From Streptomyces sp. TSRI0281 (GTDB lineage Bacteria > Actinomycetota > Actinomycetes > Streptomycetales > Streptomycetaceae), in assembly GCF_001905125.1 (NCBI RefSeq), contig NZ_LWLE01000001.1:958880-1022879 (forward strand): 64,000 nt of DNA, written 5' to 3'. Below the pieces are notes generated by a model. It was not told where the DNA came from. It saw nothing but the letters and a program-made list of their open reading frames with translations, and did no database searches. The position numbers and the translations under genes are program-made. Below are positions 1 to 64,000 of this stretch, in pieces (within the stretch, counting starts at the first letter, position 1; each line of letters opens with the position of its first letter).

Positions 1-2
1 GC

Positions 3-194
3 CATGTGATGGAGCTGGTCGAGTCGCTGTGCGACTGGGTGGCCGTCATGGCCGCGGGCCGGATCAAGGCGCAGGGCACGCTCGCGGAAGTGCGCGGCGA
101 TGCCCCCTCGTTGCAGAGCGCCTTCCTGGAGCTGGTCGGCGCGGGCGGCCGGGACACCGGGGACTCCCTGGACTGGCTGGGCGGCACCCGATGA
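3..194 (+). CDS. ABC transporter ATP-binding protein, C-terminal end (partial)
   Basis: Only the last 63 codons are inside the window. The reading frame begins with His-Val-Met-Glu, which fits the H-loop histidine of an ABC ATPase, followed by the usual tail 'VAVMAAGRIKAQGTL'. The gene therefore starts upstream. Its stop codon overlaps the start of the next gene (ATGA at 191-194), so the two are translationally coupled: this is the nucleotide-binding subunit for the membrane protein that follows. The substrate cannot be told from this fragment. Confidence 0.85.
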   Translation, partial: HVMELVESLCDWVAVMAAGRIKAQGTLAEVRGDAPSLQSAFLELVGAGGRDTGDSLDWLGGTR

Positions 195-1834
195 GCGTGC
201 TCGACGTCCCCGAGGGGACCACGGCCCCGGCCGCCCGGAGCGAGGGCATCGTCTCCGTCTTCGTACGGCTCAAGCTGACGCTCCTGCGCAACGGGCTGCG
301 GCAGTCCTCCGGGCGGCGGGCCGTGTTCATCACGTCCCTGGTGTTCACGCTGCTGATCGCCGCCGGTCAGGTGCTCGGGCTGATCCTGATGCGCGGGCAC
401 GCCGACGCGGGCACCCTCGTCGTGCTGCTCACGGCGGTGGTGGCGGCCGGCTGGGCCGTGCTGCCGCTGTTCTTCCCCAGCGGCGACGAGACCCTCGATC
501 CGAGCCGGCTGGTGATGCTGCCACTGCGTCCCCGCCCGCTGGTCCGGGCGCTGCTGGTGGCCTCCCTGGTGGGCATCGGCCCGCTGTTCACGCTCTGCCT
601 CGCCCTGGGTTCGGTGCTGGCCCTGGCGCACGGGGCCGCGGGCGTGGTGTTCGGGGTGATCGCGGTCCCGCTGACGCTGCTGATCTGTGTGGCGCTGGCC
701 CGCTCCGTCGCCACCGCCAACATCCGGCTGCTGACCTCGCGCAAGGGCCGCGATCTGGCGGTACTGAGCGGTCTGGTGATCGCGGTCGGCATCCAGTTCG
801 TCAACTTCGGCGCGCAGCGGCTCGGCCGGGCGGGCGGGCTCGGCGCGCTGGAGCCGGTGGCGGACGTGGTGCGCTGGCTGCCGGGGGCCTCGGCCATAGG
901 GGCGGTGGACGCCGCCTCGGACGGTTCGTACGGGCGGGCCCTCGTGCAGCTGCTGATCTCGGTCGCGGCGCTGGTGGCGCTGCTGTGGCTGTGGCAGCGG
1001 AGCCTGGTGAAGCTGATGACCTCGCCGGACGGTTCGACGCTGGCCGCGTCCGCGCCCGCCCGCAAGGAGTCCGCCCCGGGCCGCTCGGGGCTCGCCGCGC
1101 TGCTGCCGGAGGGCCGTACGGCCACGGTGATGCAGCGCAGCCTGCGGTACGTGGCACGGGACCCGAAGACCAAGGCGGCCTGGGTGACGGCGCTGGCGAT
1201 CGGGCTGATCGTGCCGGTGCTCAACGCGGTGCAGGGCGCCGGCTCGGTCTACTTCGCGTGCTTCGCCGCCGGGATGCTCGGGATGCAGATGTACAACCAG
1301 TTCGGCCAGGACACCTCCGCCTTCTGGATGGTGGCGCTGACGATCTCCTCGACCCGGGACGCGTACCTCGAACTGCGGGCGCGGGCACTGGCGTTGCTGA
1401 TCGTCACCTTGCCGTACACGATTCTGGTGACCTTGGTGACGGCCGCGGTCATCGGCGACTGGAGGGCGATGCCGGGGGCGATGGGGCTGTCGTTCGCGCT
1501 GCTGGGCGCGATGCTGGCGACCGGCGCGGTGGCCTCCGCCGCGTTCCCGTACTCGATCCCGCAGGACGGCGCGTTCAAGAACGTGGTGCCGGGGCAGGGC
1601 GGGCTCGCCTGGATCTCGATCCTGGGCGGGATGGTCGCCTCGGCGCTGCTGGCGGCGCCCGTGATCGCGCTGACGATCTGGCTGCATGTGTCGGACCAGC
1701 AGGACACGTTGTGGCTGCTGGTGCCGGTGGGGGCCGTATACGGGGCGTTCATCGGCTGGACGGGGCTGCGGGTGGCGGCTCCGCGCACGGCGAACCGGCT
1801 GCCGGAGATCCTGACCGCGGTCAGCAAGGGCTGA
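191..1834 (+). CDS. ABC transporter permease (large multi-span membrane protein)
   Basis: A 547-aa protein with two blocks of hydrophobic segments. The first runs from about residue 50 to 280, then comes a polar loop (about 285-330, Ala/Ser/Arg-rich), and the second from about 345 to 540, roughly ten to twelve membrane helices in all. ATG at 191 is preferred because it overlaps the ATPase stop (ATGA); upstream in-frame codons lie inside the ATPase gene. It resembles the long permeases of two-gene Streptomyces ABC exporters, but no motif fixes the cargo. A GC-rich stretch of about 100 bp separates it from the convergent hydrolase. Confidence 0.8.
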   Translation: MSVLDVPEGTTAPAARSEGIVSVFVRLKLTLLRNGLRQSSGRRAVFITSLVFTLLIAAGQVLGLILMRGHADAGTLVVLLTAVVAAGWAVLPLFFPSGDETLDPSRLVMLPLRPRPLVRALLVASLVGIGPLFTLCLALGSVLALAHGAAGVVFGVIAVPLTLLICVALARSVATANIRLLTSRKGRDLAVLSGLVIAVGIQFVNFGAQRLGRAGGLGALEPVADVVRWLPGASAIGAVDAASDGSYGRALVQLLISVAALVALLWLWQRSLVKLMTSPDGSTLAASAPARKESAPGRSGLAALLPEGRTATVMQRSLRYVARDPKTKAAWVTALAIGLIVPVLNAVQGAGSVYFACFAAGMLGMQMYNQFGQDTSAFWMVALTISSTRDAYLELRARALALLIVTLPYTILVTLVTAAVIGDWRAMPGAMGLSFALLGAMLATGAVASAAFPYSIPQDGAFKNVVPGQGGLAWISILGGMVASALLAAPVIALTIWLHVSDQQDTLWLLVPVGAVYGAFIGWTGLRVAAPRTANRLPEILTAVSKG

Positions 1835-1937
1835 CCGACAGGCAGCGGCGGGCGGATGGCTCGGAGCTGGCGGCGGCGGGGCGGGTGGCCCGGTGCGGGG
1901 GCGGGGGGCCCGGGGCCGGGGCGGGTGGCCGCGGGCT

Positions 1938-2831
1938 TTACGGGGTGACCGGCTCCCGGTCCTCGTGGGAGTCCTCCGCCAATTGCTCCAGGAACGGCTC
2001 CACCGCCGCCCGCCAGCCCTCCGGCTGGTCGTAGTGGACGAGGTGGCCGGCGTCCGCCACCTCCGCGTACTGGCCGCGCGGCAGGACCCGCACCATCTCC
2101 TGGGCCTCGGCCCGGCCCAGCTCCCCGTCCAGCCCGCGCAGGACCAGGGCCGGACACCGGACCTGTGTCAGCTCCTCCCAGTGCGCGTCGAAGACCCAGG
2201 TCGCCCGGGACGTGAGCATCTGGCGGCGCGAGAACACGGGGCGCCAGCCGTCGGCCCGCTCCGCCATCACCTCGGCGTAGAACTCGCCGCGGGAGGGGCT
2301 CGGCCGCTCCACCCAGGGGTCGTCCTCGCCGAACCACTTCCGTACGTCGGCGAGGGTCGCGAAGGGGACGGGCCAGGAGTCGAACCAGTCCTTCCACTCC
2401 CGCTGGGAGGCGGCGCCGAGTGCGGAGGCCCGCATGTCGGAGATGACGAGCGCCCGGACGAGATCGGGGCGCTTCGCGGCGAGCTGCCAGCCGGTGAGGG
2501 CGCCCATCGCGTGACCGATGACGGTGACGGGGCCGAGGTCCAGCTGTTCGATGGCGGCCTCGGCGTCGGCGACGTAGGCGTCGCGGGTGTACGGGCCGTC
2601 GGTGGGCTTCTCGCTGCGGCCGTGGCCCCGCTGGTCGAGGCCGACCGCCCGGTGCCGCTCGGCGAGCCAGCGGGCGGTGGCGGCCCAGTGCGAGGCCCGG
2701 CCCATCAGCCCGTGGAGCAATAAGATCCCGGGCACGCGCTCCGCCTCCGCGCGCGCTTTGGGTGGATCCGCGAACTCCCACGCCGCGAGGCGTGCACCGC
2801 CGGATCCGGTCACATCGATGCGCTGCACCAT
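1938..2831 (-). CDS. alpha/beta hydrolase
   Basis: A 297-aa alpha/beta-hydrolase-fold protein. It has the oxyanion-loop HG motif near the N-terminus ('LLLHGLMGRASHW'), 'DQRGHGRS', a nucleophile-elbow-like 'VIGHAMGALTG' and a C-terminal 'AGHLVHYDQP' supplying the catalytic histidine. The elbow reads G-H-A-M-G instead of G-x-S-x-G, so Ala sits where the nucleophilic Ser normally is. It may be inactive as an esterase or use different chemistry. ATG at 2831 is chosen over the in-frame GTG at 2843 because an AAGGGGG Shine-Dalgarno lies about 11 nt upstream of the ATG. An SOS-like motif lies about 60-75 nt upstream. Substrate unknown. Confidence 0.82.
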   Translation of the reverse strand: MVQRIDVTGSGGARLAAWEFADPPKARAEAERVPGILLLHGLMGRASHWAATARWLAERHRAVGLDQRGHGRSEKPTDGPYTRDAYVADAEAAIEQLDLGPVTVIGHAMGALTGWQLAAKRPDLVRALVISDMRASALGAASQREWKDWFDSWPVPFATLADVRKWFGEDDPWVERPSPSRGEFYAEVMAERADGWRPVFSRRQMLTSRATWVFDAHWEELTQVRCPALVLRGLDGELGRAEAQEMVRVLPRGQYAEVADAGHLVHYDQPEGWRAAVEPFLEQLAEDSHEDREPVTP

Positions 2832-2891
2832 AGGTTCTGGCACCCCCTTCTGGGTTCTCGATCACCGTGTGGTCGCATCACGCCAGACTAT

Positions 2892-2905
2892 CGAACGTTT
2901 ATTCG
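2892..2905. promoter_or_regulatory. LexA (SOS) box-like motif
   Basis: The 14 bases CGAACGTTTATTCG match the actinobacterial LexA pattern CGAACRNNYGTTCG at every fixed position except one (A for G at the start of the right half). It lies 61-74 nt upstream of the hydrolase start codon. A single near match is suggestive only; binding is inferred. Confidence 0.35.
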
Positions 2906-3072
2906 AAAACCGGGTTCCGCCACATAACACCCCACCTTCGAGTGACCGCGCCCAAGGATTGACGGCCGCCGCCGGGGGGAGATCTTCAGCGGGAGGCGGG
3001 CCGCTCGGGGATGACGGTTCGTGGGGATTGACCTTGAGAGCTCGGGGCTCCAGGTCAGCGAAGGGGAGGACC

Positions 3073-3100
3073 GGCCCCGGCGCCCTCGGGCGCCGGGGCC
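3073..3100. terminator. strong GC hairpin, terminator-like
   Basis: Thirteen perfectly paired bases (GGCCCCGGCGCCC and its complement) flank a TC loop. No gene ends immediately beside it, so whether it terminates transcription or caps an unrecognised RNA is open. Confidence 0.35.
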
Positions 3101-3620
3101 GCCCCCTGTTCCCCAGGTGCCGGGAGCGCCCCGCCGGCCTCGTACGACAACGATGGCAACGAGCGGGCGGAAGCGCACCGGAGCATGTGTACGGGCACGG
3201 GCACGGACATCGGTGCGGGAACAGCCATGCGTACGGGGGCAGCCATGGGCACGGGAACGGACAGGGGCCTGGGCAGGGGGACAGCAGCCGGTCGCCGAAC
3301 GGCGAACGGCATGGGATTCCGGGCTCGTGGCAGCCGCCCTTCGGCGCACATGCCAGTACGACGGGCGCATTCCCTGCTCCCTCCCCGACCGCGCGGCCGA
3401 ACCCGGCCGGCACCCTCAGGTCATATGCCTGGCCTCAGCCTGGCACGCGAGGCGCGCGGGCGCTGCAATTCCGGACGGAAATCAGAAAGCGGGCGTTACG
3501 GTTCGGTTTCCGTAGCGCCGCGCTTCCCGTTCCGTACGCGCCGTCCGCGCGCCGTTTTCCTACGCCGGGCGTGCGCCCCGCGTCGGGCCTGCGCGTCGGC
3601 CCTCCCGGCCGGACCTGCGC

Positions 3621-3710
3621 GTCACTGCTTCGTGCCGGTGCTCAGTGCTGGTGCTTCGTGCCGGTGCGTCACTGCTTCGTGCCGGTGCTTAGTGCTGATG
3701 CTTCGCGCCG
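3621..3710. repeat. tandem duplication, period 47 bp
   Basis: A unit beginning GTCACTGCTTCGTGCCGGTG at 3621 recurs at 3668 with few changes. It also contains an internal echo of CTTCGTGCCGGTGC. It lies directly after the dmdR1 stop codon and may be a slippage product. No function is evident. Confidence 0.6.
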
Positions 3711-3712
3711 TG

Positions 3713-4405
3713 TCAGCGCTTCGCGACGAACACGTGCGAGGCGACCTCGGTGTCCAGCTCGGCCGCCTCCCCGCTGGAGCCGACCAGCACACCGCCGGGC
3801 GACTCCGTCACGCTGACCACGGAGCCGGGCTGCACGCCCGCGCGCCGCAGTGTGTACATCAGCTGGGCGTCGGTCTGGATCGGCTCGCCGATCCGCCGCA
3901 CCACCACCGTCTTGCCCTCCGCGCCCGGGTCGAGCTCGGCCAGGCTGACCATGCCCTCGTCCAGGAACGGATCGGCCTCGGCCTTCTCGCCCAGCTCCTC
4001 CAGGCCCGGGATGGGATTCCCGTACGGAGACTCCGTGGGGTGCCGCAGCAGCTCCAGCACCCGGCGCTCCACGGCCTCGCTCATGACGTGCTCCCAGCGG
4101 CACGCCTCGGCGTGGACCTGCTCCCACTCCAGGCCGATCACGTCGACGAGCAGGCACTCGGCCAGCCGGTGCTTGCGCATCACGCGCGTCGCGAGCCTGC
4201 GGCCCTCGTCCGTCAGCTCCAGATGGCGGTCGCCCGCGACCTGGACGAGTCCGTCGCGCTCCATGCGCGCCACCGTCTGGCTGACCGTCGGACCGCTCTG
4301 GTCCAGCCGTTCAGCAATCCGGGCGCGCATGGGGACCACGCCTTCCTCTTCGAGTTCGAGGATGGTGCGGAGATACATCTCCGTGGTGTCGATCAGTCCG
4401 GACAT
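3713..4405 (-). CDS. dmdR1: DtxR-family iron-dependent transcriptional regulator (DmdR1/IdeR type)
   Basis: A 230-aa metal-dependent repressor, the usual length for the family. It begins MSGLIDTTEMYLRTI. The winged helix occupies about residues 1-70 ('DQSGPTVSQTVARMERDGL' is the recognition helix), followed by the metal-binding/dimerisation domain ('HRLAECLLVDVIGLEW', 'EACRWEHVMS') and a C-terminal SH3-like FeoA domain. With Fe2+ it represses siderophore and iron-uptake genes. ATG at 4405 has a GAGGGG ribosome site 5 nt upstream; the frame stays open another 71 codons upstream but without family sequence. It is divergent from the SIS gene, as I recall for S. coelicolor dmdR1 (SCO4394), where an antisense gene, adm, was also reported. 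Confidence 0.92.
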   Translation of the reverse strand: MSGLIDTTEMYLRTILELEEEGVVPMRARIAERLDQSGPTVSQTVARMERDGLVQVAGDRHLELTDEGRRLATRVMRKHRLAECLLVDVIGLEWEQVHAEACRWEHVMSEAVERRVLELLRHPTESPYGNPIPGLEELGEKAEADPFLDEGMVSLAELDPGAEGKTVVVRRIGEPIQTDAQLMYTLRRAGVQPGSVVSVTESPGGVLVGSSGEAAELDTEVASHVFVAKR

Positions 4406-4529
4406 ACGTGCCCCTCGATGCTGTGACAAGAAAAACGTCGTGCGATGGCCCTGCACCAATTCTGACGCATACCGCCGACAACCGTGCCGCACGGACCGAA
4501 GACCATGCGGCGGAGCGGCCCAGGCGCTA

Positions 4530-4559
4530 TTGACAGGCCACTGGTCCAGACCGCAACGT
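4530..4559 (+). promoter_or_regulatory. promoter with DasR-like operator (dre) upstream of the SIS gene
   Basis: A consensus -35 TTGACA (4530-4535) stands about 18 bp before CAACGT (4554-4559), a plausible Streptomyces -10. Between and overlapping them lies ACTGGTCCAGACCGCA (4540-4555), which matches 13 of 16 positions of the DasR responsive element ACTGGTCTAGACCACT. The placement suits a repressor. DasR is the GntR-type regulator of aminosugar metabolism, relieved by GlcN-6-P and GlcNAc-6-P. Confidence 0.65.
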
Positions 4560-4604
4560 GATCGGCGGCACGGACATCCCACCCCGCCGAAAGGGCTCTC
4601 CCCG

Positions 4605-5360
4605 ATGAGCGAAAGCAAGCTGGCCGGTCAGTTCTTCGACGCAGCGATCGGCCTGCTGACGCGCGTGCGGGACGAGGAATCCGGCAACATCGCGGCCGCT
4701 GGTGCCGCCATCGCCGACACCGTCGAGGCGGGCGGCCGGCTCTTCGCCTTCGGCGCCGGGCACTCCTCCCTCGCCGCGCAGGACGTCGTCTACCGGGCGG
4801 GCGGGCTCGCCCTGATGAACCTGCTCACGGTGCCGGGCACCATGGGCGTCGACGTCATGCCCGCCACGCTCGGCTCCGCGCTGGAGCGGGTGGACGGGCT
4901 CGCGTCGGCGGTACTGGACACCAGCCCCGCCACGTCCGGCGACGTACTCGTGATCATCTCGCTGTCCGGGCGCAACGCGCTGCCCATCGAGATGGCGCTG
5001 AACGCCCGTGCGCTCGGGCTGAAGGTCATCGGCGTCACCTCGGTCGCGTACACGGAGGGCACCCGGTCCCGGCATGTCTCGGGCGGCTTCCTGCGGGACC
5101 ACTGCGACATCGTGCTCGACAGCAAGATCGCGATCGGCGACGCCGAACTGACGACGGACGGCATCGAGGCGCCGTTCGCGCCCGCGTCGACGGTGGTCAC
5201 CAGTGCGGTGATGCAGGCCATGATGGCCGCCGCCGCCGAGGAGCTGGTGGCCAGGGGGATCGAGCCGCCGCTGCTGCGGTCGGGCAACGTCGACGGCGGA
5301 CACGAGTGGAACGGCCGGGTCATGACGGAGTACGCGGACCGGGTCTTCTACCGCCACTGA
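4605..5360 (+). CDS. nagS: SIS-domain phosphosugar-binding protein (UPF0309; NagS-like)
   Basis: A 251-aa single SIS domain protein. The phosphosugar-binding loops are visible as 'FGAGHSSLAAQD' (about residue 48) and 'ISLSGRNALPIEMA' (about 122), followed by 'LKVIGVTSV'. The UPF0309 family was long uncharacterised. From memory, the S. coelicolor counterpart (SCO4393, nagS) determines toxicity of glucosamine and GlcNAc and acts on GlcNAc-6-P; that should be verified. The DasR-like operator at its promoter independently supports an aminosugar role. ATG 4605 follows an AAGGG element. The frame is open upstream across the dmdR1 antisense strand, which is not taken as coding. Confidence 0.85.
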   Translation: MSESKLAGQFFDAAIGLLTRVRDEESGNIAAAGAAIADTVEAGGRLFAFGAGHSSLAAQDVVYRAGGLALMNLLTVPGTMGVDVMPATLGSALERVDGLASAVLDTSPATSGDVLVIISLSGRNALPIEMALNARALGLKVIGVTSVAYTEGTRSRHVSGGFLRDHCDIVLDSKIAIGDAELTTDGIEAPFAPASTVVTSAVMQAMMAAAAEELVARGIEPPLLRSGNVDGGHEWNGRVMTEYADRVFYRH

Positions 5361-5444
5361 ACCAAGGGGTCCGGATCTTCCGCCACCCCTGCCGCCCGAG
5401 CAGCCCCGCCGCCTCCGCCCCGCCCCCGCCACCTCCGCCGCCCT

Positions 5445-5487
5445 GTGAGGGCCGGGGCGGCCGGGCCTCACGGGGCCCGGCCCTCAC
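5445..5487. terminator. bidirectional terminator between convergent genes
   Basis: Twelve-base arms GTGAGGGCCGGG (5445-5456) and its complement (5476-5487) pair perfectly. The site lies between the SIS gene and the convergent PAS gene, overlapping the latter's stop codon, so it can serve both strands. Confidence 0.6.
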
Positions 5488-6914
5488 CCCCCGGACGGGC
5501 CCCCGGTGCCGCTGCCCGCGCCCGGTCCGCCGGCGCGCAGCAGCCGGTGCAGATCCACCGCGGACGCGACCCGGACCGCCACACTCTCCGCGTACATCGC
5601 GTCCGGGCGTTCGAACGCGACCCGGTTCGCCGCCCGCAGGAACGTCACCACGCCCAGCGTCCTGCCCCGGCTCCGGAGCACCGTGCACAGGGCGTGCGCC
5701 GCGTCCCGGGGCCACTGCCGCTCCAGCGCCCACGCCCCGTCCACCGCACCCGCCGCACCCGCGCTCACCCGTACCGAGCCGGTGCGCTCCACCGCCTGGA
5801 GGGCCGGGTGGCCGGGGCCGTAGCGCGCCGGGACGGCACCGCCCGACACCGGAAGGCACGGGCCCGGCGCGTCGGACGGCGTCGCCGCGGCCCGCACCAG
5901 CCGCTCCCCCGCCACCAGGTCGACCAGCGCATGGTCGGCGAACCCGGCCAGCGCGAAGTCCAGCGACGACGTCGCCGCCTCCATCGGGTCCTCGCACTCG
6001 GACGCCGCCCGCGCGGCCCGGTGCAGCTGGTTGGCCCGGAAGCGCACCCGGTCCGCGTCCTGCTCGGCCAGCTTCGCCCGCGTCACGTCCTGGAACAGCC
6101 AGCCCACCCCCAGGGGCACGGGCTCCTCGGCCAGCGGTGAGGCCAGCCGCAGGAATCCGCTGCGCCAGCAGCGCCGCCGGTCGCCCTCCGCCGTCCGCAG
6201 GGTCACCCAGATCTCGGTGGGGGCGGTCGGCGCCCCCTCGGCGAGCACATGCTGCAACGCGCCCTCCAGGTCCTCGACGCCCTGCACGACGAGTTCGCCC
6301 AGGGGGCGCCCCAGCAGCGTCGTACGGCCGCCGCCCAGCGCCCGTGCCGCGTGGGAGTTGACGACCGTGGGCCGCAGATCGACGTCGACCAGCACCACAC
6401 CCCACGACGCGTCCTCGAACAGTGCCTCACTGAGCGCGATCGACCGCTCCAGGTCGATCTGCGCGTGCACCTCGCTGAACGCGCAGTAGACCCCGGCCGG
6501 CTTTCCGTCCGCGCCCCGCACCCCGGCCGACTGGGTCCGTACGAGAACCCGGCCGCCGTCCTTGCGCAGCAGCGCGAACTCGTGGACCTGGCGCCCCGGA
6601 GAGGCCATGGCGGACATCAGCCGCCCCTGCACCTCGTCCGCGTCGGCCCTGCGCACGGCCCAGCCCGCAAAGCCCATCCGCCCGACGGCCTCCTCGGCGG
6701 ACCAGCCGAGAATCCGCTCGGCCTCGCGGTTCCAGTGGGTGATCGTGCCGCCCGCGTCGAACGCGCACAGGGCTGCGTCCATCCCGTCGAGCAGTGCCGC
6801 GAGCAGTTCGGACCCGGGGATCGCCCCGGCCTCCGGGGACCCCGCGGCTGCTCTGCCGGGGCCCTCGTCCGGCCCGAGAGCGTCGGTGGTCCCACTGCTC
6901 CTGGAAGCACTCAT
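5484..6914 (-). CDS. PAS/PAS/GAF sensory protein without a catalytic output domain
   Basis: A 476-aa cytoplasmic protein. A first PAS domain (about 25-140) shows 'WNREAERILGWSAEEAVG' and 'ALLRKDGG'; a second (about 165-270) has 'VVNSHAARALGG'; and a GAF-like region (about 290-450) ends in 'LHRLL'. Related Streptomyces proteins usually continue into a PP2C (SpoIIE) phosphatase or kinase, but this one stops after the GAF region in a short Gly-rich tail. It may act by binding a partner. The start MSASRSS at 6914 is chosen because the 18 upstream codons look unlike the family; a start further upstream cannot be excluded. Confidence 0.72.
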   Translation of the reverse strand: MSASRSSGTTDALGPDEGPGRAAAGSPEAGAIPGSELLAALLDGMDAALCAFDAGGTITHWNREAERILGWSAEEAVGRMGFAGWAVRRADADEVQGRLMSAMASPGRQVHEFALLRKDGGRVLVRTQSAGVRGADGKPAGVYCAFSEVHAQIDLERSIALSEALFEDASWGVVLVDVDLRPTVVNSHAARALGGGRTTLLGRPLGELVVQGVEDLEGALQHVLAEGAPTAPTEIWVTLRTAEGDRRRCWRSGFLRLASPLAEEPVPLGVGWLFQDVTRAKLAEQDADRVRFRANQLHRAARAASECEDPMEAATSSLDFALAGFADHALVDLVAGERLVRAAATPSDAPGPCLPVSGGAVPARYGPGHPALQAVERTGSVRVSAGAAGAVDGAWALERQWPRDAAHALCTVLRSRGRTLGVVTFLRAANRVAFERPDAMYAESVAVRVASAVDLHRLLRAGGPGAGSGTGGPSGG

Positions 6915-7066
6915 TCCGTACCCCCCGCAGGACGTGTCGGCCCTTGCCGTACGTATTTCCGCACGCATCGCTGCACGTCACACCATTCAACTGGAACGTG
7001 ACCCGGCGCACATCCACTTCACCGAAATCCGGCGGCACCCCAGGTTCCGCCCGCCGTGCGGCGGGA

Positions 7067-7109
7067 GTTCACCCAGGGGCGGGCGTTCACCCTGCGACAG
7101 GAGTTCACC
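7067..7109 (+). promoter_or_regulatory. three GTTCACC direct repeats upstream of phytase (PHO-box-like)
   Basis: GTTCACC occurs at 7067-7073, 7085-7091 and 7103-7109, exactly 18 bp apart, 103-145 nt before the phytase start. GTTCACC is the core of the Streptomyces PhoP direct-repeat unit, but classical PHO boxes have an 11-bp period, so the spacing is unusual. Phosphate control of a phytase would make sense; this is inference. Confidence 0.45.
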
Positions 7110-7211
7110 GTGGGCACGGCGGAGTGTGCGCGGCCCGTCACTCCGTGTCCACCGCGCGCGCCCAGCCTTGGGGCGCATTCGTCATGTCCGTGACACCAAG
7201 GAGCCGTTCTC

Positions 7212-8528
7212 GTGACGACCTTCCGTCCCGCACGTCCGGCGGCAGCGGCGGCGCTGGCCGTCTGCACCGCGCTGGCGACGCTGACCGCCGCCCTGCCCGC
7301 CCAGGCGCACAGCGGCGCCACCGGCTCCCTCCCCGCGGTCACCCCGCGGGCCGAGACCCCCGCGCTGTACGACGACGAGGCGGGCGGCAACGCCAACGCC
7401 GACGACCCCGCGATCTGGCGCAACGCCGCCGACCCCGGCCGCAGCCTGGTGATCGCCACCGCGAAGGAGGGCGGGCTGCGCGTCTACGGTCTGGACGCCC
7501 GCCCGGTGCAGTCCGTCCCGGCCCCCGCCGCCCCCGGCCCCGAGGACGCCCCCGGCCGCTTCAACAACGTCGACCTGGTGCACGGGCTGCGACTGGGGTC
7601 CGGCCGTACGGACCTGGCCGTCACGACCGACCGGGGCCACGACCGGCTGCGTGTCTACCGCATCGACCCGAACCGTCCGGGCGGCCCGCTCACCGATGTC
7701 ACCGACCCGGCCGCGCCGCGCGTGTTCTCCGCCGGTCAGGACGAGGTCAACGACCAGGCGACCGCCTACGGCCTGGCCACCTGGACCGACCGGGCCACCG
7801 GCCGCTCGTACGCCCTGGCCAGCCGCCGCAGCCGGACCGCCGTCGCACTGCTGGAGCTGACCGCCACCCCCGCCGGTACGGTCACCTACCGCAAGGTCCG
7901 CACGCTCGACCTGCCCGCCGCCTTCCGGCTGCCCGACGGCACCTCCTGGAGCCCCTGCGGGGAGCCCGGCGAGCTGCCCCAGGTCGAGGGCATGGTGGTC
8001 GACCCGGCCAACGGCATGCTCTACGCCGGGCAGGAGGACGTCGGCATCTGGCGCCTGCGCGCCGACCTCACCGGCACCCCGGTGCTCGTCGACAAGGTGC
8101 GCGAGTACGGCGTTCCCGGTACGTACGACGAGGAGACCGAGGAGTGCGCCCCCGGCACCGACCCGGGCTTCGGCGGCACCCGTGTCGCGGCGGACGTCGA
8201 GGGGCTGACCCTGCTCACCGAGCCGGACGGCGACGGCTACCTCCTGGCCTCCAGCCAGGGCGACAACACCTTCGCGGCGTACGACCGCGAGCTCGCCGAC
8301 CACAACGAGTACGAGGGCGGCTTCCGAGTCACGGCCGCCTCGGCCACCCTGGACGGCTCCGAGGAGTGCGACGGCGCCGCTGTCCTGAACGCGCCCCTGG
8401 GCAGCAGGTATCCGAACGGTCTGCTCGTCGTCCAGGACGGCCACGCCACCCCCGGGGACGGCGACCGCGAAGCCACCGGCTTCAAGTTCGTCGACCTGGG
8501 CGAGGTCATCGACGCCATCGAGGACTGA
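7212..8528 (+). CDS. secreted 3-phytase (beta-propeller phytase family)
   Basis: A 438-aa protein with a signal peptide (about residues 1-32, cleavage near PAQA-HS) followed by a beta-propeller phytase domain. Family features are 'NADDPAIWRNAADPGRSLVIAT', 'GGLRVYGLDARPVQS', 'NNVDLVHGL', 'VEGMVVDPANGMLYAGQEDVGIW', 'ADVEGLTLL' and 'LASSQGDNTFAAYDR'. Acidic residues in these stretches bind Ca2+ and phosphate. The enzyme hydrolyses phytate outside the cell to release phosphate. GTG 7212 follows AAGGAG with 8-nt spacing. Three PHO-box-like repeats lie upstream, suggesting induction when phosphate is scarce. Confidence 0.93.
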   Translation: MTTFRPARPAAAAALAVCTALATLTAALPAQAHSGATGSLPAVTPRAETPALYDDEAGGNANADDPAIWRNAADPGRSLVIATAKEGGLRVYGLDARPVQSVPAPAAPGPEDAPGRFNNVDLVHGLRLGSGRTDLAVTTDRGHDRLRVYRIDPNRPGGPLTDVTDPAAPRVFSAGQDEVNDQATAYGLATWTDRATGRSYALASRRSRTAVALLELTATPAGTVTYRKVRTLDLPAAFRLPDGTSWSPCGEPGELPQVEGMVVDPANGMLYAGQEDVGIWRLRADLTGTPVLVDKVREYGVPGTYDEETEECAPGTDPGFGGTRVAADVEGLTLLTEPDGDGYLLASSQGDNTFAAYDRELADHNEYEGGFRVTAASATLDGSEECDGAAVLNAPLGSRYPNGLLVVQDGHATPGDGDREATGFKFVDLGEVIDAIED

Positions 8529-8549
8529 CGGCGGCACGCATTAAATCGG

Positions 8550-8578
8550 TTGAGGGCCCCGACGGGGTTTCCTAAGCT
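8550..8578 (+). promoter_or_regulatory. sigma-70/HrdB-like promoter of a small transcription unit
   Basis: TTGAGG (8550-8555), a 17-bp spacer and TAAGCT (8573-8578) give a good housekeeping promoter just after the phytase stop codon, reading toward the structured RNA. Transcription should begin near 8584-8586. Confidence 0.6.
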
Positions 8579-8609
8579 GATGGCACACAAGAGAGGAGGT
8601 GTTCCGGAA

Positions 8610-8648
8610 GTGATTTATCTTCGGACTCGTGAGGTGACTGCGGGCTGA
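8610..8648 (+). CDS. 12-codon ORF at the 5' end of the structured RNA
   Basis: GTG at 8610 follows a near-perfect AGGAGGT (8594-8600) at 10-nt spacing. It encodes MIYLRTREVTAG and ends at TGA 8646-8648. The last codons form the 5' arm of the long-range stem and the stop codon sits in the loop of an inner hairpin, so a ribosome translating the ORF would unfold domain 1. That is the arrangement of attenuator or sensor peptides. Translation is inferred from the ribosome site alone. Confidence 0.45.
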   Translation: MIYLRTREVTAG

Positions 8649-8708
8649 CGCCCGTCGTCGCGCTCTTGCAGTGCAGGCCGGTCGCCGGCCAATCCCAAGC
8701 AGTCACCG

Positions 8709-8775
8709 ACCCGCAGGCTCGCCGGTAAGTCCGGCCGGCCCCTCCGCAAGGAGGGACCAGAGCCTGCGGGTTTCT
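8709..8775 (+). terminator. three-way-junction terminator of the small transcription unit
   Basis: The 12-bp closing stem (8709-8720 with 8760-8771) carries two inner hairpins and is followed by TTTCTG. It sits about 75 bp before the convergent pdxH stop codon, so it would protect pdxH from antisense transcription. Confidence 0.5.
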
Positions 8776-8844
8776 GCGTGTCCGGGGCCGTGGGGCTCCA
8801 CGCGCCGTACGGCCCCGGCCACCGGCCCACGGGACCTACGGCAC

Positions 8845-9597
8845 CTACGGGCAGAGCCGCTCCACCCGCCACCCCGTGCCGCCGACGTCCGCCCCCTGCC
8901 CCGCCGCGTCCTCGCGGACGTACCGCAGCCGGTCGTGCAGCCGGTTCTCGTGGCCCTGCCAGAACTCGATGGTCTCCGGGACGACGCGGAAGCCGCCCCA
9001 GTGCGGCGGGGCCGGGACCTTCTCGCCCTCGGGGTAGCGCGCGGCCAGCTCCTCGTACCGGGTGACCAGCTCCTCGCGCGAACCGATGACCGTGGACTGG
9101 GCGCTCGCCCAGGCGCCCAGCTGGGAGCCGTGCGGGCGGGTGCGGAAGTAGGCGACGGTCTCCTCGCGCGAGACCCGGGCCGCGGTGCCGGTGACGATGA
9201 CCTGGCGGGCCAGCGGGTGCCAGGGGAAGAGCAGCGAGACATACGGGTTCGCGGTCAGCTCGCGGCCCTTGCGGGACCCGTAGTTCGTGAAGAAGACGAA
9301 GCCCCGGCTGTCGTACCGCTTCAGCAGGACCGTGCGGGAGGACGGGCGGCCCTCCGGGGTGGCCGTGGAGACCACCATGGCGTTCGGCTCGTGCAGCAAG
9401 CCACCCGCCGCGACCTGGCGGAACCAGCGGGCGAACTGGTCCATCGGATCGGGGCTGAGGTCCTGCTCGGCGAACCGCTCCGAGCGGTACTGCTCGCGCA
9501 TGGCCGCCGGATCGGTGGTGCAATCGAAACCGGGGGCGCGAACGGAGGTGGGAGCGGAGGAAGCAGCGGAAGGGGCCTTGTCGTCTGGTGTGGGCAC
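8845..9597 (-). CDS. pdxH: pyridoxamine 5'-phosphate oxidase
   Basis: A 250-aa FMN flavoenzyme that oxidises pyridoxamine-P or pyridoxine-P to pyridoxal 5'-phosphate. Seen in order: '[12 protein letters not shown]', '[21 protein letters not shown]', '[19 protein letters not shown]' (FMN phosphate site), '[10 protein letters not shown]', and the C-terminal '[17 protein letters not shown]' with 'WRVERLCP' at the end (substrate binding). GTG at 9597 gives an N-terminal extension of roughly 30 residues over typical enzymes; the frame is open further upstream but crosses the promoter shared with the divergent citrate synthase gene. The product supplies the cofactor used by serC and others. Confidence 0.95.
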
Positions 9598-9783
9598 GGG
9601 GTCATCCTGCCGCAGCGGCCGAGTGTGCCCGGCGGGGAGGGGTGGTAACCGCCGGCCGCCGAAATGAGGTCCTGTGCCGGATGTCACGCTTCCCCGCATC
9701 GTGGGAACCCGCCAATATCTTGTGGCAGGCCCCTGTGGCCTTCGTACAGCCACCGCCCGCCGCCGAACTGAGGGAGCCGCCTG

Positions 9784-10893
9784 ATGTCCGACTTCGTACC
9801 GGGACTAGAGGGAGTCGTCGCCTTCGAGACGGAGATCGCCGAACCGGACAAGGAAGGTGGCTCGCTCCGATACCGCGGGGTCGACATCGAGGACCTCGTC
9901 GGCCATGTGTCCTTCGGCAACGTCTGGGGTCTGCTGGTGGACGGGGCGTTCAACCCCGGTCTGCCGCCCGCCGAGCCGTTCCCGATCCCCGTCCACTCCG
10001 GTGACATCCGGGTCGACGTGCAGTCCGCGCTGGCGATGCTCGCCCCCGTGTGGGGCCTGAAACCGCTCCTGGACATCGACGAGGCGACCGCCCGCGACGA
10101 TCTGGCGCGGGCCGCCGTGATGGCCCTGTCCTACGTCGCCCAGTCGGCACGCGGCCAGGGACGGCCGATGGTGCCGCAGAGCGAGATCGACAAGGCGGGC
10201 TCCGTGGTGGAACGGTTCATGATCCGCTGGCGCGGCGAGCCGGACCCCCAGCACGTCAAGGCCGTCGACGCGTACTGGACCTCGGCCGCCGAGCACGGCA
10301 TGAACGCCTCCACGTTCACCGCCCGGGTCATCGCCTCCACCGGCGCCGATGTGGCCGCCGCGCTGTCCGGTGCGGTCGGCGCCATGTCGGGCCCGCTGCA
10401 CGGCGGCGCGCCCTCCCGCGTCCTCGGCATGATCGAGGAGATCGAGCGCACCGGTGACGCGTCCGCGTACGTGAAGCAGGCCCTGGACCGCGGCGAGCGT
10501 CTGATGGGCTTCGGACACCGCGTGTACCGGGCCGAGGACCCCCGCGCCCGCGTCCTGCGCCGCACGGCCAGGGAACTGGCCGCACCGCGCTTCGAGGTGG
10601 CGGAGGCCCTGGAGAAGGCCGCGCTGGAGGAGCTGCACGCGCGGCGCCCCGACCGGGTACTGGCGACGAACGTGGAGTTCTGGGCGGCCATCGTGCTGGA
10701 CTTCGCGGAGGTCCCTGCGCACATGTTCACGTCGATGTTCACCTGCGCCCGTACCGCGGGCTGGTCGGCGCACATCCTGGAGCAGAAGCGGACGGGCCGC
10801 CTGGTGCGCCCCTCGGCGACGTACATCGGCCCCGGCACCCGCAACCCGGCGGAGATCGCCGGTTTCGACCAGCTGGCGAACCTGGGGAACTGA
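9784..10893 (+). CDS. citrate synthase 2 (short, type II-like)
   Basis: A 369-aa protein of the citrate synthase family, shorter than the main Streptomyces CitA. It carries '[12 protein letters not shown]', the catalytic His loops '[15 protein letters not shown]' and '[11 protein letters not shown]', '[16 protein letters not shown]', and the C-terminal CoA region '[20 protein letters not shown]'. All three family active-site regions are present, so it should condense acetyl-CoA or a related acyl-CoA with oxaloacetate. Such second copies are often annotated as citrate synthase-like and could prefer another acyl-CoA. It is divergent from pdxH, with a terminator downstream. Confidence 0.9.
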
Positions 10894-10914
10894 ACCCTTC
10901 GTCAAGCCCCCTTA

Positions 10915-10958
10915 CCGAGGCCGAGGAGAACGGCTTTCCTCCGGCCTCGGCCTTCGTT
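10915..10958 (+). terminator. terminator after citrate synthase
   Basis: CCGAGGCC (10915-10922) pairs with GGCCTCGG (10943-10950). The stem extends inward through GAGGA/TCCTC with one bulge and is followed by CCTTCGTTC. It separates the core gene from the defence pair. Confidence 0.65.
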
Positions 10959-11071
10959 CAGGTGGAATTACCGTCCCAGGTACCTGATATTCCTTGTGAG
11001 AGGTTGCCAGCTACCGGTACGCACGATTCACTTGCACACAGTCCCACTAAAACGCCGGGGGGAGGGCACAC

Positions 11072-12394
11072 GTGCTGCTGAACTTCAGGGTGTCGAATCA
11101 TCGCTCGATCCGGGAAGAGCAGGAACTTCAGCTTCACCCCGCCTACGACGCGGACCGGCCCACCGGCACGGACTGGCAGGCCGTCCCCGTGGCGGGTCTC
11201 TTCGGCGCCAACGCGGCCGGCAAGTCGAATCTGCTCGGCGCGTTGGAATACATGGCCCGCATGGTGGTGAACTCCCATCGCGACGCGGAGCCCGGCGGCG
11301 GCGTCACCCGCAGTTCCTTCCGTCTGGACGCCTCCGCACCCGACCAGCCTTCCTGGTACGTGGTGGACCTGTTGCTCGGCGGTGTCCGCCACACCTACGG
11401 ATTCAGCGTCGACGACGAGCGGGTCCTGGACGAATGGCTCTACAGCTATCCGCACGGGAAGAAGCGCAAGATCTTCGAGCGGCCCGACGGCGAGGTACAG
11501 CCCGGCGACTCGCAGGCCAAGCGCGAACTGGAACTGGTCGAGAACATCACCGAACCCAATGTGCTGTTCCTGACCATGGCGGCACGTTCCCGGCAGATGG
11601 ACTTCCGCCCGGTCTATGACTGGTTCCTGACAGACTTGAGGTTCGGCCGGCAGGGACCGGGACGCTTCGTCGGCCCCGAGGTGGGCCGGATGCTGGAGAC
11701 ACCGGAACGTCATCCCGAGCTGATGGCCCTCCTGCGCGCGGCCGACCTGGGCATCGAGGAGTGCGGCACGGAGCGCGTGCTCCTGGACGAGGACGCACTG
11801 CGACAGCGGTACGGCGGACGCGTTCCGCCGCATCTGCTCGCCCGGCTGGAAGAAGAGGGCCCGCAGGAACACGTACGTCCGTGGCTCGGACATCGCGGGC
11901 GTACCGGTGTGGTGCGGATGGACCTGCACGAGCAGTCCGCCGGCACCCGGGCACTTCTGGCCCAGGCTCCACGGTTCATGTCGGTCCTGCGGCGGGGCGG
12001 CACCTTCGTTGTCGACGAGATCGACTCCAGTCTCCACCCGCTGCTCACCGCGCAGCTCATCGGCCTCTTCCAGGCCCCGGCCACCAACCCGCGCGGAGCG
12101 CAACTGGTCTTCACCACCCACGATGCCAGCCTGCTCGGCCGCATGGGCGGCGAGGACATCCTCAAGCGGGACCAGGTGTGGTTCCTGGAGAAGAATCAGT
12201 ACGGGGAGACGGAGTTGTTCGCCCTGTCGGAGTTCAAGCCACGCATCGGGGAGAACCACGAGCGCCGCTATCTGGGCGGCAGCTACGGCGGCGTGCCCTT
12301 CATCGACGACAGTTTCGCCAGGGCTCTGGCGGGCCGGGGGGAGCAGGATGCCGAGGACACCGAAGCCGAGCGGACGGAATCGTCCCTCCTTTGA
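11072..12394 (+). CDS. AAA-family ATPase, RloA/AbiLi-like (defence)
   Basis: A 440-aa ABC-type AAA (AAA_15/AAA_21) ATPase. It opens with 'LLNFRVSNHRSIREEQEL', typical of RloA/OLD-like ATPases. It has Walker A GANAAGKS (45-52), a signature-like 'EQSAGTRAL', Walker B 'FVVDEIDSSLHPL' (about 312-324) and the switch His in 'FTTHDASLL' (about 347-355). GTG 11072 has a GGGAGGG site 5 nt upstream. The gene overlaps the RloB-like gene by 47 bp. Together they match the AbiL (AbiLi/AbiLii) or RloAB arrangement, in which the ATPase senses infection and controls the Toprim-like partner. The trigger and target are unknown. Confidence 0.85.
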   Translation: MLLNFRVSNHRSIREEQELQLHPAYDADRPTGTDWQAVPVAGLFGANAAGKSNLLGALEYMARMVVNSHRDAEPGGGVTRSSFRLDASAPDQPSWYVVDLLLGGVRHTYGFSVDDERVLDEWLYSYPHGKKRKIFERPDGEVQPGDSQAKRELELVENITEPNVLFLTMAARSRQMDFRPVYDWFLTDLRFGRQGPGRFVGPEVGRMLETPERHPELMALLRAADLGIEECGTERVLLDEDALRQRYGGRVPPHLLARLEEEGPQEHVRPWLGHRGRTGVVRMDLHEQSAGTRALLAQAPRFMSVLRRGGTFVVDEIDSSLHPLLTAQLIGLFQAPATNPRGAQLVFTTHDASLLGRMGGEDILKRDQVWFLEKNQYGETELFALSEFKPRIGENHERRYLGGSYGGVPFIDDSFARALAGRGEQDAEDTEAERTESSLL

Positions 12395-12968
12395 GTCCCG
12401 GCTCGACAGGAGAACCGGGCGTCGCGAGGCGCGGCAGCGATTACTGGTCGTTTGCGGCACCGAGGTGACGGAACGGGACTATGTGCAGGGGCTCAAGACC
12501 TCCGCGAGGAATCCGGCGGTTTCGGTCAAGATCATCGAGCGCCCCAAGGCACCCTCCCAAGTCGTCTCGTACACCGTGAAATTACTCAAGTCGGCCGCCG
12601 ACGAGTACGACCGGGCATGGTGCGTCTTCGATGTCGACGAGTTCACGGACATCGACCAGGCCGTGTCCGAAGCGGGCCGCCAAGGCGTAGCCGTCGCCCT
12701 GTCCAATCCGTGCTTCGAGCTGTGGCTGTTACTGCATTTCGCCGACCACCGCAGTCACGCCCCGTCGTACGCCCATCTCGTGCCGTACCTGAACAAACAC
12801 ACACCAGGCGGGTACAGCAAGACGGGCCTCGACTTCCGGCTCTACGAAAGCACCTGGCGCGAGGCCGCCCGCCGCGCGAGAGGACTGGCCCCGGAGGGCA
12901 AGGAGCCGGAGGCCAACCCTTCCACCGGCATGTGGCGGCTGGCCCTCGACATCGGCGGCCCGGCGTAG
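12348..12968 (+). CDS. RloB-like Toprim-fold protein, AbiLii-like effector
   Basis: A 206-aa protein. The family's N-terminal 'LLVVCGTEVTERDYV' (about 30-44) matches the RloB pattern around G-x-x-T-E, and 'WCVFDVDEF' gives the acidic D-x-D strand. 'ALSNPCFELWLLLHF' is the diagnostic RloB block. RloB proteins are thought to be Toprim-like nucleases in phage defence. The first acidic residue usual in 'EGxxTE' is Gly here, with Glu two residues on. ATG 12348 lies within the ATPase gene, 6 nt after GGGGGAG, and gives tight coupling. The end at 12968 is 40 bp from the convergent TetR gene. Confidence 0.83.
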   Translation: MPRTPKPSGRNRPSFESRLDRRTGRREARQRLLVVCGTEVTERDYVQGLKTSARNPAVSVKIIERPKAPSQVVSYTVKLLKSAADEYDRAWCVFDVDEFTDIDQAVSEAGRQGVAVALSNPCFELWLLLHFADHRSHAPSYAHLVPYLNKHTPGGYSKTGLDFRLYESTWREAARRARGLAPEGKEPEANPSTGMWRLALDIGGPA

Positions 12969-13008
12969 CGCACGCGTGATCAACGTACGCCCGCGCGGGA
13001 CAGCCCCC

Positions 13009-13605
13009 TCAGCCCAGCGCCTCGTCCAGGACCGACGCCCACTGGGTCACCACGCGGTCGCGGCGGGTCGTGTCGTCGGTGAGGAGGTTGGCGAGGCCCA
13101 GGCCGCGGGCCATGTCGAGGAGGCCCTGGACCGTTTCGCGGACGCCGGGGCGGGTCTCGTCGGCGTCCAGGAGTTCGACGGCGATGCGGTGGGTCTCACG
13201 GCCCACACGGGCTTCGAGTTCGGTGACGCGGGGGCGCAGTTGCTCCTCGTTGGAGGCGGCGACCCAGAGGTGCAGCGCGGCCCGGAAGAGCGGGCCGGTG
13301 TACAGGTCGACCAGGGCCGCGACGACCTCGCCGCGGCCCTGGACGGGCAGGGCGCGCAGGGCGGCGGAGCGTTCCTCGGCGACGTATTCGACGGCTCCGG
13401 TGAACAGGTCCTCGCGGGTCGGGAAGTGGTGCTGGGCCGCACCGCGCGAGACTCCGGCCCGTTCGGCGACGACGGAGACGGTGGAGCCCGCCCAGCCGTG
13501 TTCGGCGAGGCAGGCGACCGCCGCTTCCAGGAGCCGCTGCCGGGTGGCCCGACTGCGGTCCTGTTTGGGGGCGTTGGGGGTCTTGGGGGGTGTCACCACA
13601 CCCAT
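13009..13605 (-). CDS. TetR-family transcriptional regulator of the acyl-CoA cluster
   Basis: A 198-aa protein. The N-terminal helix-turn-helix reads 'TRQRLLEAAVACLAEHGW' to 'VSRGAAQHHFPTREDLF', followed by an all-helical ligand domain. It overlaps the enoyl-CoA hydratase gene by 13 bp and is the last gene of the catabolic operon, so it probably autoregulates the operon in response to an acyl-CoA. A palindrome fit for such a regulator lies at the operon head (23499-23520). Confidence 0.85.
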   Translation of the reverse strand: MGVVTPPKTPNAPKQDRSRATRQRLLEAAVACLAEHGWAGSTVSVVAERAGVSRGAAQHHFPTREDLFTGAVEYVAEERSAALRALPVQGRGEVVAALVDLYTGPLFRAALHLWVAASNEEQLRPRVTELEARVGRETHRIAVELLDADETRPGVRETVQGLLDMARGLGLANLLTDDTTRRDRVVTQWASVLDEALG

Positions 13606-14336
13606 GCGGGGTCCCGTCGTTCGAGGAAGGCCGTCATCCCCTCCCGTGCCTCGGCGGAGGCGAAGAGCGCCGCCGAGCGGGCGATGAGGTCTTCGGCGTG
13701 CTGGTCGAAGCTCTTCAGAACCGTAGCCGTGAGCAGCTCCTTCGATGCCATCAGCCCCTGTGGTGAGGCCCTGCGCAGTCCGTCCAGTACCGGTACGAGC
13801 GCCTTGTCCACGTCCTCGGCCGCCAGGGTGACGAGCCCGGTCCGGGCGGCTTCGGGTGCGTCGAAGCGTTCTCCGGTGAGGTAGTAGCGGCTCGCGGCGG
13901 CCGGGTCCAGGCGGGGCCGCAGGGTGAGGGAGATGACGGCGGGGGCGAGGCCGAGCCGGGACTCGGTGAGCGCGAAGCTCGCGGCGGGACCGGCCACCGA
14001 GATGTCGCAGGCGGCCAGCAGGCCGAGGCCGCCGGCCCGGACGTGTCCGGTGACCCTGGCGACGACGGGTTTGGGCAGCGCGAGGACCCGCCGCATCAGG
14101 GCGACGAACGCCGCGGGGTCGGGCGGGGAGGTGAGGTCGGCGCCCGCGCAGAAGGTGTTGCCGGTGTGGGTGAGGACGACCGCGCGTACGGAGTCGTCGG
14201 CCGCGCAGGCGTCGAGCGCCGTGGAGAGCTCGGAGACGAGCCGCGCGGAGAGCGCGTTGCGGTTCGCCGGTGAGTCCAGGGCGAGGGTGGTGACGCCCCG
14301 GTCGTGGGTGGGCTCGGAGAGGGCCCTGAGGGTCAT
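13593..14336 (-). CDS. enoyl-CoA hydratase/isomerase family protein
   Basis: A 247-aa crotonase-fold protein. The oxyanion loops are 'NTFCAGADLTSPPDP' and 'GHVRAGGLGLLAACDISVA'. The Glu of the first canonical catalytic position is not obvious; 'ALTESRLGLAPAVISLTL' supplies the second region. It probably hydrates a 2-enoyl-CoA in the degradative route. ATG 14336 overlaps the ligase stop (ATGA 14333-14336), giving translational coupling. Confidence 0.87.
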   Translation of the reverse strand: MTLRALSEPTHDRGVTTLALDSPANRNALSARLVSELSTALDACAADDSVRAVVLTHTGNTFCAGADLTSPPDPAAFVALMRRVLALPKPVVARVTGHVRAGGLGLLAACDISVAGPAASFALTESRLGLAPAVISLTLRPRLDPAAASRYYLTGERFDAPEAARTGLVTLAAEDVDKALVPVLDGLRRASPQGLMASKELLTATVLKSFDQHAEDLIARSAALFASAEAREGMTAFLERRDPAWVW

Positions 14337-15919
14337 GCGGACGTTCCCTTCTCGCGGTCGCGCAGTTCGCGCCTGAGGATCTTCCCCGAGGTCGCGCGCG
14401 GTACGGCGGCGATGAACTCGGCCCGCCTGACCTTCTTGTACGGGGCGACGCGCTCGGCGACGTACGCCATGACGTCCTCGGCGGTCAGGGCCTCCGAGGC
14501 GGCGGACGCCCCGCGCACCAGGTACGCCTTGGGGATCTCGTTGCCCTCCTCGTCGTACACCCCGATGACGGCCGCGTCCGCGAGGTGTTCGTGGCCCAGC
14601 AGCAGGGCCTCCAGTTCGGCGGGGGCGACCTGGTAGCCCTTGTACTTGATGAGTTCCTTGACCCGGTCGACCACGAACAGCCAGCCGTCGGCGTCGACGC
14701 GGCCGATGTCGCCGGTGTGCACCCAGCCGTCCGCGTCGATCATCTCGGCGGTGGCTTCGGGGCGGCCGAGGTAGCCCTTCATCACCTGCGGGCCCCGGAT
14801 GAGGATCTCGCCGTCCGTGCCGGTGTCCGCGTCCTTGCCGGGGTCCTCCAGCGACACGATCCGCATCTCGGTGCTGGGCAGCAGTTTCCCGACCGCGCCG
14901 GGCGGCGGGTGCTCGGCGGAGAGCGGCACGACATGGGTGCCGGGCGACAGTTCCGTCATCCCGTACGCCTGACGGACGGGCAGTCCCAGGCGGTCGGCGC
15001 AGGCGGAGGCGAGCGTGGCGTCCAGCGGGGCGGCGGCGCTGATGAGGTATTCGAGCGACGACAGGTCGTGCTGGTCCACAGCGGGGTGTTTGGCCAGTGC
15101 CAGGACGATCGGCGGGGCCACGAACAGTCCGGTGATCCGGTGCTTCTCGATCACGGAGAGGAACTGCGCGAGGTCGAAGCGGGGCAGCACGACGACGGTG
15201 GAGCCGCCGCGCAGCGGGGCGTTCATCAGGGCGGTGAGGCCATATATGTGGAAGAAGGGGAGCACGGCCAGGATGCGGTCTCCGGGGCCGGTGGGAACGA
15301 AGGGCTTCAGCTGCTCCAGGTTGGTCGCGATGGAGCGGTGCGTGAGCATGACGCCCTTGGGGGTGCCGGTGGTGCCCGAGGAGTACGGGAGGGCGGCCAC
15401 GTCCTCGGCGGGGTCGAACGTGATCTGCGGTTCGGGGGCGGTGGAGGCGGCCATGTCCTGTACGGAGCGGTGGCCCTCGGCCCGGTCGCAGACGAAGATC
15501 TCCTGGATGCCGCCGACGAGTTCGGCGGCGCGGCGGGCGGATTCGAGGAGCGGGGACACGGTGACGATCCAGCGGGCCCCGGAGTCGCCGAGCTGCTTGG
15601 CGAACTCCTCGGCCGTGGCCAGCGGGTGGACCGTGGTGACCGAGGCTCCGGCGCGCGTGGCCCCGTAGAAGACGGCGGGGTAGGCGATCGTGTTGGGGCT
15701 GTGCAGGGCCAGCACGTCGCCCTTGACGAGTCCGGCCTCGGCGAGGGCGGCGGCGATCCGCCGGTGGAAGCCGTCGAGCTGGGCGTACGTGAGGGTGGCG
15801 CCGTTCGTCCCGTCGATGAGGGCGACGGTGTCACCGAACTCCGCGGCCCTCCCGAGGACCGCTTCGTGGATGGGTGTGTCGAGGGCCTGGACATCTGCGT
15901 ACTCGCTGCGGAACACCAT
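14333..15919 (-). CDS. acyl-CoA ligase (4-coumarate:CoA ligase-like AMP-binding enzyme)
   Basis: A 528-aa ANL-superfamily enzyme that activates a carboxylic acid to its CoA thioester through an acyl-AMP. Core motifs are P-loop 'YSSGTTGTPKGVMLTH' (about 180), 'LPFFHIYGL', 'QAYGMTELSP', 'GWVHTGDIGRVDADGWLFVVDR', 'KELIKYKGYQVAPAELE' and the catalytic Lys in 'PRATSGKILRREL'. It resembles 4CL-type ligases more than long-chain FadD. It would supply acyl-CoA to the dehydrogenase and carboxylase of the same cluster. A 167-bp gap separates it from the dehydrogenase gene, the only sizeable gap in the operon, so an internal promoter is possible. Confidence 0.92.
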   Translation of the reverse strand: MVFRSEYADVQALDTPIHEAVLGRAAEFGDTVALIDGTNGATLTYAQLDGFHRRIAAALAEAGLVKGDVLALHSPNTIAYPAVFYGATRAGASVTTVHPLATAEEFAKQLGDSGARWIVTVSPLLESARRAAELVGGIQEIFVCDRAEGHRSVQDMAASTAPEPQITFDPAEDVAALPYSSGTTGTPKGVMLTHRSIATNLEQLKPFVPTGPGDRILAVLPFFHIYGLTALMNAPLRGGSTVVVLPRFDLAQFLSVIEKHRITGLFVAPPIVLALAKHPAVDQHDLSSLEYLISAAAPLDATLASACADRLGLPVRQAYGMTELSPGTHVVPLSAEHPPPGAVGKLLPSTEMRIVSLEDPGKDADTGTDGEILIRGPQVMKGYLGRPEATAEMIDADGWVHTGDIGRVDADGWLFVVDRVKELIKYKGYQVAPAELEALLLGHEHLADAAVIGVYDEEGNEIPKAYLVRGASAASEALTAEDVMAYVAERVAPYKKVRRAEFIAAVPRATSGKILRRELRDREKGTSA

Positions 15920-16086
15920 GGCAGTCCCCTGTTGTCGCGGTGTGGCCGGACCGGCGCCCCGGCCGGTGGCGAGGGCGAGGGGCGCCGTGCGGATGTGGTG
16001 GGTCGGGTGGGTCGGGAGTCAGAATCGCCCCTGCCGGCAGGGGTTGGGGAGACCTTGGACCGAACACCTTCGCCGGTGGGGGCCCG

Positions 16087-17259
16087 TCAGTACGACTTGG
16101 GCAGTCCCAGGGACTGGTGGGAGACGTAGTTCAGGATCATCTCGCGGCTGACCGGGGCGATCCGGGCCACCCGGGATGCGGTGATCAGCGAGGCGAGCCC
16201 GTACTCACGGGTGAGGCCGTTGCCGCCGAGGGTGTGGACGGCCTGGTCGACGGCCTTCACGCACGCCTCACCGGCCGCGTACTTGGCCATGTTGGCGGCC
16301 TCGCCCGCGCCGACGTCGTCGCCCGCGTCGCAGAGCCCGGCGGCCTTCTGCATCATCAGCCGGGCCAGTTCCAGCTCGATGTGGGCGATGGCGAGCGGGT
16401 GCGCGATGGCCTGGTGGGAGCCGATGGGGGCCTTCCACACCTGGCGGGTCCTGGCGTACTCGACGGCCCTGCCGAGCGCGTAGCGCCCCATGCCGATGGC
16501 GAACGCGGCGGTCATGACGCGTTCGGGGTTCAGCCCGGCGAACAGCTGGAGCAGTCCGGCGTCCTCGTCCCCGACCAGCGCGTCGGCGGGCAGCCGTACG
16601 TCGTCCAGGACCAGCTCGAACTGCTTCTCCGGCGCCTGGAGTTCCATGTCGATCTGCGAGCGCCCGAAGCCGGGAGCCTCGCGCGGCACGATGAAGAGGC
16701 AGGGCTTGAGCGTGCCGGACCTGGCGTCCTCGGTGCGGCCGACGATCAGGGTGGCGTCGGCGATGTCGACGCCGGAGACGAAGACCTTGCGGCCGGTGAG
16801 CAGCCAGTCGGCGTCGGGACCCGTGCCGTCGCGGCGGGCGGTGGTGGTGATCCGGTGCGAGTTGGAACCGGCGTCCGGCTCGGTGATGCCGAAGGCCATG
16901 GTGAGCGTGCCGTCGGCGAGACCGGGGAGCCACTGCCGCTTCTGTGCCTCGGTGCCGAAGCGGGCGATGACGGTGCCGCAGATCGCGGGCGAGACGACCA
17001 TCATCAGGAGCGGGGAGCCCATGGCGCCCAACTCTTCAAGGACTATGGAGAGTTCGGCCATCCCGCCGCCACCGCCGCCGTACTCCTCGGGCAGGTTCAC
17101 CCCGAGGTAGCCGAGCTTGGCTGCCTCGGCCCACAGCTCGCGGGGGTGGGCGCCCTCGCGTATCACGGAGGTCATGTAGTCGCGCCCGTAGCGCTTGCCG
17201 AGGGCGGCGACGGCTGCGCGCAGCGCCCGGTGCTCTTCGGTTTCGAGGACGGTGCTCAT
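16087..17259 (-). CDS. acyl-CoA dehydrogenase
   Basis: A 390-aa FAD enzyme of normal length. It contains 'FGITEPDAGSNSHRITTTA' (FAD/substrate loop), 'WLLTGRKVFVSGVDIADA', 'RQVWKAPIGSHQAIAHPLA' and the C-terminal 'VHTLGGNGLTREYGLASLI', in which the usual catalytic Glu region is preserved. The substrate should be a branched or terpenoid acyl-CoA, judging by the neighbours. ATG 17259 overlaps the stop of the biotin carboxylase gene (ATGA), with GAGGAG upstream. Confidence 0.92.
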   Translation of the reverse strand: MSTVLETEEHRALRAAVAALGKRYGRDYMTSVIREGAHPRELWAEAAKLGYLGVNLPEEYGGGGGGMAELSIVLEELGAMGSPLLMMVVSPAICGTVIARFGTEAQKRQWLPGLADGTLTMAFGITEPDAGSNSHRITTTARRDGTGPDADWLLTGRKVFVSGVDIADATLIVGRTEDARSGTLKPCLFIVPREAPGFGRSQIDMELQAPEKQFELVLDDVRLPADALVGDEDAGLLQLFAGLNPERVMTAAFAIGMGRYALGRAVEYARTRQVWKAPIGSHQAIAHPLAIAHIELELARLMMQKAAGLCDAGDDVGAGEAANMAKYAAGEACVKAVDQAVHTLGGNGLTREYGLASLITASRVARIAPVSREMILNYVSHQSLGLPKSY

Positions 17260-19220
17260 ACGTTCTCCTCCGGTGCGGCGGGTTCGGTGACGACGGCGAG
17301 CAGGGCTCCGACCTCGACCTGGAGGCCGGGGGCGGCGTGCAGTGCGGTGAGGGTGCCGGTGGCGGGGGCGAGGATGCGGTGCTCCATCTTCATCGCCTCC
17401 AGCCAGATCAGCGGCTGCCCGGCCTCGACGGCGGCGCCCCGGGCCAGTCCGTCCGCGAGGCGCACGACGGTGCCGGGCATCGGGGCGAGCAGCGAGCCGG
17501 GTTCGCTCTGCGCGCTCGGGTCGGTGAAGCGGGGCAGGGCGGTGAAGGTGTACGAGCCGGTGGCTCCGTCCACGTACACCCGGTCGCGGTGGACGGCGAT
17601 GTCGAAGTGGCGGGTGACGCCGTCGGTTTCGAGGGTGACGCGGTCGGGGCGGGCGGCGAGGACCCGGATGCCGGGGGCGTCGTGCGGGACCGGGCCGCTC
17701 CGTGTGGTGCGGTAGGCGATCTCGTGTTCGGTGCCGTCGGGTTCGCCCCGGTAGCGCTTGGTCTGCGGCTGCGAGGTGACGTTGCGCCAGGCGCCGAAGC
17801 GGGCGGGGCCGGGGGCCTTCTCCCGCGCGGGGCGGTGGCGTACGGCGTCCGCGAGGGCGGCGGCGAGGGCGGCGGTACGGGCCCGGTCGCCGCCGGCCGG
17901 GGCGGTGAGGTCCGCCAGGTGCCGGTCGTAGAAGCCGGTGTCCACGCGGGCCGCGACGAAGTCCGGGTGGCGCAGGGACCGTACGAGCAGATCGCGGTTG
18001 GTGACCGGGCCGTGGATGCTGGCGCGCTCCAGGGCGCGGGCGAGCAGGCGCACGGCTTCGGTACGGGTGGGCGCGTGGGCGATGACCTTGGCGAGCATCG
18101 GGTCGTAGTGCACGCCGATGGTGTCGCCGCCGGTGTACCCGGTGTCCAGGCGCAGTCCGGGCTCGTCCGGCACCGCGAGCGTGAGCAGTGCTCCGGTCTG
18201 TGGCTGCCAGTCACGCGCGGGGTCCTCGGCATAGAGCCGGGCCTCGACGGCGTGCCCCTCCGGCTGCGGCGGCCCGGCGGCGGGCAGCGGCTCCCCCTCC
18301 GCGATCCGCAGTTGCAGCGCGACGAGATCGAGCCCGAACACCGCTTCCGTCACCGGGTGCTCGACCTGGAGCCGGGTGTTCATCTCCAGGAAGTACGGGT
18401 GACCCCCGGCCGAGAGCAGGAACTCGACGGTGCCCGCCCCCGTGTATCCGACCGCCCGCGCGGCGGCGACGGCCGACTCGTGCAGCCGGGCCCGCACCGC
18501 GTCGTCCAGACCGGGCGCGGGGGCCTCCTCGATGACCTTCTGGTGGCGGCGCTGGAGCGAGCAGTCCCGGGTCCCGAGCGCCCAGACGGTGCCGTGCCCG
18601 TCCGCCATGACCTGGACCTCGACATGCCGGCCGCGCTCCACGTACGGCTCGGCGAACACCTCCCCGTCCCCGAAGGCCGCCGTCGCCTCGGCGGACGCGG
18701 CCGTCAACTCGGCCTCCAGTGCGCCCAGTTCCCGTACGACCCGCATACCGCGCCCGCCCCCGCCCGACGCGGCCTTCAGCAGCAGCGGCAGATCGGCGGC
18801 GGTCACGCTCCCGGTGTCCAGGGGTGCCAGCAGCGGGACCCCGGCGGCCCCCATCAGCTCCTTGGCGCGGGTCTTGGACGCCATCAGCTCGATGGCCTCG
18901 ACCGGCGGCCCGACCCAGCGCAGCCCGGCGTCCTGGACGGCGGCGGCGAAGGCGGCGTTCTCGGAGAGGAAGCCGTACCCGGGATGCACCGCGTCGGCGC
19001 CCGCCGCCAGCGCGGCGGCCACCACCAGGTCGCCGCGCAGATACGTGTCCGACGGGGCCGCCCCCGGCAGCCGCACGGCGAGGTCGGCCTCGCGGACGTG
19101 CAGGGCGTCCGCGTCGGCGTCCGAGTACACGGCGACGCCGGTGATGCCCAGGGCGCGGCAGGTGCGGAAGATCCGGCAGGCGATCTCGCCCCGGTTGGCG
19201 ACGAGCAGAGTGGTGATCAT
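17256..19220 (-). CDS. acyl-CoA carboxylase alpha subunit (biotin carboxylase plus BCCP)
   Basis: A 654-aa protein. The biotin carboxylase domain starts at residue 1 ('LLVANRGEIACRIFRTCR'), with the Gly-rich ATP loop 'KAASGGGGRGMRVV' (about 150), 'EVQVMADGHGTVWALGTRDCS', 'EMNTRLQVEHPVTE' (catalytic Glu/Arg) and 'VEARLYAEDPARDWQPQTG'. A linker leads to the C-terminal biotinyl domain with 'LEAMKMEHRI', whose second Lys is biotinylated. It carboxylates biotin and pairs with the beta subunit encoded just upstream (8-nt gap). The layout is that of methylcrotonyl- or geranyl-CoA carboxylases. ATG 19220 is used although the frame is open far upstream inside the beta-subunit gene. Confidence 0.93.
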   Translation of the reverse strand: MITTLLVANRGEIACRIFRTCRALGITGVAVYSDADADALHVREADLAVRLPGAAPSDTYLRGDLVVAAALAAGADAVHPGYGFLSENAAFAAAVQDAGLRWVGPPVEAIELMASKTRAKELMGAAGVPLLAPLDTGSVTAADLPLLLKAASGGGGRGMRVVRELGALEAELTAASAEATAAFGDGEVFAEPYVERGRHVEVQVMADGHGTVWALGTRDCSLQRRHQKVIEEAPAPGLDDAVRARLHESAVAAARAVGYTGAGTVEFLLSAGGHPYFLEMNTRLQVEHPVTEAVFGLDLVALQLRIAEGEPLPAAGPPQPEGHAVEARLYAEDPARDWQPQTGALLTLAVPDEPGLRLDTGYTGGDTIGVHYDPMLAKVIAHAPTRTEAVRLLARALERASIHGPVTNRDLLVRSLRHPDFVAARVDTGFYDRHLADLTAPAGGDRARTAALAAALADAVRHRPAREKAPGPARFGAWRNVTSQPQTKRYRGEPDGTEHEIAYRTTRSGPVPHDAPGIRVLAARPDRVTLETDGVTRHFDIAVHRDRVYVDGATGSYTFTALPRFTDPSAQSEPGSLLAPMPGTVVRLADGLARGAAVEAGQPLIWLEAMKMEHRILAPATGTLTALHAAPGLQVEVGALLAVVTEPAAPEENV

Positions 19221-19228
19221 CTGGGGCC

Positions 19229-20827
19229 TCACATCCGGAATATGCCGAAGCCGCCACGGACGCCCTCGACCGGTGCGGTATGGATCGCGGACAGGCACAT
19301 CCCGAGGACGGTCCTGGTGTCGCGCGGGTCGATGACCCCGTCGTCGTACAGCCGCCCGGAGAGGAACATCGGCAGCGACTCCGACTCGATCTGCTGCTCC
19401 ACCATGGCGCGCAGCCCGGCGTCGGCCTCGTCGTCGTACGGCAGCCCCTTCGCGGCGGCGGAGGCGCGGGCGACGATCGACAGGACGCCCGCCAGCTGCT
19501 GGGGCCCCATGACGGCGGACTTGCTGCCGGGCCAGGCGAAGAGGAAGCGCGGGTCGTAGGCCCGGCCGCACATGCCGTAGTGCCCGGCCCCGTAGGAGGC
19601 GCCCATCAGCACGGACAGATGCGGGACCTTCGAGTTCGCCACCGCGTTGATCATCATCGCCCCGTGCTTGATGATGCCGCCCTGCTCGTACTCCTTGCCG
19701 ACCATGTAGCCGGTGGTGTTGTGCAGGAAGAGGAGCGGGATGTCGCGCTGGTTGGCGAGCTGGATGAACTGGGCGGCCTTCTGCGACTCCTCGCTGAACA
19801 GCACGCCCTGCGCGTTGGCGAGGATGCCGACGGGATAGCCGTGCAGCGTGGCCCACCCGGTGACCAGGCTGGTCCCGTACAGCGGCTTGAACGCGTCGAA
19901 GTCCGAGCCGTCCACGATCCGGGCGATGACCTCGCGCGGGTCGAACGGCACCTTCAGGTCCCCCGGCACGATCCCGATCAGCTCGTCCTCGTCGTACGCG
20001 GGCGGCTCGGCGGGACCCGGATCGGGGTGCGCCTTGCGCCAGTTGAGCCGGGCGACGATGCGGCGGGCCTGCCGCAGCGCGTCGTGCTCGTCCACGGCGT
20101 AGTGATCGGCGAGCCCGGACGTACGGGCGTGCATCTCGGCGCCGCCGAGCGATTCGTCGTCGCTCTCCTCGCCGGTGGCCATCTTCACCAGCGGCGGTCC
20201 GCCGAGGAAGACCTTGGACTGCTCCTTGATCATGACGGTGTGGTCGGACATGCCGGGGACGTACGCGCCTCCGGCGGTCGAGTTCCCGAAGACGACGGCG
20301 ACGGTGGGGATTCCGGCGGCGGAGAGCCGGGTGATGTCGCGGAACAGCGCCCCGCCGGGGATGAAGATCTCCTTCTGGGACGGCAGGTCCGCGCCCCCCG
20401 ACTCCACCAGACTGATGCAGGGCAGCCGGTTGGCGAAGGCGATCTCGTTGGCGCGCAGGGCCTTCTTCAGCGTCCAGGGGTTCGACGCGCCGCCGCGTAC
20501 GGTCGGGTCGTTCGCGGTGATCAGGCACTCGACGCCCGACACCACCCCGATCCCGGTGACCAGCGAGGCGCCCACCGCGAAGTCACTGCCCCAGGCGGCG
20601 AGCGGCGACAGCTCCAGGAACGGGGTGTCCGGGTCGAGGAGCAGCTCGATCCGTTCCCGGGCCAGCAGCTTGCCGCGTTTGCGGTGCCGTGCGAGGTACT
20701 TCTCGCCGCCGCCCGCGAGGGCCTTGGCGTGCTCGGTCTCCAGCTCGGCGAGCTTGGCGAGCATGGCCTCGCGGTTGGCGGCGTATTCGGGGCCGGCGGT
20801 GTCGAGCACGGTGGGCAGGACGGTCAT
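19229..20827 (-). CDS. acyl-CoA carboxylase beta subunit (carboxyltransferase, MCC/GCC-like)
   Basis: A 532-aa crotonase-type carboxyltransferase that transfers CO2 from biotin to an acyl-CoA. 'RKRGKLLARERIELLLDPDTPF', 'TANDPTVRGGASNPWTLKK', 'GIPTVAVVFGNSTAGGAYVP' and 'LHNTTGYMVGKEYEQGGI' are visible. 'GIVPGDLKVPFDPREVIARI' is closer to 3-methylcrotonyl/geranyl-CoA carboxylases than to propionyl-CoA carboxylases. The start MTVLPTVLDT at 20827 overlaps the atuA-like stop (ATGA). Long Arg/Glu-rich upstream frames are antisense to the acidic tail of the atuA-like gene and are ignored. Confidence 0.92.
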   Translation of the reverse strand: MTVLPTVLDTAGPEYAANREAMLAKLAELETEHAKALAGGGEKYLARHRKRGKLLARERIELLLDPDTPFLELSPLAAWGSDFAVGASLVTGIGVVSGVECLITANDPTVRGGASNPWTLKKALRANEIAFANRLPCISLVESGGADLPSQKEIFIPGGALFRDITRLSAAGIPTVAVVFGNSTAGGAYVPGMSDHTVMIKEQSKVFLGGPPLVKMATGEESDDESLGGAEMHARTSGLADHYAVDEHDALRQARRIVARLNWRKAHPDPGPAEPPAYDEDELIGIVPGDLKVPFDPREVIARIVDGSDFDAFKPLYGTSLVTGWATLHGYPVGILANAQGVLFSEESQKAAQFIQLANQRDIPLLFLHNTTGYMVGKEYEQGGIIKHGAMMINAVANSKVPHLSVLMGASYGAGHYGMCGRAYDPRFLFAWPGSKSAVMGPQQLAGVLSIVARASAAAKGLPYDDEADAGLRAMVEQQIESESLPMFLSGRLYDDGVIDPRDTRTVLGMCLSAIHTAPVEGVRGGFGIFRM

Positions 20828-22647
20828 GCGGTCACCTCCGGGGCGGGGGCGTGCTCGGGCACGGGCTCGTTTGCGGCTGCGGCTGCGGCTTCGGGGGCGG
20901 GCTCGGGCTCGGGCTCGGCTGCGGACTCGTGGGCACGAAGAAGGGCTTCGGGGATCGGCAGGCACCGGGACCGCAGCCACTCCCCCACCGCCTTGGCCTG
21001 CGGATCGAAGCGGGCCTGCGCGGCCACGCCCTCGCCCAGCAGCCCCCGGACGGTGAAGTTCAGGGCGCGCAGGTGCGGCAGGACATGGCGTACGACGGTG
21101 AGTCGGGCGGTCTCCGGGAGCAGCTCCCGGAACCGTTCGACGGTCAGCTCATGGGCGAGCCAGCGCCACGCGTCGTCGGTGCGCACCCAGACGCCGACAT
21201 TGGCGTCGCCGCCCTTGTCCCCGCTGCGGGCGCCCGCGACCCGGCCAAGTGGGGCGCTGCGGGTGGGGCCCGGCTCCAGGGGCTCGGGAAGCTCCGGGGC
21301 GTCCGCGAGATCGTCCAGTACCCGGGTGACGGGGGCGGGCGGCACGGCTTCCCGCGCCCCGTCCGGCAGGACGGCGATGTGCGGGACGTCCCCGGCCGGT
21401 ACGTACAGGGCCTCGAACACCCCGTAGGGCGCGCCCTTTCCGGGCGGGGCGGTGACATGGAAGCCGGGGTAGCTGCCGAGCGCCAGCTCCACGGCGGCGC
21501 CGGAGACGGCCCGCCCGACGGTGGCGGCGTCCTGGTCGCGCACGACGAGCCGGAGCAGTGCGCTGGCGGTCTCCTGGGTGGGCGCGTCCGGCCGGTCGGT
21601 ACGGGCCAGCTCCCAGCGCACCTCGGCCGGCCGGCGTCCGCCCCGGTCCAGGGCGTCCTCGAACTGCTCCCGCACGAGCCGCGCCTTGGCCTCGATGTCG
21701 AGGCCGGTGAGCACGAAGACGACCTCGTTGCGCCAGCCGCCGAGCCGGTTGAGCCCGGCCTTGAGCGTGGGCGGCGGGGCCTCGCCCCGTACCCCGTGGA
21801 CACGGACCCGGTCCGGCCCTTCCTGGGTGAGCCGTACGGTGTCGAGCCGGGCGGTGACGTCGGGCCCGGCGTACCGGGCGCCCCCGGTCTCGTACAGGAG
21901 TTGCGCGGTCACCGTGCCGATGTCGACGACGCCGCCCGTCCCGTCGTGCTTGGTGATGACGGACGATCCGTCGGCGTGGATCTCGGCGAGCGGGAAGCCG
22001 GGGCGGCGCACGTCGTGCTCGCCGAAGAAGGCGTAGTTGCCGCCGGTGGCCTGGGTGCCGCACTCCAGGACGTGCCCGGCGACGACGGCTCCGGCGAGTG
22101 CGTCGAGGTCGTCCGGCCCCCAGCCGAAGTGGGCGGAGGCGGGTCCGGTGACGAGGGCGGCGTCGGTGACCCGCCCGGTGACGACGACATCGGCCCCGGC
22201 GCGCAGACAGGCGGCGATGCCCGCGCCGCCGAGGTAGGCGTTGGCGGTGAGGAACCCGTCGGGCACGGGCAGGCTGTCGCCCTCGACATGGGCGACGCGC
22301 ACCGGCACGCCCACCTTGTCGGCCAACTCCCGTACGGTGGCGGCCAATCCGGCGGGGTTGAGCCCCCCGGCGTTGGCGACGATCTTTACTCCGCGTTCGT
22401 GGGCGAGCCCGAGCCCTTCTTCGAGCTGGCGCAGGAAGGTGGTGGCGTATCCGCGCTGCGGGTCCTTCAGGCGGCTGCGTCCGAGGATCAGCATGGTCAG
22501 CTCGGCGAGATAGTCGCCGGTGAGGACGTCGAGGGGGCCGCCGGTGAGCATGTCGCGTACGGCGTCGAAGCGGTCGCCGTAGAACCCGGAGGCGTTGCCG
22601 ATCCGCAGGGGTCCGGACCGCGCTGGGGGTATCGGTGGGGGCTGCAT
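20824..22647 (-). CDS. AtuA-like acyclic terpene utilisation protein (DUF1446)
   Basis: A 607-aa protein. The N-terminal AtuA/DUF1446 domain shows 'RIGNASGFYGDR', 'DVLTGDYLAELTMLIL', 'KIVANAGGLNPAG', 'VVVTGRVTDAALVTGP' and 'ECGTQATGGNYAFFG'. A C-terminal AtuA-associated domain has 'AGARSGDKGGDANVGVWV'. The tail is a low-complexity Ala/Glu/Pro run. In Pseudomonas, atuA belongs to the citronellol/geraniol pathway with geranyl-CoA carboxylase. Here it lies beside a similar carboxylase pair, which argues for a terpenoid or isovaleryl-type route. Its biochemical step is not firmly known. The start overlaps the previous stop by one base (TGATG). Confidence 0.87.
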   Translation of the reverse strand: MQPPPIPPARSGPLRIGNASGFYGDRFDAVRDMLTGGPLDVLTGDYLAELTMLILGRSRLKDPQRGYATTFLRQLEEGLGLAHERGVKIVANAGGLNPAGLAATVRELADKVGVPVRVAHVEGDSLPVPDGFLTANAYLGGAGIAACLRAGADVVVTGRVTDAALVTGPASAHFGWGPDDLDALAGAVVAGHVLECGTQATGGNYAFFGEHDVRRPGFPLAEIHADGSSVITKHDGTGGVVDIGTVTAQLLYETGGARYAGPDVTARLDTVRLTQEGPDRVRVHGVRGEAPPPTLKAGLNRLGGWRNEVVFVLTGLDIEAKARLVREQFEDALDRGGRRPAEVRWELARTDRPDAPTQETASALLRLVVRDQDAATVGRAVSGAAVELALGSYPGFHVTAPPGKGAPYGVFEALYVPAGDVPHIAVLPDGAREAVPPAPVTRVLDDLADAPELPEPLEPGPTRSAPLGRVAGARSGDKGGDANVGVWVRTDDAWRWLAHELTVERFRELLPETARLTVVRHVLPHLRALNFTVRGLLGEGVAAQARFDPQAKAVGEWLRSRCLPIPEALLRAHESAAEPEPEPAPEAAAAAANEPVPEHAPAPEVTA

Positions 22648-23441
22648 CAGTGGCCCTTGCGGGGTGAGCGCCCGGTTCCCGCGGGCCCCGCGAACGCCTG
22701 GGCGATGTTCAGCCACTGGTCGGCGTCGTGCCCGGTGGCGGTGACGGCGAGGTCGTCGCGGTGGGCGCGCTGGGTGACCAGGAGGCAGAAGTCCAGGAGC
22801 GGCCCGGCGATGCACTGCGGGGCACCCTCGGGCCCGTACGCAATCAATTCGCCCTCAGGTGACGTCAGTTCCACCCGGAACTCGCTCTCCGGCGGCTTGA
22901 TCCCCCGTACCGCGTAGGCGTAGTCACGGGCCCGGACCCCGATCCGCGCCACATGCCGGAGCCGGGCGGTCGGCGTGCGGGTGACGCCGAGGGCGTCGGC
23001 GATGTCCTGCCCGTGCGCCCAGGTCTCCATGATCCGGGCGGTGGCCATCGACGCAACGCCCATGGGCGGCCCGTACCAGGGGAAACGGCTCCCGGCGGGG
23101 GCGGCGCGCAACACCCCCTGGAGCCGCTGCCTTCCCGCCCGCCACCGCGCGAGCAGCGCGTCCGGGCCATGGGCGGCCACCAGCTCCCCGGCCGCCTCGT
23201 CGACGAAGGAGTCCGGGCGCTCCAGCGCCTTCGCCACCTCGTCGGCGAACCGGTCCGGCTCGGTCGCTGCCACCAGCGCGACATCGTCGGTCCAGCTGAG
23301 GTGGGCGATCTGATGGGCGACGGTCCACCCCTCGGCGGGCGTCGGAACGGCCCACCGCTCGGCGCTCAACCCGCCGACCAGCCGGTCGAGTTCGCCGCTC
23401 TCCTCGCGCAGATCGTCGATCACGGCTACGGCGTCGAACAC
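22647..23441 (-). CDS. TIGR03084 family protein (DinB-like metal-binding fold)
   Basis: A 264-aa protein of the actinobacterial TIGR03084 family. The N-terminal DinB/maleylpyruvate-isomerase-like helical bundle has metal-ligand histidines in 'GWTVAHQIAHLSWTDD' and 'METWAHGQDIADALG'. These proteins recur beside AtuA and acyl-CoA carboxylase genes, so a role in the same pathway is likely though undefined. GTG 23441 is chosen: GAGGGGG lies 7 nt upstream and the upstream frame is unlike the family. It is the first gene of the operon. Confidence 0.85.
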   Translation of the reverse strand: MFDAVAVIDDLREESGELDRLVGGLSAERWAVPTPAEGWTVAHQIAHLSWTDDVALVAATEPDRFADEVAKALERPDSFVDEAAGELVAAHGPDALLARWRAGRQRLQGVLRAAPAGSRFPWYGPPMGVASMATARIMETWAHGQDIADALGVTRTPTARLRHVARIGVRARDYAYAVRGIKPPESEFRVELTSPEGELIAYGPEGAPQCIAGPLLDFCLLVTQRAHRDDLAVTATGHDADQWLNIAQAFAGPAGTGRSPRKGH

Positions 23442-23498
23442 GTGCGCCCCCTCGGGACCGGGTGTGGTGCCCAGGAGCATGGCAGCGGGCCAGGAAAC

Positions 23499-23520
23499 AA
23501 TCAAGCACGCTTGCATGATT
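23499..23520. promoter_or_regulatory. palindromic operator at the head of the acyl-CoA operon
   Basis: Inner half sites CAAGC and GCTTG are separated by two bases (23502-23513), and AATCA at 23499 is answered by TGATT at 23516-23520. The site lies 58-79 nt upstream of the first gene. CAAGC-GCTTG palindromes are typical of TetR-family regulators of acyl-CoA metabolism; the TetR gene closing this operon is the natural candidate. Confidence 0.55.
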
Positions 23521-23694
23521 ACCTGATTCCCCGCCCGGGTGCCCGCGATGGCCGTCCGACGCGGCTCCGACGCCGGGGCGGCGTCGGCGAGGACGTGCGG
23601 GGGAAGGCGGCACGCCGTCCCGGCGAGGACATGCGGGGGCGGCGGCGCCGCCCTCCGCACGCCCACCACCGCCCCCCCGCACGCGCTCAGAGCG

Positions 23695-26091
23695 TCAGAT
23701 GCACCGTCCGTCCAGCCAGGACGCGAACTCCTTGGTCCAGGTGGTGGCCATCGGCACCGAGGTGGTCGGGAGCCCGTTCCGGGTCAGCCTGTCCAGCCAG
23801 GAGGCATGGTTGCCGGAGGCCGCCGGAGCGGGCTCATCCCAGACGATGCCGTCGACCCAGTAGGGGCGGCTGTTGAGCGCGGCGCCGAGACCGGCCGCCG
23901 CGATGCGCTTCTTGAGCTCTTCATCCAGCTTGGGGTACCCGTCACTCGTGTAGATCATGATCTTCTGCTCGGAGATGCGTTCCTTGATGGGATCGATGAC
24001 TTCCTTCCACGCGGCCTCGCGGATCGACGCGTCGGTGTTGAGCAGTGACGGCTCGGTCTCGCCCTTGAGCTCCACATAGGCGGCCATCTTCTGGGCCTTG
24101 GCGCTTTCGAGCCACTCACGGAAGGTGTAGACGGTCTCCCCCGCGTACGGGCCTTGGTTGATCGTGCGGCCCTTGAGCTGGTCGGCACCGGTGGCCCACC
24201 ACAGGTCCGTGATCTTCGCACTGGTGCCCGTCAGTCCCCTGGTCGTGGCGTTGTGCCACATCACGCCCTTGGTGCCGTCCCTGGTGAGCTGGAGGTCGGC
24301 CTCCACACCCCCCGCTCCCCAGCTCTTCTGCTGTGCGAGGCCCTTGGGATGGTTCGGCTGACGGATCTGGTCGCGCTTCCCGGCGTCCGCCCCGGTGGGG
24401 TAGCCGCCGTGTCCGAAGATCGTCGGGCAGACGGGCAGCCCCTCCGAGTGGCGCTCGATCAGGTGCGCCCTGTCGAAGTTCCAGCCGGTGAGGTCTTCCC
24501 AGCCGTGCAGGTCGCCCCCAAGAATGCCGTCGGCCCCGGCGGTGAAGGTGATGGTCTTCACCGTCTTCACCCGCAGGTCGCTGTATCCGTAGAGAGCGGC
24601 GAGGTCGTCGCGGCCGTCACCGTTGTAGTCACCGGTGACGATCTTCATGCGAGACCGCTCGTACCAGCCCGCCGGTCTGTTCAGGATCTCGCGGCGGTTG
24701 CCGAACGTGCCGTCGGCGCCGAGGGTGAAGGCGATCAGGGCATCGTGACCGTCGCTGTAGTCGTACCAGGCGGCGAGGTCGTCGCGCCCGTCGCCGTCGA
24801 AGTCACCGGAGTGCATGGTCGCCCGGCTGAACGTCCAGCCGCTGGTGGCCTCCCAGCCGCGGACGACCTCGTTGAACCCGCCGTCGGGCCTGGTCGTGAA
24901 GGACATCAGCGTCACGGTGCCGGAGGCGTAGCCGTACAGGGCACCGAGGTCGTCGCGGCCGTCACCGTTGTAGTCGCCGGTGGCGAACTTCATGCGCTCG
25001 ACGTCCCATCCGTCGGCGGCGGTCCGCTCGAAGGACGAGAAGGGGGCGGCGAACCCGCCGTTGGCGTTGGCGAGGAAGGTGAAGAGCTTGTCGTCGCCGT
25101 TGCTGTAGTCGTACCAGACGGCGAGGTCGTCACGGCCGTCACCGTTGAAGTCACCGGCCTCGGCGGTCATGGCGTCGAACCACCACATCTTGGGAGCCAC
25201 GGACCAGGAGGAGAAGGGGGCGGCGAAGGTGCCGTCGCCCTTGCCGAGCCAGGTCCAGAGGGTGACCTTCCCGTCGTCGTAGCCGTAGAACGCGGCGACG
25301 TCGCCCGTCCCGTCACCGTTGAAGTCACCGGTGAGGCGCTTCATGTGCTCGGCCCAGTAGTGGCCAGGGACCGCCGACCACCCCTCACCGGGCGTGAGCA
25401 GGGCACCGTCCGCACCGGCGGGGAAGACGTGCAGGGAGTCTTTGCCGTCCGTCTGCCCGGCTGCCTCGGCATAGTCGTACCAGGCCACCAGGTCGCTGCG
25501 GCCGTCGCTGTTGTAGTCGTGGCGGGCGGAGGTACCGCTGGTCCACTGCGACGCGTCGTCCGCGTCGTAGATGACGAGGTTGCCGCGGTCCTGGAGGACG
25601 GCCTCGCCATCGGGAGCGGAAGTACCCGACTCCCACAGGACGGTGGAGGCGTCGTCGTCGAGGACGCGGAGATTGCCGCTGTCGTCGAACCGGGCGGTGG
25701 CACCGGGGTTGCCCGCGGTGCCGGTGGACCACACCGTCGCCCCCGTGCCCGAGACGATGGCGAGATTGCCGTCGGTCCGCATCGTCATCCGTACGCTCTC
25801 GGAGCGCACGCTCTCTCCGGGGGTGAGCGTGGTTCCGGCCGCGATCCGCGTCCCGTCGACGGCTTCACCGCCGCGCGGCGAGGCGGCACCGGGCTCCACA
25901 CCGGCCGGGCAGTTGTCGGCGCACACACGGTCCGCGTCGGTGCCGCCGGCGCCCACGGTGGACTCGATGCCCACCTGCGGGCCCTGTTTCACCACGGCGC
26001 CCGCACTGCCGGTACCGGCGTGCAGACCGAGCAGAGCGCACACAACTGCGGCGCTTATTATGCCAAAAGGTTTCTTCATCCGGCTGTTCAT
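23695..26091 (-). CDS. secreted lectin / FG-GAP repeat / glycerophosphodiesterase-like fusion
   Basis: A 798-aa exported protein. It has a signal peptide (about 1-32) and a bulb-type lectin domain (about 80-190) with 'TDGNLAIVSGTGATVW' and 'DRGNLVIYDADDASQW'. Six Ca2+-binding FG-GAP/VCBS units (about 190-500) alternate WYDY and YGY and carry D-x-N-x-D-G-R-D-D loops. A C-terminal TIM-barrel GDPD-like domain (about 550-798) has 'FGHGGYPT', 'VEADLQLTRDG' and 'VMWHN'. GDPD enzymes normally start H-R-G-x, but here it is H-G-G, so the catalytic Arg is absent while E-x-D and the second His remain. It probably binds cell-wall or plant glycans. The start is ambiguous between 26091 and 26079. Confidence 0.8.
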   Translation of the reverse strand: MNSRMKKPFGIISAAVVCALLGLHAGTGSAGAVVKQGPQVGIESTVGAGGTDADRVCADNCPAGVEPGAASPRGGEAVDGTRIAAGTTLTPGESVRSESVRMTMRTDGNLAIVSGTGATVWSTGTAGNPGATARFDDSGNLRVLDDDASTVLWESGTSAPDGEAVLQDRGNLVIYDADDASQWTSGTSARHDYNSDGRSDLVAWYDYAEAAGQTDGKDSLHVFPAGADGALLTPGEGWSAVPGHYWAEHMKRLTGDFNGDGTGDVAAFYGYDDGKVTLWTWLGKGDGTFAAPFSSWSVAPKMWWFDAMTAEAGDFNGDGRDDLAVWYDYSNGDDKLFTFLANANGGFAAPFSSFERTAADGWDVERMKFATGDYNGDGRDDLGALYGYASGTVTLMSFTTRPDGGFNEVVRGWEATSGWTFSRATMHSGDFDGDGRDDLAAWYDYSDGHDALIAFTLGADGTFGNRREILNRPAGWYERSRMKIVTGDYNGDGRDDLAALYGYSDLRVKTVKTITFTAGADGILGGDLHGWEDLTGWNFDRAHLIERHSEGLPVCPTIFGHGGYPTGADAGKRDQIRQPNHPKGLAQQKSWGAGGVEADLQLTRDGTKGVMWHNATTRGLTGTSAKITDLWWATGADQLKGRTINQGPYAGETVYTFREWLESAKAQKMAAYVELKGETEPSLLNTDASIREAAWKEVIDPIKERISEQKIMIYTSDGYPKLDEELKKRIAAAGLGAALNSRPYWVDGIVWDEPAPAASGNHASWLDRLTRNGLPTTSVPMATTWTKEFASWLDGRCI

Positions 26092-26431
26092 GCCCCTTGT
26101 CACTGGACGGGAGAATGCGCCCGTGAGCTACGGGCGCGCATCGCTCCGCCGCGAAGAGACCGCACCCCCGGCCATCGATAGGGCATACGTTCGACCCGTC
26201 GGAGCGCCGCTGATTAGACCACCGGCGCGCTGTGTGAGCCAGCCTTTATGTGGCGGGCCGGACGTATCGGGCCGTTCTCCCACCGCCCGTCGACCGCTGC
26301 CCTCGTACGTCAACTGCGGGGCGGCTCCGGTCTGCTGATATCGACACAGCCAACTCGCCGCGTGCGCTGGAGGAATGCGCAGGGACTCCCCCTGGTCGGT
26401 CTCACCGGACGCTGTCTCCCGTGGAGGTACC
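26092..26431. other. 340-bp divergent intergenic region
   Basis: The region lies between the minus-strand lectin/GDPD gene and the plus-strand glycosyltransferase remnant. Its open frames are short, Arg/Pro-rich and unlike known proteins. It should hold both promoters, but no clear -35/-10 pair or operator was recognised. Confidence 0.5.
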
Positions 26432-26972
26432 GTGACCGGTCGAGTGATCTACGCGTCGTTCGAGTTCCAGTTCCCGGTGGGCGGCATTCGCGTACTGAAC
26501 CAACAGATCTCGTTGCTGCGGTCCATCGGGGTCGAGGCCTACCGCTGGACCCCCACGCCGGGGTTCCGCTACACGTGGTTCGACGACGATGTGCCGACGC
26601 TGTCCGGTATGACCCTGGATCTCGGGCCCGAGGACGTACTCGTACTGCACGAGGTCAGCATGGTCCCGGACCACGACCCGGCACCCGGCGGACACAAGGT
26701 CATCTACTCGCAGGGCACTACGTCAACTTCCTGACCTGCCCGACCAGGAGGAGGTGCGGCAGGCGGGCCGCCGGTGGGTGGCCGACCGCTACACCGCCGA
26801 GGCCGCGACCGCAGCACCGATCGAGGGCATCCGCGGCGCACGCGCCCTCCCGGGCGGCGCCGCGACGGCCACCCATCCGGCAGCCTGGATGGAGGAGTTG
26901 CTGAGGCGCTTCCCGGTGCCGCCGGAGACGCACACACAGGTGGAACCGAAGGCCGCCTCTCACAACGGCTAG
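26432..26972 (+). pseudogene. glycosyltransferase remnant (internal deletion and frameshift)
   Basis: GTG 26432 with GTGGAGG upstream opens a good glycosyltransferase N-terminus ('VIYASFEFQFPVGGIRVLN', 'WTPTPGFRYTWFDDDVPTL') that runs to 'KVIYSQG' and then leaves frame at about 26716: one missing C turns the expected SQGHYVNF into SQGTTSTS and a stop. A second piece in another frame ('RQAGRRWVADRYTAEAAT', about 26742-26972) resembles a glycosyltransferase C-terminus. Most of the roughly 350-400 residues of such an enzyme are missing between them, so the gene is dead. The fragment could still be translated as a 100-aa protein. Confidence 0.7.
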
Positions 26973-27056
26973 TGCTGTGACCGGGATGGTTCACCGTGGT
27001 CGGGAGACGGCTCACGGAACGAGCGCGGTCCGCGAGGCGAGTGGTATTACTGGTGC

Positions 27057-27434
27057 ATGCAGGAAGAGACCGCGCGGTCCGCGATCGACACGTTCATCTC
27101 CGCGTTCAACGCCTTGGACGACAGCTATGTGACTGCGCTGCTCTCCCAGGCCCTAACCTCGGACGTGGTCTTCTGGGGACCGTTGGGCCGCAGTGAGGGG
27201 ATCGAGGCGGTCGAGCGGTTCGTGCTGGACATCCGGCGCCACCCCGCGGGGACCGGCACGATGGTGCGCTGTTCGGCGGTGGACATGCCGAACGAGTGGG
27301 CCCGGTACCAGTGGGTCTTCACGACGCCGGATGGAGGCCCCCGCCTGGCGGGAACAGACGTCGTCCATCTGCGGCAGAGCCTCATCGATCAGGTCATCGT
27401 CTTCGCGGGGGAGATCGAGCCGTCCGCCTCCTGA
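27057..27434 (+). CDS. SnoaL/NTF2-like small protein
   Basis: A 125-aa protein of the NTF2-like (SnoaL) fold. 'ARSAIDTFISAFNALDDSYV' begins the helical cone, 'VVFWGPLGRSEGIEAVERFV' is the usual second block and 'YQWVFTTPDGGPRLAGTDVVHL' forms the sheet. The fold hosts small-molecule enzymes and binding proteins; no active-site signature identifies the activity. ATG 27057 has no ribosome site, but TATTAC ends 6 nt before it, so the mRNA is probably leaderless. Confidence 0.7.
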   Translation: MQEETARSAIDTFISAFNALDDSYVTALLSQALTSDVVFWGPLGRSEGIEAVERFVLDIRRHPAGTGTMVRCSAVDMPNEWARYQWVFTTPDGGPRLAGTDVVHLRQSLIDQVIVFAGEIEPSAS

Positions 27435-27631
27435 GTCATTCCCCCTCTGGCGCCGTCCTTCTCCTGAACCGGCCCCGTTCGGGGCTCCGGGTCTGCCCAG
27501 CCGAGATCATCTTCACAACGCTTCAGTCGTCCGCGCTTGGCCACGAGCGGACCGATGATGCGCTGTGGCTGTGTAAGTTCGCGGTTGGTCAGGCTGCGGA
27601 CCAAACCCGGCGAACCTATGCGGTCACAGCA

Positions 27632-27997
27632 CTAATTCACGGCCTGGCCGACGGTCCAGAAGAAGTTGATCGGCGTGACCGCCGCTCCGCACAGGATCGC
27701 GGCACCGCACGGGACCAGCACCCCGGTCTTGCCACGGGACGCGGGATGAGGGTTGCTGCTGTTGGCTCCGAAGCCCCGGACGATCGCCGAGACGATGAGC
27801 GCGAGCACGCTCAGGAACAGGCCGACGGTCATCACCGCGCCCACGATGTCGCGCAACTGCGCGATCCCCGGAAGCCCGCTACTGTTTGGGGCCGATATCG
27901 ATCGCGGCTTGGTCCTCCTGTCGGCGTGCGGACGTGGCTCGTCCGACAGACAGGTGCACCGACCGAGCCCGTCCGCGACCGCAGACGGCGACCCCAT
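27632..27997 (-). pseudogene. DUF6112-like small membrane protein fragment
   Basis: From about 27892 down the frame reads 'APNSSGLPGIAQLRDIVGAV', two hydrophobic segments, and 'SRGKTGVLVPCGAAILCGAA' to the end. This resembles DUF6112 proteins found in actinobacterial conjugative elements. A good AGGAGG lies at 27914-27919 but no start codon follows in this frame, and the neighbouring frame there hits a stop, so the 5' end looks frameshifted. The residues encoded above 27892 do not resemble the family. It may be a mobile-element relic. Confidence 0.5.
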
Positions 27998-28104
27998 CGG
28001 GACGGGGCGATGCGACGGAAATCGGGAATGGCCGCGACGTACAACCGCAGTGAAGGCGAAGCGCCGGGCCGAGATTCCGGCACCGGTGTGAGGGAGGGGT
28101 CAGG

Positions 28105-28563
28105 ATGTTCGGTTCGAAGAAGAAGCTCAACAATCTGAATCTCAACGATCTGATGGCGCAGCTCAGGCCCGACCTGAGTCGGGAATCGCTCGGCGTCGGG
28201 CCCGCCTTCCCGGGCGTCGCCCCGAACCCGCTCCTGAGCAGTGATGCACGGAAGCGCAATGCGGAACTGCGTACGGGGGTGCTCGCGCTCGGCGTTCTCG
28301 TCGACTGGCGGGAGGTCAGCAGCGACGGCAGTCCGCGCGTGGTCCTGATGTTCGACGTGGAGACCGCCGGCGGCATCTCGTTCCGCGGTATCGCGGACGA
28401 AGACCTCACGATCACCGCGCTCACCCGACTCGCCCCAGGACAGACGATGCCCGTGCGCTACCGGCCGGCCGTCATGGACCACTACGTCGCCCTTGCCCGG
28501 GACGCGGACCCCGCCCACGTGCAGCAGCTCTCTGACGAGATCGCGAGCCGCAAGCGGACCTGA
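28105..28563 (+). CDS. hypothetical protein (152 aa)
   Basis: Not recognised. The protein begins with a basic patch (MFGSKKKLNNLNLNDL). A 'LLSSDARKRNAELRTGVLAL' helix follows, then a mostly beta region with 'VLMFDVETAGGISFRGIADE', 'PGQTMPVRYRPAVMDHYVAL' and a polar C-terminus. The pattern of a short strand-rich domain ending in 'MPVRYRP' recalls small Streptomyces proteins that measure or carry a simple ligand, but this is only an impression. ATG 28105 follows GAGGGAGGGG at a good distance. No membrane segment or signal peptide. Confidence 0.65.
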   Translation: MFGSKKKLNNLNLNDLMAQLRPDLSRESLGVGPAFPGVAPNPLLSSDARKRNAELRTGVLALGVLVDWREVSSDGSPRVVLMFDVETAGGISFRGIADEDLTITALTRLAPGQTMPVRYRPAVMDHYVALARDADPAHVQQLSDEIASRKRT

Positions 28564-28664
28564 CCCGAAGCCCTTGGCCGGATGCCTGGCCAGTGCGCCG
28601 ACCGCAGAGGTTCACCGGGTCGGCCCGGTCGGGACAGGCCCAGCGGCCCGAGTAGCCTCGCCCT

Positions 28665-28988
28665 GTGGTGGATGAAGCGGAGTACGCCCGCTATCGGGCG
28701 GACTCGAAGGTGCTGGCAGCGATCGGCAAGCATGTCGACGCGCAGGTCGGCCGGGTCACCGTGCGACTGCCCAGGGCGGTCGCCGAGGCCGCGGTGGACG
28801 CCTGGGAGCGTGACGAGTCGGGCGACCTCGGCGAGGAGACCTCCGAGCAGTACGACCTGCGGGACCAGGCCGGTGATCTGGCACTGATCGGCCTGGTGAT
28901 CTCGGAGCGCGGCCGCCGGGAGGGCGAGGAGGTCGTGATCGACCTCGATGTCGTCTTCGCCGGGGCAGCCGTGCGGGCGTCGCTGTAG
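28665..28988 (+). CDS. hypothetical acidic protein (107 aa)
   Basis: Not recognised. A small soluble acidic protein with 'AAIGKHVDAQVGRVTVRLPR', then 'AAVDAWERDESGDLGEETSE', and a beta-like C-terminus. There is no ribosome site: TAGCCT ends 6 nt before GTG 28665, which suggests a leaderless transcript (GTG 28668 is an alternative start). It follows the previous unknown gene by about 100 bp in the same direction but has its own promoter. Confidence 0.6.
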   Translation: MVDEAEYARYRADSKVLAAIGKHVDAQVGRVTVRLPRAVAEAAVDAWERDESGDLGEETSEQYDLRDQAGDLALIGLVISERGRREGEEVVIDLDVVFAGAAVRASL

Positions 28989-29104
28989 TCAGAGGTTGGA
29001 CGCAACCCCGATGACCCGGCCCTGACCGGGACGGCCACGGAGCGCAGCCGCGGCCGTTGGCCCGCGCCGTCCCCCGCAGTCGCATCCGGGTCATGATCGG
29101 GGAA

Positions 29105-29647
29105 TCACTCCGAGGCGGCCTTCGCCATCCGCGCGGTGGTGCTGGCGCCGTCCAGGGCTTCGCGCACGATGTCCGCGTGGCCGCTGTGGTGGGCGATCTC
29201 CCGGAAGATGTGCAGCAGAACGTGCCGGACGGTCCAGGTGACCGGCTCCGGCGGTGACCACGGGTACTGGGGCAGCGTCACCGTACGGTTGAGATCGGTC
29301 TCTTCCCGGACCGTGCGGTCGAACTCCCCGGCGGCGGAGTGAAAGGCGTCGATCGCGCCCGCCAGCGTCTCGGACTCGGTCAGCCGGTTGCCGTCGGGGT
29401 CGAGGTCGGACCACTCGACCTTCACCGGCGCCGTGCCGTCGACCACTTCGAGCCAGCCGCGCTGCACCTGCGCGAGGTGCTTGACCAGCCCGCCGAGTGT
29501 CAGCTCGCTCACCGTCGTACGGGAGCGGGCCTGCTCCTCGGTGAGGTCCGCGACGGTGTACAGAAAGTTGGTGCGCTGGTCGGTGACCAGCGCCAGCAGA
29601 TCCTCGCGCTCCACGGACTGCGGGAGGTCGGAGCCGTTCGACGTCAT
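29105..29647 (-). CDS. DinB/DUF664 family protein (mycothiol transferase-like)
   Basis: A 180-aa four-helix DinB-fold protein. The three expected metal-ligand histidines lie in 'LGGLVKHLAQVQRGWLEVV' and 'HVLLHIFREIAHHSGHADIV'. Actinobacterial members of this superfamily include thiol-dependent S-transferases that use mycothiol, and many serve in detoxification. ATG 29647 has GAAGGA 8 nt upstream; the 86 codons of open frame above it have no family similarity. It is one of three DinB/DUF664 genes in the window (others at 49348 and a relic at 59534). Confidence 0.85.
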   Translation of the reverse strand: MTSNGSDLPQSVEREDLLALVTDQRTNFLYTVADLTEEQARSRTTVSELTLGGLVKHLAQVQRGWLEVVDGTAPVKVEWSDLDPDGNRLTESETLAGAIDAFHSAAGEFDRTVREETDLNRTVTLPQYPWSPPEPVTWTVRHVLLHIFREIAHHSGHADIVREALDGASTTARMAKAASE

Positions 29648-30012
29648 GGTGATGTCCTTCTGATCGTTCTGGATCAACCAGGCGATTCTGCGCTGCGCGA
29701 CCGGGCGGACGATGGCGTTCCGGCAGGTCCGCCCCAGGTACACCCGCGTGGCCCTGGCAGCCCGGCCTGCACTCCGCGTTGCTCGCTGGTGTTGCCGTAA
29801 CGCATAGTCGACCGGATGCCCGTCCGCGTACGCGAGGACAGCTGTGAACCCCGGCACGGCGCTGTGTGAAGGAGGGCGGGGGCGACGACTGGCAACTCCC
29901 GTCAATCCCGGTGCTCGACGCCGACTGCAAACCGTGTCGCGACCCGAACAGCACGGAGCCCCACCATGCGGCGCACGATGGGGCTGCTCGGCTCGCCAAG
30001 AGTTCGGGGTGT
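29648..30012. other. 365-bp intergenic stretch
   Basis: No gene is supported. A plus-strand frame from about 29866 reads 'GGGDDWQLPSIPVLDADCKP' but continues antisense through the DUF397 gene, so it is not accepted. The promoter of the DinB gene should lie near 29650-29700. Confidence 0.45.
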
Positions 30013-30219
30013 TCAGACGTTGCCAAACTCTCCGGCCTTGACGCCGCCCACGAACGCGGAGAACGCAGCAGCGGGCAAGTCCAGAACGGGACCTGTCAGA
30101 TTCTTGGAGTCACGGACGGGAACCACGCCGCGCGAGGCGATCAGATCGGCGGCGACCTCAACACAGCTACCGCCGTTGGAGCTGTGGGAGGACTTGAACC
30201 AGTTGAGCGATTCGGTCAT
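30013..30219 (-). CDS. DUF397 domain protein
   Basis: A 68-aa member of the Streptomyces DUF397 family: 'WFKSSHSSNGGSCVEVA' and 'VPVRDSKNLTGPVLDLPAAAFSAFVGGV' are diagnostic. Such proteins are encoded directly after XRE/DUF5753 regulators and are thought to act with them; some such pairs affect development and behave like toxin-antitoxin systems. ATG 30219 overlaps the regulator's stop (TGATG), so the pair is translationally coupled. Confidence 0.92.
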   Translation of the reverse strand: MTESLNWFKSSHSSNGGSCVEVAADLIASRGVVPVRDSKNLTGPVLDLPAAAFSAFVGGVKAGEFGNV

Positions 30220-31049
30220 CACGGGATGTCCTTTCCTGCTTGATTGATCATGGCCATGGAATCTGCCTGGGACAGTGACTCAACCTGTAGGTGATGGTAG
30301 GCCGTGAACAACGGCCCGACGAAACGGGATTCCCGCTCCATGCGTCCCTGATGTGCCGACTCTGCGTACGCGACGCGAGTGCCGTCACTCAATGTCACCA
30401 AGTTGACCGGTAGGTCATAGGCCCGCATCTCTGCGAGGCTGTACGGCGCGATCTGGAGGACGACGTTCGGGCGGGATGCGAACTGTGCCAGGTGTGCCAA
30501 CTGCTCCCGCGTGACCCCGGACCCGCCCACGGGGCGGCGCAGGCAGCTTTCGTCCAGGACGAAGTACAGCAACGGCGGCTGCTCGCGCTCCATGGCCGCC
30601 TGGCGCCGCGCAAGCAGAGACAGGCGCTCTTCTGCCTGCACTTCCGTGATAGCACCCCGGCGAACTGCGCCGCTGGTGATCGCCTGGGCGTACTCGGGGG
30701 TCTGGAGGAGTCCGGGCACGATCCCCAGTTCAAATGCGCGCACCTTCGCCGCGGTCATCTCCAAGGCCAGGTACTCGGGAAATCCTTCGAGTATGGCGCT
30801 GTCCCGGGCCGCCGCCCCCTGCCGGGCGAGTGCTTCCCCTGTGCCGAGTGCCTTGTCCGCACTTGCGGTGAACTTGGCGGTTGGATTTCGGGCCCCAGTT
30901 TCGACCCCGGAAATATGCGACGGGGAGTAGCCGGTGCGGTATGCCAAATCCTCCTGTGTCCAGCCTCGCTCCTCTCGCAGCCTGCGTAAACGCTCCCCGA
31001 AGGCCGCACGCGGCCCGTCATCAGGATCAAGTTGTTTGCGGTTAGCCAC
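30219..31049 (-). CDS. XRE-family regulator with DUF5753 domain
   Basis: A 276-aa protein. The helix-turn-helix occupies about residues 15-75 ('RLRRLREERGWTQEDLAYRT' to 'SPSHISGVETGARNP'), followed by a DUF5753 domain with 'RAFELGIVPGLLQTPEYAQA', 'LLYFVLDESCLRRPVGG' and 'NVVLQIAPYSLAEMRAYDLP'. It forms the standard pair with the downstream DUF397 gene. GTG 31049 has only a weak GGGTGA nearby. The gene is divergent from the small protein gene at 31153, with 103 bp between the two starts. Confidence 0.92.
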   Translation of the reverse strand: MANRKQLDPDDGPRAAFGERLRRLREERGWTQEDLAYRTGYSPSHISGVETGARNPTAKFTASADKALGTGEALARQGAAARDSAILEGFPEYLALEMTAAKVRAFELGIVPGLLQTPEYAQAITSGAVRRGAITEVQAEERLSLLARRQAAMEREQPPLLYFVLDESCLRRPVGGSGVTREQLAHLAQFASRPNVVLQIAPYSLAEMRAYDLPVNLVTLSDGTRVAYAESAHQGRMERESRFVGPLFTAYHHLQVESLSQADSMAMINQAGKDIP

Positions 31050-31152
31050 TTTTCACCCAACTTTCGTTCAACTTGTCGGAGGTTGAAGGTCCCCTGAGAG
31101 TAGGTCACGCTGGGCCGCCTTGGTAGTGGAATGACTACGGAGAGGCACGGCT

Positions 31153-31515
31153 GTGTGTACAGAAAACGGTTCCTCGAACGGACAGGCCCCCCACGTTCCG
31201 GCCCCAACCCTCGGCACCCTCATGCTCGACACCAGTCGCGCCAACCGTGTCGGGGAGTTCCGTGGGCTGGCCGGCCCGTACTGGTCTCTGCGGCCGGTTG
31301 GCGGTGGGCCGGAGTGGGAGGCCGATCCCGAACGCGTACGACTGGTCACTCCGAACGACCCATCTGCGCCCGAGCCGTGCCGGGGCTGCCAGGAGATCGA
31401 TCACGCCGAGGCCGTCGCCAACGCCGAGCACGACACCGGCAAGCAGTCCGACTGCCGGACATCACGCGAGCGGCACAAGACCGCCGAACACGGTGGACAC
31501 GGTGAGCGGTCATGA
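31153..31515 (+). CDS. small conserved Streptomyces protein beside the XRE/DUF397 pair
   Basis: A 120-aa protein whose core 'LMLDTSRANRVGEFRGLAGP' and 'YWSLRPVGGGPEWEADPERV' is familiar from small Streptomyces proteins encoded divergently from XRE/DUF397 pairs. The tail differs, with 'EPCRGCQEIDHAEAV' and a His/Lys-rich end. Function unknown. GTG 31153 has GGAGAGG 8 nt upstream. Its stop overlaps the next gene's start (ATGA). Confidence 0.72.
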   Translation: MCTENGSSNGQAPHVPAPTLGTLMLDTSRANRVGEFRGLAGPYWSLRPVGGGPEWEADPERVRLVTPNDPSAPEPCRGCQEIDHAEAVANAEHDTGKQSDCRTSRERHKTAEHGGHGERS

Positions 31516-32306
31516 GGTTGAGATTCTTACCGGTCCTGCTCGCTCTCACCCTCGGGGCCGCCACTATTGGCCTGCGGCAGCGCTTCCCCCGGATCATGCG
31601 GGTGCTCGCCCCTCAACCGCGCCGGCCGCAGCCGTTGTTCGCCGAGCTGCAACGTATCGAGACCGACCTCGCGTACCGGGCCCTGTTCCTCGCCGGGCTG
31701 GACGCCGCGATCGTCCGGCGCGAAGCGGAACGCACGGCCGAGCTGCACGCGGTCGAAGCGGCGGCCGACCTGCTCCAGCGCCTGGTCCGCCCCAGCTACG
31801 TCGCCGAGGTCACCGTGACCACCGTGACCACCGGAACCAGACGCCCCGTCTCGCTCGGCCGGGTCACCGCGCCCAACCGCCGTCTCGCCCTGCGCTGGCT
31901 CCGCAGGCAGGCACTACGGCTCGCGGACGGGCACGGACACCTCCAACCCCCCGATACCACCCCCTGGGCACGGGCGGGGAACGACGTCCGGCCGGTCACC
32001 TTTCACAGCTCCGACGCCCCCGAAAGCCTCCGCGCCTGGGCCGCCGACGACCAGCGCCAGACCGACGCACTGCACCACCTGGAAACCGGCACCGGCACCC
32101 TGCTCACCGTGGCCGACCCGGCCGTCGGCCTGCACCTGACCCTCACCGGCCGACCCGCCCGACCCGCACGCCCGCACGGGACCACCGGCCTCCAGCACCC
32201 CACACACCCCCGTCCTGGTCGCGTTCGCAGTGGCTCCCCCACGGGCGACCAGGACGGGCACCACCCAACAAGGCACCGAACACACCCCATGGAAACCGCC
32301 CCCTGA
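31512..32306 (+). CDS. hypothetical protein with N-terminal membrane or signal segment
   Basis: A 264-aa protein, not recognised. The N-terminus 'FLPVLLALTLGAATIGL' is a membrane or signal segment. A helical region with 'LFAELQRIETDLAYRALFLA' and 'RREAERTAELHAVEAAADLL' follows, then 'YVAEVTVTTVTTGTRRPVSL' and a polar C-terminus. The last 50 residues are Pro/Arg/His-rich and look out of frame, while the +1 frame in the same stretch reads more naturally ('TPVLVAFAVAPP', a CPHCNLC motif), so a frameshift near 32150 is possible. It is coupled to the preceding gene by an ATGA overlap. Confidence 0.55.
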   Translation: MRLRFLPVLLALTLGAATIGLRQRFPRIMRVLAPQPRRPQPLFAELQRIETDLAYRALFLAGLDAAIVRREAERTAELHAVEAAADLLQRLVRPSYVAEVTVTTVTTGTRRPVSLGRVTAPNRRLALRWLRRQALRLADGHGHLQPPDTTPWARAGNDVRPVTFHSSDAPESLRAWAADDQRQTDALHHLETGTGTLLTVADPAVGLHLTLTGRPARPARPHGTTGLQHPTHPRPGRVRSGSPTGDQDGHHPTRHRTHPMETAP

Positions 32307-32433
32307 GACCCGGATCCAGGACTGCCCCCACTGCAACCTCTGCACCGGCACCAAACCCGGCCGCCCCTACGCGAAAGCCGCCCCGCCCACCACGGCACCC
32401 CGCACCCCCGGCACACACCCGGCGGCCCAGTAA
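32230..32433 (+). CDS. possible small CxxCxxC protein or frameshifted tail of the preceding gene
   Basis: GTG 32230 opens a 67-codon frame with 'HTPWKPPPETRIQDCPHCNL' continuing into 'CTGTKPGRPYAKAAPP'. Clustered cysteines and good third-position GC favour coding. There is no ribosome site, and the frame extends upstream without a stop as 'TPVLVAFAVAPPR'. It may therefore be the true C-terminus of the 31512 product displaced by one base. Confidence 0.35.
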   Translation: MAPPRATRTGTTQQGTEHTPWKPPPETRIQDCPHCNLCTGTKPGRPYAKAAPPTTAPRTPGTHPAAQ

Positions 32434-32446
32434 CCCCCAAACCCCG

Positions 32447-32484
32447 CCCGGCTGCCCCCTGTCATGGGGACGGCGGCAGCCGGG
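32447..32484 (+). terminator. hairpin upstream of the zinc-ribbon-like gene
   Basis: CCCGGCTGCC (32447-32456) pairs perfectly with GGCAGCCGGG (32475-32484) around an 18-nt loop. It lies after the 31512-32433 genes and before a well-marked ribosome site, so it could end the upstream transcript or lie in the next gene's leader. Confidence 0.45.
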
Positions 32485-32512
32485 CGGCCCCCACCCCCAC
32501 AAGGAGGAACCC

Positions 32513-33121
32513 ATGCCTCTCCTGACCCCGTATGTCGCCTCACGGAGCACCGACAGAGGCATGCCGGAATCCACCCTCGACGTCGAGTTCACCGCGAACG
32601 GGCCCCGACTCGCCTACCGGGACACACGCCCGGAGGACCGCGACAAGCACGGCAACCTGTGGGTCCGCATCGAGGAGTCCGACGACCCCGGCCATGTCCA
32701 GTACGACTCCCTGCACTCCACCCGCCAGCGCACCTGCATGGAAAACCTGCTCTGCCAGATCTGCGCCCGGCCCGCCGACCGGAACAAAGAGGGCTGGCTG
32801 TTCATCGACTGGCGGCGCGAGGACTCACCCCCCACCTGGCCCGAGAAATCGCTCACCACCATGCCCCCGCTCTGCACCGAACACGCCCGCATCTCCGTAC
32901 GGCAATGCCCCTTCCTCCGCCGCGGCGAACACGTCCTCCTGCGGGTCAGGAAACCCCACCTCTACGGGGTGTCCGGCACGCTCTACCGCCTCACCACCAC
33001 CGGCTGGGTCTCCACCGAGAACGGACAGCTCTCCCCCTACAGCAAACCCCGCTACCCCGGCATGCTCGCCTTCCTCGCCATCCGCGAACTACGCGGAGTG
33101 ACCATCGCCGAGCTTCCCTGA
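32513..33121 (+). CDS. conserved hypothetical protein with Cys-based metal site
   Basis: A 202-aa protein, not named. It carries 'LLCQICARPADRNKEGWLFI' and 'MPPLCTEHARISVRQCPFL', a CxxC plus CxxH spacing typical of a treble-clef or HNH-like zinc site, although no HNH catalytic His is obvious. The C-terminal part ('HLYGVSGTLYRL') looks like an OB or SH3-like strand region. The start is secure: AAGGAGG lies 6 nt before ATG 32513. It stands within the accessory stretch between the XRE pairs. Confidence 0.65.
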   Translation: MPLLTPYVASRSTDRGMPESTLDVEFTANGPRLAYRDTRPEDRDKHGNLWVRIEESDDPGHVQYDSLHSTRQRTCMENLLCQICARPADRNKEGWLFIDWRREDSPPTWPEKSLTTMPPLCTEHARISVRQCPFLRRGEHVLLRVRKPHLYGVSGTLYRLTTTGWVSTENGQLSPYSKPRYPGMLAFLAIRELRGVTIAELP

Positions 33122-33179
33122 CCCCTGGTCGACGGACGGTGCGGGTCCGGCGAGATGCCGCCGGAACGCCGGTTCGACG

Positions 33180-34013
33180 TCACTGTGCGTACAACCGGGC
33201 CAGGGCCGCCCGGCTCCCCTCGTCCGCGGCGCGGTAGATCACCAGCCGCTGGTCAGGATCTTCGAGTGGCGTGAGGACTTCGAAATGCACGGCGATCACT
33301 CCGGCGTCGGGGTGCCGCAGCACCTTGCGCCCGCGGCCGTTGACCTTGATGTCCTGCTCGGCCCACAGTCGCGCGAACTCCTCGTTGTGGGTGGTGCATT
33401 CGGTGATCAGGTCGGTCAACGCCCGGTCCTCCGGATGCGCGGCCCACGCGGCGCGCAGGTGGGCGATCCCCTCCCGCACCACGCGTTCGCGGTCGACATA
33501 GAGGTCACGGATCTCCGGATGCAGCAGGCACAGCCACATCGCATTGCGCTGCGACGGCGGCAGGGTGTCGAAGTCCAGGAGCAGCCTCGCCATTTCGCTG
33601 TTCCACGCCAGAATGTCGTAGCGGTGGTTCATCACCATGGCCGGCAGCGGCGACAGGTCGTCGACCAGCCGGGCCAGCGGCGGCGCCGCGGCATCGGCGG
33701 GCTTGCCGGTGTTACGGGGGCGCTGCTGGGCCAGATCGAAGAGGTAGGCGCGTTCGGCGGGAGGCAGGCGCAGCGCACGGGCCAGCGCCTCCACCACGTC
33801 CGCCGAGGGCCGCAGTCCGCGGGCCTGTTCCAGCCGCACGACGTAGTCGGTGCTGACCCCGGCCAGTTCGGCGACCTCTTCGCGGCGCAGTCCGGGGGTC
33901 CGCCGGGCCTGGCGACGCGACGGCAGGCCGAAATCCTGCGGGTCCAGCCGTTCGCGCCGGGTCCGCAGGAACGCGGCCAGCTCCTGTGTCGTGTCCACGG
34001 TGCGGGTCGTCAT
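33180..34013 (-). CDS. XRE-family regulator with MmyB-like C-terminal domain
   Basis: A 277-aa protein. The helix-turn-helix covers about residues 10-90 ('PGLRREEVAELAGVSTDYVV', 'LEQARGLRPSADVVEALARA'). The MmyB-like ligand-binding domain carries the family blocks 'PAMVMNHRYDILAWNSEMAR' and 'HPDAGVIAVHFEVL'. MmyB-type domains are related to PAS folds and bind fatty-acid-like ligands in the best-studied case. It is divergent from the aldo-keto reductase gene and probably regulates it, a frequent arrangement in Streptomyces. Confidence 0.9.
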   Translation of the reverse strand: MTTRTVDTTQELAAFLRTRRERLDPQDFGLPSRRQARRTPGLRREEVAELAGVSTDYVVRLEQARGLRPSADVVEALARALRLPPAERAYLFDLAQQRPRNTGKPADAAAPPLARLVDDLSPLPAMVMNHRYDILAWNSEMARLLLDFDTLPPSQRNAMWLCLLHPEIRDLYVDRERVVREGIAHLRAAWAAHPEDRALTDLITECTTHNEEFARLWAEQDIKVNGRGRKVLRHPDAGVIAVHFEVLTPLEDPDQRLVIYRAADEGSRAALARLYAQ

Positions 34014-34131
34014 GTTCGGTCCAACAGCGAGGGTAGGACCGGCGTTCCCAGGAACTGCCTTCCCTTATCCCCCGTGCGCGGCGGGCACAGACTTCGTTCT
34101 CGGCAACGGATCACACGCGCAGGAGGACACC

Positions 34132-35196
34132 ATGTCGCTCACCTTGGACACCTACCGGCTTCTGGGCCGCTCCGGGTTGCGGGTCTCACCGCTGGCGCTG
34201 GGCACGGCGACCTTCGGCACCGAATGGGGCTGGGGCGCCGAGCAGGACGAGGCGCGCAAGCTGTTCGACCTCTACGTCGGGCGCGGCGGCAACTTCATCG
34301 ACACCGCCAACACCTACACCGATGGCAGCTCCGAGCGGCTGCTGGGCGCATTCGCCCGCGGCAACCGCGAAAGCCTGGTGCTGGCGACGAAGTACACGAC
34401 GCTGCGCCGGCCCGGCGATCCGAATTCCGGGGGTCCTCACCGAAAGAGCCTGTTCTCGTCGGTGGAAGCCAGTCTGCGCCGGCTGAATACGGACTACATC
34501 GATCTGCTCTACCTGCACGTGTGGGATTTCACGACACCGGTCGAGGAGATCCTGCGCGGCCTGGACGATCTGGTCCGGCAGGGCAAGGTCCTGTACGTGG
34601 CGATGTCCAACGTCCCGGCCTGGCAGGTGTCGCGCATGCAGGCGATCGCCGACCTGCGCGGCTGGTCGCCGCTGGTAGCGCTGCAGATCGAGTACAGCCT
34701 GATCGAGCGCACCGGGGAGCGCGACCTGATCCCCATGGCACGAGAGATGGGGCTGGGCGTGGTGCCGTACTCGCCCCTGGCCGGCGGGGTGCTCACCGGC
34801 AAGTACAGCCGCGACGACCTGACCGCGACGGACGCCGCGGTCGAGGACGGCACCCGGAAGAACTTCACCCTCGCCAACGGCGGACTCACCGAACGTAACC
34901 TCGACATCGCCGATGTCGTGAAGGAGGTCGCCACGGAGCTGGGCCGCACAACCGCCCAGGTCGGGCTGGCCTGGACCCTGCGGAACCCGGATGTGACGGC
35001 ATCGCTCATCGGCGCCCGCACCCCCGCGCAGCTGGAGGACAATCTGGGCGCCCTGGAGGTCGACTTCACGGCCTCCCAGCTGGCCCGCCTCGCCGAGGTC
35101 AGCGCGATCGAACCCGGCTTCCCGCACGACATGCTCGCCGGCGACAGGATGCGCGCGGTGACCCGCGGCGATCTGAAGATCGAAGCCCGCCGCTGA
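34132..35196 (+). CDS. aldo/keto reductase
   Basis: A 354-aa NADPH-dependent oxidoreductase with a TIM barrel. The catalytic tetrad is visible: Asp and Tyr in 'NFIDTANTYTDG', Lys in 'LVLATKYTT' and His in 'LLYLHVWDF'. The NADP-binding C-terminus includes 'SLIGARTPAQLEDNLGALEV'. It most resembles the AKR11/YajO-like group. ATG 34132 has an AGGAGG site 5 nt upstream. Divergent from an XRE/MmyB regulator, so probably induced by a xenobiotic carbonyl or lipid-like ligand. Substrate unknown. Confidence 0.92.
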   Translation: MSLTLDTYRLLGRSGLRVSPLALGTATFGTEWGWGAEQDEARKLFDLYVGRGGNFIDTANTYTDGSSERLLGAFARGNRESLVLATKYTTLRRPGDPNSGGPHRKSLFSSVEASLRRLNTDYIDLLYLHVWDFTTPVEEILRGLDDLVRQGKVLYVAMSNVPAWQVSRMQAIADLRGWSPLVALQIEYSLIERTGERDLIPMAREMGLGVVPYSPLAGGVLTGKYSRDDLTATDAAVEDGTRKNFTLANGGLTERNLDIADVVKEVATELGRTTAQVGLAWTLRNPDVTASLIGARTPAQLEDNLGALEVDFTASQLARLAEVSAIEPGFPHDMLAGDRMRAVTRGDLKIEARR

Positions 35197-35280
35197 TACC
35201 CGATCGAGCGCCGGGGGCGGCACTACCGCTGCCCTCGGGGCGCTGTTCGGCGAGGTGTTTCCCGCAGGAGTTCGTCGGAG

Positions 35281-35307
35281 TGCCATACGTATGGCAGGGG
35301 GTAGCGT
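35281..35307 (+). promoter_or_regulatory. palindromic operator and -10 of vapBC
   Basis: TGCCATACGTATGGCA (35281-35296) is a perfect 16-bp palindrome, ending 5 bp before TAGCGT (35302-35307). ATG 35314 follows that -10 by 6 nt. The operator thus fills the space between -35 and -10 of a leaderless promoter, as expected for autorepression by a ribbon-helix-helix antitoxin. Confidence 0.65.
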
Positions 35308-35313
35308 GGAAGC

Positions 35314-35556
35314 ATGATAAAGACGACCGTGTACCTCCCGGAGGAGCTGGAAGTACGACTGGACGCCGAGTCGTCCGCCACCGGCGTCAGCAAGGCCGAG
35401 CTCATCAGGCGCGGTGTCGCCCTGCTCCTCGACAACGCGGAGCGTCCGAAGCGGGGCCATGAGATGCCCGTGTTCAACAGCGGCCGCCCGCTCACCGCCG
35501 AGGCCATGGACGACACGCTCTACGAGCACATCAAGGAACGAGCGGCCCGCCGTTGA
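35314..35556 (+). CDS. vapB: ribbon-helix-helix antitoxin (VapB-like)
   Basis: An 80-aa protein. The N-terminal RHH motif 'MIKTTVYLPEELEVRLDA' with 'GVSKAELIRRGVALLLDNAE' binds DNA; the C-terminal half with 'EAMDDTLYEHIKERAARR' should wrap the toxin. It is encoded immediately before the PIN toxin with a TTGA overlap and has a perfect palindrome at its promoter. In such modules the antitoxin neutralises the RNase and, with it, represses the operon. Confidence 0.87.
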   Translation: MIKTTVYLPEELEVRLDAESSATGVSKAELIRRGVALLLDNAERPKRGHEMPVFNSGRPLTAEAMDDTLYEHIKERAARR

Positions 35557-35987
35557 TCATCGTCGCCGATACATCCGCCCTGTACGCCGCGTTCGATGCC
35601 GCCCAGAAGGAGCACTCCGCGGCGGCCGAGATCCTGAGGAACGAGCGGCTTGCCGTCTCTCCCCTGGTCGTCACCGAACTGGATCATCTGGTCCATCGCG
35701 ACCTGGGCTTCCCGGCAGCGATGCAGGTGATCGACGCCTTGAACGCACGCATGGCCGACGGCCAGTACCGGCTTGCCGAGCTGAAGCTCCCTGACCTCCG
35801 GGCCGCCCAGGAGGTCCGGCAGAAGTACGAAGGACTGCGGCTGGACCTCGCGGACGCGGTGGGGGTGGTCCTCGCGGACCGCTACCGGACGAACCGCATC
35901 TTCACACTGGACCAGCGCGACTTCCGGGCCATGACGCCCCTGACACCGGGGCTGGACGCCTTCCGCGTCCTGCCCGCCGACGGCTGA
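35553..35987 (+). CDS. vapC: PIN-domain toxin (VapC-like ribonuclease)
   Basis: A 144-aa PIN-domain protein. The four acidic positions are visible: Asp in 'IIVADTSALYAAFD', Glu in 'PLVVTELDHLVHR', Asp in 'LDLADAVGVVLADR' and Asp in 'IFTLDQRDFRAM'. These bind Mg2+ or Mn2+ and cut RNA (tRNA or rRNA in characterised VapC). The start is TTG 35553, overlapping the antitoxin stop (TTGA), so synthesis depends on translation of vapB. Confidence 0.87.
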   Translation: MIIVADTSALYAAFDAAQKEHSAAAEILRNERLAVSPLVVTELDHLVHRDLGFPAAMQVIDALNARMADGQYRLAELKLPDLRAAQEVRQKYEGLRLDLADAVGVVLADRYRTNRIFTLDQRDFRAMTPLTPGLDAFRVLPADG

Positions 35988-36014
35988 GCCCCGGCCGCGC
36001 GGGCCCGCCCCGGC

Positions 36015-36974
36015 TCAGCCCTTCTTGCCGCCGCCCACCTGGCTGCGTACCGCGCCCACGCTCGCGCCGATGACCAGGGCGATGGCGAGGGCGTCGGTGG
36101 TGGACAGGGCCTGGTCCAGGATCAGGAAGCCCGCCGCCGCCGCGATCGCCGGTTCCAGGCTCATCATCACCGCGAACGTGGGGGCGGGGAGCCGTCGCAG
36201 GGCCATCAGTTCCAGGGTGTACGGGAGGACCGAGCTCAGCATCGCCACCGCCGCGCCGAGCGCCAGCGTGGAGGGGACCACCAGCTTGCTGCCCGACTCG
36301 ACGATGCCCAGCGGCAGCGAGAGGACCGCCGCGACCACCATCGCCAGGGCCAGGCCGTCCGCCTGCGGGAAGCGGCGGCCGGTGCGGGCGCTGAAGATGA
36401 TGTACACCGCCCACATCGCGCCCGCGCCCAGGGCGTAGGCGGCGCCGACCGGGTCCAGGCGGTCGAAGCCCCCGCCACCGAGCAGGACGACCCCGCCCAC
36501 CGCGAGGCCCGCCCACAGGACGTTGATCAGGCGGCGGGAGACGATGACGGAGAGGGCGAGCGGGCCCAGCACCTCCAGCGTCACGGCGATACCGAGCGGG
36601 ATGCGGTCCAGCGCCTGGTAGAAGAGCGTGTTCATCCCGGCCATCGCGACGCCGAAGGCCAGCACCGTGCCCCAGTCCGCCCGCGAGTGGCCGCGCAGCC
36701 CGGGGCGGCAGACGATCAGCAGGACCAGCGCGGCGACGGCCAGGCGCAGGGTGACCACGCCGAGCGCACCGGCCTTCGGCATCAGCAGCGCCGCGACCGC
36801 CGAGCCGAACTGGACCGAGAGGCCGCCCGCGACCACCAGCACGACCGGGGCCAGTGCGGCCCGTCGGCCACCCGGGCGTCCCGCACCGCCGCCGGTCCCG
36901 TCGAGCGCCGACACCGCCTCGGGTACGGCGACGGCCGCTGCGGCCGATTCTGCGGCGGTGCGCCGGTCGTTCAC
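36015..36974 (-). CDS. EamA-family transporter (RhtA-like exporter)
   Basis: A 319-aa inner-membrane protein with about ten hydrophobic helices arranged as two EamA repeats ('LVVAGGLSVQFGSAVAALL' to about residue 170, then 'GAAYALGAGAMWAVYIIFSA' to the end). RhtA-type members export threonine, homoserine or other small metabolites. GTG 36974 has GGAAGG 6 nt upstream; longer upstream frames overlap the promoter of the divergent LysR gene, the likely regulator. Confidence 0.85.
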   Translation of the reverse strand: MNDRRTAAESAAAAVAVPEAVSALDGTGGGAGRPGGRRAALAPVVLVVAGGLSVQFGSAVAALLMPKAGALGVVTLRLAVAALVLLIVCRPGLRGHSRADWGTVLAFGVAMAGMNTLFYQALDRIPLGIAVTLEVLGPLALSVIVSRRLINVLWAGLAVGGVVLLGGGGFDRLDPVGAAYALGAGAMWAVYIIFSARTGRRFPQADGLALAMVVAAVLSLPLGIVESGSKLVVPSTLALGAAVAMLSSVLPYTLELMALRRLPAPTFAVMMSLEPAIAAAAGFLILDQALSTTDALAIALVIGASVGAVRSQVGGGKKG

Positions 36975-37125
36975 GGGTGGCCTTCCGGAGGGCGGGAATC
37001 CGGTGCAATGAAATGCACCCGGCAATTGACGATACTGGACTGACCGCATCGCTGCGCCTCTCCACCGTAGGGACCCCGGCGCGTCCCGTGAAATGCCTGT
37101 TGGGCTCCCGTTATGCTCCCCGCGC

Positions 37126-38028
37126 ATGAGCATGGAACCTACCTCCGGCCGCCCCATGGAGCTCCGGCATCTGCGGGCCTTCCTCGCCGTCGCGGACGAG
37201 GGCAACGTCACCCGCGCCGCCGCCCGCCTCCGGCTCACCCAGCCCGCCGTCTCCCGTACGCTCGCCGCCCTGGAGAAACACCTCGGCGTCCGGCTCGTCG
37301 ACCGCTCCACCCACCACCTCGCCCTCACCCCCGAGGGCGTCGCCTTCCGCGACAAGGCCGCCGCCGCGGTCGCCGCCTTCGACGAGGCGCTCGACTCCGG
37401 ACGGCTGCGCCACTGGCCCCTGCGCGTGGGGCACGCCTGGTCCGCCTTCGGCCCGTACACCACACCGCTGCTGCGGACCTGGCAGGAGCGCTACCCGGAC
37501 ACCCCGCTCGAACTGCTGCGGATCGACGACCGCACCGCCGGGCTCACCCGGGGCGAGGTCGACGCGGCCCTGCTGCGCGGACCGGTGGACGCGCCGGGGC
37601 TCGTCACCGAGGTGCTGTTCACCGAGGAACGGGTGGCCGCCGTGGCCGCCGACGGACCCCTTGCGGCGCGCGTCTCCCTCTCCCTCGCCGACCTCGCGGG
37701 TGCGGGCCGCACCGTCGTCCTGAACACCGTCTCCGGCACCACCGCCCTCGACCTGTGGCCGCCGCACGCCCGGCCCGCCGCCACCCTCACCGTCGCCAAC
37801 ACCGACGACTGGCTCACCGCCATCGCGGCCGGGCGCGGCAGCGGGGTGTCAGGCGCCTCCACCGCCGTCATGCATCCGCACGCCGGGGTGGCCTACCGCC
37901 CGCTCCACGACGCCCCGCCGCTGCCCGTGCTGCTCGCCCGCCGCGACGCCCCCGGCCATCCCGCGCTGCCGAAACTCGCCGCACTGGCCCGCGAGATCGT
38001 GGGGCGGGACCACGACGCCCGGCCCTGA
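37126..38028 (+). CDS. LysR-family transcriptional regulator
   Basis: A 300-aa protein. The N-terminal winged helix-turn-helix reads 'MELRHLRAFLAVADEGNVTR', 'AAARLRLTQPAVSRTLAALE', 'VRLVDRSTHHLALTPEG'. A periplasmic-binding-like effector domain follows from about residue 95. ATG 37126 is 8 nt after TATGCT and lacks a ribosome site, so the mRNA is probably leaderless. The gene is divergent from the EamA exporter and should control it. Confidence 0.9.
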   Translation: MSMEPTSGRPMELRHLRAFLAVADEGNVTRAAARLRLTQPAVSRTLAALEKHLGVRLVDRSTHHLALTPEGVAFRDKAAAAVAAFDEALDSGRLRHWPLRVGHAWSAFGPYTTPLLRTWQERYPDTPLELLRIDDRTAGLTRGEVDAALLRGPVDAPGLVTEVLFTEERVAAVAADGPLAARVSLSLADLAGAGRTVVLNTVSGTTALDLWPPHARPAATLTVANTDDWLTAIAAGRGSGVSGASTAVMHPHAGVAYRPLHDAPPLPVLLARRDAPGHPALPKLAALAREIVGRDHDARP

Positions 38029-38075
38029 GGGCTGCCGCATCGGACGACGGGCCGCCGAGCCGCGTTCCTGACTCC

Positions 38076-38660
38076 TCATTCGCCCGGAACCGGAAGCGGC
38101 CACGACCAGACCACATCGGCGGCGTCCCGTTCCCTGATGATCCGCCGCTGCCGGGATGCTTCGCGTTTCGTTCCCGAGTTGAGCGGGCGGTACCGGACCC
38201 AGTCGATCGGGACGATGTGGAGGGCCAGGGTTTCCCACGCACGTTGCCGGTCGACCAAGTGCACGAGCACCACGGCGAAGCGCTGGATGCACCACAAGCA
38301 CTCCCAGGGCGGTCCGGTGACGACGGCTCCGGCGTCAGCGAGCTTCCGGCCGTACCCGTCCTCGGCATCGAGCTCCATCTCCGCATGGAAATCGTCGCCC
38401 CCGAAGAAGTGGACGCAGCTGCGCCGCAGGCTGTGCCTCATGTCCGACAGGCGCTCGGCCGGTCCGGAATCGCCGTCCCCCCGCACACGGGCCACCGCGA
38501 GCGGGAAGATCGCGTACGGGCCCCGGTCGATCACGGGGAAGCCGAGAGCTGCCCACTGCGGAGTCCTCTCGGAATACCTGTGGCCGAGCGTGCGCCCAAG
38601 CGCCTGCATGATCGACAGGCCGTCCGAGATCCGGTGCTCCTCCTGCCCGACCCCGGTCAC
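38076..38660 (-). CDS. hypothetical protein (194 aa)
   Basis: Not recognised. A soluble protein with 'VIDRGPYAIFPLAVARVRGD', 'HSLRRSCVHFFGGDDFHAEM' and 'PPWECLWCIQRFAVVLVHLV', and a C-terminus 'VIDVWSWPLP'-like in ending on 'VVWSWPLPVPGE'. Two Cys flank a Trp-rich segment. GTG 38660 overlaps the stop of the FAD-oxidase gene (GTGA), which suggests co-expression; an internal Met 17 residues on is the alternative start. No signal peptide or membrane segment. Confidence 0.55.
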   Translation of the reverse strand: MTGVGQEEHRISDGLSIMQALGRTLGHRYSERTPQWAALGFPVIDRGPYAIFPLAVARVRGDGDSGPAERLSDMRHSLRRSCVHFFGGDDFHAEMELDAEDGYGRKLADAGAVVTGPPWECLWCIQRFAVVLVHLVDRQRAWETLALHIVPIDWVRYRPLNSGTKREASRQRRIIRERDAADVVWSWPLPVPGE

Positions 38661-41590
38661 GAGGCCCCCGTCCCCGCCGCGGGATCGTTCTGTGCGATGT
38701 CCAGCCCCTCCGCCAGCAGCTCCGCGAGATGTCTGGCCCGGCGTCCGGCCAGTTGTTCCAGCTGGGTCCGGCAGGAGAATCCGTCCGCCAGGATCTCCGT
38801 GCCGGGCTCCGCCGCCCGTACGGACGGCAGGAGTTGTTCCTCCGCGCAGGCCACCGACACCTCCCAGTGGCCCTTCTCGAAGCCGAAGTTCCCGGCGAGC
38901 CCGCAGCAGCCGCCGCTCAGTTCGCCGGTGAGCCCCATCCGCTCCCGGAGCCGCCGCTCGGCGCCGTCGCCCAGCACCGCGTGCTGGTGGCAGTGCGTCT
39001 GGCCCACGACGGGGCGCCCGGTGCGGGGCGGGGTCCAGTCGGGGGCGTACTCCTCAAGGTACTGAGCCAAGGTGCGGACGGACGCGGCGAGTTCGGCGGC
39101 TCGCGGGTCGTCGGGGAGCAGTTCGGGGAGGTCGGTGCGGAGGGTGGCGGCGCAGCTCGGTTCGAGGACGACGAGCGGTTGACCGGGGAAGAGGTCCACC
39201 CGGTCCAGGGTGCGGCGCATCACCCGGCGGGCCGCGTCGAGCTGGCCGGTCGATACGTAGGTGAGGCCGCAGCACACGCCCCGGGCCGGGAGGTATGCCG
39301 TGCGGCCGGTCGCCTCCAGAACCCGTACCGCCGCCCGCCCCACCTCCGGGGAGAGGTGGTCGGTGAAGGTGTCCGGCCAGAGGGCAACCTCCTGGTCGGC
39401 CGGGACGATCCGGGTCCCCCTGCCCGCCCGCGCCCGCATCCACCGGGCGAACGTCTCCGTCGCCAGTACCGGAATCGTCCGTTCCGGCGCGATGCCCGCC
39501 AGTCGTTTGGCGAGCGCGGCGAGCGGGCGCATCCGGGCCAGGGCGTTCAGCGGGCGGGCGAACGGGGCGGCGAGCCGCAGCCACCGGGGCAGCCGGCCCA
39601 TCGCGTAGTGGGACGCGGGGCGCAGCCGCCCCTGGTAGTGGTGGTGCAGGAACTCCGCCTTGTACGTGGCCATGTCCACGCCCACCGGACAGTCGCTGCG
39701 GCAGCCCTTGCAGGACAGGCAGAGGTCGAGCGCGTCGCGTACCTCGCTCGACCGCCAGCCGTCCGTGATCACCTCGCCCGCCAGCATCTCGTGCAGCAGC
39801 CGGGCCCGGCCCCGCGTCGAGTGGGCCTCCTGCCCGGTGGCCCGGAAGGACGGGCACATCACGTCCGTGCCCGTGCCCGTGCCCGCCGTGGCCGTACGGC
39901 ATTTCGCGACGCCCACGCAGCGGCGGACGGCCGCCGGGAAGTCGCCGCCGTCCTGCGGGTAGCCGAAGGCGACGTCCACGGGGCGTTTCGGCAGCACGGC
40001 GAAGCGGAGGTTGGCGTCGAGACGGTCCGGGCGGGCGAGCACGCCCGGGTTCAGGCCGCCGTCCGGGTCCCACAGGTCCTTGAAGCGGTGGAAGAGGCCG
40101 ACGAGTTCGTCCCCGTACATCCGGGGCAGCAGTTCGGCGCGCGCCTGGCCGTCGCCGTGCTCCCCGCTGAGGGAGCCGCCGTGCGCGACGACGAGGTCCG
40201 CCTGCTCCTCGGAGAACCGGCGGAAGCGGGCCACGCCTTCGGCGCTCAGCAGGTCGAAGTCGATCCGGACGTGGATGCAGCCGTCGCCGAAGTGGCCGTA
40301 GGGCGTGCCGCGCAGCCCGTGGTCGGTGAGCAGGGCGCGGAAGTCACGGAGGTACGGGCCGAGCCGGGCGGGCGGAACCGCGCAGTCCTCCCAGCCCGGC
40401 CATGCCTCGCTGCCGTCGGGCATCCGGGTCGCCGTTCCGGCGGCGTCCTCGCGGATGCGCCACAGGGCGCGCTGTACGGCCGGGTCGGTGACGACCGAAC
40501 CGTCGAGCGCGTCGGCCGCCCGCAGGACGCGTTCGGCGTGGGCGCGGGCCTCGGCCGGGGTCGCCCCGCCCGTCTCGACGAACAGCCAGGCCCCGCCGCG
40601 CGGGAGTCCGGCCGGTTCGCGTACGAGGTCGGCGGCCATGCCCTCGACGGTGAGCGGGCCGTACGGCAGGAGACCGGCGGCGGCTTCGGCGGCCTCGGAC
40701 TCGTCGGCGTACCCGAGGACGGCGAGCGCACGGGAGCGCGGGACCTCGACCAGGCGGACGGTCGCTTCCGCGACGACGGCCAGGGTGCCCTCGCTGCCGC
40801 AGAAGGCGCGGGCCGGGTCGGGGCCGCCCGGATGTTCGGGGAGCAGGGCGTCGAGCGCGTAGCCGGAGATGCGGCGCGGGAGGTCGGGGTAGCCGGTGCG
40901 GAGCAGGGCGAGGTGGGCGTCGACGAGTGCGCGCAGGCCCGGCGGGGTGTCGGCGAGGCGCCGGTCCTGATCGCGGTTCCGGTCCCGGTCCCTGCCGGCC
41001 CCGCCCCGGCCCCCGCCCCGGTCCGCGTCCCGGTCCAGCCGCAGTGTCTCGCCGCCGTGGCGGACGACCGTCAGCGCGTGCACGTTGTCCGCGGTGGTGC
41101 CCCAGGCCACCGAGTGCGCGCCGCAGGAGTTGTTGCCGATCATGCCGCCGAGCGTGCAGCGGCTGTGCGTGGACGGGTCCGGGCCGAAGGTCAGCCCGTG
41201 CGGTGCCGCGGCGGCCCGCAGGTCGTCCAGGACCACACCCGGCTGGACCACGGCGGTACGGGAGGTGGCGTCCAGCTCCACGATCGACCGCAGGTGGCGG
41301 GTGAGGTCCAGGACGATGCCGGTACCGGTGGCCTGCCCGGCGATGGAGGTCCCGCCGCCGCGCGGCACGACCGGAACCGCGTGTTCACGGCAGACGGCGA
41401 GTGCGGCGGCGATGTCGTCGGCGTCGCGCGGGGCGACGACGCCGAGCGGCACCCGGCGGTAGTTGGAGGCGTCCATCGTCATGAGCGCCCGCGCGGAGGC
41501 GCCGAAATCGACCTCTCCGCGCACGGCGGCACCGAGGTCGTGCCTCAGGTCGCCCGTCTGTCCGGAAATCCCCTCGCGCTGTTCGGCCAT
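38657..41590 (-). CDS. FAD-linked oxidase / Fe-S domain oxidoreductase fusion (D-2-hydroxyacid dehydrogenase-like)
   Basis: A 977-aa two-domain flavoprotein. Residues about 30-540 form a GlcD-type FAD domain: 'SNYRRVPLGVVAPRDADD', 'VVPRGGGTSIAGQATGTG', 'CTLGGMIGNNSCGAHSV', and the C-terminal 'GSLSGEHGDGQARAELL'. The second half has one 4Fe-4S motif 'LCLSCKGCRSDCPVGVDMA' and two CCG blocks ('RGVCCGLTYVSTG', 'SGGCCGLAGNFGFEKG') of the GlpC/DUF224 type. Such fusions oxidise D-lactate, D-2-hydroxyglutarate or similar and pass electrons to the quinone pool. ATG 41590 starts at the family N-terminus; the upstream open frame is antisense to cvnA. Confidence 0.9.
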   Translation of the reverse strand: MAEQREGISGQTGDLRHDLGAAVRGEVDFGASARALMTMDASNYRRVPLGVVAPRDADDIAAALAVCREHAVPVVPRGGGTSIAGQATGTGIVLDLTRHLRSIVELDATSRTAVVQPGVVLDDLRAAAAPHGLTFGPDPSTHSRCTLGGMIGNNSCGAHSVAWGTTADNVHALTVVRHGGETLRLDRDADRGGGRGGAGRDRDRNRDQDRRLADTPPGLRALVDAHLALLRTGYPDLPRRISGYALDALLPEHPGGPDPARAFCGSEGTLAVVAEATVRLVEVPRSRALAVLGYADESEAAEAAAGLLPYGPLTVEGMAADLVREPAGLPRGGAWLFVETGGATPAEARAHAERVLRAADALDGSVVTDPAVQRALWRIREDAAGTATRMPDGSEAWPGWEDCAVPPARLGPYLRDFRALLTDHGLRGTPYGHFGDGCIHVRIDFDLLSAEGVARFRRFSEEQADLVVAHGGSLSGEHGDGQARAELLPRMYGDELVGLFHRFKDLWDPDGGLNPGVLARPDRLDANLRFAVLPKRPVDVAFGYPQDGGDFPAAVRRCVGVAKCRTATAGTGTGTDVMCPSFRATGQEAHSTRGRARLLHEMLAGEVITDGWRSSEVRDALDLCLSCKGCRSDCPVGVDMATYKAEFLHHHYQGRLRPASHYAMGRLPRWLRLAAPFARPLNALARMRPLAALAKRLAGIAPERTIPVLATETFARWMRARAGRGTRIVPADQEVALWPDTFTDHLSPEVGRAAVRVLEATGRTAYLPARGVCCGLTYVSTGQLDAARRVMRRTLDRVDLFPGQPLVVLEPSCAATLRTDLPELLPDDPRAAELAASVRTLAQYLEEYAPDWTPPRTGRPVVGQTHCHQHAVLGDGAERRLRERMGLTGELSGGCCGLAGNFGFEKGHWEVSVACAEEQLLPSVRAAEPGTEILADGFSCRTQLEQLAGRRARHLAELLAEGLDIAQNDPAAGTGAS

Positions 41591-41744
41591 GCCCTCAGGA
41601 TGCCTTCGACGGGGTGAACTCTTGGGACAGGACCGGGCGCAAAGGTGCATTCGGAATATAAAAGCCCACAAGAACTTCCCAAACCAATCGTCAATTCTCT
41701 TATAGTGACCAAGACTTGAGCAGGAATTATCAGCTCCAGTTGTC

Positions 41745-43403
41745 ATGATCATCCATACTCGTGATGAACTGTCCCGATCTGACCTGTCCCGCACCGTCCG
41801 CTCCCAAGGACTCCGATTGCGCCCCTCATTCCGGCCGACCGCACTCGCCTTGCTGATCTCGGCAATCGTCACCGGCTCACTGACCCTGTGGGCCGTCGCC
41901 GTCGCCCCCGATTCGGTGAGGACCCCGCTGGCCTGGGGGGCGGGCGCCGCCTCCGTACTGCTGAGCATCGCCGTGGCCGTCATCGTCCGCACCCTGGGCA
42001 CCGCCCGCGCGCTGCGTGCCCAGCGGGCCGCCGAGGCCCAGCGGTTCACCGCCGAGACCTCGCGTCTGGTCTCCGCCTCGGCGGCCGACGCGCAGCGCTT
42101 CACCGCCGAGACCGCCCGGATCAAGGCGACCGCCTCCGCCGAGACCGCCCGGGTCACGGCCGAGGCGCGGGCCGAGATGTCCCGGATCACCACCGCGACC
42201 GCCGCTGAGCGGGCCCGGCTGACCGCGGAGTCCCAGCACCTCACCGCGCGTGCCACCCGCGCCGAGACCGAACGGTCCGCCGCCGTCGCCGCCTGCGCCA
42301 ACGCCGCCGGTCGTATGCAGGCCCTGGCCACCAGCATGCTGGCCGACCTGCGGGACATGGAGCACCGGCACACCTCGGAGGACGTACTCGGGGATCTGCT
42401 GCACCTGGACCACCGCACCGCCCAGGCGGGCCGGCTCGCCGACTCCATCGCCGTGCTGACCGGTGCGCGTTCCGGTCGCCGCTGGGCGAAGCCGATCGTC
42501 ATGGAGTCGATCCTGCGTGGCGCGATGGGCCGGATCGGCAGCTACCAGCGGGTGCGCCTGCACTCGACGAGCGACGTCGCCATCGCCGGGCACGCGGCCG
42601 AGGGCGTCATGCACGCCCTGGCCGAGCTGCTCGACAACGCCGCCAACTTCTCGCCGCCCACCGCCGAAGTGCATGTGTACGTCGAGGAGGTCCCGGCGGG
42701 CATCGTCATCACCGTCGAGGACAGCGGCCTGGTCATGAGCGATGTGCAGCTGCGCCGCGCCGAGCGTGCGGTGTCCGCCGAGAACCAGGACCTCACCGGC
42801 CTGTCCGGCACCCGGCTCGGCCTCGCCGTCGTCGGCCGGCTGGCCCGTAAACACGGACTCACCGTCTCTTTCCGGCCGTCCGCGCGCGGCGGCACCGGCG
42901 CGCTGATGATGCTGCCTCAGGACCTCATCTCCCGCACCCCGTCGCCCACGCCCGCCCAGCTCGCACCCGCCGCCGCGCCCGCCCCGGCGTCCGCCCCGCT
43001 CGCGGCGCCCGCGCCGGTGACCGGCCCCCTCGGGTCCGCCGAGCCGGAGCCCGCGCACGCGGGGGCCCTGTACCCGGACGCCACCCCCGCGTCCGTCCCC
43101 GCCGCCCGGCCCGCGCCGGACCCGGCCCCCGGCGCGCAGGACCCCGACCAGGACACCGGCCCCCAGGGTCCGGAGTCCGAAACGACCGGCGCCGTTCCCC
43201 AGTTCGGCGAGAGCGGCCTGCCCAAGCGCCGCCGCGGCCGCACGCTGGCCGCCGCCGAGTCCCGTACCGGCACTGCCGCCCCCGGCGAAGCCGAAAGCCC
43301 CCGGCCCCGTACCACCGACCCGAAGGTCCAGGCAGCCCGCTTCAGTACCTTCAGCAAGGCGGTACGAGCCAACTCCCCGCACCCGGAAGGCAACACCCGA
43401 TGA
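41745..43403 (+). CDS. cvnA: conservon sensor-like ATPase CvnA
   Basis: A 552-aa membrane protein. Two transmembrane helices (about 33-55 and 62-85) are followed by an Ala/Glu/Thr-rich coiled coil (about 90-190), then a histidine-kinase-type HATPase domain with 'LAELLDNAANFSPPTAEV' (N box), 'VITVEDSGLVMS' and 'GLSGTRLGLAVVGRLARKHG' (G boxes). There is no phospho-accepting His box. The C-terminus is a long Pro/Ala-rich tail. It founds the cvnABCD conservon, a membrane-linked G-protein-like system. ATG 41745 lacks a ribosome site; TTG 41817 with AAGGA 7 nt upstream is a credible alternative start. Confidence 0.92.
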   Translation: MIIHTRDELSRSDLSRTVRSQGLRLRPSFRPTALALLISAIVTGSLTLWAVAVAPDSVRTPLAWGAGAASVLLSIAVAVIVRTLGTARALRAQRAAEAQRFTAETSRLVSASAADAQRFTAETARIKATASAETARVTAEARAEMSRITTATAAERARLTAESQHLTARATRAETERSAAVAACANAAGRMQALATSMLADLRDMEHRHTSEDVLGDLLHLDHRTAQAGRLADSIAVLTGARSGRRWAKPIVMESILRGAMGRIGSYQRVRLHSTSDVAIAGHAAEGVMHALAELLDNAANFSPPTAEVHVYVEEVPAGIVITVEDSGLVMSDVQLRRAERAVSAENQDLTGLSGTRLGLAVVGRLARKHGLTVSFRPSARGGTGALMMLPQDLISRTPSPTPAQLAPAAAPAPASAPLAAPAPVTGPLGSAEPEPAHAGALYPDATPASVPAARPAPDPAPGAQDPDQDTGPQGPESETTGAVPQFGESGLPKRRRGRTLAAAESRTGTAAPGEAESPRPRTTDPKVQAARFSTFSKAVRANSPHPEGNTR

Positions 43404-43837
43404 CCGCGACCACCGACGAGAAGCTCAACTGGCTGCTGGAGGGGCTGCTCGAACGCACGCCCGGCACCCGGCATGCCCTCGTCCTGTCCCGGGACGGCCT
43501 CAAGCTGTGCCGCACCCCCGAGCTCTCCGTCGACCAGGCGGACCAGCTGGCCGCGATCTCCGCCGGAATCCAGAGCCTGTCGCACGGCGCGTCCATCGAG
43601 TTCGGTGACGGCACCGGCGGCGTACGGTCCGCGATGACCGAGTTCTACGGCGGTGTGCTGTTCATCGTCGAGGCGGGCGCGGGCGCCCACCTGGCGGTCG
43701 TCGCCGCGGAGGACTCCGACGTCGGCCTCGTCGGCCACAACATGAGCGAACTCGTCGAGCAGCTCGGCGAGCACCTCGTCGCCCCGCCGCGCTATCCCGC
43801 CGAGGGCCAGGCCGCGGCCGAAACCACGGCCGTATGA
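43400..43837 (+). CDS. cvnB: roadblock/LC7-domain protein CvnB
   Basis: A 145-aa roadblock/LC7 protein: 'LNWLLEGLLERTPGTRHALV', 'LSRDGLKLCRTPELS', 'DQLAAISAGIQSLSHGAS'. In conservons it binds the GTPase CvnD in the manner of MglB and other GTPase regulators. ATG 43400 overlaps the cvnA stop (ATGA). Confidence 0.95.
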   Translation: MTATTDEKLNWLLEGLLERTPGTRHALVLSRDGLKLCRTPELSVDQADQLAAISAGIQSLSHGASIEFGDGTGGVRSAMTEFYGGVLFIVEAGAGAHLAVVAAEDSDVGLVGHNMSELVEQLGEHLVAPPRYPAEGQAAAETTAV

Positions 43838-44205
43838 CGACGGCGCCCCGGCCCCGACCCGGTCGCGACGACGATCCGGACCGGCTCTACACCCTCACCG
43901 GTGGCCGCAGCCGTTCCGACTCGGCCGCCTTCGACCTGGTGACCCTCGTCGTCTCGGAATGCGATCCGTCTCCCGGCATGCAGTCGGAACACGTCGCGAT
44001 CCTGCGGATGTGCGAGCGCCCCACGGCGGTCGTCGAGATCGCCGCGAGCCTGAGCCTGCCCGTCAGCATCGTCCGCATCATGCTCTGCGACCTGCTCGAC
44101 ACCAGCCGGATCAGTGCCCGTCACCCCCGTACAGCCCGTGTCGCGGACCGGCTCCCCGACCCCGACATCCTGGAACAGGTGCTCGTTGGACTCCGCAACC
44201 TCTGA
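43834..44205 (+). CDS. cvnC: DUF742 protein CvnC
   Basis: A 123-aa DUF742 protein with a winged-helix-like core. 'RLYTLTGGRSRSDSAAFDLV' and 'MQSEHVAILRMCERPTAVVE' followed by 'IAASLSLPVSIVRIMLCDLL' are characteristic. Role in conservons: partner of the ATPase/GTPase pair, biochemically ill-defined. ATG 43834 overlaps the cvnB stop (ATGA). Confidence 0.95.
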   Translation: MTTAPRPRPGRDDDPDRLYTLTGGRSRSDSAAFDLVTLVVSECDPSPGMQSEHVAILRMCERPTAVVEIAASLSLPVSIVRIMLCDLLDTSRISARHPRTARVADRLPDPDILEQVLVGLRNL

Positions 44206-44839
44206 CCGTGCCGCCCTGCGGGCGACGGCCGACAACGGACTGAAGATCGTGGTCGTCGGCGGCTTCGGCGCCGGCAAGACCACCATGGTCCGTTCCGTCA
44301 GCGAGATCCGCCCGCTCAACACGGAAGAGACCATGACCCGCGCGGGCGAGGCCGTCGACCACCTCGACGGCGTGCACGCGAAGACGTCCACCACGGTCGC
44401 GTTCGACTTCGGCCGCATCACGCTCGACGCACGCTCGGTGCTCTACCTCTTCGGCGCGCCCGGACAGGAACGCTTCTGGTTCCTGTGGGACCGGCTGTTC
44501 TCCGGGACGCTGGGCGCCGTCGTCCTCGTCGACACCCGGCGGCTCGCCGACTCCTGGTACGCCATCGACCGGCTGGAACACCACGGCACGCCCTTCATCG
44601 TCGCGTGCAACGACTTCGGCGGCCCGCTCCACACCGAGCAGCAGATAAGGGAGGCCCTGGACCTCTCCGAGGACATCCCGCTCGTCGAGTGCGACGCCCG
44701 GGACCGGTCCTCCAGCAAGTACGTGCTGATCACGCTCGTCGAACACCTGCAGACGCTGGCGCGTGCCCGGACCCCGCAGGCGCCCCTGCCGGCGACCTCG
44801 GCGTCCCCGGCAGCCAAGACCCCGGAGCCCACCCCGTGA
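44186..44839 (+). CDS. cvnD: GTP-binding protein CvnD
   Basis: A 217-aa small GTPase-like protein. P-loop 'GGFGAGKTTMVRSVSEI', switch II-type 'LFGAPGQERFWFLWDRLFSG' and 'FIVACNDFGG' in place of the usual NKxD. TTG 44186 is taken as start since it gives the family-like MDSATSDRAALRA; it overlaps the end of cvnC by 20 bp. It is the switch of the conservon and should exchange GTP/GDP under control of CvnA and CvnB. The stop overlaps the P450 start (GTGA). Confidence 0.93.
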   Translation: MDSATSDRAALRATADNGLKIVVVGGFGAGKTTMVRSVSEIRPLNTEETMTRAGEAVDHLDGVHAKTSTTVAFDFGRITLDARSVLYLFGAPGQERFWFLWDRLFSGTLGAVVLVDTRRLADSWYAIDRLEHHGTPFIVACNDFGGPLHTEQQIREALDLSEDIPLVECDARDRSSSKYVLITLVEHLQTLARARTPQAPLPATSASPAAKTPEPTP

Positions 44840-46086
44840 CCGCTCTCCCCGTGACGGGCTGCCCCGTCACCCACGGGTCCGTACCGCTGTCCGGACCCCG
44901 CTTCCAGACCGACCCCGTGCAGCTGTACCGGGACATGCGGCGCGACCACGGCGCCGTGGCCCCGGTCGTCCTCGACGGCGACGTGCCCGCCTGGCTGATC
45001 CTCGGCTACCGCGAACTGCACCAGGTCACCGGCGATCCGGTGCTCTTCAGCCGGGACTCGGACCTCTGGAACCAGTGGGACCGCATCCCGGACGACTGGC
45101 CGCTGCTGCCGATGATCGGGCGCAAGCAGCCCTCGATCCTCTACACGGTCGGCGAACGGCACAGCCGGCGCGCCATGATGATCAGCGACGCCCTGGAGGG
45201 CGTCGACCCGTTCTCGCTGAAGCGGTACGCGGAGGAGTTCGCCGACGGTCTCATCGACCGGTTCTGCTCCACCGGCGGTACGGACATCATCGCCGCGTAC
45301 GCGATGCTGCTCCCCGTACGCGTCCTGGCGAAGCTCTACGGCTTCTCCGACGAGACCGGTGCCGCGCTCGTCGGCTCGATCAACGACATGATAGACGGCC
45401 GGGAGCGGGCGCTCGCCGGACAGCAGCACCTCGCCTCGTCCATGGTCCAGCTGCTGGTCGACAAGCACACCGCGCCGGGCGACGACGTCGCCAGCCGGAT
45501 GCTCGCCGACGACGGGGGCTTCACCGACGAGGAGATCGCCCAGGACCTGATGGTCATGATGGCCGCGGGCCACCAGCCGACCGCCGACTGGATGGGCAAC
45601 TCCCTGCGCCTCATGCTCACCGACGACCGGTTCGCCGCCTCCCTCTCCGGCGGCCGGCACAGCGTCGCCGAGGCGATGAACGAGGTGCTCTGGGAGGACA
45701 CCCCCAGCCAGAACATCGCCGGACGGTGGGCCTCCCGCGACACCCACCTCGGCGGCCGGCACATCCGCGCCGGGGACCTGCTCATCCTCGGGATCGCCGC
45801 CGCCAACGGCGACCCGCAGATACGGACCCACGCCTCGGCCCTCACCGGCGGCAACAACGCCTTCCTCTCCTTCGGCCACGGCGAGCACCGCTGCCCGTTC
45901 CCCGCCCAGGAGACCGCCGAGGTCATCGCCCGTACGGGCATCGAAGTCCTCCTGGACCGGCTGCCCGACGTGGACCTCGCCGTCCCCGCCGAGGCGCTGA
46001 CCCGCCGCCCGTCGCCCTGGCTGCGCGGTCTGACCGACCTGCCGGTGCGTTTCACTCCCACTCCCGCCCTCGGAGGAAGACCATGA
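44836..46086 (+). CDS. conservon cytochrome P450, CYP157-like (ExxR arginine missing)
   Basis: A 416-aa P450. The haem loop is intact ('FLSFGHGEHRCPFPAQE', Cys ligand present). The I-helix reads 'MAAGHQPTADW', with Gln where an acid is usual. The K-helix has 'MNEVLWEDTPSQN', so the universal E-x-x-R is E-V-L-W: the arginine is a tryptophan. Loss of ExxR is a known trait of the CYP157 family, whose members lie in Streptomyces conservons beside CYP154 genes, exactly as here. Substrate unknown. GTG 44836 overlaps the cvnD stop. Confidence 0.9.
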   Translation: MTALPVTGCPVTHGSVPLSGPRFQTDPVQLYRDMRRDHGAVAPVVLDGDVPAWLILGYRELHQVTGDPVLFSRDSDLWNQWDRIPDDWPLLPMIGRKQPSILYTVGERHSRRAMMISDALEGVDPFSLKRYAEEFADGLIDRFCSTGGTDIIAAYAMLLPVRVLAKLYGFSDETGAALVGSINDMIDGRERALAGQQHLASSMVQLLVDKHTAPGDDVASRMLADDGGFTDEEIAQDLMVMMAAGHQPTADWMGNSLRLMLTDDRFAASLSGGRHSVAEAMNEVLWEDTPSQNIAGRWASRDTHLGGRHIRAGDLLILGIAAANGDPQIRTHASALTGGNNAFLSFGHGEHRCPFPAQETAEVIARTGIEVLLDRLPDVDLAVPAEALTRRPSPWLRGLTDLPVRFTPTPALGGRP

Positions 46087-47291
46087 CCCGGATCGCCCTG
46101 GACCCCTTCGTCGCGGACCTCGACGGCGAGGGCGCCGTACTGCGGGCGGCCGGACCACTGGCCGAGGTGGAGCTGCCGGGCGGGGTGCACTGCTACGCCG
46201 TCACGCACCACGCCGAGGCGAAGGCGCTGCTCACGGACAGCCGGATCGTGAAGGACATCAACGTCTGGGGCGCCTGGCAGCGCGGCGAGATACCGATGGA
46301 CTGGCCCCTGATCGGCCTCGCCAACCCGGGCCGCTCCATGCTGACGGTCGACGGCACCGAGCACCGCAGGCTGCGCACCCTAGTCGCGCAGGCCCTGACC
46401 GTGAAGCGGGTGGAGCGGCTGCGGGCGGGGATCGAGGCGCTGACGAACGCGAGCCTGGACCGGCTGGCGGCGCTGCCCGAGGGGCACAGCGTCGACCTGA
46501 AGGCGGAGTTCGCCTACCCGCTGCCGATGAACGTCATCAGTGAGCTGATGGGCGTGGACGCCGCCGACCACCCCCGCCTCAAGGAGCTGTTCGAGAAGTT
46601 CTTCTCGACGCAGACGCCGCCCGAGGAGGTCCCGCGGATGATGGCGGACCTCGGCGCCCTGTTCACGAAGATCGTCGACGGCAAGCGGACGAACCCGGGC
46701 GACGATCTGACCAGCGCCCTGATCGCGGCGTCCGAGGACGGTGACAGCCTCACCGACGAGGAGATCGTCAACACGCTCCAGCTGATCATCGCGGCCGGTC
46801 ACGAGACCACGATCAGCCTGATCGTCAACGTCGTCGAGGCGCTCCAGACCCACCCCGAGCAGCGCGAGCGGGTGCTCGACGGGGAGATCGCGTGGGAGAG
46901 CGTGATCGAGGAGACACTGCGCTGGAACACCCCGACCTCGCACGTCCTGATCCGGTTCGCCGCCGAGGACGTGGAGGTCGGCGACAAGGTGCTGCCGAAG
47001 GGTGAGGCGCTGATCGTCTCCTTCGGCGCGCTGGGCCGCGACGAGGCGCAGTACGGCCCGACGGCGGGCGAGTTCGACGCCGCCCGCACGCCCAACCGCC
47101 ACATCGCCTTCGGCCACGGCCCGCACGTCTGCCCGGGTGCGGCCCTGTCCCGCCTGGAGGCGGGGATCGCGCTGCCCGCGCTGTACGAGCGCTTCCCGAA
47201 GCTCGATCTCGCGGTGCCCGCCGCCGAACTGCGCAACAAGCCGATCGTGACGCAGAACGACCTGTACGAGCTCCCCGTCGACCTCGGCTGA
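46083..47291 (+). CDS. conservon cytochrome P450, CYP154-like
   Basis: A 402-aa P450 with all canonical motifs: I-helix 'IIAAGHETTISL', K-helix 'EETLRWNTPTSHVLIRFA', haem loop 'HIAFGHGPHVCPGAALSRLE'. It begins MTRIALDPFVADLD, as in CYP154 enzymes that oxidise macrolide-like or aromatic substrates and in some cases fold dipyrones. ATG 46083 overlaps the previous P450's stop (ATGA), so the six genes cvnABCD-P450-P450 form one translationally coupled unit. Electron donors are not encoded nearby. Confidence 0.92.
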   Translation: MTRIALDPFVADLDGEGAVLRAAGPLAEVELPGGVHCYAVTHHAEAKALLTDSRIVKDINVWGAWQRGEIPMDWPLIGLANPGRSMLTVDGTEHRRLRTLVAQALTVKRVERLRAGIEALTNASLDRLAALPEGHSVDLKAEFAYPLPMNVISELMGVDAADHPRLKELFEKFFSTQTPPEEVPRMMADLGALFTKIVDGKRTNPGDDLTSALIAASEDGDSLTDEEIVNTLQLIIAAGHETTISLIVNVVEALQTHPEQRERVLDGEIAWESVIEETLRWNTPTSHVLIRFAAEDVEVGDKVLPKGEALIVSFGALGRDEAQYGPTAGEFDAARTPNRHIAFGHGPHVCPGAALSRLEAGIALPALYERFPKLDLAVPAAELRNKPIVTQNDLYELPVDLG

Positions 47292-48551
<1,260 letters not shown>

Positions 48552-48565
48552 CCGGACGTACGGAG

Positions 48566-48600
48566 ACGGCCCGGCACACCACGTGTGCCGGGCCGTTTCT
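48566..48600 (+). terminator. intrinsic terminator of serC
   Basis: A 14-bp perfect stem: ACGGCCCGGCACAC (48566-48579) with its complement at 48583-48596, a three-base loop, and TTCT after it. It lies 15 bp beyond the serC stop codon. Confidence 0.85.
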
Positions 48601-48697
48601 GCTTCACTCGACCGGGTGGCGGATCGCCTGCGGGACACCCGGAGCGACTCCGTCCTACGATGATGTTCTCGACACCAGCCATTCCAGGAGGCCCGCA

Positions 48698-49312
48698 ATG
48701 TCTGCAGCAGCAGTCGAGCACCCCTGTGACGGTGAACCGGAGATCTCGCTGCTGGAGAGTGCCAACGAACTCTCCGAGCAGCTCCCGGGGCGCCGCGTCG
48801 AGATTATCGGAGGCGTCATCACCGTGGCTCCATCGCCGGACGGCCGACATGGCCACGCACTGACCAAACTGATGCGTCCGTTCATTGCCGCAGGTCTCGA
48901 CGACGGCGAATCCGCCATCATCCAAAGTATCGGCGTGTGGCTGCCCAGTGGCCCGCACGACTACGCCATTCCTGACCTGGCCCTGGTAGATGCAGACTTC
49001 GACGACCACCGCGCCGAGAACAGCTGCTACGACCCCAGCGTCTTCCGTCTGGTCGCGGAGGTCACCTCCGGGAACTACCAGAACGACCTCCGTATCAAGG
49101 TCGCCGCGTACGCCCAGGCCAAGATCCCCGTCTACGTCATCCTCGACCGCAAGCACAGCCGCATCCATGTCCTGACCGAGCCACTGGCCGGAGGATACGA
49201 CCGGCACGAGGTGTACGCCCCCGGCCAGAAGGCCCCCCTCCCCGCCTCCATCGGCGCCGAGGTCTCCCTCGATGTCGCCGAGCTGGTGCAGGCGGGCAGC
49301 CCGAAACGCTGA
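48698..49312 (+). CDS. Uma2-family protein (PD-(D/E)XK nuclease fold)
   Basis: A 204-aa Uma2/DUF820 protein. The nuclease-like core is seen as 'RRVEIIGGVITVAPSP', 'DYAIPDLALVDADF' (catalytic Asp), 'LVAEVTSGNYQNDLRIKVAA' (E-x-T and Lys) and 'AYAQAKIPVYVILDRK'. The fold is that of restriction endonucleases, but the role of these abundant Streptomyces proteins is unknown. ATG 48698 has CCAGGAGG upstream. It is a single gene after the serC terminator. Confidence 0.9.
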   Translation: MSAAAVEHPCDGEPEISLLESANELSEQLPGRRVEIIGGVITVAPSPDGRHGHALTKLMRPFIAAGLDDGESAIIQSIGVWLPSGPHDYAIPDLALVDADFDDHRAENSCYDPSVFRLVAEVTSGNYQNDLRIKVAAYAQAKIPVYVILDRKHSRIHVLTEPLAGGYDRHEVYAPGQKAPLPASIGAEVSLDVAELVQAGSPKR

Positions 49313-49347
49313 GGTCCGGGGCGGGACCCCGCCACTAGGATTCGTAC

Positions 49348-49851
49348 ATGAGTTCACCCGTGGCCCATGTTCCGTACACCGGGGGCGAGAAGGAAAGCCT
49401 CCACATCAGTCTCGACCGGCATCGCGATGTCGTGCTCTGGAAGCTGGAGGGGCTGGACGACGAGCAGCTGCGCCGGCCCATGACACCGAGCGGGACGAAT
49501 CTGCTCGGCATGGTGAAGCATCTGGCGACCGTCGAATACGGCTGGTTCTGCGCCACGTTCGCCCGGGAGACCGAGGAGTTCTGGTTCGACACGGTGACCG
49601 AGGACATGGCCGTCGCCCCGGACGAGACGACGGCCGACATCCTGGCGTTCTACGGGCGGGCACGGGCCGCCGCCGACCTCGCGATCCGGGAGACGGACCT
49701 CGATACGACGGGGACCTCCTGGAACGGGCGGACGGTGTCCATGCGGTGGGTGCTCATCCACATGCTGGAGGATGTCGTCCGCCACGCCGGACACATGGAC
49801 ATCGTCCGGGAACTGATCGACGGCGCGACGGGCTCCCACCCGAGCCGCTGA
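49348..49851 (+). CDS. DinB/DUF664 family protein (mycothiol transferase-like)
   Basis: A 167-aa DinB-fold protein. The metal ligands lie in 'GMVKHLATVEYGWFCATFAR' and 'MLEDVVRHAGHMDIVRELID'. It is the standard DUF664 length and complete, unlike the relic at 59534. ATG 49348 is 6 nt after TAGGAT with no ribosome site, so translation is probably leaderless. Likely a thiol-dependent transferase of stress or detoxification; substrate unknown. Confidence 0.87.
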   Translation: MSSPVAHVPYTGGEKESLHISLDRHRDVVLWKLEGLDDEQLRRPMTPSGTNLLGMVKHLATVEYGWFCATFARETEEFWFDTVTEDMAVAPDETTADILAFYGRARAAADLAIRETDLDTTGTSWNGRTVSMRWVLIHMLEDVVRHAGHMDIVRELIDGATGSHPSR

Positions 49852-49886
49852 CCCGGCCCCGCCGCCCTCATGTCACCGCTGAGCCG

Positions 49887-50300
49887 TCACTCCCCCGGTG
49901 CCGCCGCCAGTACGGCGCGCAGGGCGGCCACCCCGGCCAGCCACTCCTCGCCCGCACCGCCGTCCGTCCACAGTTCCAGCGTCTCCGAATTCTCGGCGGT
50001 GACCCGGTCCAGGGCCCGGACCGCGAGCGGGCGCAGGTCCGCGGGGAGCGGCGGCAGGGGCTTCTTCGGGCCGTACGCGGTGGTGACGGGCTCACCGCCG
50101 GGGCACTGGGCGGCTATCAGCGCCGCGGCGGCCACCGCCACCTCGCCGTCGTCCACATAGTCCTGCGGCGACATCCCCACCACCGCTGTCAGCGCGCCCC
50201 TGAGGACATCCGCGCGCTTCTCGGGCGGCGCGTCGTCCACCCGGCCCCCGAAGTCCGCCGCGGTGTCGTTGTCGAAATGGCCGATGTCCCAGGCGCCCAT
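49887..50300 (-). CDS. DUF4259 domain protein
   Basis: A 137-aa DUF4259 protein: the N-terminus 'MGAWDIGHFDNDTAADFGGR' and the middle 'AAAALIAAQCPGGEPVTTAY' with 'PPLPADLRPLAVRALDRV' are characteristic. Function unknown; homologues often occur as lone genes or near immunity-type proteins. ATG 50300 has AAGGGA 5-6 nt upstream. It lies 13 bp downstream of the methyltransferase gene on the same strand. Confidence 0.85.
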   Translation of the reverse strand: MGAWDIGHFDNDTAADFGGRVDDAPPEKRADVLRGALTAVVGMSPQDYVDDGEVAVAAAALIAAQCPGGEPVTTAYGPKKPLPPLPADLRPLAVRALDRVTAENSETLELWTDGGAGEEWLAGVAALRAVLAAAPGE

Positions 50301-50313
50301 GAGGGTCCCTTTC

Positions 50314-51012
50314 TCAGTTGGTGTCCCCATCCTGACGCCCACCACTGACAATCGGCCTACGGGCCAGGACGAAACCCTGCGGCGCCCGTTCGGGGAACGC
50401 GCCGTCGGTGTCCCGCTCCCGCCACAGGCGCGCCCGTACCTCCAGGCCCGCCCGGCGCAGCAGTTCGGCGATCCCCTCCACCTGACGCCGGTGGAAGACG
50501 AGCGAGATCTCATGGCCCCAGCCGTCGTTCATCGGCAGGGGTTCGTCACCCACCTGGAAGCCCAGTTGTACGTGGGCACCCGGCGCCAGCACGCGGTGGA
50601 ACTCGGCGAAGACCCGCGGGAGTTCCCCGTCCGGTACGTGAATGGTCGAGTACCAGGCCAGCAGTCCGCCCAGCGACGCGTCCGGGAGGTCGAGGCCGAG
50701 CATGGACCCCTCCTCGAAGCGCAGCCCGGGGCAGTTCTCGCGGGCCACGGCCAGCATCCCCGGGGACAGGTCGATCCCGAACACGTCGACGCCGAGACCG
50801 TGCAGATACTGCGTGATCCGGCCCGTCCCGCAGCCGACATCGGCCACCGGGAGACCGTCGCCGCCCCCCTTGCCCACCAGTTCGGCGAAGGCGTCGAGCA
50901 CGGCCCGTTCGATCGGCTTGGCGGCCAGCTCACCGCGGCTGCGGGCGGCGTAATCGACGGCGAGGGTGTCGTAGGAGTCGCGGGTGGAATGGAGGAAGGC
51001 GGGTTCGGTCAT
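50314..51012 (-). CDS. class I SAM-dependent methyltransferase
   Basis: A 232-aa Rossmann-fold methyltransferase. Motif I 'VADVGCGTGRITQYLHGLG' binds SAM, followed by 'VFGIDLSPGMLAVARENCPG' and 'GLLAWYSTIHVPDGELPRV' in motif IV/post-I positions. The acceptor is unknown. TAGGGT lies 7 nt upstream of ATG 51012 and there is no ribosome site, pointing to a leaderless mRNA. Confidence 0.9.
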   Translation of the reverse strand: MTEPAFLHSTRDSYDTLAVDYAARSRGELAAKPIERAVLDAFAELVGKGGGDGLPVADVGCGTGRITQYLHGLGVDVFGIDLSPGMLAVARENCPGLRFEEGSMLGLDLPDASLGGLLAWYSTIHVPDGELPRVFAEFHRVLAPGAHVQLGFQVGDEPLPMNDGWGHEISLVFHRRQVEGIAELLRRAGLEVRARLWRERDTDGAFPERAPQGFVLARRPIVSGGRQDGDTN

Positions 51013-51022
51013 GGCGAGGACC

Positions 51023-51547
51023 CTAGGCGGTGCCCACGGCTCCGGGCACGTCATCGCGCCACCGGACTTCGCCGTCCTCCCACTCCTCGGTCGGGGCGAG
51101 CCCCGCCGCCTCGGCCACGGCGGCGGACGCGGCGTGGTCGGGGTGGATGTGCGCGATGACCGTACGGACGGAACAGTCCGCCCGCAGGTGCGCGACGAGG
51201 CCCACCGCCGCCTCCTTCGCGTAGCCGTGCCCCTGCCACCGGGTCCCCACCACCCAGGCGATCTCCGCCTGCGACCCCCGTACCGTCGCCTGGACGTAAC
51301 CCGCCAGGCGGCCGTCCTCGCGCACCCGGAGGACCCAGTTGCCCCACATCTCTTCGGGGTCCGGCGACCCGGCGCTCTGGCGCTCGTAGCGGGCGCGCAG
51401 CGCGGCCACGTCCTCCGGGGCGCCGCCGGTGTACGTGTGCAGGGCCGGGTCGTCGAGGACGGCGGCCATCTCATCCGCGTACGCGGCCTCCAGGGGCAGC
51501 GCGTCGAGACGTTCGGTGGTGAAGGGCAGGGGCCCGTTTCTGTGCAT
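51023..51547 (-). CDS. GNAT-family N-acetyltransferase
   Basis: A 174-aa GNAT protein of the RimJ/RimL-like group: 'NGPLPFTTERLDALPLEAAY', 'GYVQATVRGSQAEIAWVVGT', and the acetyl-CoA loop 'WQGHGYAKEAAVGLVAHLRA'. A final 'HPDHAASAAVAEAAGLAPTE' is typical. Acceptor unknown. TAGGGT ends 8 nt before ATG 51547, again a leaderless arrangement. The gene is only 10 bp upstream of the methyltransferase gene on the same strand, whose own promoter lies inside that gap. Confidence 0.9.
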   Translation of the reverse strand: MHRNGPLPFTTERLDALPLEAAYADEMAAVLDDPALHTYTGGAPEDVAALRARYERQSAGSPDPEEMWGNWVLRVREDGRLAGYVQATVRGSQAEIAWVVGTRWQGHGYAKEAAVGLVAHLRADCSVRTVIAHIHPDHAASAAVAEAAGLAPTEEWEDGEVRWRDDVPGAVGTA

Positions 51548-51657
51548 GAGGCCCGACCCTATGCCGGGCCTCCCACCTGCGGCATCACCATTTCCCTGCC
51601 GCCCGGATCGTGCTCGGCCGCCCACCCCCACGCGGCTCGGCCGCCCGGCTCAGCGGC

Positions 51658-52497
51658 TCAGCGGCTCAGCCGCTGGAACCTGCGCACCGCCAGCGGCAGG
51701 AACACCACGGTTATCACCAGCGGCCAGACCAGAGCCATCAGCAGCGCGTGCTCCTCGACCCAGGTGCCGCCGCCGGCCACCGGGTTGCCGAACAGTTCGC
51801 GGGTCGCGGTGGCCGTCGAGGAGATCGGGTTCCACGCGGCGACGGTGCCGAGCCGGCCCGGCATCAGGGAGGGCGCGACCAGGGCGCTGGAGATCATCGT
51901 GACCGGGAAGGCGATGGCGTACAGACCGCCCGCCGCCTCCGCGTTCGGGACCAGCAGCCCCAGCCAGACGCCCACCCAGATCAGGCTGAACCGCAGCAGC
52001 AGGAGCAGTCCGAAGGCGCCGACCGCCTCCATCGGGCTGCCGCCCGCCCGCCAGCCGATCGCCAGGGCGGTGGCCGCCAGGATGGCCAGCTCGGCGGCGG
52101 CCACCACCAGGTCCGCCACCCCGCGCCCCGAGGCGACCGCCGACGGGGCCATCGGCATGGAGCGGAACCGGTCGATGACGCCCTTGCCCGTGTCGGTGAC
52201 CACGGCCATCGCGGTGTTCATGAAGCCCATCGTCATGGTCGTGACGAACATGCCGGGCATCAGGAACTCCCGGTAGTCGCCCCCGCCCGGCACCTTCATC
52301 GCGCTGCCGAAGACATAGCCGTACAGCAGCACGGACAGGATCGGGAATCCCAACTGCCAGACGATGGCTATGGGTTGGCGCTGATAGTGGGTGAGGCTGC
52401 GCCGGGTGACGTTCCAGCTGTCGGCGAGCGCCCAGTAGGCCCGGCCGTGCCGCGGACCCGCGGGGACCGGGCCCTCGTCCAGTTCGAGCACGGTCAT
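51658..52497 (-). CDS. ABC-2 type transporter permease (DrrB-like)
   Basis: A 279-aa membrane protein with six hydrophobic helices: '[20 protein letters not shown]', '[20 protein letters not shown]', and '[20 protein letters not shown]' near the end, which is the ABC2 signature region. It pairs with the ATPase encoded just upstream (ATGA overlap at 52494-52497), as DrrA/DrrB do in daunorubicin export. Multidrug or lipid efflux is the likely job. Confidence 0.9.
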
Positions 52498-53555
52498 GCC
52501 GCCACCCCCGCCTTCCCGTTCGCGGCCTTCCCGTTCGCGGCCTTCGCGGCCTTCGTGTCCGGCGCCGTCCCCTCGTCCGCGCCGCGCCCCGTCAACCGCA
52601 GGAACACGTCGTCCAGGCTGGGCCTGCGCAGCCCGATGTCCTCGACCGCGATCCCCTCGTCCCGGAGCGTCCGCGCCACCTCCGTCAGCGCGGCCACCCG
52701 GTCGGAGACCTGCGCGTGCACGCGGTGGACCGTGTCGTCGGTGACGACGAGACCGCCCCCGGCCACCCGGTCCACCGCCCTCACCACCGCCGGGAGATCG
52801 CCCGCTTCGGCGGCGACGACCTCGATCCGGTCCCCGCCGATCCGGTTCTTCAGCCCGTCCGGGCTGTCGTCGGCGATGGCGCGGCCCCGGTCGATCACGG
52901 TGATGTGCGAGGCGAGCCGGTCCGCCTCGTCCAGGTACTGCGTGCTGAGCAGGACCGTCGCGCCGCCCGCCACCATTGCCCGTACCGCGTCCCAGACCTC
53001 ACCCCGGCCGCGCGGGTCGAGCCCGGTCGTGGGCTCGTCCAGGAAGAGCACGGCGGGCGCGAGGATCATGGACGCGGCGAGGTCGAGCCGCCGCCGCATA
53101 CCGCCGCTGTACTCCATGACGCCCTTGTCCGCGGCCTCCACCAGGTCGAACTGTTCCAACAGCTCCCCGGCCCGCCTCCGGGCCCGGCCGGCGCCGAGGT
53201 GGAAGAGGCGGCCGAACATCTCCAGGTTCTGCCGGCCGGTGAGGACCTCGTCGACGGCGGCGTACTGGCCGGTGAGCCCGATCCTGCTCCGTACGAGCCG
53301 GGGTTCGCGCCGCACGTCGAGCCCCGCCACCTCCACCCGGCCGCCGTCGAAGCGCAGCAGGGTCGCCAGGACCCGCACGGCGGTGGTCTTGCCCGCACCG
53401 TTCGGCCCGAGCAGACCATGCACGGTGCCGGGGCGGACGGCGAGGTCGAACCCGTCGAGCGCCCGTTTCTCCCCGCCCCCGCCCCTGCCCCGGCCCTTCT
53501 CCCGGTATCGCTTCACGACCCCTTCGGCCAGCACCGCGTATCCGGACGCAGACAT
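52494..53555 (-). CDS. ABC transporter ATP-binding protein (DrrA-like)
   Basis: A 353-aa ATPase. Walker A '[20 protein letters not shown]', Q-loop region '[20 protein letters not shown]', signature '[17 protein letters not shown]', Walker B '[18 protein letters not shown]', then a DrrA-type C-terminal domain with '[15 protein letters not shown]'. The final 25 residues are Lys/Ala-rich. ATG 53555 has GGAGGGGG upstream. It is divergent from the TetR gene; two GTAC-NNN-GTAC sites lie between them. Confidence 0.93.
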
Positions 53556-53582
53556 GGCAACCCCCTCCGCAACATCAGAACT

Positions 53583-53618
53583 GAGTACGCCGTACCCGAA
53601 TGAGAGTACACCGTACCC
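53583..53618. promoter_or_regulatory. twin operators between the ABC exporter and its TetR repressor
   Basis: GAGTACGCCGTACCC (53583-53597) and GAGTACACCGTACCC (53604-53618) differ at one base and lie 21 bp apart, two helical turns. Each contains an inverted GTAC-N3-GTAC. The second overlaps the -35 region expected for the TetR promoter (-10 TACTCT at 53637-53642). Cooperative TetR binding on one DNA face is likely. Confidence 0.7.
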
Positions 53619-53649
53619 AATTCCTGTCCGGAGCATTACTCTGGTGCCC

Positions 53650-54432
53650 ATGACGAGAAACGGTTCGGCAGCGGAAGCGGACGGCACAGCCACCGGCAGC
53701 GGCGATATCGCACGCAGCCTGGAGCTCCTGTGGAAGACCGGCGACCGCCCGAGCCGCGGCCCCAAACCGGGCCTCACCCTGGACCGGATCGTCACCACCG
53801 CCGTCGCCGTCGCCGACGCGGAGGGACTGGGCGCCGTCTCGATGCGCCGGCTCTCCACGGAACTGGGCGCGGGCACGATGACGCTCTACCGGTACGTCCC
53901 CGGCAAGGCCGAACTCCTGGACCTGATGCTCGACCGGGTTCTCGGCGAACCGCTCACCGCGGGCACCGCCGACGTCCCCGACGACTGGCGCACCGCCATC
54001 GACTCGATGGCCCGCACCTACCTGGACAACCTGCGGACCCACCCCTGGCTGCTCAAGATCAACCAGGCCCGCACGGTGCTCGGCCCCAGCGCCCTGCGCG
54101 GCCTCGAACTTGCTCTCACCGGCCTGCGGGGCATGGGCCTCAAGGACCCCGAGCTGATCGCCGTGATCATCACCGTCAACAGCTTCGTCGAGGGCCTCGC
54201 CCGCACCCAGAGCCATGCCGTGGAGGCCGTGCGGCAGACCGGACTGAGCGACGCCGACTTCTGGGAGGACCAGCGCCCCTACCTGGAGCGGGCCATGCTC
54301 AGCGGCGAGTACCCGATGATGGCGGGCATGGCGGAGGACACCTTCAGCGCCGACTTCGACCACTTCGAGTTCGGGCTCCGGCGGCTGATCGACGGGTTCG
54401 AAGTGCTGGTCGGGGAGCGCGCGGGAGGATGA
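53650..54432 (+). CDS. TetR/AcrR-family repressor of the ABC exporter
   Basis: A 260-aa regulator. The helix-turn-helix 'LTLDRIVTTAVAVADAEGLG' to 'GAGTMTLYRYVPGKAELLDL' lies unusually deep (about residues 40-95), as in TetR-C-terminal-domain type regulators of drug exporters, followed by a long ligand domain. ATG 53650 follows TACTCT by 7 nt with no ribosome site, so it is leaderless. Divergent from the DrrAB-like genes, with twin operators between, it almost certainly represses both. Confidence 0.9.
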   Translation: MTRNGSAAEADGTATGSGDIARSLELLWKTGDRPSRGPKPGLTLDRIVTTAVAVADAEGLGAVSMRRLSTELGAGTMTLYRYVPGKAELLDLMLDRVLGEPLTAGTADVPDDWRTAIDSMARTYLDNLRTHPWLLKINQARTVLGPSALRGLELALTGLRGMGLKDPELIAVIITVNSFVEGLARTQSHAVEAVRQTGLSDADFWEDQRPYLERAMLSGEYPMMAGMAEDTFSADFDHFEFGLRRLIDGFEVLVGERAGG

Positions 54433-54453
54433 CGGCGGGCCCGGTCGGTCCAT

Positions 54454-54530
54454 GTGCCGATGGGGCCCGACCCGTGTGCCGATCGGGCCGGTCCGTGTGC
54501 CGATGGGGCCCGGTCCGTGTGCCGATGGGG
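54454..54530. repeat. four-copy tandem repeat, about 22 bp
   Basis: GTGCCGAT recurs at 54454, 54476, 54497 and 54519 within units close to GGTCCGTGTGCCGATGGGGC. Three copies of GGTGCGGGGC follow around 54570-54595. The stretch (54433-54728) lies between convergent genes and holds no gene. It looks like replication-slippage DNA; the units are too short and unspaced to be a CRISPR array. Confidence 0.65.
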
Positions 54531-54728
54531 ATACGGAACCACCCGGAGGCGGGGATCGGCCCGTGCACGGTGCGGGGCGGTGCGGGGCGGTGCGGGCCCA
54601 CCGGGCCGCAGATCACGGCCCCACGGGATCACGGCCCCACGCGCCGCCGCTCCGGCCCTCCCGCCTCAGCCCCGGCTCACCCCCGCCCGTGCCGCCCGGC
54701 GCCCCTGCCTCACCGCCGCACCATCGCC

Positions 54729-55736
54729 TCAGCCCCGCCCGCCGCGCCGCCTGCGCAGGGCGAACCAGGCCACGGCCACCCCGGCGAGGACGACCGCGCC
54801 CAGGGTCATGCTCCCCTTCTCCCCGTCGCCGTCCGCGCCGTCCCCGCCGGACCCGCTCCCGGCACTCCCGGAGCCCCGTCCCGCGTCCTTGCCACCGTCC
54901 CCGCTCCCGCCCCCGCCCTTCACGTCGACCCGCTCGACATCGCTCCCCTCGCCCTCCGAGCCGAACATCAGCGCCGAGCCGTCCGCCGTGTACGTCACGG
55001 ACTCGGCCTGCCGCTGGAACGGGGCGCTCACCGCGTGGTCCTCGCCCAGCCTGCCGCCCTCGAAGGCGTACGCGCGGGCGCTGAAATAGGACCGCAGCAG
55101 CAGTTCGCGCCCGTCCGGCGAGAACGCCCCGTCCGTCACCCACGGCACCTCCCCCACCCGCCGGAACACATTGGTCCCACCGGTGGTGAGCTTCGCGGGC
55201 CCCTCGTACAGCCCGCCGCCGTCCTCGTTCTTCGAGGCGATGTACACCCGGCCGGTCTTCGGGTGAACCATCAGCGCCTCGGCGTTGCGCGCCCCGTCCG
55301 CGTACTTCACGTCGAACTGGGTCGCCGTCACCGTGGCGTCCCGCAGCTGCTTCGGCTCGGGGAAGCGGTAGATCCAGACGTGGTCCCACGTCCCGTCCAG
55401 GTTGTCGCCGATGTCACCGACGTACACATTGCCGTCGGGCCCGATCGAGATGGCCTCGACATCGCGGGGCTCGCCGACCCCGCGCATGGTGATCGTCGCG
55501 ACGGTCTTCCCGGTGCGGGAGTCGACGGCGTAGATGTACGGGCCGTCGTCGCTGTCGTTGTGCGTCCAGTAGACGCCCGGATGGGTCGGGCTGGCGGCGA
55601 GGCCGCTGGACTCGGTGATCCGGGGGTCCTCGATCGTGAAGGTCCGGTCGGCCCCGCCGTCGTCGGCCACGGCCGTGGCCGCCCCCGTCAGCACGAGCAG
55701 GAGGGCGGCACCGGAGGCTGTCAGATACGAACGCAT
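54729..55736 (-). CDS. cell-surface beta-propeller protein, C-terminally anchored
   Basis: A 335-aa exported protein. It has a signal peptide (about 1-24, 'SGAALLLVLTGAATAVADD') and a propeller-type region with 'LAASPTHPGVYWTHNDSDDG', 'DVEAISIGPDGNVYVGDIGD' and 'VPWVTDGAFSPDGRELLLRS'. A Gly/Asp/Ser-rich linker (about 270-310) leads to a C-terminal membrane helix with an Arg-rich tail (LRRRRGGRG), the layout of a sortase-free surface anchor. The pattern recalls SdiA/esterase-like phytase domains, but activity is unknown. ATG 55736 is preferred because it starts the signal peptide. Confidence 0.78.
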   Translation of the reverse strand: MRSYLTASGAALLLVLTGAATAVADDGGADRTFTIEDPRITESSGLAASPTHPGVYWTHNDSDDGPYIYAVDSRTGKTVATITMRGVGEPRDVEAISIGPDGNVYVGDIGDNLDGTWDHVWIYRFPEPKQLRDATVTATQFDVKYADGARNAEALMVHPKTGRVYIASKNEDGGGLYEGPAKLTTGGTNVFRRVGEVPWVTDGAFSPDGRELLLRSYFSARAYAFEGGRLGEDHAVSAPFQRQAESVTYTADGSALMFGSEGEGSDVERVDVKGGGGSGDGGKDAGRGSGSAGSGSGGDGADGDGEKGSMTLGAVVLAGVAVAWFALRRRRGGRG

Positions 55737-55794
55737 GACCCCAGTGTCCATCGTCACGTCGCAGGCCGAAGGGGTGATCGGCCATGATGTCGCC

Positions 55795-56481
55795 ATGCGT
55801 TTCCTCTTCGTCGGCGACTCCATGACCGTGGGCAGCGCCGGGGGTTTCACCTGGCGCTTCCGGATGTGGCAGCACCTCGAAGCGACGCTCCCCGGCCGGT
55901 ACACGATCGTCGGCCCGCGCACCGCGCTGTACGACACCGAGGCGCGGGCCCCGCTCTCCCACGCGTACGGCGCCCCGTCCTTCCCCGCCGACGCCCGCCG
56001 CCACCTCGCCGGCTGGGGCGAGGGCTGGCTGCACATGGCCCCGGTGATCGCGGACGCGGTGAGCGAGGCCCGCGCCGACGTCCTGCTCGTCTCGCTCGGG
56101 CTGATCGACCTCGGGTTCTACACCGACAGCGCGCAGACCGCCGGGAACGCCCGCGCGTTCATCGCGGCGGCCCGCACCGCCAACCCGCACATCAGGATCG
56201 TGCTCCTGCCCGTCATACCGAACATCAGGGCCGAGTCGGACGCCCCCTTCGCCGCCGAGTGCGAGCGCTTCAACGAACTCCTCGCCAAGGCCGTCGCCGA
56301 CCTCGACGGACCGGCGTCCCCGCTGCTGCTGGCCTCACGCCCGGCCTCGTACGACATCCACACCGACACCTACGACGGCACGCACCCCGGCCCCAGCGGC
56401 GAGCACAAGCTCGCGGCCGCCTTCGCCGACGCGATGCACCAGGCGTGGGGGCTGGGCGGCCCGTACACCGCCCACGGCTGA
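55795..56481 (+). CDS. SGNH/GDSL-family hydrolase
   Basis: A 228-aa GDSL esterase-like protein. The nucleophile block 'FLFVGDSMTVGSAG' carries the Ser; the Asp/His pair is in 'DTYDGTHPGPSGEHKLAAAF'. Block III Gly-x-Asn is less clear ('LVSLGLIDLGF' lies at that position, with Asp for Asn). No signal peptide, so it is probably cytoplasmic. ATG 55795 is 6 nt after CATGAT and there is no ribosome site. Substrate unknown. Confidence 0.85.
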   Translation: MRFLFVGDSMTVGSAGGFTWRFRMWQHLEATLPGRYTIVGPRTALYDTEARAPLSHAYGAPSFPADARRHLAGWGEGWLHMAPVIADAVSEARADVLLVSLGLIDLGFYTDSAQTAGNARAFIAAARTANPHIRIVLLPVIPNIRAESDAPFAAECERFNELLAKAVADLDGPASPLLLASRPASYDIHTDTYDGTHPGPSGEHKLAAAFADAMHQAWGLGGPYTAHG

Positions 56482-56561
56482 AACCGCTGCGCCCGCCGGA
56501 CCGGCCACCGTACGGTGGTGCCTGATCGGTGAAGTGACGAGCTGTTACGGGGGTGGGGTCC

Positions 56562-57026
56562 ATGGACCCGATTTCGCTGGGTGTGCTGGCGGCGCTGGCA
56601 GGCGGCGCGGGCGGGGAGATCGGCCGTCAGGCGTGGTCCGGGCTGACGGGCCTGGTGCGCCGCCGCCGGGACCCCGCGCCGGGGACGCCCGACGGTGCGG
56701 CCCCGGAACCCGACACCGCCGAGACCGCGCTGACCGCGCTGGAGGGGCAGCCCGGGGACCACGAGTGCGCCGGGGAGCTCGAACGGGCGCTGCGTACGCG
56801 GGTCGAGGCGGACCAGGCGTTCGCCCGCGCGGTACGGGTGTGGGAGGCGATGTTCCAGGCTTCGCTGACCGCGGACCCGGACGCGGCGGCGGACCTGGAG
56901 GCGGCCGTCCGGGCGATCGACCCGGAGGCCGCGGTGCCGGGGTCGGTGCACAACGACTTCCGCGACAGCACGTTCAGCGGCCCGGTGCAGGGCAGCGGCA
57001 CCCAGAACAACACGTTCAACGGATAG
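56562..57026 (+). CDS. small protein with N-terminal helix and C-terminal NNTF beta motif
   Basis: A 154-aa protein, not assigned to a named family. The N-terminus 'MDPISLGVLAALAGGAGGEI' is a hydrophobic, possibly membrane-associated helix. A helical middle with 'VEADQAFARAVRVWEAMFQA' follows. The end 'SVHNDFRDSTFSGPVQGSGT', continued by QNNTFNG, resembles the beta-type trailer found in many Streptomyces NTPase and effector-associated proteins. Here it stands alone, without an NTPase. ATG 56562 lies after a G-rich element; GTG 56553 is an alternative start. Confidence 0.6.
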   Translation: MDPISLGVLAALAGGAGGEIGRQAWSGLTGLVRRRRDPAPGTPDGAAPEPDTAETALTALEGQPGDHECAGELERALRTRVEADQAFARAVRVWEAMFQASLTADPDAAADLEAAVRAIDPEAAVPGSVHNDFRDSTFSGPVQGSGTQNNTFNG

Positions 57027-57053
57027 GTTCCGCTGGTTCCGCTCTCGGCCCCG

Positions 57054-58700
57054 TCACGGGGTGAGGGCGTCCGCGGACACCAGCGTGCCGTCCCGGAAGC
57101 AGACCCGGTAGGCGTCGCCCGACCGGTCGTCGAACCGGTCGGCCGTCATCGCGTAGTAGGCGCACGTCGTGCCGGGTTCGCCCGGCTCGGCGGCGACCGG
57201 CCGGTGGTCGGTACGGCGTTCGGGCAGCAGGGACTCGGCCTCGGAGCGCTCCATGCCCACCCGCAGCCGGGCGAAGTCGCCCGGTTCCAGGACGGAGCGG
57301 GACGCCGACCACATCTCCCACCCCATGAGCACCGTGCTCAGCAGCGCCCCCGCCACCAGGGGCACCATGACGGCGGCGGCGAGGGTCCGGCGTATCCGGC
57401 GGCCGGCGTGGCGGTGCTCCTGCGGCAGCGCGACGGATGTGCGGGAAGTGAGGGGCGCGGCGGGCGCGGCGGATGCGGCGCGTGCCGAGGTGTCGGGGGC
57501 GTGCGGCATCCGCGCGACCACCGCGAAGCCTCCGTCGCGGGGACCGTGCTCGAACGTGCCCCCGGCCAGCCGCACCCGCTCATGAAGCCCGATGAGCCCG
57601 CGCCCGCCATGTCCGCCGTGCCGCCCGTGCCGCCCGTGCCGTCCGTGCCGTCCTTGCTCTCCACGCTCTCCCCGGCGGGGCGGCGCGGCCGAGGAGCCGT
57701 CCGACGGTGGCCCGTTCTCGACCACCACCTCGGTCCCGGTGTCCGCGTACGTGACGCGGACGTGCGCCGTGGCGTGCGGGGCGTGCTTGGCGACGTTGGT
57801 GAGCGCCTCCTGCACGACGCGGTGGGCGGCCCGCGCGACAACCGGAGGGACGGCGCCCGCAGGGCCCTCGATCCGCAGGTCGACCGCGAGCCCGGACGCG
57901 GAGGCCTCGCCGGTCAGCCGCTCGATGCCGGACGCGGAACTCCCCTCACCGGCACCCGGTTCAGCACCGGCACCGGCTTCCGTACCGGCACCCGCTTCAG
58001 CACCGGCACCGGCACCGGCTTCCGCTCCGGCACCGGCTTCCGGATCGCCGTCCGTCCGCGCCGCCGGGCGCATCGGTGCCTCGTCCGTCTCCTCCCGCAG
58101 GACGCTGATGACCTCCCCCAGCCGCTCCACCGCGGCCGCCGCCCTGACCCTGAGGTCCCCGGCCGCCCGCCGGTGCCGGTCGTCCAGGTCGGGGGCGAGG
58201 CTCAGGGCGCCCGCCGACAGGGCGATCAGGCTGAGGTCATGGCCGAGGACGTCGTGCATGTCCTGGGCGATCCGGGCCCGTTCGCGCAACCGGGCCTGCT
58301 CGGCGACCAGCCGCTGTTCGCGCTCCAACCGCTCGGCCCGCTCCCACCCGGCCCGGACGAGCTCCCGGTACTGGCGCCAGAACCGCCCGGCGAACCACGG
58401 CAGCATCACCACGACGACCACCACGCCCACGAACCGGCTCCCCAGCGGCAGCCAGGACGGCACCAGGGCCACCGCCACCACCCCGGCGGCGACGACCGCG
58501 ACCAGGGCGAGCACCGTGGAGCGGGCCCGCCCGGACCGTCGCCCGTCGAGGAACGCGGCGAGGGCGGCGGGCACGGTCCACCAGGAGCCGACCATGCTCA
58601 GGCCGACACAGACGGCCGCACCGGTGGCCGGGGCGGCTGCCGCGAACGGACCGGCCCACCCGGCCCACCCCGCCGCACCGCCACGCTTCGTACTGTCCAT
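57054..58700 (-). CDS. orphan NarL-type sensor histidine kinase with C-terminal lipoprotein-like extension
   Basis: A 548-aa protein. Four membrane helices (about 18-110), a HisKA_3 dimerisation segment with the phospho-accepting His in 'ERARIAQDMHDVLGHDLSLI', a Gly/Ala/Glu low-complexity insert (about 222-252), HATPase motifs 'VVQEALTNVAKHAPHATAHV' and 'GGRGLIGLHERVRLAGGTFE', with another repeat run of Arg-His-Gly between them. After the kinase comes a further membrane helix (about 435-460) and an extracellular 'FARLRVGMERSEAESLLPER' segment of SmpA/BLIP-like type. No response regulator is nearby. ATG 58700. Confidence 0.82.
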   Translation of the reverse strand: MDSTKRGGAAGWAGWAGPFAAAAPATGAAVCVGLSMVGSWWTVPAALAAFLDGRRSGRARSTVLALVAVVAAGVVAVALVPSWLPLGSRFVGVVVVVVMLPWFAGRFWRQYRELVRAGWERAERLEREQRLVAEQARLRERARIAQDMHDVLGHDLSLIALSAGALSLAPDLDDRHRRAAGDLRVRAAAAVERLGEVISVLREETDEAPMRPAARTDGDPEAGAGAEAGAGAGAEAGAGTEAGAGAEPGAGEGSSASGIERLTGEASASGLAVDLRIEGPAGAVPPVVARAAHRVVQEALTNVAKHAPHATAHVRVTYADTGTEVVVENGPPSDGSSAAPPRRGERGEQGRHGRHGRHGRHGGHGGRGLIGLHERVRLAGGTFEHGPRDGGFAVVARMPHAPDTSARAASAAPAAPLTSRTSVALPQEHRHAGRRIRRTLAAAVMVPLVAGALLSTVLMGWEMWSASRSVLEPGDFARLRVGMERSEAESLLPERRTDHRPVAAEPGEPGTTCAYYAMTADRFDDRSGDAYRVCFRDGTLVSADALTP

Positions 58701-58757
58701 GACGAGGACGGTACTGAGCCGGTGTCCCGCCCCCGCCCGCCCGGGGGCACTTCCGGG

Positions 58758-59396
58758 TCACTCCCCCTGCTGCGACCCCAGCATCGTCAGCGCGAGCTGG
58801 GTCAGCTCACCGGACACCTCGCCCGGCCGCGCCCGCCGGGGCCGCCTGCTGTGGTGCGCCATGAGCTCATGGACCGTACCGACCATCACCATCACGTCGA
58901 CCCGGTGATCCCGGTCCTCCGCCTCGCCCCGGTCCACCGCCCGCTCGGCCTCCCCCGTCAGGAACTCCGTCCACAGGGCCCGCCACAGCTTGCAGTGCTC
59001 ATCCACGGTGGCGCTCACACCCAGCACCTCGACGAAGGTCACCCGTGCCTCACGCGGATCGCGGGTGACGGCCTCCACGTAGGCGTCGAAGAGGCGCTGG
59101 ACCCGTTCCGCCGTCCCGCACTTGCTTATGTCGTCCGCGTGCAGGGCTCTCTCCGCCGCCCGCAGGCCACTCGTCGTCACCCGGTTGTGCAGGGCGATGA
59201 GCAGCCCTTCCCGGGAGCCGAACTCCTGGCGCAGCACGTCGGCCGGTACCCCGGCAGCCTCGCAGAGCGCCATCTCGGTGGTCTCCGCGTAGCCGCCGGC
59301 GCCGAACAGTTCCCGCGCCGCGTCGAGGAGTCGCTCGCGCGCCTGGTTACGGAGCATGTCACCGGGCCCGGTGCGCTGAGCCGGCCAGTTGTCCAT
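58758..59396 (-). CDS. TetR-family transcriptional regulator
   Basis: A 212-aa regulator. The N-terminal helix-turn-helix 'ARERLLDAARELFGAGGYAE' to 'AAGVPADVLRQEFGSREGLL' is followed by a helical domain with 'AERVQRLFDAYVEAVTRDPR' and 'ARVTFVEVLGVSATVDEHCK'. ATG 59396 has GGAGG upstream. No obvious target lies next to it: on one side a kinase, on the other a dead DinB gene, so its regulon may be elsewhere. Confidence 0.86.
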   Translation of the reverse strand: MDNWPAQRTGPGDMLRNQARERLLDAARELFGAGGYAETTEMALCEAAGVPADVLRQEFGSREGLLIALHNRVTTSGLRAAERALHADDISKCGTAERVQRLFDAYVEAVTRDPREARVTFVEVLGVSATVDEHCKLWRALWTEFLTGEAERAVDRGEAEDRDHRVDVMVMVGTVHELMAHHSRRPRRARPGEVSGELTQLALTMLGSQQGE

Positions 59397-59533
59397 CACC
59401 GGTCCTCCTTCAGCGGAAGAGGTGCGGGAGAGGGCCTCAGGCACCTCTGCACAGACCGCCCGCACCATTGTGCTCGCCCCCGCACCCCGGTTCCGACTGC
59501 GCCACACCTCCATCGGTAGCGCGGCGCCCGCCT

Positions 59534-60000
59534 TCACACCCCTGTCGCGCCGTCGATGCGCTCCCTCAGCAGATCGGCGTGCCCGTGGTGGCGGGCGTAC
59601 TCCTCGATCAGGTGCACGATCCACCCGACGCGGCGAGACCGGGCCCCGCCGGGCATTGTGGCCCTCGACATCGGGACCGGGGGCATCGGCGACCTACCGC
59701 TCGGCGCACGCCACTTCCGCCCGCCATGCCCTCCAAGCACCGGATATGACAGCGGTATGGGCGCACGCGCCGCCGAGATCCCCGTCCGGATCGGCTTCCG
59801 GGGAGAGGAACGGCGGCGCGTCCTGTCCGGCCATGTCCTGCCGGAACCAATGGCGTTCCGTGTCGGCGGGACGGCGGACGAGGCGGGGCAGCGCGAGCGG
59901 GAACGGCTCCACGGACCACTGCGCCGGCTCGTCACCCGGCCGCGCACACTTCATCTCAAGGGTGGTGCGCTGGGCGGACAGGAAGTTGACGAGCAGGGCG
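59534..60000 (-). pseudogene. DinB/DUF664 gene remnant (frameshifted, no start)
   Basis: One frame begins near 60000 with '[20 protein letters not shown]' and runs through '[20 protein letters not shown]' and '[19 protein letters not shown]' before stopping at about 59694. Another frame resumes near 59640 with '[20 protein letters not shown]' and '[13 protein letters not shown]' to 59534. Together they cover most of a DUF664 protein, including its histidines, but in different frames and without a usable start codon. The gene is dead, while intact paralogues lie at 29105 and 49348. Confidence 0.75.
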
Positions 60001-60093
60001 CGTCGGGGACCGGAACCCTGGCCGGACCGCCGCCCACACCCGCGAGGGACGACCGGCGCCCCCGGGCCGGACGCCGCCGCGGGTCCGGCACCC

Positions 60094-60570
60094 TCACCTG
60101 CCCGCGACGATCTCGGCCAGGTGGTTCAGCGAGTTGCCGAGATGCTCGGGGCCGAACGGCGGGAACGGGAAGTTCTCCCGGATGGAGGGCGGCACCGCCG
60201 ACCAGTCGTAGGTGAGCGTGACCCCGGTCTCGGACGGGCCGATCGACGCGAGGTCGTAGCGCCAGGTCCAGCCGCCGTACTCCACCTGCCCGTCGTCCTT
60301 CTCCTGCCCCGTCAACCAGCCGATGGCGCGCGGCTGTTCGAGCACGTGGACCTTGTTGGCCACCTGGTAGTCAACCTTCGGGTGGTGGGAGTGATGCATG
60401 TCCATCCGGAAGATCTGCCCCACCTCGGTCAGCGGCGCCCGGTCGCCCACTTCCTGTATCCAGCCGGTGCCGTCGATCGCGGCATGGGTCGTCGGGTCCG
60501 CCAGCACCGCGAACACCTTCTCGGCGGGCGCGGCAACAGTCAGGGTGGCGCTCACATTCTCCTGGTCCAC
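60094..60570 (-). CDS. SRPBCC family protein (polyketide cyclase/START-like)
   Basis: A 158-aa START-like protein: 'VSATLTVAAPAEKVFAVLAD', 'GWIQEVGDRAPLTEVGQIFR', 'VDYQVANKVHVLEQPRAIGW', 'WRYDLASIGPSETGVTLTYD', and a C-terminal helix 'LGNSLNHLAEIVAG' that closes the cavity. It binds a hydrophobic ligand; the precise role is unknown. GTG 60570 lies about 11 nt after AAGGAG; ATG 60597 and GTG 60579 are upstream alternatives. Confidence 0.83.
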   Translation of the reverse strand: MDQENVSATLTVAAPAEKVFAVLADPTTHAAIDGTGWIQEVGDRAPLTEVGQIFRMDMHHSHHPKVDYQVANKVHVLEQPRAIGWLTGQEKDDGQVEYGGWTWRYDLASIGPSETGVTLTYDWSAVPPSIRENFPFPPFGPEHLGNSLNHLAEIVAGR

Positions 60571-60826
60571 GGTGTTCACCGCTCCTTGTCGTCTCATCCC
60601 GGTTCTCCCGCGGGCGCGGAAGGCTGAAGGGGGACGTTCCCCATGGGACGTTCCCCTACGCAGACGGCGCGGCGGGGCAGAACTCATCGGTCGAGCGTTC
60701 GCGAACCGCGCCCGTGCAACCGCACCCGGACTGCGACCAGCAACGTCACCCGGACCCCAACATCCTCTTGTACATAACGTGACTCTTCCTCATCTTCCTT
60801 TTGAACGTGGTCACTTATAAGTTGTG

Positions 60827-60850
60827 GCGCGCGAAGGAGGCTTCGCGCGC
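60827..60850 (+). promoter_or_regulatory. hairpin with Shine-Dalgarno-like loop upstream of the WXG100 operon
   Basis: GCGCGCGAAG (60827-60836) and CTTCGCGCGC (60841-60850) pair over 10 bp around the loop GAGG, displaying AAGGAGG at the top. A TATAAG element, part of the palindrome ACTTATAAGT (60813-60822), lies just upstream as a possible -10. The true start codon is 26 nt further on, so the loop is not an ordinary ribosome site. It may bind a regulator or stabilise the leader. Confidence 0.45.
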
Positions 60851-60875
60851 GGCCGAGGGGCGGGCGGAGTCCGGC

Positions 60876-61280
60876 ATGGCAGTGCACAACCCTGATCTCG
60901 AAGTCCCGGAAGACGACGGGCTGACGAAGCTCGCCAACGATCTCCACGCCATGCAGCGGCATCTGGACAGCCAGGTAAGGCAGATGGACGGCATCGTGGA
61001 CCGGATCCAGTCGCGCTGGCGGGGGGCGACCGGTGAGGCCTACCGCACCCTGCAGAAGGGCGCGGCGGAGGACGCCGTACGGATTCGTGAGGATCTGCGG
61101 CTGCTGGAGGAAGCGGCCCGGCTCGCCCGGGACGGCTTCACCGAGCAGGAGCTGGACGTCCTGGCACAGATGCGGCGGGTACAGGCCGACGCCGACATCG
61201 CTCGGGAGGCCGCCGCTCTTCAGGCCCCGCCCGCCGCGCCGGTGCCACCCGCTCCCCGCAGCCGGATCAACGACCTATAG
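60876..61280 (+). CDS. WXG100-like protein of a type VII secreted toxin module (first)
   Basis: A 134-aa helical protein. 'LTKLANDLHAMQRHLDSQVR', 'IVDRIQSRWRGATGEAYRTL' (the W-x-G turn reads WRG) and 'QKGAAEDAVRIREDLRLLEE' give the two-helix WXG100 hairpin. The tail is Pro/Ala-rich. ATG 60876 with GGAG upstream is preferred; the frame continues up to a TTG at 60801. It should form a heterodimer with the next WXG protein and escort the toxin to a type VII (ESX) machine located elsewhere. Confidence 0.8.
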   Translation: MAVHNPDLEVPEDDGLTKLANDLHAMQRHLDSQVRQMDGIVDRIQSRWRGATGEAYRTLQKGAAEDAVRIREDLRLLEEAARLARDGFTEQELDVLAQMRRVQADADIAREAAALQAPPAAPVPPAPRSRINDL

Positions 61281-61297
61281 CGGGGGGGGGCCGGGAC

Positions 61298-61600
61298 GTG
61301 ACGAGCGACGATCACATAGGTGTCGACATCATCGCCTTACAGGCGCTGGCGGGCGAGTTGGAGGAGATCCTCCGGAAGCTCAACGAGGAACTGGGGCTGC
61401 TGTACGAGCGCACGGAGAAGGTGGTGCTCGGGTGGCAGGGCGACGCGCGTGATTCCTTCGTCCTCACCCTGGACCGGTGGAGCGCCGAAATGGCCGATCT
61501 CAAAGCCCGCCAGACCTGGCTGCACGAGGTCGTGACCGGCGCCCACACCAACTACAGCGCCGCTCATCAAGCGGTACTGCGCGGCTGGGGGGCTGCCTGA
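61298..61600 (+). CDS. WXG100 family protein (second)
   Basis: A 100-aa canonical WXG100 protein: 'VDIIALQALAGELEEILRKL', 'LLYERTEKVVLGWQGDARDS' (WQG turn) and 'FVLTLDRWSAEMADLKARQT'. Length and spacing are standard. GTG 61298. The stop overlaps the toxin start by one base (TGATG), tying its synthesis to the toxin's. Confidence 0.88.
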   Translation: MTSDDHIGVDIIALQALAGELEEILRKLNEELGLLYERTEKVVLGWQGDARDSFVLTLDRWSAEMADLKARQTWLHEVVTGAHTNYSAAHQAVLRGWGAA

Positions 61601-63420
61601 TGGCCACTCCCCCGCCGCCACCGCCGGGCTCCGGCGGGAACAGCGGCGGTCCGCCGACCACGCCCGCGGTTCCGTCGCCCGCCCCGGGGAAGCTCTACGA
61701 CCCGCAGGGCAACGACATCTCCCAGGCTCAGCCCAAGCCCGACCCGGTGAAGGAGGTCCAGTCACTCAAGCCGTCGGTGGACCCCGGGGGCTTCGTCAGT
61801 GGCTTCGACGTCGACCCGGGTCACGTCTGGTACACCTCGTACCTGATCCGGAACCATCAGTCGGACTTCCACAAGGCCCCGAAGTATCTGCTGGACGCCC
61901 TGGAAGGCCACAAGCACGTCTGCGGCATCGGCTCGGGACCTTCGGAGTTCGTGCAGCAGTACAACGCCGTCACCGCCCTCTATCTGGAGGTGTGGGCCAA
62001 GGCCGTGGTCGCGGTGGGCGGTGTCTCCACCGGCCTGACCATCACCGCGAACAACTACGTCAGCGCGGAGTACGCCTCCCATCCCAGCTGGGGCGCCCCG
62101 ACCACCCTGAAGGCCGTACCGGAGGTGATCCGGACCCCGCCGCCGTACGGAAAGGTGGCGGACCTCGGCTGGGGAGGCGGGGACGGCGGCGGCGCCTGGG
62201 GCGACCGGATCATCGACAACGTGATGGGCGAGGTGGGCCGGGCCTTGCACTGGCTCCTGGAGCAGGCCCTGAGACGGGCTCTCCGGCACGGCAAGGTCGC
62301 CGACATCACCCCCGGCGGCAACGACGACGATCTGCCGAAGGTGGCCGCGCTCTGGCGCAAGGTCGCCGATGACGCCGAGAAATCCGGCCGGGACCTCGAC
62401 GCGGCAATCGGCTACCTGCGAGATCCCGGTCCCTCGCCGGTCAGCGGCGAATGGCAGGCGGCCATGGGCCAGTTCACCGGAAGCCTGTGGGGTACGAGGC
62501 CCTGGGGGAAGAACGCGCCCAGCCCCGTGGCCAAGGGGTACCGCTGGAAGCACATGTCCGGCCAGCAGCCCGTTCTCCAGATCCTGATCGATACCGCGCG
62601 CAAGATCGCCGATCTCCTGGACCGGTTCGCCGACGCGGTGAGGGCGGTCCGCAAGGTGATCGAGCGGGTGTACATCCAGGCCGCCAAGGACTGCATGGAA
62701 CTGGACAATTTCAAGGGTGCGGCCGAGGACATCTTCCGTCTCGTCATCGGCAACGTGGTGGGCCTGGCCGAGCAGTTCATCGAGAACATCGACACTCCGA
62801 CGCTCGACAGCGGGGTGAACCGCTACAACGCCGACACCCAAATCCTGGCACAGCAGATGAAGGGGCTGACCGACGCGCTGGACGAGGCGAGGAAGAGCGT
62901 GCCGACCTTCCTCGCCGAGGAGGCCCGCGCCCAGGCGATCGGTGCACGGAGCATCGAGGGGTACGAGCCGCAGCACAACTGGACGGTGCCCGGGGACAGC
63001 GCCGCGAACCACACGTACCCCATCGACCTCGCCAACCAGGAGGACACGAAGGTCGGTACGCAGACCACGCACCCCATCGACCGGCACGTGGCTCTGACCC
63101 CCGAACAATTGCAGCAGCGCATGCGGGACCAGCACCCTCCGGCCGCGTCCTCGTTCACGGACCTCACCAGCGCCCAGCGGTTCGTCCAGGCGGCGATCGA
63201 CCGGAACGAAGCGGACATCACGCAAAAGCTGACGGCCAACCCCACCGGGCAGTTCCTGCTGGACAAGACCGACTTCGGCCCGGAAGTCACCGGATCAACC
63301 GTGACCAGTGCCACCGGGCTCCCGACCGACACGCACAATGTGATCGTCCGCATCCAAGGTGTCAACGACGGCAGAGTGCCGCCGTTCATCGTGGTCACCG
63401 CCTTCCCTGAGTCCCCCTAG
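61600..63420 (+). CDS. polymorphic toxin with C-terminal RNase A-like domain
   Basis: A 606-aa protein. A Pro/Gly-rich start (1-55), an N-terminal helical region (about 60-160) with 'GFVSGFDVDPGHVWYTSYL' of the WXG-associated kind, a long helical middle (about 200-470) and a C-terminal bacterial RNase A-like domain (about 485-606) with 'HPIDRHVALTPEQLQQRM' (His496 in D-R-H-V), 'ASSFTDLTSAQRFVQAAI', 'LPTDTHNVIVRIQGVN' and 'PPFIVVTAFPES'. These blocks match CdiA-CT-type RNase A-like toxins that destroy RNA in rival cells. There is no signal peptide; export would be through a type VII pathway with the two WXG partners. Confidence 0.85.
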   Translation: MATPPPPPPGSGGNSGGPPTTPAVPSPAPGKLYDPQGNDISQAQPKPDPVKEVQSLKPSVDPGGFVSGFDVDPGHVWYTSYLIRNHQSDFHKAPKYLLDALEGHKHVCGIGSGPSEFVQQYNAVTALYLEVWAKAVVAVGGVSTGLTITANNYVSAEYASHPSWGAPTTLKAVPEVIRTPPPYGKVADLGWGGGDGGGAWGDRIIDNVMGEVGRALHWLLEQALRRALRHGKVADITPGGNDDDLPKVAALWRKVADDAEKSGRDLDAAIGYLRDPGPSPVSGEWQAAMGQFTGSLWGTRPWGKNAPSPVAKGYRWKHMSGQQPVLQILIDTARKIADLLDRFADAVRAVRKVIERVYIQAAKDCMELDNFKGAAEDIFRLVIGNVVGLAEQFIENIDTPTLDSGVNRYNADTQILAQQMKGLTDALDEARKSVPTFLAEEARAQAIGARSIEGYEPQHNWTVPGDSAANHTYPIDLANQEDTKVGTQTTHPIDRHVALTPEQLQQRMRDQHPPAASSFTDLTSAQRFVQAAIDRNEADITQKLTANPTGQFLLDKTDFGPEVTGSTVTSATGLPTDTHNVIVRIQGVNDGRVPPFIVVTAFPESP

Positions 63421-63439
63421 CCAGGTCAGGAACCGCCCC

Positions 63440-64000
63440 GTGCACGAGAACCACTTCCGCTACTCGGCCGCCCGCACGCTGCTCAGCCCCTTCCTGCCCT
63501 TCACCTCCCCCGGCATTCCCGCCGACCCCGAGGTGAGGGCCGAGGCGCTGCAGGCTCCGTTGCGCGCGTTGTGGGACCGGTGGGAGCGGGGCGGAGTGAC
63601 GGTCCACGAGGCCGCCGCCGAGGTGCGGGCCATCGGGGAGGCCCTGGCGGCGGGCGGTTCGGCGGTGGAAGGGGTACCCAAGGATCTGCGGGAGCTGGCG
63701 GAGAGGTCCGGAGCCGGGGGCGAGCCGTCGGTGTTCCTCGACATCGCCTCGTACGCCGACGAGTGGCCGGCCGGTCTGTACGCCAGGCTCGGCAGCACGG
63801 TCCCGACCGTGTGGGAACTGGGCCTGCGGTTCCCGCAGCTGACCCAGATGCTGTCGCTGTACTTCGGGCAGGACGGCATCGCGCTGGAGGACCCGGACCT
63901 GACCGACGTCGAGGGGATCGGGCTGTTCGTCGCCGAATGCCACGGGGGCGGGCTGTGCCAGTGGCGGCTGCCGCCCCTCGTCGCCGAATGCGCGGAGGCC
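63440..64000 (+). CDS. probable CDI-type immunity protein, N-terminal part (cut by window edge)
   Basis: GTG 63440, 20 bp after the toxin stop with CAGG/AGGAACC upstream, opens a frame that is still open at the window end (187 codons). It begins MHENHFRYSAARTLLSPFLP and continues 'LRALWDRWERGGVTVHEAAA'. From about residue 130, 'WELGLRFPQLTQMLSLYFGQ' and 'DGIALEDPDLTDVEGIGLFV' resemble the CdiI-type immunity domain (P-x-L-x-x-x-x-x-x-Y-F-x-Q-D). Its position fits a neutraliser of the RNase A-like toxin. Length beyond the window is unknown; the N-terminal 100 residues are not recognised and may be a separate module. Confidence 0.72.
   Translation, partial: MHENHFRYSAARTLLSPFLPFTSPGIPADPEVRAEALQAPLRALWDRWERGGVTVHEAAAEVRAIGEALAAGGSAVEGVPKDLRELAERSGAGGEPSVFLDIASYADEWPAGLYARLGSTVPTVWELGLRFPQLTQMLSLYFGQDGIALEDPDLTDVEGIGLFVAECHGGGLCQWRLPPLVAECAEA

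Follow-up and report, generated by a model that had tools for sequence, protein, structure and literature searches.

In the Escherichia coli rpsO message, a pseudoknot acting with protein S15 stops ribosomes from proceeding (entrapment). The RNA analysed here, Ms_IGR-5, is alike in that its pseudoknot overlaps the initiation footprint, but it stands alone, has no known protein ligand and is linked by the knot from its ORF to a terminator hairpin far away. Leader-peptide attenuators of the trpL, leuL and ilvL types in Streptomyces lividans, as far as the available parts of their description go (PMC8079986), likewise have a short ORF that ends in stems near a terminator; Ms_IGR-5 differs from them in three respects: none of the downstream genes scanned is both co-directional and recurrent, the antiterminator is not conserved, and no regulatory codon is repeated. 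The dual-function sRNAs VcdRP and SgrS, in the excerpts of their descriptions consulted, are also small RNAs with a small ORF, whereas the unpaired codons of the Ms_IGR-5 ORF are near-neutral. Extended Shine-Dalgarno (SD) sites in Staphylococcus aureus (PMC13009471, in partial text) share the combination of long SD pairing with weak or near-cognate starts, but they serve protein genes and uORFs, whereas Ms_IGR-5 is a stand-alone pseudoknotted RNA.

Rfam files the family itself (RF02471, Ms_IGR-5) as an "Actinobacteria sRNA" that is non-coding and without known function, with a structure in which the SD is paired with the ORF end and no pseudoknot is drawn. The published accounts examined, in the portions available, mention no ORF. 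These partial texts report that the S. lividans member SLIV_16488 is an expressed sRNA validated by RNA-seq (PMC8079986), that the S. avermitilis member is an sRNA transcription unit (PMC8780764), that ncMSMEG15794c of Mycobacterium smegmatis overlaps IGR-5 (PMC10454040), and that ribosome-protected reads map to the M. abscessus and M. smegmatis homologues and, in the same source, to classical non-coding RNAs as well (PMC4974804). The RNA family is already known, and the ORF, the pseudoknot, the revised 5' structure, the extended 16S pairing and the near-neutral codons 2-4 set out below appear not to have been described in the partial texts of the literature searched, a scope that ended short of the founding paper (Li et al. 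2013) and of supplementary files. The available part of Panek et al. 2008 gave no match in a search for the RNA's neighbouring genes.

Identity, distribution and genomic setting

The window, a stretch of 64,000 nucleotides from Streptomyces sp. TSRI0281, contains the RNA on its plus strand at 8585-8779 (predicted ends). This segment matches the full RF02471 model (positions 1-184 of 184) at 96.4 bits (cmscan, E = 6.5e-22, gathering cut-off 45) and is therefore the same RNA; no other Rfam family exceeds its gathering score within the window. An earlier note, made from the letters of this DNA, knew of no described family with such a layout, but the family is a described one. The conditions that the note set for its own refutation came out in its favour: homologues show compensatory base changes in the stems and in the pseudoknot, the 12-codon ORF is conserved, and the transcript that it expected has published counterparts in S. 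lividans and S. avermitilis, strains other than that of the window.

The genome carries one copy of RF02471. The covariance model detects the family in 120 of 121 Streptomyces genomes, in 192 of 296 genomes of the class and in 70 of 396 genomes of the phylum, while R1, a sequence-only model of the 5' part of the RNA, found it in 134 of 396 phylum genomes (E <= 0.001) in the same kind of 396-genome draw and under the same strict filters. The motif was present in 39 of the 40 R1 matches inspected, which implies that the Rfam model, at these settings, misses many members; Ms_IGR-5 looks about twice as widespread as that model shows. A pattern scan of named genomes returned at least 80 records, all actinobacterial among the matches listed. 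Neither the phage nor the plasmid collection gave a match at blastn sensitivity, and an origin from phages or plasmids was rejected on that basis. Copies were not detected in one of the 121 Streptomyces genomes (G008), in five genomes of family f8 (G338, G370, G381, G429 and G456) or in Corynebacterium glutamicum, which was among 14 control genomes giving no match; genomes of this kind are possible losses and could help to find the function. Two Streptomyces genomes hold a second, weaker RF02471 match (G069:C1:1815352-1815493 at 27.8 bits and G078:C353:2-141 at 44.3 bits), possibly a duplicate or a decayed copy.

A promoter of the sigma-70 type, TTGAGG-17-TAAGCT, can be read on the plus strand at 8550-8578, with the -35 element at 8550-8555, a 17-nt spacer and the -10 element at 8573-8578; its position predicts an RNA start at about 8585. 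Among 134 homologous loci, 121 have a TANNNT box ending 6-7 nt 5' of the RNA, and 94 of these 121 also have TTG at a spacing of 15-19, whereas a TANNNT box lies 4-10 nt ahead of only 0.6% of positions picked at random from these loci. The earlier note had read the same promoter and called it a good housekeeping one. The upstream neighbour is phytase-like, with a score under the curated cut-off of the phytase family. On the 3' side the RNA adjoins pdxH, which is convergent (minus strand, 8845-9753), and the nearest identified plus-strand gene, encoding citrate synthase, begins 1 kb away at 9784, beyond pdxH. The window sequence and its ORFs place no protein gene on the predicted transcript and no plus-strand gene directly 3' of the RNA, as the earlier note had said in arguing against a normal riboswitch or attenuator.

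ORF, helices and pseudoknot compared across loci

Comparisons were based on 134 loci (56 and 18 from RF02471 searches and 60 hand-picked from matches), which were reduced to 118 non-redundant loci by removing near-identical ones. Alignment A1 consists of 72 of the 118, hand-chosen with the most distant omitted. A held-out set of 40 loci was hand-picked from R1 matches, and 39 were usable after L315, which has no motif, was dropped; it should be noted that one member (G376) was already a weak Rfam match and that several of these loci are close relatives of each other. Because R1 covers the 5' part of the RNA including the stop codon, only the 3' partner of the pseudoknot is independent of how the held-out loci were found, and because loci are related, changed pairs represent fewer independent events than loci.

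In the window, the SD GGAGGTG (8595-8601, plus strand) precedes a 12-codon ORF, MIYLRTREVTAG, which occupies 8610-8648 on the same strand, starts with GTG at 8610 and ends with TGA at 8646-8648. All 134 loci have a GAGGTG motif with a stop codon exactly five codons past its GAG (TAG in 109, TGA in 20 and TAA in 5). The distance from the SD to this GAG is spread over all three frames (66, 36 and 32 loci), so the start codon must shift to stay in frame. Counting ATG, GTG or TTG at an SD spacing of 5-13, 107 of the 118 non-redundant loci have a start in the frame of the stop, while only 5 and 1 have one in the remaining frames; for ATG alone the counts are 51, 0 and 0. The 107 in-frame starts comprise 51 ATG, 39 TTG and 17 GTG, and the other 11 loci have an in-frame CTG, ATT or ATC (10 loci) or ACG (one locus). 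ORF length is nearly constant, with 12 codons in 94 of the 107. The stop is even kept against pairing: column 68 of A1 is T in 72 of 72 rows, and in 61 of them the opposite base is G, with which a C would pair better at the cost of the stop; A69 is opposed by C in 34 of 72, and changing it to G would allow pairing but give TGG. Among the held-out loci the stop is five codons on in 39 of 39, and the start is in frame in 35 of 39 as against 1 and 4 in the other frames, both within the region that R1 covers. The GTG-started ORF behind AGGAGGT that the earlier note had picked out is conserved in frame, start and stop, and this comparison indicates that the ORF is both conserved and read by ribosomes.

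The predicted fold has an energy of -102 kcal/mol (z = -4.5), and none of 200 shuffles was as good. Helix P1 (9 bp) joins codons 8-11 of the ORF (GGTGACTGC, 8633-8641) to GCAGTCACC (8699-8707), with 97.4% of cells paired in the 72 loci and both-side changes in 4 of 9 pairs. Helix P4 (12 bp; 8708-8719 with 8761-8772) closes the terminator domain, and its 3' arm runs into the T-rich end GGGTTTCTGCG; 98.1% of its cells are paired, and 10 of 11 counted pairs have both-side changes. Both the long-range stem from the ORF end and the second domain with its 12 pairs, two inner hairpins and T-rich end had been drawn in the earlier note, and covariation upholds P1 and P4. The inner hairpins are P5 (8721-8739, GCCGG-TAAGTCCGG-CCGGC; 75.6% of cells paired, both-side changes in 5 of 5 pairs), which presents the pseudoknot loop, and P6 (8740-8755, CCCTCC-GCAA-GGAGGG), which is read from the fold and the alignment and varies in length among loci. 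Because P1 and P4 abut, they probably stack. Inside P1, the strand CAATCCCAA (8690-8698, consensus GAATNCC) forms part of an internal loop and is conserved in A1. The hairpin drawn there in the same note, whose loop contains the stop codon, is preferred by the window sequence taken alone, but the alignment backs a different, variable and weak helix, P2 (8644-8650 with 8683-8689), whose 5' arm contains the stop codon (77.4% of cells paired, both-side changes in 6 of 8 pairs). For the structure as a whole, none of 500 shuffles of the 72 loci reached it on any measure, and versions slid along the alignment had 31-43% of cells paired. RNAalifold independently recovers P1 and P4, and not P2 or P5.

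The helix that Rfam draws between the SD and the ORF end (model positions 14-19 with 55-60) could pair in 92.1% of cells, but it has no both-side change in the 72 loci and no excess over shuffles. A model of the free RNA, of a kind that cannot include the knot, gives P1 a probability of 0.63 and leaves the SD unpaired at 0.43.

Comparison across loci supports a pseudoknot that is absent from the Rfam consensus structure. In the window, CGGACT (8622-8627) in ORF codons 5-6 pairs with AGTCCG (8728-8733) in the loop of P5; in general terms, codons 5-6 (GGACN) are complementary to NGTCC in the P5 loop of the terminator domain. The aligned core is GGAC:GTCC in 106 of 118 loci, with changed cores CGAC:GTCG (2 loci), GGAT:ATCC (2), CGAT:GTCG (1) and GGAC:GTTC (1), the last two of which each include a G-U pair; six alignment rows are shifted by one or gapped at the core. 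A fifth pair forms in 89 of 117 loci, against a mean of 46.6 and a maximum of 66 in 10,000 shuffles. Among the held-out loci, where the 3' partner was sought anywhere in 130 nt and not at a single fixed place, an exact 5-mer partner is present in 28 of 39 and absent in 11, against a mean of 10.8 and a maximum of 20 in 2,000 swaps. Where the held-out core itself is changed (CGAC, AGAC or TGAC), a matching partner is present in 18 of 19 loci, against a mean of 6.0 and a maximum of 13 (2,000 swaps), although with related loci and three types of core the independent changes are fewer than 18. Taken with one flanking pair, the pseudoknot has 86.3% of cells paired in the 72 loci and both-side changes in 3 of 6 pairs; the fifth pair is missing from 21 of 72 and the flanking one from 38 of 70. 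This covariation means that the third base of a Thr codon tracks a hairpin loop 100 nt away. A competing partner for GGAC in the ORF, GGTCC beside the SD, was rejected: 86% of its cells can pair with no both-side change, whereas the P5-loop partner covaries.

Ribosome engagement and alternative readings

A message that is folded into a knot and also read by ribosomes suggests an RNA that may work by being translated. We give even weight, for and against, to the proposal that Ms_IGR-5 is a stand-alone, translation-gated RNA acting through ribosome engagement, and the potential for binding to the 16S tail is the next body of evidence that bears on it. When the 16S tail of the window's own genome (GGCTGGATCACCTCCTTTCT, read from L255) is applied to all loci and G-U pairs are allowed, 16-22 contiguous bases can pair in 126 of 134 loci, whereas none of the 629 other GGAGG sites that served as controls within these flanks reaches 16; runs of Watson-Crick pairs only are 7-15 long in the 134 loci and do not exceed 11 in the controls. 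Counted from the start of the 12-codon ORF, the knot strand occupies +14 to +18, about where toeprints place the leading edge of an initiating ribosome.

The window copy (8595-8605) and seven other loci form 11-12 contiguous pairs, as against at least 16 in the other 126; the window copy, whose SD is the core of this complementarity, has T (GTGTTCC) at a site where most loci carry G or A. With only 12 contiguous pairs in this copy, extreme SD strength is dispensable here. As a genome-wide pattern of the window's own genome the extended SD was rejected, with 40 matches (two mismatches or fewer) as against 52 in the control. A separate observation is that in six loci (L286, L289, L290, L054, L297 and L302) the RNA bears an exact complement of 10-12 nt to its own SD, for example GGACCACCTCC. 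Complements of at least 9 nt occur in 9 of 173 loci and in 0 of 173 in the reversed control, and they possibly constitute an SD-hiding switch in a few loci.

Long 16S pairing could also be the whole story, if the RNA were a trap or sponge for 30S subunits in which the 16S tail is bound, the knot blocks progress in the manner of the rpsO knot with S15, and translation of the ORF is a by-product. The 126 loci with at least 16 pairs, the knot near the leading edge of the initiating ribosome and the weak starts (TTG or GTG in 56 of 107) would all suit such a trap. A trap, however, requires neither a frame nor a stop, and start, frame and stop are all kept, the stop even against pairing, so on this analysis we judge it unlikely.

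The dual-function sRNA or micropeptide mRNA that the earlier note had listed beside a translation-sensing sRNA would act through its 12-residue product. Near-constant ORF length is what such a peptide would lead one to expect, as are the recurring residues RTREV and the low rate of change in part of the frame. In 286 close pairs drawn from 106 ORFs of 12-codon length, codons 8-9, at the start of P1, show no change, and the knotted codons 5-7 have a dN/dS of 0.62. RTREV, however, is located in the knotted and paired codons, so constraint on the RNA alone can account for its recurrence. Codons 2-4, outside all helices, have a dN/dS of 0.81 in the close pairs and 0.93 in a sample of all pairs, and codons 10-12 reach 1.9, values that argue against the micropeptide reading. 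At their third position codons 2-4 carry T or A in 237 of 318 cases, which is unusual in such GC-rich genomes. The peptide thus seems not to be what is conserved, and we regard a peptide function as improbable. The earlier note had overlooked this near-neutral evolution, as well as the pseudoknot and the long 16S complementarity of most relatives examined.

A local role in cis, whether by leading or attenuating the following gene or through regulated read-through into a convergent gene, would be in keeping with the ORF, stems and terminator, which resemble those of an attenuator, and with a helix that Streptomyces copies allow between the ORF end and the 5' arm of the terminator. This antiterminator helix is unconserved (64% of cells, no both-side change). 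The probability of P4 is 0.93 with no ribosome, 0.94 with a ribosome at the start and 0.93 with one at the stop (knot omitted), so that modelled ribosomes leave it unaffected and the antiterminator idea was rejected; P1 and P2 do vanish when a modelled ribosome sits at the stop, an outcome built into the model, in which that ribosome occupies the 5' arms of both. Neighbouring genes were prepared for 16 named loci and 20 proteins from 15 of them were scanned, leaving out L148 and several sides. Of the 10 downstream genes scanned, seven are convergent and three co-directional. Behind the RNA in five of the 10 lies a convergent gene for a THAP4-type heme-binding (nitrobindin-like) protein, in M. 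colombiense, Nocardiopsis, Nonomuraea, Actinomadura and Actinoallomurus (L149, L137, L144, L154 and L211), and this recurring opposite-strand gene could point to a local role. The other five all differ, however: the remaining convergent genes encode DUF559 and UDG proteins, and the co-directional ones Peptidase_M24, GNAT and His_Phos_1 proteins, so that no co-directional gene recurs among the 10, while the window has pdxH. For these reasons we hold a cis role to be very improbable. That the RNA is purely non-coding, as annotated, with an ORF arising by chance or as a by-product of RNA conservation, is scarcely credible, for although much of the ORF is base-paired and its conserved codons need no coding cause, frame, start and alternative stops are kept where pairing makes no demand, and ribosome-protected reads are reported for two mycobacteria in the available part of PMC4974804.

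A possible route from ribosome binding to signal

For the translation-gated RNA that we propose, the housekeeping promoter would give rise to a stand-alone transcript of about 190 nt, whose leader, in most of the relatives examined, could pair over 16-22 nt with the 3' tail of 16S rRNA (G-U allowed). Pairing of that length should give very firm capture of the 30S subunit, in many cases at a start codon that is itself weak (TTG, GTG or a near-cognate). Five codons in, the pseudoknot would tie the message to the hairpin loop of the terminator domain. Initiation would then abut the knot, elongation would have to break both the knot and P1, and termination would occur in P2; because the strands of these three elements lie in or at the ORF, the RNA could not stay folded while a ribosome elongates or terminates on it. 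The RNA could accordingly exist in a free and knotted state, in a 30S-bound state with the knot intact or just displaced, and in a translated and opened state. Firm capture of the 30S subunit would be followed by a hold at the knot, and the change of state would be the signal.

As all the modelled states include the terminator and no gene is regularly positioned to receive read-through, the likely output is either what becomes of the RNA or an effect in trans, the latter through the access of a partner protein or RNA. The lack of a recurring co-directional gene likewise makes read-through a poor candidate for the output, and we prefer the state of the RNA itself. In its most specific form, which we put forward tentatively and consider possible rather than probable, Ms_IGR-5 would be a phylum-wide, stand-alone translation sensor of a new kind. 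A very long 16S helix would hold the 30S subunit, a knot in the ORF codons would gate the entry of initiating ribosomes into elongation, and the resulting RNA state (knotted, held, opened or degraded) would signal in trans with neither a downstream gene nor a functional peptide.

The RNA concerned is a widely kept actinobacterial sRNA (120 of 121 Streptomyces genomes and, with R1, 134 of 396 genomes of the phylum) that has been filed as non-coding. If these proposals are true, the structure of the Ms_IGR-5 family would be revised, and the role of the RNA would become approachable by a handful of point mutants in Streptomyces or M. smegmatis. If it is translated as well as pseudoknotted, Ms_IGR-5 would be a candidate sensor of ribosome state for actinobacteria.
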